25,131 nucleotides of DNA, taken from the IMG/VR virus record IMGVR_UViG_3300035698_005203, positions 1 through 25,131 of that record, one strand, 5' to 3'. Shown here in pieces: positions 1 through 25,131 of the stretch (its first letter is position 1; each line of letters begins with the position of its first letter). Both the position numbers and the translations under genes were made by a program. Source of the stretch: a virus. Below the pieces are notes generated by a model. The model worked only from the letters and a program-made list of their open reading frames with translations. It did not search any database and was not told where the DNA came from.

Positions 1-1677
1 CGTTCCGCTGCCGCAGCGTACTCGAGCCGTGATGATCTTAACAGTGGATGGACGCTCTACCGCCCTGGCGACAACGCCTCTGACAATAGGCGTCGCATCC
101 TCACTACCAGAGGACAGATCGAGTCTGACTTCTATGCTAATAGCACTCTCGCCCTCAACGGGAAGCCCCACTACGTGGCGTGGCGGAATAGTGGCTGCTC
201 CCAGAAGTTTCCAGGCACTACGCCCATCCAGACGATAGTAAATCTCTACGCCCTTACCGGCAAACAGACTATCACCCAGGACTTCGATACTCTTAAATAT
301 CTTCCAGGTTGTTGGGGTTCCCCAAAAGTGCCTCGGGAAAACAATACTTCCAGATAGAGCATTTTCACAATTAGGATCACTCCTGGGATTGTCGCTATAG
401 CGAGGAAGGACAATGTATGCCAAGCGATTGGTCAGTCCCATCCAGAGCCTCGGGTTGGTCCCGTTATCGGCAATACACAAGCTATTGCAGCGATCGTTTT
501 CAATTCTGGACAAGCAATGCCAGACCATGCGATCCCCGGCCTCTACTCCCGCCAGCAGAAAGGTGTCTGTGCCGTCATACAAGGTAGCATATAGCCAGCG
601 GGCATCCCCTGCGAGAGCCGTCACGAGGCCCTTTACCAAGGTCTTATCTCCGCTGCCACGGGCGGGCGACAGATTGGCAACCTGAGTCGGCTGGCCCTCT
701 CCCGCTCTTACACGATACAAACCGCGCACATAGGGCATCCACAAGGAGCCGTGCCAGGATGTAATGTTTCTGCAATTGCCATCACTTGTTGGAGTGCGAA
801 GCTCGGGCGTCAGGTGTATAGCCCGGCCAGTACCATCTAGTCCGTAAAGGCCATTGCGCTTGCCGATGAATAGCGTGTCTCCAAGCTCGGCCAGAGACGC
901 GATAGGCTGGCGACCATCTCCGATCTGATAAGATGCTGTCCAGTTGTCCCCATCGGTATAAGTTACTCCCTCTGTGATTCCCTGTATATTGGACAGATCA
1001 GTTTCCATCCAGAGCTTATCACGGAAGTTGGCCATGTACGTTCCATAGACATCGACAGATTGACTCCAGACATCAGGGTCTCCACCCGGCTCCATCCATT
1101 CATCATCATCACCGTAAATCGAAACACCCCAGGTCCAGTAATCTGTTACGTCACAAACCCATAGCCCATTATCAAGTCCCGAGGAAACAAAGAGATGATC
1201 CGCAAACCAAGCCATGTCCTTAACTCGCTGGCGGGCGCCCAAATCCTTCTCGGTTGTTACTGTCCCGCTCAGGTTGACGCTTTTGACATATCGGCCTGCA
1301 GCGAAGAAGACTCGCCCCTTGACGCCAAGAATCTTACCTATGGGTTCGGTTGCGTCTGCTACTGAGATGTAGTTAATCTTGGGGCCAAGGTTAATCTCGC
1401 CCGGAAAACGTGCGTCGATATTGTAGGCGTAGTTGTAGTATCCCTCGGCTGTCTGGTTCTCAACGCCAAATCCCAAGTGCGCAGTGCTCCAAACCATCGG
1501 GGCCTCAATGGTCGCTGGCTGGTTGCCATAGTGCATTTCGGAAGAGGATTGATCCGCAATCGAAGAACCAGACATTTCCTCTTGCCAAGAACGCTGACCC
1601 GAGCGCCCATACTCGCGCATAAGCGTATAGCCCTTGCCATCCAGCTTAAAATCATAGGTAACGCCAGGCTTAGGCAT
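1..1677 (-). CDS. Beta-propeller-like tail (nozzle candidate) protein, cut by left edge
   Basis: An uninterrupted frame of 559 codons runs from an ATG at 1677 to the left edge, where it continues; I checked every codon for stops. A GAGGAG ribosome site overlaps the end of the preceding gene, whose stop lies 3 nt before this ATG. The product shows spaced blade-like repeats: MAWFADHLFVSSG, MANFRDKLWMET, IASLAELGDTLFIG, ITSWHGSLWMPYV and VTALAGDARWLYATL, each followed by short beta strands and Gly/Asp turns. This looks like a beta-propeller. In T7-like viruses the tail nozzle (gp12) is a propeller encoded directly after the adaptor (gp11), which matches the gene order here. The function is inferred from fold impression and position. 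It could instead be another tail or receptor-binding propeller. The C-terminus is outside the window. Confidence 0.75.
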   Translation of the reverse strand, partial: MPKPGVTYDFKLDGKGYTLMREYGRSGQRSWQEEMSGSSIADQSSSEMHYGNQPATIEAPMVWSTAHLGFGVENQTAEGYYNYAYNIDARFPGEINLGPKINYISVADATEPIGKILGVKGRVFFAAGRYVKSVNLSGTVTTEKDLGARQRVKDMAWFADHLFVSSGLDNGLWVCDVTDYWTWGVSIYGDDDEWMEPGGDPDVWSQSVDVYGTYMANFRDKLWMETDLSNIQGITEGVTYTDGDNWTASYQIGDGRQPIASLAELGDTLFIGKRNGLYGLDGTGRAIHLTPELRTPTSDGNCRNITSWHGSLWMPYVRGLYRVRAGEGQPTQVANLSPARGSGDKTLVKGLVTALAGDARWLYATLYDGTDTFLLAGVEAGDRMVWHCLSRIENDRCNSLCIADNGTNPRLWMGLTNRLAYIVLPRYSDNPRSDPNCENALSGSIVFPRHFWGTPTTWKIFKSIEVLGDSLFAGKGVEIYYRLDGRSAWKLLGAATIPPRHVVGLPVEGESAISIEVRLDLSSGSEDATPIVRGVVARAVERPSTVKIITARVRCGSGT

Positions 1678-1680
1678 GTG

Positions 1681-2556
1681 TTAGCTCCTCACGTCCCAAG
1701 ACGATATTCGATGATTGTGTAGCTGAACGCGCCTAGTTGGGCGGGGCTGGTATTGGCGCATCTTCATACGCATAACCTCTGCGGCCTGCTTCGCTTGTGC
1801 TCGATGGAACTTGGCATCTTCGCCTGGGGCTCCTCGAGATAAGAACGTATATACTTCGTAGAGCGTGCAGGCTGTGAGCCAATCCAGAGGACAATCTGTT
1901 CCGCTGTCAGTCCAGACGTGTGAGCCGTATGGCCGCAGGACCATAAGCCGAATTGTTGCTATCGTGGCGAGGGAGCTAATAGGGCGAATGTGCAGGGTAA
2001 TGGCTCCCGCATCATCGCTCAACTCAAACCATTCCACAGGAGAATACTGGTACTCTCCGGTAGTATTCCCAATTACCCAGAACACATCGGTAACTTGGTC
2101 GGGCGTGGTAATCCAGTCGTAAATTGACAGGTCATACTCGCGCTGGTTTGCAACCAAAGTAATGGGTACATAGTCGATGTAATAGCATCGGTCCATTGCC
2201 TTATCGATCAGGCGATCAAGGTCATCCGGCGCTAGCAAACTGTGAGTCTCAAAGTAGTCACCCTTCTCGGGTACTGCCTCTAGCGCGGGCAGAAAGTATA
2301 ACCGTCCCTCTTCTGGATCGTAGCCCTGTATACTCTCGCTTTCGTTGGTAAGCCGCACGCGCCGAGTCTCCGATAGCGCACCGTCTGCGGCATAAAGCCT
2401 GAGCCAGGCGCGATCGTAGAGGGCATAGTCTTCGTCCGGGTCAATCAGGTCAGAGTCGTAGATATAAGTAGAGCCCGCCGAATCGACGCGCCCTACGAAA
2501 CACTCCCCTAGTTCGTAGCCGACTGCTCGGCGGACTGTCTCTAACGTATTTGCCAT
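1681..2556 (-). CDS. Head-tail adaptor-like structural protein
   Basis: This 291-residue protein has an ATG preceded by GGAG at 5 nt spacing. It starts with a helical stretch (TLETVRRAVGYELGE), continues with a beta-rich acidic middle (about residues 20-210, many Tyr/Asp/Trp), and ends with a helical basic tail (about 220-290, FHRAQAKQAAEVMRMKMRQ then Arg-rich). It lies between the capsid decoration genes and the propeller-like gene, the position of connector or adaptor proteins that join portal and tail. No catalytic motif is visible. The role as adaptor or neck protein is inferred from position and general composition; I do not recognise a specific family. It ends 3 nt before the next start, so translation of the pair is probably coupled. 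Confidence 0.6.
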   Translation of the reverse strand: MANTLETVRRAVGYELGECFVGRVDSAGSTYIYDSDLIDPDEDYALYDRAWLRLYAADGALSETRRVRLTNESESIQGYDPEEGRLYFLPALEAVPEKGDYFETHSLLAPDDLDRLIDKAMDRCYYIDYVPITLVANQREYDLSIYDWITTPDQVTDVFWVIGNTTGEYQYSPVEWFELSDDAGAITLHIRPISSLATIATIRLMVLRPYGSHVWTDSGTDCPLDWLTACTLYEVYTFLSRGAPGEDAKFHRAQAKQAAEVMRMKMRQYQPRPTRRVQLHNHRISSWDVRS

Positions 2557-2574
2557 AGTTGCTCCATATCCTAA

Positions 2575-2914
2575 TTAGGTCAAGTCTTCCCAGGTTACTA
2601 AGAGCTGGTCACGCCTAGTTGGTGTACCGCCCTCGTTGTTGATAGTGTCGGTGGCTGTAATCGAGAACTCCGAGGTCATGTCATCCAATACGGCAATAGA
2701 TGCTTTAGTTGAAAAGTGCATTACTGAGATTAGAAAATCTCCAGGCTCAATGCCCAAGCATACAATGTCTCCAGCGGCATCTCCGTCTGCAAGAGCGTTC
2801 CCATCCATAAGTGTAGGTAATCAAGTCTCCGAGACCAATATTGGTAGCAAGAGTGACGACTGCTAACCCCCAACCCGCGACAACTCTACGATTTATGGTA
2901 TCTTCGCATGTCAT
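2575..2914 (-). pseudogene. Decayed fourth copy of the decoration-protein gene
   Basis: The ATG at 2912-2914, with upstream AAGGGG, opens a 55-codon frame ending at 2747. Its first 38 residues match the start of the neighbouring decoration proteins: DT near residue 5, a GWG-AVVTLA strand, IGLGD, then YGW. After YGW the homology moves to another frame, 1 nt later, which runs from about 2808 to 2575. That frame gives the C-terminal domain of the family (AAGDIVCLGIEPGDFLISV, then DLT at the very end). Relative to the 202-aa copy next door, about 88 central residues are missing as well as the frame being shifted. Both remaining halves are free of stops, so the event looks recent. A 77-residue C-terminal protein could start at an ATG at 2806-2808, but no ribosome site precedes it. 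A functional frameshift product cannot be excluded. Confidence 0.8.
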
Positions 2915-2931
2915 GCCCCTTCTCCTGGGAG

Positions 2932-2953
2932 GGGAGAGAGGGGCTTCTCTCCC
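2932..2953 (-). other. Intergenic hairpin between decoration copies 3 and 4
   Basis: The arms at 2932-2939 and 2946-2953 are perfectly complementary over 8 bp (GGGAGAGA / TCTCTCCC) around a 6-nt loop. The hairpin lies 15 nt after the stop of copy 3 and just before the AAGGGG of the broken copy. There is no T tract, so it is more likely an RNA stability or processing element than a terminator. Confidence 0.55.
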
Positions 2954-2968
2954 TCTCTCCTATCCGAA

Positions 2969-3577
2969 CTAAGTCAGGTCTTCGTAAATCACAAGAAGCT
3001 GGTTGCTAGTTGTGTTGGTCTCGCCGTCCGCATTCGTGATTTTGTCAGCTGCAAGAACCCAAGTCTCAGAAGTCAAATCGGCAGCCGTGGCGATGGAGGC
3101 AGCGGTGGTGAGTTCGATTACGGAAATCAGGCGATCGCCCGCTGCAATGCCCGTACAAGTAAGGTCGGCCGCAGCAGCGCCACCTGTAACAAGAGCCGCC
3201 TTGATACCTTTGCTCTGAGGGCGGGCATTGGCCCCAACCATGAGCTGCGTTGCACTCAAGGCAAAGCCTACAGCGGGACAGCCCACCGTAATGGTCTGTG
3301 TAAGATCGCCATCAGCATCCAAGTAAACAGCCCCGCCAGGAGTGGCGCCCGTGGGACCGGACAAGATAGCGCCAGCATAGGCGGCAATTTCGTAACCAGA
3401 GGCCGCTGTTGCTCCAGCAATCAGAATGGGTTTCTCAATAGCGACAGCCGCTACTGCATGTTTCCATCCCGAGCTGTAGTAGATCGCGTCACCAAGACCA
3501 ACGTCATCAGCCAGGGTGACAGTTACCGCGCCCCAGCTCGATACAATTGTACGAGCTGCGGTGTCTGCAAAGGCCAT
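2969..3577 (-). CDS. Capsid decoration / head-fibre-like protein, copy 3
   Basis: The third intact member of the array has 202 residues if started at the ATG at 3575-3577. That start has AAGGAG at 6 nt spacing and gives the MAFAD beginning of its paralogs. An ATG 6 nt further upstream abuts the ribosome site directly and is less likely. The protein is small, Ala/Gly/Thr-rich and beta-rich, with two parts: an N-terminal domain to about residue 125 ending in ARPQSKG, and a C-terminal domain ending DQLL/NQLL-VIYEDLT-like. Location directly after the major capsid gene and the domain pattern suggest a protein bound to the outside of the head. Copy 3 is the most divergent intact copy, with GANARPQSKG where the others have GHNARPQSKG. 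The decoration role is inferred. Confidence 0.8.
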   Translation of the reverse strand: MAFADTAARTIVSSWGAVTVTLADDVGLGDAIYYSSGWKHAVAAVAIEKPILIAGATAASGYEIAAYAGAILSGPTGATPGGAVYLDADGDLTQTITVGCPAVGFALSATQLMVGANARPQSKGIKAALVTGGAAAADLTCTGIAAGDRLISVIELTTAASIATAADLTSETWVLAADKITNADGETNTTSNQLLVIYEDLT

Positions 3578-3593
3578 AGTCATCTCCTTCTAA

Positions 3594-3611
3594 AGGGGGC
3601 CGAAGCCCCCT
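3594..3611 (-). other. UUCG-capped hairpin between decoration copies 2 and 3
   Basis: Read on the minus strand, arms of 7 bp (AGGGGGC / GCCCCCT) enclose a TTCG loop closed by C-G. This is the C(UUCG)G tetraloop known for exceptional stability. Only three T residues follow, then the AAGGAG of copy 3. It could give partial termination or protect or process the mRNA between two copies. Confidence 0.65.
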
Positions 3612-3618
3612 AGTTATT

Positions 3619-4221
3619 CTAGGTCAGGTCTTCGTACCAAACCATGAGCTGATTGCTCGCAGTCGAAGTACCTGCATCGTTGTTGAGCGTATTGGCCGCC
3701 GAGATCGTAAACTCCGAGGTCAGGTCAACTACACCCTCAATGGTGCCGGCAACATCGAAAACGAGCACCGAGATCAAGCGATCCGCTGCAGCGATTCCAG
3801 TAACCGTCACGTCGCCAGCGGTGGCGCCGGCGGCCAGAAGCACACCGAGCCCTTTGCTCTGAGGGCGGGCGTTATGCCCAACGAGAGCCTGGGTAGCACT
3901 GATAGCCACGCCGATAGCGGGATAGCCGGTCGTCTGCGTTTCAGTAAACGCGCCAGCAGCCGTTAGATAGATGGGACTACCAGGCGTCGCGCCAGTAAGA
4001 CCGCTGATCACAGCGGACATGTAAGCAGGGATGGTTTCTCCCGAGTCGCCAGCTTCGCCAGCGAACAGGATGGGTGTCTGAATTGGAACGGCTGCGACGC
4101 CTACTTTCCAACCGGAATTGTAATAAAGGGAGTCGCCCTTTTTCACAGTTCCAGCAAGCTCAATATGCATCACACCCACGCCATTAATTGCGTCTCTCGA
4201 ACCAGTATCGGCAAATGCCAT
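3619..4221 (-). CDS. Capsid decoration / head-fibre-like protein, copy 2
   Basis: This 200-residue paralog starts at an ATG with AAGGAG at 6 nt spacing. It is closest to copy 1 in the N-terminal domain: MAFAD, GVGVMHIELAGTV, GWKVGVAA, IPAYMSAV, YPAIGVAISATQ, LVGHNARPQSKG. The C-terminal domain (about residues 130-200) has AADRLISVLVF, then DLTSEFTISAANT, then the shared EDLT end. That last pattern resembles what I associate with phage head-fibre and decoration proteins, but this was not verified. There is no signal peptide or membrane segment. Conservation is stronger in the N-terminal half than in the C-terminal half between copies. This is what would be expected if the N-terminal part binds the capsid lattice and the C-terminal part is exposed and varies. 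Confidence 0.82.
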   Translation of the reverse strand: MAFADTGSRDAINGVGVMHIELAGTVKKGDSLYYNSGWKVGVAAVPIQTPILFAGEAGDSGETIPAYMSAVISGLTGATPGSPIYLTAAGAFTETQTTGYPAIGVAISATQALVGHNARPQSKGLGVLLAAGATAGDVTVTGIAAADRLISVLVFDVAGTIEGVVDLTSEFTISAANTLNNDAGTSTASNQLMVWYEDLT

Positions 4222-4238
4222 GTGAATCTCCTTCCAAA

Positions 4239-4258
4239 GAAGGGGATTAGACCCCTCC
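4239..4258 (-). other. Intergenic hairpin between decoration copies 1 and 2
   Basis: Arms at 4239-4245 and 4252-4258 pair over 7 positions, including one G-T wobble on the minus strand (GGAGGGG / CCCCTTC), around a 6-nt loop. It occupies the same place, between stop and ribosome site, as the hairpins at the other junctions of the array, although its sequence differs. Confidence 0.5.
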
Positions 4259-4267
4259 TAAACTATT

Positions 4268-4873
4268 CTAGGTCAGGTCTTCCCAAATGACCAAGAGCTG
4301 GTCATTACTCGTATCCGTGGTCGCCAGGGCGATCTTGCCAGCAGCTACGGTAATAACATTGGCAGCGGTGATATCGGCCAGCGAAGCGATAGAGGCAAGC
4401 GTAGTGAAGTGCAGGACTTTGATCACCCTATCACCTACTGCGATTCCGGCACAGGTCAATTCTGCGGTGGCCGTCGAGCCAGTAACTAGAGCCATAGCGA
4501 TGCCCTTGCTCTGCGGTCGAGCATTGTGACCAACGAGAATCTGCGTTGCGGAGATGGCTACGCCAATGGCAGGATAGCCAGCGGTGAGAGTCTCGGTAAA
4601 CGCGCCGCCGGCGTTAAGATAGATCGGATTGCCAGCGGTAGCGCCGGTGATACCGTTTACCACGGCGCTCATGTAGGCCGGGATAACTTCGCCCGAAACG
4701 CCATCCATGCCAGCGATCAAGATAGGTGTCTGAATAGCCGTGGCCGCAATAGCGACCTTCCAGCCAGTGCTGTAGTAAAGAGCGCAGCCCTTAGTGACAG
4801 TGCCCGCGAGGGTAATGTGCATGACGCATACGCCATTAACCACATCTCTAACTCCTGAATCTGCAAAAGCCAT
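4268..4873 (-). CDS. Capsid decoration / head-fibre-like protein, copy 1
   Basis: This is the first copy of the array downstream of the major capsid gene, 201 residues, with an ATG start and AAGGAGG at close spacing. It has the family blocks MAFADSG, GWKVAIAA (residues 38-45), IPAYMSAV (64-71), YPAIGVAISATQ (100-111), LVGHNARPQSKG (113-124), CAGIAVGDRVIKV (141-153) and a final EDLT. The composition is Ala/Thr/Gly/Val-rich with almost no charged clusters, as in all-beta virion surface proteins. Its C-terminal domain differs from copy 2 more than its N-terminal domain does. The likely role is a capsid-stabilising or surface-binding accessory protein. Why the phage keeps three versions is unknown. 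Confidence 0.82.
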   Translation of the reverse strand: MAFADSGVRDVVNGVCVMHITLAGTVTKGCALYYSTGWKVAIAATAIQTPILIAGMDGVSGEVIPAYMSAVVNGITGATAGNPIYLNAGGAFTETLTAGYPAIGVAISATQILVGHNARPQSKGIAMALVTGSTATAELTCAGIAVGDRVIKVLHFTTLASIASLADITAANVITVAAGKIALATTDTSNDQLLVIWEDLT

Positions 4874-4915
4874 GTTGTCCTCCTTATGAGGTTATTTGTT
4901 AAACAATCAGAGGGA

Positions 4916-4937
4916 AAAGGGGGCCGGAGCCCCCTTT
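4916..4937 (-). terminator. Terminator-like hairpin after the major capsid gene
   Basis: On the minus strand, 9-bp arms (AAAGGGGGC / GCCCCCTTT) enclose a TCCG loop and are followed by one more T and then CCC. The hairpin begins 7 nt after the capsid stop. The strong GC stem with a UNCG-type loop and short T run fits a leaky intrinsic terminator or a 3' stabiliser of capsid mRNA. Since the decoration genes follow without another clear promoter, complete termination is unlikely. Confidence 0.55.
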
Positions 4938-4944
4938 GTTCGAT

Positions 4945-5898
4945 CTAGGCAGGAACAGCCAGGACATCGGAATCGGTGATGCCAGAGATTCGGGCAACGC
5001 AGCTTGAGCTGTAGGCCGCTAAACCGCAATACCACTTCATGCGCGTCCGGGAGGCGTCCTTATTCTCCAAGGTCTCAAAGACTTCCGTGGTAATGCCGCC
5101 GTTCTGAACGCCGATCAAGCCATCACCCTCGCCCTGATAGATCACAAACACAGAGCTATCGTAGCCACCAGTGGAAGCGGAGTAGGTGCTGTCAGCTATC
5201 AACTCGGTCTGATTGATCCAGTCAGTCACAACAATTGGAATGCCACGGTACTTGGTAACGTAATTGCCCCAGTCGTCACGATCGACGTTGTAGGAACCTA
5301 CGCTGCGCAGATAAGCATTCATTCGGCGTGCGATGGTCGGATTCATCAGAATCATATCGGGCCTGCCGCGCCGCGAAACTTCATCAATGGCCTCGTCCAA
5401 CATAATAAGCGAGAGGTTCAGGCCGGTATCCGTCGAGCCAGCGCAGAACTCCATAGCCGTGTTGCCACAGTTGTCAACGATGTAATGCAGGCCATTGAAG
5501 CCGAGCGAAGAAGCGGCAGTGCCGTAAATGCACTGGTTCTCGAACTTGTGGCCCATGAGCTTGGTCTTGATTCGGACCTGCTCGGCCATGAGATCGTTCG
5601 TCTCACCGTGAGTAGCAGCCAGGAAGTTGGGCACATCGGCCTGCGTTACCAGGGAGTACAGGCTGTAGCTCACCTGGGTAAACGAAGCCTCGGTGCTCTC
5701 GATCGTGGCGTCCAAGCCGACGAAGCCAGCCGCGCCCATGTTGTCCGTATCTTCACGGTTCACGGAAAGAGCGTTTCCGTTAATCGCCTGAAACTGGAGC
5801 ATAGTCAGAAGGGGGCTGGTTTTCATCAGCTCCTCAACAATACCCTTTACCAGAAAGTCCTCACTCAGATTAGTAGCCTGTGCCAGTGTCATAGCCAT
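4945..5898 (-). CDS. Major capsid protein (HK97-like fold)
   Basis: This 317-residue protein starts at an ATG preceded by GGAGG, 20 nt after the scaffold gene. The N-terminal helix (MAMTLAQATNLSEDFLVKGIV, with a stretch like EELMKTSPLLTMLQFQ) and a following loop with NREDTD-NMGAAGFVG resemble the N-arm and E-loop of HK97-type capsid proteins. The middle has an ITxMDEAIDEVSRRGRPDMILMNP-type segment (about residues 164-188) typical of the spine helix and P-domain strand, and the end is beta-rich. Length and position between scaffold and decoration genes fit the usual capsid subunit. No protease gene is seen nearby, so the scaffold is probably expelled or cleaved by an unseen enzyme. Family assignment rests on pattern and context. 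Confidence 0.85.
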   Translation of the reverse strand: MAMTLAQATNLSEDFLVKGIVEELMKTSPLLTMLQFQAINGNALSVNREDTDNMGAAGFVGLDATIESTEASFTQVSYSLYSLVTQADVPNFLAATHGETNDLMAEQVRIKTKLMGHKFENQCIYGTAASSLGFNGLHYIVDNCGNTAMEFCAGSTDTGLNLSLIMLDEAIDEVSRRGRPDMILMNPTIARRMNAYLRSVGSYNVDRDDWGNYVTKYRGIPIVVTDWINQTELIADSTYSASTGGYDSSVFVIYQGEGDGLIGVQNGGITTEVFETLENKDASRTRMKWYCGLAAYSSSCVARISGITDSDVLAVPA

Positions 5899-5918
5899 GT
5901 TAGTAGCCTCCTACATTC

Positions 5919-6653
5919 TTATTGGTTTCGCTTCGCCTCCAAGGCGGCAATGAAGCCTCTTTTGATCTTTTCCTTGGGAGTGAGCTTGCTGAAGTCCTCA
6001 GTCTTTGTCGCTTTGCCGCCCCCGAGTTGAGGGCCGCCGTCTGCCTCGTCAGCAACGCGCTCATGATTCTCGGCTTTCGCCTTGGCCTTCGTCGCCTTGG
6101 CCTTGTCCTTTTCCAGGCGAGCTTCAATCTGCACGTTTTGAACAGCAGACAGAAATTCACCGTAGGTCTTGAACTTGCCAGCGTTCGACTGGGCCTCAAT
6201 CTCTTCGCGTTTTGCTACATCCGAAATCGTACCTAGCGTCTCCGTTTGGACGTGGGCATACGCTGCCGCCTGAGCACGCTGTGCGGCTATTGCCTTCTGT
6301 TGGTTAACGCCCTGCTGCTCACGCACTGTTCGCCCATATTCCTCGTCATTCATGGTGGACATACGCTGACGCTCTGCGTTGGCTAACGCCTGTGCCTCGA
6401 ACTCTCGTCGAGCTTCCTGTTTCGCTTGGAACTTGGCTGCATCTACTGCACCCTGCTTTTCTCTGCGAAACGCCTCTTCTGCCGTGAGTTCTGGTGTAGT
6501 GGGTTGCTCCTGTACCGCTGGTTCCTGGGCCGGGGAAGCGCTGTCCTGGTTGGTCTCTGGCTGGGTATCCCCAACCGAAACGCTCTGTTCAGCGTGCTCC
6601 TGTGCCACTGGCTCAACGGCCCCGGAAGGGCTCTTTACACTTGGAATAGTCAC
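5919..6653 (-). CDS. Capsid assembly scaffolding protein
   Basis: This 244-residue protein uses a GTG start at 6651-6653 with GGAGG about 10 nt upstream. It is dominated by charged, Ala/Gln/Glu-rich helices (about residues 58-195) with coiled-coil character, after a Pro/Gln/Ser-rich disordered beginning. It ends in a basic amphipathic helix (KLTPKEKIKRGFIAALEAKR), the feature by which many phage scaffolds bind the inside of the shell. Lys/Ala runs near 185-195 (KDKAKATKAKAKAE) add to the low complexity. The location immediately before the major capsid gene is classical. It should act inside the procapsid and leave before or during DNA packaging. It is not an enzyme as far as can be seen. Confidence 0.82.
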   Translation of the reverse strand: MTIPSVKSPSGAVEPVAQEHAEQSVSVGDTQPETNQDSASPAQEPAVQEQPTTPELTAEEAFRREKQGAVDAAKFQAKQEARREFEAQALANAERQRMSTMNDEEYGRTVREQQGVNQQKAIAAQRAQAAAYAHVQTETLGTISDVAKREEIEAQSNAGKFKTYGEFLSAVQNVQIEARLEKDKAKATKAKAKAENHERVADEADGGPQLGGGKATKTEDFSKLTPKEKIKRGFIAALEAKRNQ

Positions 6654-6756
6654 TGTCTCTGTTCCTCCAAAATAAAGGTGAATACTTCACGTTCTCCTAC
6701 TTCTATAGGACAGCAGGAATTTGTTAGAAATTCTTATAGTACATGCCCCCTACCCT
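6654..6756 (-). promoter_or_regulatory. Intergenic leader before scaffold gene, possible internal promoter
   Basis: This 103-bp gap is the largest inside the leftward block. On the minus strand it holds a -10-like TATAAG without a convincing -35, an AT-rich hairpin (GAATTT / AAATTC, 5-nt loop, about 6718-6734) and a small GTGAA / TTCAC dyad. An internal start for scaffold and capsid would make sense because these are needed in bulk after a 6.6-kb gene. The sequence support is weak. Confidence 0.25.
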
Positions 6757-9700
6757 CTACCACTGTGGCAATTTGTTCGTTGCGCTCTGAATATAGTTAC
6801 TAGCCCAGCTCGGTCCCTGTTCGGCCATTGCAAACTGGTCCTGATAGTTAGGGTACAGTTGATCCAGAGATTCCCCTTCCAAATCTGAGAAGAAGACAGA
6901 GAGCAGAGGATGGCTTGCCCAAAACTGCTTTCTTTGCGGATTAGTCTTGCCTCTAATCGCTTTGATCAAGTAGGCGCCCTCTGGGTCTTGCTGCGCATAC
7001 ATCGCCCAGGTCGTTTGCGAGGGAATGTTTGGATTGGCCCGGCGCATATCACGGATCGTTGCCGCTGCGGCGTCTGCTTTTCTAGCCTGCTGCTCCGATA
7101 CCCCGCTATACTTCTGAATGTTGTAGTATTCGCTTCGTTCTTTAAGCGCCTGAACGTAGAGCGGATGCCTATTGCGATTAATGTAAGCCTCGGCCTGGGC
7201 AACTATGTTCGGGTCTGCGTTCGCCGCCAATTGCTCTCTAAGCCTAACGACCTCGCCAGCATCCAGTACGCCAGTGGCCGGGTCTTTCAGCTCCCTGGGA
7301 ATCTGATAATAGGCATTGATGTAGATATCCACCCCGGAGTCATCGGTATCCGAGCTCGCCCCATAATAGGCCAGCCGCTCGGCCTGGGTCAGAGGGACTT
7401 CCGCATACTTGTCGTCTGCTTTCAGTAGCTCGGGAATCTGGCCCATCATCATCTCTCGTTGCATGAGCTGATCACGATAGTCATTGCCACTGATTTGCCC
7501 TGACTCGAGAGCGGCATTCAGACTGGCAACTTCTTGCATGTAAGGCTCTCGCGCCTTGTCTACAGTGTTCCAGAAGCTCGAGATAACACTGCCGTCATCC
7601 GCTGCTTTCTGGCGGCTATATTCCCGATCGGCATTGAGTTCTGGACTAGCCGCATAGAGAGCCGTTTTCTCCGTGCTGGTAAGATCATTGAAGCCTTTGC
7701 CATAGAACTGCTTGGCCGTATCTTCTTGAAGCTTTGAGGCCCGCCCCGTAAATGGCTGTTGCGGGAAGGTTCTTAAACCCAAGAAGTCTAGCGCGTATGA
7801 TGTTCCAGCCTGTTTGCTAGTAGATTTCTTGAGAAAATCCCCAAGGCCCTTACCCGTATCCCCCTTGAGTTGCGCCGCTACGTGCCCGGCGTCGATACCC
7901 GAGTTGATCCAGATGGGGAGCAGGTTGTCCGAGATGGCACGCTTGGCAATATCCCCAACTCCTTCAATCGGTTGACCAAAGTAGTTATGGCCTCTCGAGA
8001 GGTCGAGCAGGGTTCCCGCTAGAGGCGAGAGTCTGGACTGAGCATAACTGCTGATAGTTTTCAGGCCCTTTTCCGGCTCGGCGCCAAGGCGCATAAGCAT
8101 GCGGGCTGTGGAGAAGAAGGCGCCCCCGACTCCCACATACTGATCGTTGATTTTGACGGTCATAAACTTGCCGCCAGACTTGACATTCCAGTTCGGCTCC
8201 TGGTCCAAGATCGCGCAGATCAACATGTATCCCGCAGCTCCCAGAAGCAGACTAGAGCCGAGGGCCTTGCGAGCCTGGGTGCCTGTGATACTATTTTCTC
8301 CAATAGCTTTATAAATCGCCAGGGTCGATCTTGTGTATGTCGGTGCAAATAGAGAGACGTGTTCGACCAGCTTTTGGGTATAGCTGAGGCCCAGTCTGGA
8401 GGTCTCCATAGCACCTGTCGATCGGTTCCAGAAGTCGGCCAGCTCACGCGACTGCTGCGCGACATCTCCGTTTTTAGGATTGACAAGATGCTCCGTAGAC
8501 TGCATACCATACAGGCGCATCAGGTTCAAGTTTTCCTCGAAAACTTGAGAGCCAGCCTTAAACAGCTTTCCGAGTCCGGGTATCTTCTTGAACATAGGCT
8601 CGGCCTCGGTATATTCTGAGTTATACAGAGTCAGGCCAAACGGAGTATACTTTTTGATGATATCATTCAATCCCGTCAGGCGATTGGCGTATCCCTTGGA
8701 GTCTCCAAGGTCAGCGAACGTATGCACCATAGCCTTGGCCCACACTTTCGGACTATAGAAGAGCGTGGATAAACCTTGCATCACCGCCGGCCCAGCATCA
8801 AGCACCGTCAGGGCTTCTCGAGAAATATCGTTGAGAATCCCGGCCTTATTCAGTACGGTCTCAACTCCTTTAGCAAATCCCTCCTTTTCATTCATGCCCA
8901 AAGCCTCGCGGGCAAGCTCGTAATCCTGTGCCGTAACCTTGATCCCGTGTCTTTTTGAGAGTGTCATTACTGGCTGTCCGTTTTTGGTCTGCGGGTATAC
9001 GCCGACAGCATTTGGCTGTATGGCTATTGTGTCCTTGAAGTGATTGGCGACGCGATGATTGGCAACCCTGGCCGCAACCCCTCGCAGGTTGAGCTCGACG
9101 GCTTCAATGGGAGAAAGGTAGTGATACCCCTCCTTTATACCCTCTGCCTGAGTCTGGAATGAGCGCGGGCTTTCCATCCCAACCGTTTTATCAAAGCGAG
9201 CAGAACGCCTATCGGATGAGTTCTCCACAATTACCGAGCCGTCTTCCAATTGCTTTCCCTCAACGCCGTGCCTCTTAGCTACTTCCTCTGGAATAGCGTA
9301 GGTCCAACGGCCAATATGTTTCTCGTCGACTCCAAGATTTCGCAGTACAAGGTCCATGCCCTCATCTTGATAGAGCTTCTTGAAGTGATCGTAGACATAG
9401 TGTAAGTCATCGGCTAAGGCTTTCTGTTCTGGATTCAGTTGATAACGAGAGGCGTATTCCAGAACGTCGCCCGGCGGTCGATTAACTACGGCTCCACTCT
9501 TTAGTGTTACCTTGATATTGTCTCCGTCAAACTCGAATAACTCACCAATAGATGCGTGACGCTTGAGGCGATTCATTGCCTGCTGCCCAGACGAATAGAT
9601 GCGACTTCTTACGGTATCGAAAAGAACACGGCCAACAACATACGGGTTGTCCAGCGGGACGCCCAGCCAGCTTATCGCTCTAGCAACGGGAGGAGCCTTG

Positions 9701-12700
9701 CGCTCGAGCCAGGTCTGGAATTTGCGGATGGTATCGCCCTTATATGCTTGTCCTATAATCTTGGCATTAGAATCACATCCAAAATCGGATGTACCACCAG
9801 TAGAGGGGAGGCCCGTGGGGGTTGGTCCCATAGGTGGCGCGACGGGTGGCGTAGTCGGGGGCAAACCTGCGGGAGGAACAACAGGCGGCGTTGTCTGCTG
9901 CTGTCTGATTCTATTTGTGCCGGGAGTGCCGCCTACGGCGGGCTGACTCACTTGGCCAAACCCACCCATTAGAACATTGACAGCCTTTTGGCGCAGTTGT
10001 TTGTTGGCGAATACAGACTGGCGACTCAGGTATTCATCCAGGTCGGTGCGTTCCCATTTCTCGTTGACAGCATCAAGCACGTCGATAATGCCCATTACTT
10101 CTTGGCGATAGGCGTCCATGTCGCCTTTGTTTCCTGCGTCAGTCCAGGCTTTGTAATTCTCCGACGTAACGACAGTATCAGAAAGCTGCCCTCGCATGTC
10201 TTCCAGGTTTGGCACGTCTGGCTGCATGATTGACTCAGGGGCCTTCATGGGATCAAGGGCTCCTTCGGCTATCAGGTCCTCATCTTCTTGCGCTCGCTTC
10301 TGCGCAAACTCACGCTGGAGCTCCTCCTCTTCCAGTCCGGGTCTGTAGTAATCAATCTGCTCGATGCCTAATGGGTCTTCGTCTTTGATCGTTGTGAAGG
10401 CTCCCGGATCGTTAGCCAGGTGCGGGTCAACTACCTCTTCCACCTTGGCATCTCCCATGCTCCGATCAATCATGCGATCGACCGAGTTAGCTCTGCTTTG
10501 GGCTGTGTTAAAGGCTCGCCGGATGTACTGGGAAGGGGCTTCGTATTCGGAGTACGTTGCTCGCACGCCGGCCTTGGAACCCCACTTTTCCACGTGATCC
10601 CGATAGTCCTCAAAGAAATCCCGCAGCGTATCGGGCTGATTGGCTAGGCGCCCAAGAGCCAAGGCCATTGCGGCGCCGTCCGGGTTCTCGCCCACCATCT
10701 CTCGATAAACTTCTTCTGGGGTTGAGTCTGGACTGCGGGTTAATGCGTCGATAGCATCTGGCATGGTGTATTTCAGGTTATACGCCCAGCTTGCGCTATC
10801 CGAGCCGTCAACATTTGCGGCGCTCTGGATACGATTAAGCACGGAATAGTTGTCCTCAAGAGCTACAGCGAGAGCCTTCCCCCTTGGGGTTTCGTTAGCA
10901 AGCAGGCGCTCGCCCACGCCATCCCCGCCGATCAGCCGGTCCAGTTGTTCGGCCTGTACAGGAGCGCGGCTTTCTAGGGCCTGCCGAATCATGGCCTCTT
11001 CGTCGAACTCGGCATCCCTCGCCAAAGACTCTTGCTCTACTCCTGTGGCGGTCTGCTCTTCGCCTGCCATCTCTCTAATTTGAGTGCGCATATCATCCGT
11101 TAGGCCCGGCTCGGTACTTCCGCCGGCGGCCAAGTCTCGCGTCTTAGCCAGGTCTCCAGCCATCTTATAGGCGTTATAGATCAAGTCGTCTCGAGATGGC
11201 AAATCCCTCTGAGCCTTTGAGTTGTTATAAGCTTCCCGAGCCTGAGCAACCAGAGACGAATAAGCCTCCAGTGTATCACTAAGCTTTCCAGGACTTGCTT
11301 CCGCATCGCCAAGAGCCATCGAAAGAGTGTTTGCGGATTGGAAGACACTGTTGGGGCTTTCGTCTTTTTCGTAGCGCCACTTATCATAGGCGTCCGCGTC
11401 TTGCGGCCCATCATTAATCATACCCAGTGCGAGATCAAGTGCTTCACTAATATCGTAACGCCCCTTTAGAGGAGTGCCTTCCGCTTCGGCATTTATCTGT
11501 TTCACTTGAGCTAGAGATTTGGCGCTCTCTTCGATTTCACTCAATACAGCCTGAACTCGTGGTTTTTCAGAATCAACATACTTACGTACAAGCTCTGCCT
11601 GACGGGGGTCTAGCGTATCTACTGGGATAACGGCACGTTCCACTGCGGGTTCTGGTGCCTGCTCCATAATCGGCAACGGCTCCTGAGCTCGCTCGATCGT
11701 GGGTTCTACGGGTTCCCGGACTTGCTCGGGCTCTACTGGGCGAGACTCGGCGAAATCATCGGGAAGAAGGTCTTTAATAGAAACACCACCCTCATAAGAG
11801 GGATAGGGTTTGCGCACACTATCATATTTCATATGCATAGCTGAACCGTCGTCTAGCATTACATTGACGTTCTTTTCCGCCATACCATCGAAAGCACCAA
11901 ACCTCGTTACATGACTCGTAACTACGGAAGCACCCTCGACCGTTCCGGGTCCATTATCTGTTTCTACGCGATCGCCAACCTTGAATCCCTGCAACAGCTC
12001 TTCGTCGCTCACATTTTCAATCTTGTTATATTCATCATCCGAATCAACCCAGCGATCAGCGGGTTTCTCCGCGTCTTCCATTCCAGCAAAGGGCTTGACG
12101 GCCCCGCGCTGTGCTTCTTCTGGCGACATCTGATTAACGTCTTGTATAGCGCGACCAATTGCAGGCCCCCAACGATCGGCGCCCACACCGGAGGCCAACT
12201 GATTCAGACCAAGAACACCACCTGCCGCATCGCCAAGCGATCGACCAACTCCCCTGCCTTCCAGCATAGAGTTCGCAAACTGAATAGGCACCTGTGCGGG
12301 GGCAGCCATTAAGCGAGAGGGCGCCATTTTAGCCCAAGTATACAACTGACCGCCACGCGAGCCAGCTTCAGTAGCTTCTCGAGCAACCCTAGAGGCCGCG
12401 CTATCTCCGCCAACTCCCCTTGCGACCTGCCGCGCCATTGTTGGCATTTCGCCCATCTGTTTTTGCAAAGCAGTAGCCGCCATCTCGTAGGCGTCATTGT
12501 CAATCTCGCCAAGAGCACGAGAAGCATTGAGGTTGCTCAGTTGTCGGGCAATCTTGGTGCCCTGAATTGCCTGGCCACCAAAGTAGCCGGGCCACGCCAT
12601 GGGCGAAGTTGCTAGGTCAAGAGCCTCAGACTTGTTCATTATATTAAACCACTTGGCTGCCTTGGTCATCTCGTCAGACGAAGCAGCCGCCTTCCCAGCA

Positions 12701-13410
12701 ATCCGGGCTACCTCATCCATGTTATTCCTGGCAAGCGCAGCCATCGTGCCGCGCAGGGCATCGTCACTTAGCCCCAGACCCTTGAGCGCCGTGAGACCTT
12801 TGCTTTTAGAAAGTAGCGTAACGGGGTCCAGCCAGAACAAGGGGTCGGCCAACAGGTTCTCGGTAAACCACTTTTCGCTGACGTGGTATTTGCCAACATC
12901 AAAACCCGCTATTTCGGGACGCGCCTCCTCCAGCCCTCGGGCTTGCCCATACCAGCTTGCAGCCTTTTCCAGAGAAGTATCACCCTGAGCAACAATCTGC
13001 TTCCCTGGAGTAAGGGCTTCCGTAAGGGCGCCAAGAATTGGTTTGCCAATATACTCAGCAGGCACGTTAAGCACGTCCATCAATCCGCCCCAGACATTCT
13101 TTAGCTTAGGCGCCTGGCTCCATGCCGATCGACCTTCCGGCGTATCGTCGAGTCCCGTATAGTCCCAGCCTCTTGTCTCGGGATTATACCCTAGCCGCTG
13201 GGCCATGCTCGAATCGAAGGAGCCCGCCCCGCCAGTCTGGGCCATCTGTTGCGTATAGTTCTGCGCCCAAGAAGGGGTCTCGCCGGGCTGTCTCTGCTGA
13301 CGGCTCTGCTGCCATGCCTGAAAATTAGACGCAGCAGTACTAGGTTTTGGCGAGTCAAGTTCGCTCTCGTCAAAGTCCGTTGGATTGGTATATTCTAGGA
13401 GATTTGGCAT
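6757..13410 (-). CDS. Giant 2217-aa virion / DNA-ejection protein candidate
   Basis: The largest gene of the window starts at an ATG with a GGGGG site, 5 nt after the previous gene. Parts seen: a Gln-rich N-terminus (1-90); helical Ala/Met-rich regions (100-430); a small beta domain like an SH3 or Tudor fold (about 475-535, GDRVETDNGPGTVEG); a Pro/Glu linker (about 551-598); long acidic helical regions; and a Pro/Thr linker (about 1163-1205). A conserved-looking C-terminal half follows, with one hydrophobic segment at about 1715-1734 (LLLGAAGYMLICAIL) and WNVKSGGKFMTVKI after it. Large multidomain helical proteins of this kind in short-tailed phages are internal virion proteins that leave the head with the DNA. 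The neighbouring transglycosylase supports this. The C-terminal half also recalls large polyvalent phage proteins. I see no polymerase or protease motif. The function is inferred. Confidence 0.65.
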   Translation of the reverse strand: MPNLLEYTNPTDFDESELDSPKPSTAASNFQAWQQSRQQRQPGETPSWAQNYTQQMAQTGGAGSFDSSMAQRLGYNPETRGWDYTGLDDTPEGRSAWSQAPKLKNVWGGLMDVLNVPAEYIGKPILGALTEALTPGKQIVAQGDTSLEKAASWYGQARGLEEARPEIAGFDVGKYHVSEKWFTENLLADPLFWLDPVTLLSKSKGLTALKGLGLSDDALRGTMAALARNNMDEVARIAGKAAASSDEMTKAAKWFNIMNKSEALDLATSPMAWPGYFGGQAIQGTKIARQLSNLNASRALGEIDNDAYEMAATALQKQMGEMPTMARQVARGVGGDSAASRVAREATEAGSRGGQLYTWAKMAPSRLMAAPAQVPIQFANSMLEGRGVGRSLGDAAGGVLGLNQLASGVGADRWGPAIGRAIQDVNQMSPEEAQRGAVKPFAGMEDAEKPADRWVDSDDEYNKIENVSDEELLQGFKVGDRVETDNGPGTVEGASVVTSHVTRFGAFDGMAEKNVNVMLDDGSAMHMKYDSVRKPYPSYEGGVSIKDLLPDDFAESRPVEPEQVREPVEPTIERAQEPLPIMEQAPEPAVERAVIPVDTLDPRQAELVRKYVDSEKPRVQAVLSEIEESAKSLAQVKQINAEAEGTPLKGRYDISEALDLALGMINDGPQDADAYDKWRYEKDESPNSVFQSANTLSMALGDAEASPGKLSDTLEAYSSLVAQAREAYNNSKAQRDLPSRDDLIYNAYKMAGDLAKTRDLAAGGSTEPGLTDDMRTQIREMAGEEQTATGVEQESLARDAEFDEEAMIRQALESRAPVQAEQLDRLIGGDGVGERLLANETPRGKALAVALEDNYSVLNRIQSAANVDGSDSASWAYNLKYTMPDAIDALTRSPDSTPEEVYREMVGENPDGAAMALALGRLANQPDTLRDFFEDYRDHVEKWGSKAGVRATYSEYEAPSQYIRRAFNTAQSRANSVDRMIDRSMGDAKVEEVVDPHLANDPGAFTTIKDEDPLGIEQIDYYRPGLEEEELQREFAQKRAQEDEDLIAEGALDPMKAPESIMQPDVPNLEDMRGQLSDTVVTSENYKAWTDAGNKGDMDAYRQEVMGIIDVLDAVNEKWERTDLDEYLSRQSVFANKQLRQKAVNVLMGGFGQVSQPAVGGTPGTNRIRQQQTTPPVVPPAGLPPTTPPVAPPMGPTPTGLPSTGGTSDFGCDSNAKIIGQAYKGDTIRKFQTWLERKAPPVARAISWLGVPLDNPYVVGRVLFDTVRSRIYSSGQQAMNRLKRHASIGELFEFDGDNIKVTLKSGAVVNRPPGDVLEYASRYQLNPEQKALADDLHYVYDHFKKLYQDEGMDLVLRNLGVDEKHIGRWTYAIPEEVAKRHGVEGKQLEDGSVIVENSSDRRSARFDKTVGMESPRSFQTQAEGIKEGYHYLSPIEAVELNLRGVAARVANHRVANHFKDTIAIQPNAVGVYPQTKNGQPVMTLSKRHGIKVTAQDYELAREALGMNEKEGFAKGVETVLNKAGILNDISREALTVLDAGPAVMQGLSTLFYSPKVWAKAMVHTFADLGDSKGYANRLTGLNDIIKKYTPFGLTLYNSEYTEAEPMFKKIPGLGKLFKAGSQVFEENLNLMRLYGMQSTEHLVNPKNGDVAQQSRELADFWNRSTGAMETSRLGLSYTQKLVEHVSLFAPTYTRSTLAIYKAIGENSITGTQARKALGSSLLLGAAGYMLICAILDQEPNWNVKSGGKFMTVKINDQYVGVGGAFFSTARMLMRLGAEPEKGLKTISSYAQSRLSPLAGTLLDLSRGHNYFGQPIEGVGDIAKRAISDNLLPIWINSGIDAGHVAAQLKGDTGKGLGDFLKKSTSKQAGTSYALDFLGLRTFPQQPFTGRASKLQEDTAKQFYGKGFNDLTSTEKTALYAASPELNADREYSRQKAADDGSVISSFWNTVDKAREPYMQEVASLNAALESGQISGNDYRDQLMQREMMMGQIPELLKADDKYAEVPLTQAERLAYYGASSDTDDSGVDIYINAYYQIPRELKDPATGVLDAGEVVRLREQLAANADPNIVAQAEAYINRNRHPLYVQALKERSEYYNIQKYSGVSEQQARKADAAAATIRDMRRANPNIPSQTTWAMYAQQDPEGAYLIKAIRGKTNPQRKQFWASHPLLSVFFSDLEGESLDQLYPNYQDQFAMAEQGPSWASNYIQSATNKLPQW

Positions 13411-13415
13411 TCAGT

Positions 13416-14357
13416 CTACCCCCAGTAGGTCTTGGCGTTGAATTGTCCCGTTGGGAAAGCCTGTTGCATCTGGCTATAAAAATCTTCGCTACTACCGCCG
13501 GTGGAATCGACAGCCCCGAGTAGGCCCTTCTGTTCCGAGGGATTCATATTGGCCCAACCTGAGGCATTTACCTGCCAAGGTTTTACGTCACCAAGCGCCT
13601 GCTCCCAGGCTGTAAGGCTATTGGTGCGATCGGTCTGCCCCATCTGTTGCGCTATGCCATCCCAGTTGACGGCTTCGGCCTGGGGACTAGTGGGAGCCGG
13701 GACGCCCGCAGACTGACTCTGGGCGCTAACGGGAGCCGCCTCTGCCCATTGAACATCTCCCACGGGAGCGGGAACGCCGCCCGTGCCCGGCTCATAGCCC
13801 TGGCTTTGGTCCTGACCGTAGTAGGCCCCCCAAGCAGGCATGTTCTGACTCTGCTGCAGGTTGCTTAACCACGCAGGCATATCCGTTTGCTTGGCACCGC
13901 GAACCGTATTCCAATAAGAAACCCAGTCCCCAGGCCCCTGCTGAGAGGCAAGCAGTTCAAGATAGCCAAGGGCACTCTCGTTCTCTGCCTTTTCTCGTGC
14001 AAGGGTTTTCTGCATTCCGCTACCGTCATCCCCCATCTCGGGAGCAGATGCGCTCCAGCCCCCGGCATCGGTCGGGTCAATAACGTAATCGTTTTCCCCA
14101 ACGCCATCCGTATTAACTCCACTATATGAGTAATTGGGATCGTAACTCATATAAGGGTTTGCCTGCACATATCCTGTAGCTTCTTGCTGTCGCTGATTTT
14201 GCTCGGCCACTTGTAGCGCAAAGTTCCGAGCGGCCTCCACAGACATTCCCTGGCTCTGCGCCCAAGCAAATGCTTGACTGGCATTTGCAATCGCTAACTG
14301 AGCCTCCTGGGCTGTCCATTGATACCCACCATATACATCTGCATTATCGCCTGGCAT
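13416..14357 (-). CDS. Gln/Trp/Tyr-rich probable virion protein, unknown
   Basis: This 313-residue protein starts at an ATG with GAGGTG upstream and overlaps the transglycosylase gene by 14 nt. The first 60 residues form an Ala/Gln helix (QEAQLAIANASQAFAWAQSQ); the rest is rich in Gly, Gln, Ser, Pro, Trp and Tyr and looks largely disordered (for example ANPYMSYDPNYSYSG). Acidic composition with many Trp-containing short motifs (WASA, WVSYW, WLSNL, WGAYYG) is unusual. It sits between the virion transglycosylase and the giant protein, so it is probably packaged and ejected with them or helps assemble them. I do not recognise a family. Confidence 0.6.
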   Translation of the reverse strand: MPGDNADVYGGYQWTAQEAQLAIANASQAFAWAQSQGMSVEAARNFALQVAEQNQRQQEATGYVQANPYMSYDPNYSYSGVNTDGVGENDYVIDPTDAGGWSASAPEMGDDGSGMQKTLAREKAENESALGYLELLASQQGPGDWVSYWNTVRGAKQTDMPAWLSNLQQSQNMPAWGAYYGQDQSQGYEPGTGGVPAPVGDVQWAEAAPVSAQSQSAGVPAPTSPQAEAVNWDGIAQQMGQTDRTNSLTAWEQALGDVKPWQVNASGWANMNPSEQKGLLGAVDSTGGSSEDFYSQMQQAFPTGQFNAKTYWG

Positions 14358-14787
14358 ATTCTTTCACCTCTCTCTTCATACGATGTGCATCAATAGCAAT
14401 GCAATTAGCATGCCTGACAACATCCTCTGGAACTTCTGACACCTTTAACTCTGGAGTGATATGCCCCGGCCCCCATGTATAAGCAACTACTGCCCACCAG
14501 CGCAACGTCTCGGGATCAAGCCCCGGCTTCTGCCGAGCAACCCAACGGTAACACCAGCGAGTGTATTTGGCCTGAGCCCTAATAGCGTTCTCGGGACAGT
14601 AGGGACTCCCTTGTCCCCACTCTTCCCAAGTTATATTCTTGAACTGGCAAAGCCCCTTCGCCCCTGACGGGCTGATAGCGTGAGTATCGAAATCTGACTC
14701 CCACTTGACCTGCGCCGCCATCCATTCCCAGGGAAACTCTACGGAATGGTACATCAGAAAGAACTCAAGCAGTAGGACCGGAATCAT
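14344..14787 (-). CDS. Virion-associated lytic transglycosylase (SLT-like lysozyme)
   Basis: This 147-residue protein cleaves peptidoglycan. The SLT motifs appear in order: the catalytic Glu in WESDF (E30, followed by S31), then ISPSGAKGLCQF (residues 38-49, the GLMQ-type motif), a helix NAIRAQAKY (67-75), and WWAVVAYTWGPG (97-108), equivalent to the AYNAG motif. The length corresponds to one catalytic domain. The N-terminal hydrophobic stretch (residues 2-12) is short and more likely the first domain helix than a signal peptide. The start shares TAATG with the stop of the preceding gene. Its place among structural genes, with no holin beside it, argues for a virion enzyme opening the cell wall during DNA entry and not for the lysis endolysin, though that is not excluded. 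Confidence 0.85.
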   Translation of the reverse strand: MIPVLLLEFFLMYHSVEFPWEWMAAQVKWESDFDTHAISPSGAKGLCQFKNITWEEWGQGSPYCPENAIRAQAKYTRWCYRWVARQKPGLDPETLRWWAVVAYTWGPGHITPELKVSEVPEDVVRHANCIAIDAHRMKREVKEYARR

Positions 14788-15299
14788 TAGTAAGCCAACG
14801 GGAACATATAGCCGTCGGGCATGCTTTGATCAAAGGATACAATCACACCCAGTAACTCGATCCGCCCTGCTGTTGCCGTAGACGGCATTGGATTGTGCGA
14901 CATCTGATTAAGGTAGTCGTACACGTGTCCAAACGCTCGTTTCCCACAGATAACTCGATACTTTTTGCGGCGATCGAACTCAATCTCATCACCGAACAAA
15001 GTCTTGAGAAAACAGTCTCGAACACGAAGACGCTCTTTATTAGCGCGATCAAAAAAGCAAAGCCAGTCGGTGTTCGTTTCCATGGGTTCTGGTTTGGCAT
15101 GGTTCCTCTTGAACTCTACCTCTCGATCCCACTGAACCCTGCAAAGTTCTCGGCGCAGACCTTCGATCACCTCTCCTTCGTCGATCACAGGCGGGTTGCA
15201 CGCGGTATCATCGACCACGGATTCACACTGGTCATTTTCTGCCTCCGGCTCACACTGGGCCGCAGCACATCCGGTTAGTTTCTCGTTAGATTCTGACAT
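14787..15299 (-). CDS. Unknown protein in virion-gene block
   Basis: I place the start at the ATG at 15297-15299 (MSESNEKL), with AGGAG 4 nt upstream, giving 170 residues. A longer frame from 15338 lacks a ribosome site and would overlap the preceding gene. The first 50 residues are acidic and Cys-containing, probably disordered. The rest has a helix (EGLRRELCRVQWDREVEFKRN) and a mixed domain with FDRRKKYRVICGKRAFGHVYDYL. The beta-rich end (GRIELLGVIVSFDQ) looks folded. No known motif is recognised. It overlaps the transglycosylase start by 1 nt, which suggests coupled translation. Confidence 0.6.
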   Translation of the reverse strand: MSESNEKLTGCAAAQCEPEAENDQCESVVDDTACNPPVIDEGEVIEGLRRELCRVQWDREVEFKRNHAKPEPMETNTDWLCFFDRANKERLRVRDCFLKTLFGDEIEFDRRKKYRVICGKRAFGHVYDYLNQMSHNPMPSTATAGRIELLGVIVSFDQSMPDGYMFPLAY

Positions 15300-15306
15300 G
15301 TTTCTC

Positions 15307-17082
15307 CTATCCCATTTTCGCAACAGCACTAGACACAATGTTCATTAGAGCATCCGAGCTTGGCGGGTTGCTCGGAGCGATCTCCGTAGGCGTATATCGT
15401 GTTCCACCCATGGCCGCAAGGTTAGACATGGAACCGCCTGGCTCGAATCCTGGCGCGTACCTGGTTCCTTTGGGCAGCTCATACGGGAGACCGAACTGCC
15501 AATTATCACTCTCGAGACCGGCAAGCGTTTGCCCGACCTGAGCGCCCACTTCCGAGCGCCTCTGGGCCAAGTCGGCATCGTGCATGGCCTGCTCCATTGC
15601 CATCTCCTTCTGCCACTGCAACTCTTGTGGAGAAACAATGTCGTTATACGAAACGGTTTGATTACTTCTCAGGGATTCCCCGAGAGCCAAGCCGCTGCCA
15701 AAGTCTGCCTGTCCATTCATGGGGTTCCCGTATTGGTAATGGCCGCCAACCGTTGTGTCGGTGCGCCTGCTAAATGGATCATAGTCGATTCCATACTGGC
15801 CTAGATAGTTCTGCATAGCCAAGCCACGCAAGTTTCCTTCATTCGGGAGACCGTACACCTCATTCTGGTTTGTGCTGCTAATGCCGAGTGCATTCCTGGC
15901 CGTTTGCTGCTCATACATGCTTGAACCCGGGTCTTGTAATACGCCAAGCCACTCGTCGGGAGTCTTGCCCTCCTGCTCCTTGAGTGCCGACGCAAGATTT
16001 CTATCTTCCTGCAAATATCCGCCCGGATTAACTCTTACATTCGTTGCCCAGGCGCTCGTTCCTCTTTCCAGAGTAGACTCATCAAAAAGAGGAGCAAGGC
16101 TTGCGGATTGCATAGCGCGATTTATCTGTTGCTGTGGCGACATTGAATCCCACATCTCCTGCGAAACACTATAGGCCACCATCGGCGGCATAGCATACTT
16201 GCCATTCGGCATGGCCTGCAAGGACTCCATCACCTGTTGCGCATTCGGGGTGCCAGATGCGTTTGCTCCGGGCGTAGCTGTACCCGCCATCGCGCCGCCC
16301 TGAAACGGAACAGCCCTAGCCGCCGGGAATCCGGCCTGTGGACCTGTCTGGCGACGCTGCATGGCACTACGAACCGCTGCGGAGGCGGGCGCGGGCTGTG
16401 CTGTTCGTGTCGGCTGGGGACCACGAAACAAATCAAAGTTCGCGTTACTAAGGTCCATTCCTCCGGGAGGAACAAACCGCTGACCGCCAGAGGGAGCCCG
16501 CGCAGCCATCTGTTGAGCCCGGACGGGAACGCCACCCTGCGGGGCTGGCATACCAGGCGCCGCCGTCGGTCCCGGAGTCCACTGAGGACTGGACGCTGGC
16601 CCATAAACATCTTGCGGATATTGGCTACCGTAGTCTGGCGATGCCCATGCGGCGGGGGAAACAGAGCCGGATTTCAGAAAGGCATTCTCTGCAGGTGGAG
16701 CGTACAAATTCTCCCTAGCAATCTTATAATCCCGAGTTACCTTCTTGGGATCAGCGCCCTGGGAAACCTGACGCTTGGCCTCTTTCTTCCCGGCCCCTTC
16801 CCAATCGGCCTGGGTAACGGCAGGCTCTTGATAGTTCATGGCGACAGCCTGCACGCGCTCGCCCTGAACCTGGGCCAAACGGAGATTCTTCTCTACGTTT
16901 TTGAGCTCAACTTCCTGCTCCTTAGAGAGAGAGCCCTGACTTGCCAGGGCGTTCAAACTCGCCCGGCGCTGCTGGAGTAGTTTCGTTAATGAGCTGGCTT
17001 CCTGGGCCTTCTTCTGGGATTGGGCTCGACTGTCCGCTGCTCCCGAGACTGGGGCCGATTTCTTCTGTCGGGTATTGGGCAT
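15307..17082 (-). CDS. Low-complexity 591-aa probable structural protein
   Basis: The ATG at 17082 is preceded by GTGAGGAAAA, a good ribosome site, although it lies 161 nt inside the preceding gene. Residues 1-85 are charged helices (SLTKLLQQRRASLNALASQ, then a Glu/Leu/Gln coiled coil). Residues 120-290 are Pro/Gly/Ala/Gln-rich and disordered. The C-terminal 300 residues mix Gln/Met/Tyr-rich stretches with short helices, ending in a hydrophobic helix (ALMNIVSSAVAKMG). No enzyme motif is seen. Such proteins between portal and transglycosylase are most simply explained as internal virion or ejection components. A second scaffold-like role is possible. The family is not recognised. Confidence 0.6.
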   Translation of the reverse strand: MPNTRQKKSAPVSGAADSRAQSQKKAQEASSLTKLLQQRRASLNALASQGSLSKEQEVELKNVEKNLRLAQVQGERVQAVAMNYQEPAVTQADWEGAGKKEAKRQVSQGADPKKVTRDYKIARENLYAPPAENAFLKSGSVSPAAWASPDYGSQYPQDVYGPASSPQWTPGPTAAPGMPAPQGGVPVRAQQMAARAPSGGQRFVPPGGMDLSNANFDLFRGPQPTRTAQPAPASAAVRSAMQRRQTGPQAGFPAARAVPFQGGAMAGTATPGANASGTPNAQQVMESLQAMPNGKYAMPPMVAYSVSQEMWDSMSPQQQINRAMQSASLAPLFDESTLERGTSAWATNVRVNPGGYLQEDRNLASALKEQEGKTPDEWLGVLQDPGSSMYEQQTARNALGISSTNQNEVYGLPNEGNLRGLAMQNYLGQYGIDYDPFSRRTDTTVGGHYQYGNPMNGQADFGSGLALGESLRSNQTVSYNDIVSPQELQWQKEMAMEQAMHDADLAQRRSEVGAQVGQTLAGLESDNWQFGLPYELPKGTRYAPGFEPGGSMSNLAAMGGTRYTPTEIAPSNPPSSDALMNIVSSAVAKMG

Positions 17083-17347
17083 TTTTCCTCACCTCACTAA
17101 GTCTCTTGTCAAACTGTTTCTCCATTTTCAACACATAAGCAACGGCTGCTTTCACCCCATGCTCTCGGATAATCGAAGTGATAGCCTCCACGTCATTGCA
17201 TATTTTTACATATCCGTCAAGTTGTTCGTCGGGGGTCATCTTACGCAACCCAAAGGGATCGTCTTGCGGCATCGCCCGAATGCGCTTTACCATAGTATCT
17301 GCCGTTGCATCTACCAGGGCGTCAAATCTGTTTCCTTGACTTTTCAT
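16922..17347 (-). CDS. Small portal-adjacent protein, unknown
   Basis: This 141-residue protein begins one base inside the portal stop (TAATG) with an AGGA site upstream. Residues 1-90 are helical and charged (ALVDATADTMVKRIRAM; YVLKMEKQFDKRLSEVRKN) and look folded. Residues 95-141 are Ser/Pro/Gly/Glu-rich and coincide with the last 161 nt, which also encode the start of the next protein in another frame. It is probably a small virion assembly factor or portal partner. I cannot assign a family. Confidence 0.6.
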   Translation of the reverse strand: MKSQGNRFDALVDATADTMVKRIRAMPQDDPFGLRKMTPDEQLDGYVKICNDVEAITSIIREHGVKAAVAYVLKMEKQFDKRLSEVRKNAQYPTEEIGPSLGSSGQSSPIPEEGPGSQLINETTPAAPGEFERPGKSGLSL

Positions 17348-19227
17348 TATACTTTCCTCGGCCCCGGAGCCCTACCAGTAGCAATACCGGAGGGCTTTGT
17401 TATAGGGCCCACGTGCCGCTGGGACTGCGGAGCCCCAGGAGCGGCCTGGGTATTCGGGCCGCTCATCACAGCTGCATTGGGCATCCCCTGAATATTAGGA
17501 CCAGCCTCGCCAGCCGGCATTTCTCCTGGTGGCGTGCCACCCTGACCACTACCCTGCAGCTCTTGCAATAGGGCTTGCTGCACAGCAGGAGGCAGCTTCG
17601 GACCGATCTTGATAAGCTCCTGAATACTCATCTGCGAATCCTGTTTCAGGATGATTCCAGCACGCTTGAGGGCTTCGGTGGTCAAGAACTGCATTACATC
17701 AGGACGCTGCATCCAAGCTTCGATTAAGATGCGATCCTGCTCTTGCTCTGGGTTGTCGATATTCACAAGCTCCATCGCACCCAAGCGAGAGCGCAGGCCA
17801 GCGTTGACTTCGTTGATAGCCCTCGACGACTGAGCATAAGCATCTGTGGGCTTGAGGGGATTTAGCAACACCTCGACCTGTCGATATCCTTTTAGATCAT
17901 CTGGCCCGAGAGAGAGCCAGCCAGCCCTCTTCCCTCTCTGGTAAACGTGTACGGGCTCCTTGATCCTATGCTCAACAATGTCCCAGATGGTTTGAATCAC
18001 TCGCTCCATAGCTCTCTGGGCGTGAGTTACGATCGGTTTGTACTTGCTCTTGGCAGCACCAATCAACTGATTGATTGCATAACCAGAATCCTGACCCGAA
18101 TTGACGCCAAACATTGGATCGGCCAGCCCAGCCCTTTCAGCCATCTGCATCACCAAGCCCACCATCTCGTCGGCGTCCGGCCCATTCCCTTTCCAAGTAA
18201 GAAACTCGACTTCTTCTCCAGGATTCAGGGTAATAGCCTCGCCGGGCAGAATCTTGATAGTCCGCTGGGCGCCCCCAGGAGCTTCCTCCGGGATATCGGC
18301 AAGGTGAATGACTGGTGTCGGCCAACAGTAAAGCCTAACAGCGGAAGCCTTCTGTGTAAGAAGGCGATCGAGATAAGGCAGAAGATTCCTCAACGGATAG
18401 AGCATACTAAGCCCCTGATATTTAGGGTCTTGACTCGCCATGGTGCTGCCCATTGCATAAATGTATGGGACGTTGCGATACTTGTGTTTCTCCTGGTGTA
18501 CAATCTTATCGTCGATTGCGTATACCAGCTCCTCTTCTGTCCAGAGCTGTGTAAACTCGACCTCGCCATTTTCCGTGCTCTCTCTTATGAAATCCCAGAG
18601 CATCGGCTCTTCCTTGGTACGGTTGAAGCGTTCCTTCTTGAGGGTTAGGATGTTTCTGTGGTCTGTTTCCAGAACTGCGGACAGGCCAGTCTCTCCCCAC
18701 ATGGGGAAAACCGTCAAGGGATCAACCCAATTCCAGGAGATCGGGATGGGCTTTCCGCGTTTCCACTGCTCCATTCTATCATCGTAATCATCGTCGTTTT
18801 CGCTCTTGTGTTTCCGAGGGGCGCCCTTCCAATACTGGGGGGCGTACAGGACTCGCATGCAACCATGCCCATCCTGCACCAGGGACTCCACAAAGCGTTC
18901 CAGTACGTCATCATCTACCTGGGCAATGAGCTGATGGAGCGCAGCAATAGTCCATCTCTCCATTTTCTCAGAAGTCTGTCGGACCTGCTTGTTATCGGTC
19001 GGAGCGGGCACTGAGATTTTGGGAAAGTCTGCTGTCAGTGTACCGACCATGTTCTGAATAAGCTGGAAAGCGATCGGCGTCTTCACGACCTCCGTTTCCA
19101 TACCTACGGGAACCTCCTCCATCTTGTTTTCCATAAACCGCAGGGCTCTGGCTTCTCGAATAAGCACATCACGCTCTGCCCAGGGGTCTTTAAATTGCTT
19201 TTTCAATGATGCGATATCAAATTCCAT
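17347..19227 (-). CDS. Portal protein
   Basis: This 626-residue protein forms the dodecameric ring through which DNA enters and leaves the head. It directly follows TerL, sharing TAATG with its stop, and has GGAGGAG upstream. The N-terminal half is helical (DPWAERDVLIREARALRF; TEVVKTPIAFQLIQNMVGTL), with a WNWVDPLTVFPMWG segment (about residues 160-175) of the kind found in portal wing or stem regions. The middle has Tyr/Pro-rich loops (KYRNVPYIYAMG) and a long alpha-helical region (AYAQSSRAINEVNAGLRSRLG). The last about 70 residues are Gly/Pro/Gln/Met-rich and disordered. The length fits large short-tailed-phage portals. Assignment uses gene order plus pattern. Confidence 0.85.
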   Translation of the reverse strand: MEFDIASLKKQFKDPWAERDVLIREARALRFMENKMEEVPVGMETEVVKTPIAFQLIQNMVGTLTADFPKISVPAPTDNKQVRQTSEKMERWTIAALHQLIAQVDDDVLERFVESLVQDGHGCMRVLYAPQYWKGAPRKHKSENDDDYDDRMEQWKRGKPIPISWNWVDPLTVFPMWGETGLSAVLETDHRNILTLKKERFNRTKEEPMLWDFIRESTENGEVEFTQLWTEEELVYAIDDKIVHQEKHKYRNVPYIYAMGSTMASQDPKYQGLSMLYPLRNLLPYLDRLLTQKASAVRLYCWPTPVIHLADIPEEAPGGAQRTIKILPGEAITLNPGEEVEFLTWKGNGPDADEMVGLVMQMAERAGLADPMFGVNSGQDSGYAINQLIGAAKSKYKPIVTHAQRAMERVIQTIWDIVEHRIKEPVHVYQRGKRAGWLSLGPDDLKGYRQVEVLLNPLKPTDAYAQSSRAINEVNAGLRSRLGAMELVNIDNPEQEQDRILIEAWMQRPDVMQFLTTEALKRAGIILKQDSQMSIQELIKIGPKLPPAVQQALLQELQGSGQGGTPPGEMPAGEAGPNIQGMPNAAVMSGPNTQAAPGAPQSQRHVGPITKPSGIATGRAPGPRKV

Positions 19228-20672
19228 TAAGCTCCTCCAAAGGTAACTTTTACTTTTTGCCTGCGGCTTGCTCCGCCTCTTAATCGCGCTTCCTGAGCGA
19301 GACCGAAACTAACAGCTCTATCATCGTGCTCCCCTGGGGGCGCCGATAGTGTTGAACCGTCTACAGATGCGAGCTGCATAAAGGTTGTCTCGTCATGGAT
19401 GATAACCTTTTGATTGCGCAACGCATCTGCCAGATCGTTATACATGAGGGCCTTTCCTCTTGCATTGGTAAGCCATCCATACTTGGGGCGTTCATAGCTC
19501 TTATCGTGCCCCTGCAGTAGTCGGATACGTCTTTCAATTAGGCGAGCTATAACAACATGTCCATGGTTGTTTCTCTCTACTAGGACACTTGCTCGGTTGT
19601 AGTATTTGCAGAGTTCCCTGATATAATCGGCAAATACGGTGGGCTGGATACGTCCTGCGAGCTGGGCAACCTGCTCTCCCGAGACACGAGATATGACAGT
19701 GCATGAAGATTCGTCAGAATTGGGGTTCCCCTCTGCAGGATCGACGCCCATGCAATACCTTACGTGGGCTTCTGGGGAGCGGAAGATACTTAGGAACGGC
19801 AGGGACGGGCATTCTGCCTCCCATTTCGTTAGCGGTTTCATCTCTTCATAGCAATTGGAAAGCCATTCGCCAGGGATGCGCTTGTCCAGGGTTCTCGCCT
19901 GCAGGGCCTCTCGATCGGTTGCTGGATACTGCTCATACAAGTCATCCAAAGAGCCTGTGCGGGAGAGAATGTCCTTCTGCTGCTCCTCATACCAAGCTGC
20001 GTCTCTCTCAGGGCGAGAGAACCAGGGCAGGAAGATACCGCTCCAGGGACTTTCGCCTGTCTTGGCGGCCCGATATAGGCGCTTGAACTCACTTTGGGGA
20101 TGGTTCTTATCGGCACGCGAGATCATAATCATCTTACCACCGCCGTCGATGGTAGGCTTGACGGAAGTCATCATGTCTCCCAGGTTAGGGACCAGATCGG
20201 CCTCGTCTACCAGAACTAGAGAGGCGGTGTAAGAGTCGCCGGCAGTTGTCGGGAAGGCTCGAACAGAAGAGCCATTAGCGAAACCGATCATATGGGCGTT
20301 GTCTTCAACAACGGTAATTCCCATCCACTCGGGTAGCTTCTGAACCATCTTTCTTAGACGGTCCAGAAGGTACTTGGCTTCCTGGTCTCGCAGGGAAAAC
20401 ACCAGGGCAGTGCATTCCGGGTGAAACTTCATCTTCCACAGAATATAAGAAAGCGTCAGCCAGGTAAGCCCCAACTGACGCGCTTTAAGTACCACAGAAA
20501 GGCGGCTATTGTCGATCATGCTTAGGGCCTCCATTTGCTTAGGCCATAGATCGAACGGTATCCACCGCCCTTTAGTAGCGTCCAGAATCCTGCAGTACGT
20601 ATTGATAAAATACGCGCAAGAAACCTGGCATTTGATGAGCTCTATTGCAACTCGTTCTGCTGTTTTTGCCAA
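19227..20672 (-). CDS. terL: Terminase large subunit (ATPase and nuclease)
   Basis: This 481-residue DNA-packaging motor has both expected halves. The ATPase shows a deviant Walker A KARQLGLT (residues 63-70), Walker B LVLVDEAD (152-159, with Asp156-Glu157) and a coupling motif ISRAD (184-188). The RNase H-like nuclease shows acidic residues in GVDPAEG (Asp311), VLVERNNHG (Glu367) and HDDRAVS (Asp450-451). The enzyme cuts concatemeric DNA and pumps it through the portal. The start is a TTG at 20670-20672 with AAGGA about 10 nt upstream; it overlaps TerS by 31 nt, and no nearer ATG would keep the full N-terminal helix. All catalytic positions are present, so the gene looks functional. Confidence 0.95.
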   Translation of the reverse strand: MAKTAERVAIELIKCQVSCAYFINTYCRILDATKGRWIPFDLWPKQMEALSMIDNSRLSVVLKARQLGLTWLTLSYILWKMKFHPECTALVFSLRDQEAKYLLDRLRKMVQKLPEWMGITVVEDNAHMIGFANGSSVRAFPTTAGDSYTASLVLVDEADLVPNLGDMMTSVKPTIDGGGKMIMISRADKNHPQSEFKRLYRAAKTGESPWSGIFLPWFSRPERDAAWYEEQQKDILSRTGSLDDLYEQYPATDREALQARTLDKRIPGEWLSNCYEEMKPLTKWEAECPSLPFLSIFRSPEAHVRYCMGVDPAEGNPNSDESSCTVISRVSGEQVAQLAGRIQPTVFADYIRELCKYYNRASVLVERNNHGHVVIARLIERRIRLLQGHDKSYERPKYGWLTNARGKALMYNDLADALRNQKVIIHDETTFMQLASVDGSTLSAPPGEHDDRAVSFGLAQEARLRGGASRRQKVKVTFGGA

Positions 20673-21143
20673 GCGGACAATTCCTTAACGGCCTTGCTCC
20701 CGGCCTCTTTCACTTGCTTGTCGGTTAGGGACGGACGCTTGTCGTCGAGCTCTACTTTCTTAACGAACATCCCGAGATGCTTCCCGATAAGGGCCAGAGC
20801 TGCTTGCTTATCGTAGGCTTCGACACGCAGACCGAGCTTGCCGAGGGTGACGTTCTTTACGACATCGCCATCCCCATTCTCTTTAGCTGCCATGAGATCA
20901 AAGAAGACGGTTTCGCCATCCACCTCAAAGTATTGGCTCAGATCACAACGGGCAATCTTGGCGAGTCGCGCCAGAACTTCCTGAGCTGGCATAGCGAACT
21001 CTTTCATACGCTCTGCAATAGCGGCCTTAATCTCAGGACGCTGGCGCAGTCTCCAACTCTCTGCTCGAGCACCGACCCCGCCCGTATCTGAGAATCCGAC
21101 CTCTCGGGCGGCCCTTGCTCCGTTGAAGTGGGTGCAATAACTA

Positions 21144-22527
<1,384 letters not shown>

Positions 22528-22535
<8 letters not shown>

Positions 22536-22971
22536 TCAGCCACTCCTTAACCTGTCCGGCAAGGTCCAGCAGAGAATGAACAATCTCCACTTCGGGACGC
22601 TTGATCTGGGTCTGAATATTCACGTCCTGCGCTCGGGAATAGTCAACGTGCATACCAACAAAGATAGGCTTATCGCGCATAGACCAGGCCCCTAGCTCGT
22701 ACAAGACAATGGGGCAGATCGTTTCTTTCGGGAACCAGAAGAGAATGGCGTCTGCGTCTGCCAGGGCTTTGGCTTCCCAGGTGATTTGCGTAAGGGCCGC
22801 GCTAGGATCGCCCATAGGGAAGTTGGCCCTGCGGGGGTTCACCAGAGTAACGCGCTCTTGGTCAAGCAATTCACGCATCTCTTGCTGCCAGTCTGGACAG
22901 CCGGTGATTCCTCCGGCCAGAAACAGAGTCTTTGATTCTTCCCAAGTATTGGGTGCTTCAACGTATCTCAT
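22528..22971 (-). CDS. Nucleoside 2-deoxyribosyltransferase-like protein
   Basis: This 147-residue protein has a Rossmann-like opening LFLAGGITGCPDWQ (residues 16-29), NPRR (45-48), ITWEAKALADADAILFWF (63-80, with Asp72/Asp74) and ETICPIVLYELG (83-94, with Glu92). These match the layout of the phage and bacterial nucleoside 2-deoxyribosyltransferase-like family, whose enzymes exchange bases on deoxyribose; the Glu in the YELG helix is in the place of the catalytic residue. Likely roles are salvage of host nucleosides, cleavage of a modified nucleotide, or supply of unusual nucleotides. The ATG has AAAGGA upstream. Family is fairly sure; activity is inferred. Confidence 0.8.
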
Positions 22972-22986
22972 TTTAGTCCTTTCTTG

Positions 22987-23463
22987 TTATCGAACATTGC
23001 CCACTACATCAAAAGAGTATTCGTCGGGCCAATCGCTCTGCCCCTCAAGCCAATCTTCCGAGTAGCCCTTGCAGGGCGTGCCGGTGCTCTTAAACATTAC
23101 GGGGCCTAGGCCCTTCGCTTCCCATGCCTCGGCTGCTCGGCGCATGCCTTCTTTGTTTTCCGCAACGCGTAGGTTTTCTTCTTCCGTCATACTGACCAAG
23201 CTTCGCATGCCGGGCCTATACTCGGGGTCTCGAATGTTGAGCACTGGCTCGCTGTTCCCTTGCTCGTTTGCCGCGATCTCTTGGTTGTGATGCTCAATGC
23301 ACTTGCCGATGATGTGCTCTGCCGTCATGTAATAGACGCGCCGGTCGTCTTCTGATAGGACGCGGAAGTCGTCTCCGGCTTCAAGGTGATCGTGTATAAT
23401 CTCTGCGAACTCTTCTCTTAGGATTCGCCAGCCTGGTCCTCGTAACCAAGTATTCTCTGCCAT
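22987..23463 (-). CDS. Unknown protein, second gene of leftward block
   Basis: This 158-residue protein starts at an ATG with AAGGGG upstream, 46 nt before the HNH gene ends. It is acidic and helical at first (LREEFAEIIHDHLEAGDDF, then DRRVYYMTAEHIIGKCIEHH), with a helical Glu/Arg region near 90-118 (MTEEENLRVAENKEGMRRAAE). The end (GTPCKGYSEDWLEGQSDWPDE) is acidic and Trp-containing. There is no catalytic motif, signal or membrane segment. A perfect 12-bp palindrome (GGGCCTAGGCCC) lies within the gene at 23102-23113. The gene is probably real given its ribosome site and spacing, but no function can be offered. Confidence 0.6.
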   Translation of the reverse strand: MAENTWLRGPGWRILREEFAEIIHDHLEAGDDFRVLSEDDRRVYYMTAEHIIGKCIEHHNQEIAANEQGNSEPVLNIRDPEYRPGMRSLVSMTEEENLRVAENKEGMRRAAEAWEAKGLGPVMFKSTGTPCKGYSEDWLEGQSDWPDEYSFDVVGNVR

Positions 23464-23963
23464 GGTTGCCCCTTATATTCGTACTTGTAGATTTGCTCTA
23501 GTAACAACAGCGCCGCTTTGCGTGCTTTCTTCGTGTGCTGCCAATCGCTATGACACCTGTGGCATACGCACAACATGTTCTTCGGCTGCCAGCACTCGTC
23601 TGTGTTCCCCTTGCCAAACCAACTTCTTGGAGCAATGTGGTGGACCTCGCTCGCCGGGCATCCGCACAGTAAGCATCTTTGCTGATCCCTTTCTAAAACT
23701 TCTGACCACGCTCTCTGCTGACTCTTTTTCATCGGTTTCTCCAACATGTAGGTATCAGACTGTATATCAAGGGCGAGAGCCCCCAGAATCTCCATACGTA
23801 TAACCCACCTTCTCTCACTCATCCTCTCTCTCTCATAATCCCTAATAAGAAACAACAACCACTCGGGCCATTCTTCCCTCTGTCCATATAAGTCAAAACA
23901 CGCCCTGCACATCAGAGCTCTCGGCGTTATGGCCTTATGACATACTGGACACTCTTTGACCAT
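23418..23963 (-). CDS. HNH endonuclease with N-terminal zinc ribbon
   Basis: This 181-residue protein is first in the leftward operon; its ATG has GGAGG close upstream. Residues 5-22 form a zinc ribbon (CPVC at 5-8, CRAC at 19-22). A helical linker (about 30-90) precedes the HNH domain: CLLC (97-100), HH (108-109), Asn129 and CHRCH (134-138). The two Cys pairs are structural zinc ligands, while His109, Asn129 and His138 are the likely beta-beta-alpha metal residues. HNH proteins often partner with terminase in phages, and others are homing enzymes. Being cotranscribed with terminase and lacking any intron here, the packaging-partner or host-DNA-cutting role is more likely than homing. Confidence 0.82.
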   Translation of the reverse strand: MVKECPVCHKAITPRALMCRACFDLYGQREEWPEWLLFLIRDYERERMSERRWVIRMEILGALALDIQSDTYMLEKPMKKSQQRAWSEVLERDQQRCLLCGCPASEVHHIAPRSWFGKGNTDECWQPKNMLCVCHRCHSDWQHTKKARKAALLLLEQIYKYEYKGQPWQRILGYEDQAGES

Positions 23964-23982
23964 CCTCTACCTCCATAGGACA

Positions 23983-24011
23983 ATTATAACTTGTCACTCA
24001 TACTTTTGCAA
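23983..24011 (-). promoter_or_regulatory. Sigma70-type promoter for the leftward block
   Basis: On the minus strand, TTGCAA (24006-24011), a 17-nt spacer and a perfect TATAAT (23983-23988) precede the HNH gene. Transcription would begin near 23976, leaving a short leader that carries GGAGG. A GACAA / TTGTC dyad overlaps the -10 box and could be a repressor site. There is no other comparable promoter in the leftward block. Confidence 0.75.
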
Positions 24012-24366
24012 GGAATGCTGCAATTCCCGAATGAAAAAGTGTCCCAAGGCAAAAAATGAGGCTTGCGTAGAATGGGGTCATAATAACCTTTGCTAACGCA
24101 CAGGTTCGGAGACTGTGTACCCTGGGAAGCCCCCTCTCTTGTGTGCAGTGGTGGGCGCACAGGGCTCCTCTATTCTAGTGAGTGATGCAAAACGATAGGC
24201 GGGGGTGCGGCACTCTGGCCCCACCGCTGGAGGTGTTTTTCTTTTTCACGGGGGCAGGGGAGTACCCCATTGAGGAAAGGCAAGCCCCCCCGGGGTATGC
24301 AACGGCCTGCTGCATTGTGTATATTCTGTCACAATAGAACGCCCCAATATTCATAATCCATACATC
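24012..24366. other. Non-coding divergent region with GC-rich foldable segment
   Basis: No convincing gene was found in this 355-bp stretch. It holds two copies of CGCACAGG (24097-24104 and 24156-24163), small dyads near each, a T-rich tract (24235-24246) after a 4-bp CACC / GGTG stem, and a GC-rich fold. In that fold GGGGGC at 24250-24255 can pair with GCCCCC at 24284-24289, enclosing a GGGG / CCCC hairpin at 24257-24268. It could hold a replication origin, operators, or the leader of a further transcript, but nothing decides between these. Confidence 0.45.
24314..24335. promoter_or_regulatory. Inverted repeat, possible operator
   Basis: ATTGTG at 24314-24319 and CACAAT at 24330-24335 form a perfect 6-bp dyad with a 10-bp AT-rich spacer. 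The spacing places the half-sites on the same face of about one and a half helical turns, as in many dimeric repressor sites. It lies upstream of the rightward promoter. No regulator gene is in view to match it. Confidence 0.35.
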
Positions 24367-24395
24367 TTGACGATCTATACTGTGGTTGTTACGGT
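24367..24395 (+). promoter_or_regulatory. Rightward promoter candidate (extended -10)
   Basis: TTGACG (24367-24372), a 17-nt spacer and TACGGT (24390-24395) with a TG one base upstream resemble a sigma70 promoter whose poor -10 is helped by an extended -10 element. Transcription from near 24402 would give a leader of about 37 nt containing AGGGAG before the ATG at 24439. Confidence 0.4.
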
Positions 24396-24438
24396 CGACC
24401 GGCAAAAAAGCCGCCACACACACAAGGGAGACAACGAC

Positions 24439-24771
24439 ATGACAGCCAAAGTGGTCATTCACGAAAATCTAGTCCGCACGCAGGAGCTATCGCAAATGCT
24501 CGCTCGCGCCAACCTGGACAGCGATTTGTTAGTTCTTGCGGAGACAATCTACATCGACCTATTGCAACGCAAAACAGCTAATCTGTTTGGCGCAGAGCGA
24601 TGGCAAGTCCGCGTGTCGACGATCAAGGGCAGCGTCACATTGGAGGTCGAAAACGGTAGCCGTTTTGAGCAAGTGGCCGCCATTCTGGATCATAGCGATC
24701 ACAACTGTCTGACAGGCATTGCCGATTTGGCAATCACGGTTTGCAAACAGATCGCAGAGTGGTCGGCCTAG
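24439..24771 (+). CDS. Unknown 110-aa protein, first rightward gene
   Basis: The ATG at 24439-24441 follows AGGGAG at 9 nt spacing; an upstream ATG at 24367 in the same frame coincides with the promoter candidate and has no ribosome site, so the shorter start is chosen. The protein is soluble and mixed: an N-terminal helix (ENLVRTQELSQMLARANLD), a second helix (LLVLAETIYIDLLQ), two or three strands (WQVRVSTIKGSVTLEVE) and a closing helix (IADLAITVCKQIAEW). It has one His/Asp-containing turn (DHSDHN). It is plus-strand and opposite to the late block, so probably early. I do not recognise a family. Confidence 0.7.
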   Translation: MTAKVVIHENLVRTQELSQMLARANLDSDLLVLAETIYIDLLQRKTANLFGAERWQVRVSTIKGSVTLEVENGSRFEQVAAILDHSDHNCLTGIADLAITVCKQIAEWSA

Positions 24772-24786
24772 CAGTCACCACCACCA

Positions 24787-24814
24787 CCTAGGCTGGACGC
24801 TAGTCCAGCCTAGG
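24787..24814. other. Perfect 12-bp hairpin, first of two nested palindromes
   Basis: Arms 24787-24798 and 24803-24814 (CCTAGGCTGGAC / GTCCAGCCTAGG) pair perfectly around a 4-nt loop, 15 nt after the stop of the 110-aa gene. Position suggests a transcript end, but no T tract follows. The right arm's CCTAGG is also the left end of the next hairpin. Confidence 0.75.
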
Positions 24815-24850
24815 TCACAGCTTACAATCGCTTGTGAGCTGTGACCTAGG
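24809..24850. other. 19-bp hairpin sharing an arm with the preceding one
   Basis: Arms 24809-24827 and 24832-24850 pair over 19 positions with one T-G wobble around a TCGC loop; the outer 14 bp (CCTAGGTCACAGCT and its complement) are perfect. The first six bases belong also to the preceding hairpin, so both full stems cannot form in one strand. A further CCTAGG follows at 24855-24860. Possible roles are an attenuator, a 5' structure for the micropeptide mRNA, a strand-initiation site or a protein-binding site. Confidence 0.75.
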
Positions 24851-24880
24851 GAATCCTAGGAATAGTTGAGGGAGGACAAC

Positions 24881-24985
24881 GTGAACAAACTAGGCTGCGC
24901 TCTTGGTGTCATCGTTCTGGTCGTTGTAATTCTGGTATTCGCGTCAGTAGCAGTACCGGCTATCGAGTTCATGGACGCGATCTAA
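24881..24985 (+). CDS. 34-aa single-pass membrane micropeptide
   Basis: A GTG start at 24881 follows GAGGGAGG at 5-6 nt, one of the strongest ribosome sites in the window, and the frame ends at TAA 24983-24985. The peptide is MNKLG, one Cys, then a continuous hydrophobic run (about residues 7-27, IVLVVVILVFASVAV), a Pro and a short acidic tail. This is a single membrane segment with a positive N-terminus, predicting N-in, C-out orientation. It is too short for a conventional search. Tiny membrane peptides in phages include holin-like, lysis-inhibiting and host-membrane-altering factors; which applies is unknown. Confidence 0.7.
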   Translation: MNKLGCALGVIVLVVVILVFASVAVPAIEFMDAI

Positions 24986-24991
24986 CAGTGT

Positions 24992-25021
24992 TTAACAGTG
25001 TCCCGTAGAATCCACTACAAT
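24992..25021 (+). promoter_or_regulatory. Possible rightward promoter before the last gene
   Basis: TTAACA (24992-24997), 18 nt, and TACAAT (25016-25021) each match consensus at five of six positions. The expected start near 25028 would fall in the ribosome site of the next gene, which argues against it serving that gene alone. The TTAACAGTGT box repeats TAACAGTGT just upstream. Confidence 0.3.
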
Positions 25022-25039
25022 AGGACGGAGATCAACAGA

Positions 25040-25131
25040 ATGCAAATTAAACAGATCGACGACAAACCGCAGGCGGATCCGTACCACGGCGAAACGTGCA
25101 CCAGAACGGTTGTATCACTGAACCCCGACAC
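25040..25131 (+). CDS. Start of an unknown gene, cut by right edge
   Basis: An ATG at 25040 with GGACGGAG at 9 nt spacing opens a frame with 30 complete codons to the window end without a stop. The visible product begins MQIKQIDDKPQADPYHGE and includes Cys20 in a TCTRT context. It is hydrophilic with no signal peptide. The start is good but nothing can be said of its function. Confidence 0.6.
   Translation, partial: MQIKQIDDKPQADPYHGETCTRTVVSLNPD

Follow-up and report, generated by a model that had tools for sequence, protein, structure and literature searches.

Tandem genes for probable capsid decoration proteins in an uncultivated phage share a mobile C-terminal module

Three intact paralogous genes, D1, D2 and D3, directly follow the major capsid protein (MCP) gene in a 25.1-kb IMG/VR virus fragment, and they probably encode virion proteins of two domains that serve in capsid decoration. 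The whole fragment was analyzed and is hereafter called the window; its structural genes lie on the minus strand. The C-terminal half of the paralogs, which the preliminary description of this DNA had overlooked as a unit, is a separate mobile domain, and it was found in 38 IMG/VR contigs besides the window.

Organization of the array

The gene upstream of the array is confirmed by its profile matches as encoding an HK97-type MCP (Table 1). D1 begins 71 nt after the MCP gene and lies in the head module beside it, the location expected for genes of the cement family PF09956 (Phage_cement_2). Three intact paralogs and a truncated fourth, D4, had been reported behind the MCP gene, and this is borne out by the open reading frames, by the alignment and by a D1 query that matches D2, D3 and D4 at E values of 2e-70, 2e-59 and 7e-13, which places their paralogy far beyond chance. 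Each cistron of D1, D2 and D3 has its own strong Shine-Dalgarno sequence. The length of 202 aa is adopted for D3, with its start at 3577, because the second ATG carries the Shine-Dalgarno sequence; the 204-aa frame of the ORF caller begins two codons early.

Table 1. Features of the array and its immediate neighbors in the window
Feature	Position	Strand	Evidence and details
MCP gene, 317 aa	4945-5898	-	phrog_212, E 8e-55; Pfam GP7, SU10_MCP and Phage_capsid over cut-off; upstream neighbor of the array
GC-rich hairpin followed by T-run, terminator-like, after MCP gene	4916-4935	-	z -2.8 vs shuffles
D1, intact paralog, 201 aa	4268-4873	-	ORF and alignment; N-domain ~4502-4873, C-module ~4271-4489; module profile match
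D2, intact paralog, 200 aa	3619-4221	-	N-domain ~3850-4221, C-module ~3622-3834; module profile match; sub-cut-off Phage_cement_2 match in N-domain
Similar GC-rich hairpin after D2	3594-3611	-	z -1.6 vs shuffles, not clearly above chance
D3, intact paralog, 202 aa	2969-3577	-	N-domain ~3206-3577, C-module ~2972-3187; module profile match; sub-cut-off XM1 gp53 match
Hairpin between D3 and D4	2933-2960	-	z -0.6 vs shuffles, not above chance
D4, N-terminal remnant	2804-2914	-	Retains the start at 2914, its Shine-Dalgarno and ~37 codons of the N-domain; the 2750-2914 frame matches the N-domain profile at E 1e-6
D4, complete C-module	2575-2808	-	77 open codons, +1 frame relative to remnant; normal stop; module profile match
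Next gene downstream of the array, 291 aa	1681-2556	-	Pfam and PHROG searched, no match

The fourth copy had been called broken, which holds for one part of it only. D4 is 263-269 nt shorter than D1-D3, with the middle of the N-terminal domain missing and the frame changed where about 265 nt are lost, but its C-terminal module scores 104 bits against the 40-row module profile, as high as that of D2 (104 bits; D3, 91 bits; D1, 70 bits). All four window modules are themselves rows of this profile, and all four have the half-module order AB that is discussed below. Within the decoration explanation, D4 probably descends from a complete copy whose cement domain has lost its middle part, and the loss of most of that domain argues against binding of D4 to the capsid lattice.

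Alternatively, D4 could be alive, its 77-aa C-terminal part being made as a stand-alone module or joined to the 37-aa remnant by a +1 ribosomal frameshift. The high score of its module, the 77 open codons (chance of approximately 0.02 by composition) and the existence of natural stand-alone module genes, of 88-107 aa with short N-terminal tails, in many contigs are in keeping with such activity, and phage SPP1 is known to lengthen its tail tube protein via a +1 frameshift (PMC6316719). We regard it as somewhat unlikely, however, given that the Shine-Dalgarno sequence of the internal ATG is weak and distant, that no slip site of the SPP1 type (CCCUAA) was seen by eye in the overlap, and that the same picture would result from a recent break or from an indel in the assembly. 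The sequence fits equally well with a gene that became a pseudogene recently, with a functional stand-alone module and with an assembly indel.

Among the intergenic hairpins, only the one behind the MCP gene clearly beats shuffled sequences (others, z -0.6 to -1.6), and no regulatory claim is made because they are only partly above chance. The segments 4916-4935 and 3592-3611, which follow the MCP gene and D2, respectively, form a near-identical (95%) pair of 20-nt GC-rich hairpins. Elsewhere in the window, a 2217-aa protein is encoded at 6757-13410 on the minus strand, between a scaffold-like gene and a small one of 313 aa; a Pfam search gave no convincing match for it, but its length and location suggest that it is internal to the virion. 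A terminase query found no match.

Conservation and selection among the copies

The N-terminal half was earlier described as better conserved than the C-terminal half. Identity is indeed higher in the N half of all three pairs (D1/D2, 76% vs 38%; D1/D3, 55% vs 49%; D2/D3, 56% vs 53%; P = 0.0025, column permutation), but the difference is uneven, being strong only for D1/D2, to which the significance is mainly owed. The alignment and dN/dS comparison that had been proposed was performed by region and pair. Synonymous sites are saturated in all pairs and in both halves (pS 0.58-0.82), whereas pN (0.12-0.44) is much below pS in every region and pair. Saturated pS together with low pN indicates that the duplications are old and that every region has been under purifying selection. 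These comparisons gave no sign of recent gene conversion among D1-D3, and recent conversion was rejected as the reason why the N half is better conserved, because synonymous sites are saturated in both halves. A repeat search of positions 2500-6000 found no long near-identical repeat in the array and, in this fragmentary contig, no near-identical template/variable repeat of the diversity-generating retroelement kind in that interval.

The extra copies might be no more than redundant duplicates heading for loss, with D4 the first to decay and no separate roles for the others. The large deletion and frame change in D4 can be read this way, as can the single module gene of nearly all other module carriers. 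Yet D1-D3 have remained open and constrained through saturated synonymous divergence, which is unexpected for redundant copies, and we consider redundancy unlikely.

The N-terminal domain resembles cement proteins

The N-terminal domain, residues 1-124 of D1-D3, is a probable but not proven cement-type domain, judged from profile searches. When the isolated N-domains were compared with Pfam, the only matches were to Phage_cement_2, Phage_cement (E217 gp24/Pam3 gp6) and the XM1 gp53 minor capsid protein, at E values of 0.013-0.94 and all below cut-off. Against PF09956 (curated cut-off, 24 bits), the N-domains of D2 and D1 score 16.1 and 10.6 bits; against PF23982 (XM1 gp53; cut-off, 27 bits), that of D3 scores 15.7 bits; and against PF22758 (Phage_cement; cut-off, 27 bits), that of D2 scores 14.7 bits. 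Consistently, in six-frame searches of the window the only PF09956 matches (11.4 bits) are held by D2 and the only PF23982 match (13.4 bits, E 8e-4) by D3, and there was no match to PF22758. The assignment is kept at probable because profile-profile comparison with cement proteins gave a match too weak to use and because the AlphaFold2 model of the domain, with a pLDDT of 36, is unusable for its fold.

The first genes after the MCP gene in 18 loci with a related MCP have no similarity to D1-D3. Neither full-length D1 or D2 nor a three-row profile retrieved a relative from IMG/VR or genomes, and tblastn in phages found none. Relatives were retrieved only after the domains were split, and no relative sharing both the N-domain and the C-module was found. 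The sole match to the DNA pattern for NARPQSKG, in locus L008, is a DNA polymerase locus and was dismissed as chance.

In Ruegeria phage RpAliso (L018:4488-5428), two consecutive annotated minor capsid genes, alike by eye, follow an MCP related to that of the window. Judging from this pair, the window's phage may not be alone in carrying decoration-type genes in tandem.

The C-terminal module is a family of its own

The C-module comprises the C-terminal ~72 residues of D1-D3 and is separate from the ~124-residue N-domain. Overlapping searches with a four-row window profile, a ten-row profile and a family consensus retrieved 7 IMG/VR loci, 1 more and 34, respectively; the first of these queries, made of the four window C-domains and independent of the 40-row profile, gave E values of 4e-10 to 2e-24 for the best six outside members. 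Three pairs among the 38 contigs are near-duplicates (L027/L028, L040/L041 and L056/L057), and the count is a lower bound since the collection scans need exact short peptides. Searches of 84,980 genomes of prokaryotes and 50,697 phage records with the family consensus gave no match, zeros that hold for near-consensus forms. In 36 carriers the module is not covered by any Pfam family, and no single PHROG family gathers the carriers. NCBIfam likewise gave no convincing match, the commonest weak one being a hemagglutinin-repeat model (best E 0.0057) that touches 8 of 40. The module is widespread in uncultured phages and seems rare among cultured ones.

Counted over whole records (L041 and L057 over the fetched stretches only), 35 of the 38 contigs have one module gene, the near-duplicates L027/L028 have two adjacent genes, and the contig of L030 has two that are far apart. 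The comparison of copy number that had been proposed covers module carriers only; among them the window has four module genes, and at most two are adjacent in the other contigs collected. In L027, adjacent module genes (3857-4219 and 4256-4537; 121 and 94 aa) lie right after a gene for a 795-aa MCP-protease fusion; no further tandem array of modules was found outside the window. The MCP family of the window is absent from all the fetched module loci, so the module crosses capsid lineages.

Structure prediction, which was among the checks proposed, was informative for the C-module and failed for the N-domain. The AlphaFold2 model of the D2 C-domain, computed with 40 rows, has seven strands (pLDDT 94.1, pTM 0.81), and the module is confidently predicted to be a compact beta domain. 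A Foldseek search against the PDB gave no match better than E 0.18, and none of the 50 listed matches is a decoration protein of the Ig-like kind, which leaves an Ig-like assignment unsupported. Among predicted viral structures, the best match comes from the cultured Stenotrophomonas phage DLP5 and is 97 aa long (TM 0.71, probability 1.00, E 0.0037). The 97-aa DLP05_013 (L072:9068-9361) fits this length and is the only module-profile match in the DLP5 genome (E 7.7e-4). DLP05_013 resembles the window module as a distant stand-alone relative, the nearest cultured one, and differs from D1-D3 in lacking a cement domain and in lying among head-tail connection and tail genes.

The module occupies several positions in virion proteins

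In three loci (L025, L026 and L039) the module is C-terminal on cement proteins that exceed the PF09956 cut-off, and those of L025 and L026 also match the head decoration family phrog_122. Cement-module fusions outside the window lie between the protease and the MCP. As read from the sequences, the module is inserted in cement-like proteins with host sequence on both flanks in L051:4701-5276, L052:4704-5288, L063:4707-5279 and L067:4689-5264, the host protein of L051 being over the PF09956 cut-off, and it is inserted in a virion protein in L045. It is also found inside an SU10-type adaptor (L030:3482-4405) and in fiber-like proteins.

The module was further found nested within itself. Using half-module profiles built without L044, L049 and L058, the order of halves is AAABBB in L044:4308-5444 and L049:4311-5420, AABB in L058:3513-4007, and AB in all other carriers. 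Tandem copies would read ABAB, and the observed orders instead look like the insertion of one entire module into another, at the loop that separates its halves. For such nesting the two ends of the module would have to be close together, and each insertion would add a layer.

The genes next to those of the module mainly encode head maturation proteases, major head proteins and scaffolds. Nevertheless, the occurrence of the module in fiber-like proteins and in an SU10-type adaptor means that the module alone is no marker of capsid decoration. D1-D3 could accordingly be neck, collar or tail appendages that merely adjoin the MCP gene, with the module serving as a general virion appendage domain. 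The place of the DLP5 relative among head-tail connection genes agrees with this, and the best match of the N-domain to a PDB sequence of phage origin, albeit weak (E 0.15), is the neck fiber 8keg. An appendage role is quite unlikely, however, in view of the N-domain Pfam leads, which are all cement or minor capsid families, and of the location of the cement-module fusions elsewhere.

Exchange of modules between copies

The two domains do not rank the copies alike. In column bootstraps, D1 and D2 are the closest pair in 100% for the N-domains and in 0.2% for the C-domains. In a tree of 40 C-domains, D2 groups with the outside sequence L064 (97/90) and D1 with D3 (96/88), while approximately unbiased (AU) tests reject neither a single origin of the four window modules (P = 0.149) nor a grouping of D1 with D2 (P = 0.094). 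The differing ranks suggest, though they do not prove, that modules may have been exchanged between copies; faster evolution of the D1 module is an alternative. The preliminary description had suggested that the array may be a diversification cassette. Although the discordant bootstraps and the outside partner of the D2 module could be cited for it, a cassette whose copies act as donors and acceptors actively recombined to vary the exposed half is very improbable because the saturated synonymous sites of both halves exclude recent conversion, pN is much lower than pS, the array has no long near-identical repeats, and a single origin of the window modules is not rejected.

A model of capsid decoration

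Decoration of the capsid by D1-D3 is favored because the array is directly after the HK97-type MCP gene, because the Pfam matches of the N-domain are to cement and minor capsid families only, because the module is fused to true PF09956 proteins elsewhere, and because its gene neighbors are head genes. It is also favored by the confident model of the module, by purifying selection on D1-D3 despite saturated pS, by the separate Shine-Dalgarno sequences, and by analogy with Hoc and pb10. The case is weakened by the failure of the N-domain to reach Pfam cut-offs, by the weak profile-profile comparison, by the unusable N-domain model, by the module's presence in fiber-like proteins and an adaptor, and by the dissimilar genes behind the MCP in the 18 related loci. 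A fixed capsid-binding domain with a variable exposed domain, as proposed earlier, is backed by the place after the MCP gene, the two-domain layout, the stronger constraint on the N-domain, the module's fusion to PF09956 proteins elsewhere and the cement-family leads, but these leads are below cut-off and the proposal is unproven.

Under the decoration model, the N-terminal cement-like domain would bind the capsid lattice, and the C-terminal beta-module would fold independently and be held outside the shell, where it may contact the host surface, the environment or neighboring subunits. Adhesion is the role usually proposed for exposed capsid domains (PMC7602432). The array would have arisen by old duplications in which the N-domain was held more constant than the module. 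If the three products occur together in one particle, the surface might be mixed, a mosaic of variants, or the variants might serve different lattice sites.

A wider reading can be offered only tentatively, with slightly less confidence than even. The module would be an unnamed mobile beta domain that becomes attached to, inserted in or nested within virion surface proteins of uncultivated phages with unrelated coat proteins. Through repeated self-insertion (AAABBB), a spike would lengthen outward while keeping a single base, and the window's phage would have a three-variant capsid surface whose modules are exchanged on a constant anchor. The array makes it possible to ask whether a phage uses more than one decoration variant at a time, and by what route a surface domain passes from one capsid lineage to another, unrelated one. 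Nesting of a module within itself is also unusual and bears on the evolution of virion surfaces.

Comparison with known systems

A fixed anchor with variable exposed domains is already known from Hoc and pb10, which combine a capsid anchor with an exposed domain (PMC10385173, PMC5292684), and one or two such genes per phage are reported in the literature compared, two Hoc-type genes each being present in phages Muldoon and PG7 (PMC10385173). The window has three old, constrained variants side by side, on a module with no entry in the family libraries searched and no solved structure. The T4 Hoc family resembles D1-D3 in joining a conserved capsid-binding domain to variable exposed beta domains (PMC10385173). 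In T4 Hoc, however, the anchor is C-terminal and the exposed domains are Ig-like, whereas the window has three intact copies with an N-terminal putative anchor and a module that matches neither Ig nor other PDB structures. The anchor of T5 pb10 is alpha-helical, its C-domain is Ig-like and its gene is single (PMC5292684), compared with three intact genes in the window; the model of the D2 C-module lacks the Ig-like likeness that Hoc and pb10 share.

Cement proteins (PF09956/phrog_122, PF22758 and PF23982) are similarly encoded beside the MCP gene and are the only Pfam families to which the N-domains point. True PF09956 members carry the module in L025, L026 and L039, whereas the window N-domains fall below every cut-off. 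Ig-like domains on phage virion proteins (PMC7602432) are, like the C-module, promiscuous beta domains found on several classes of virion protein. The C-module differs from them in being not detectably Ig-like and in nesting within itself, a behavior not described for Ig-like domains in the literature compared.
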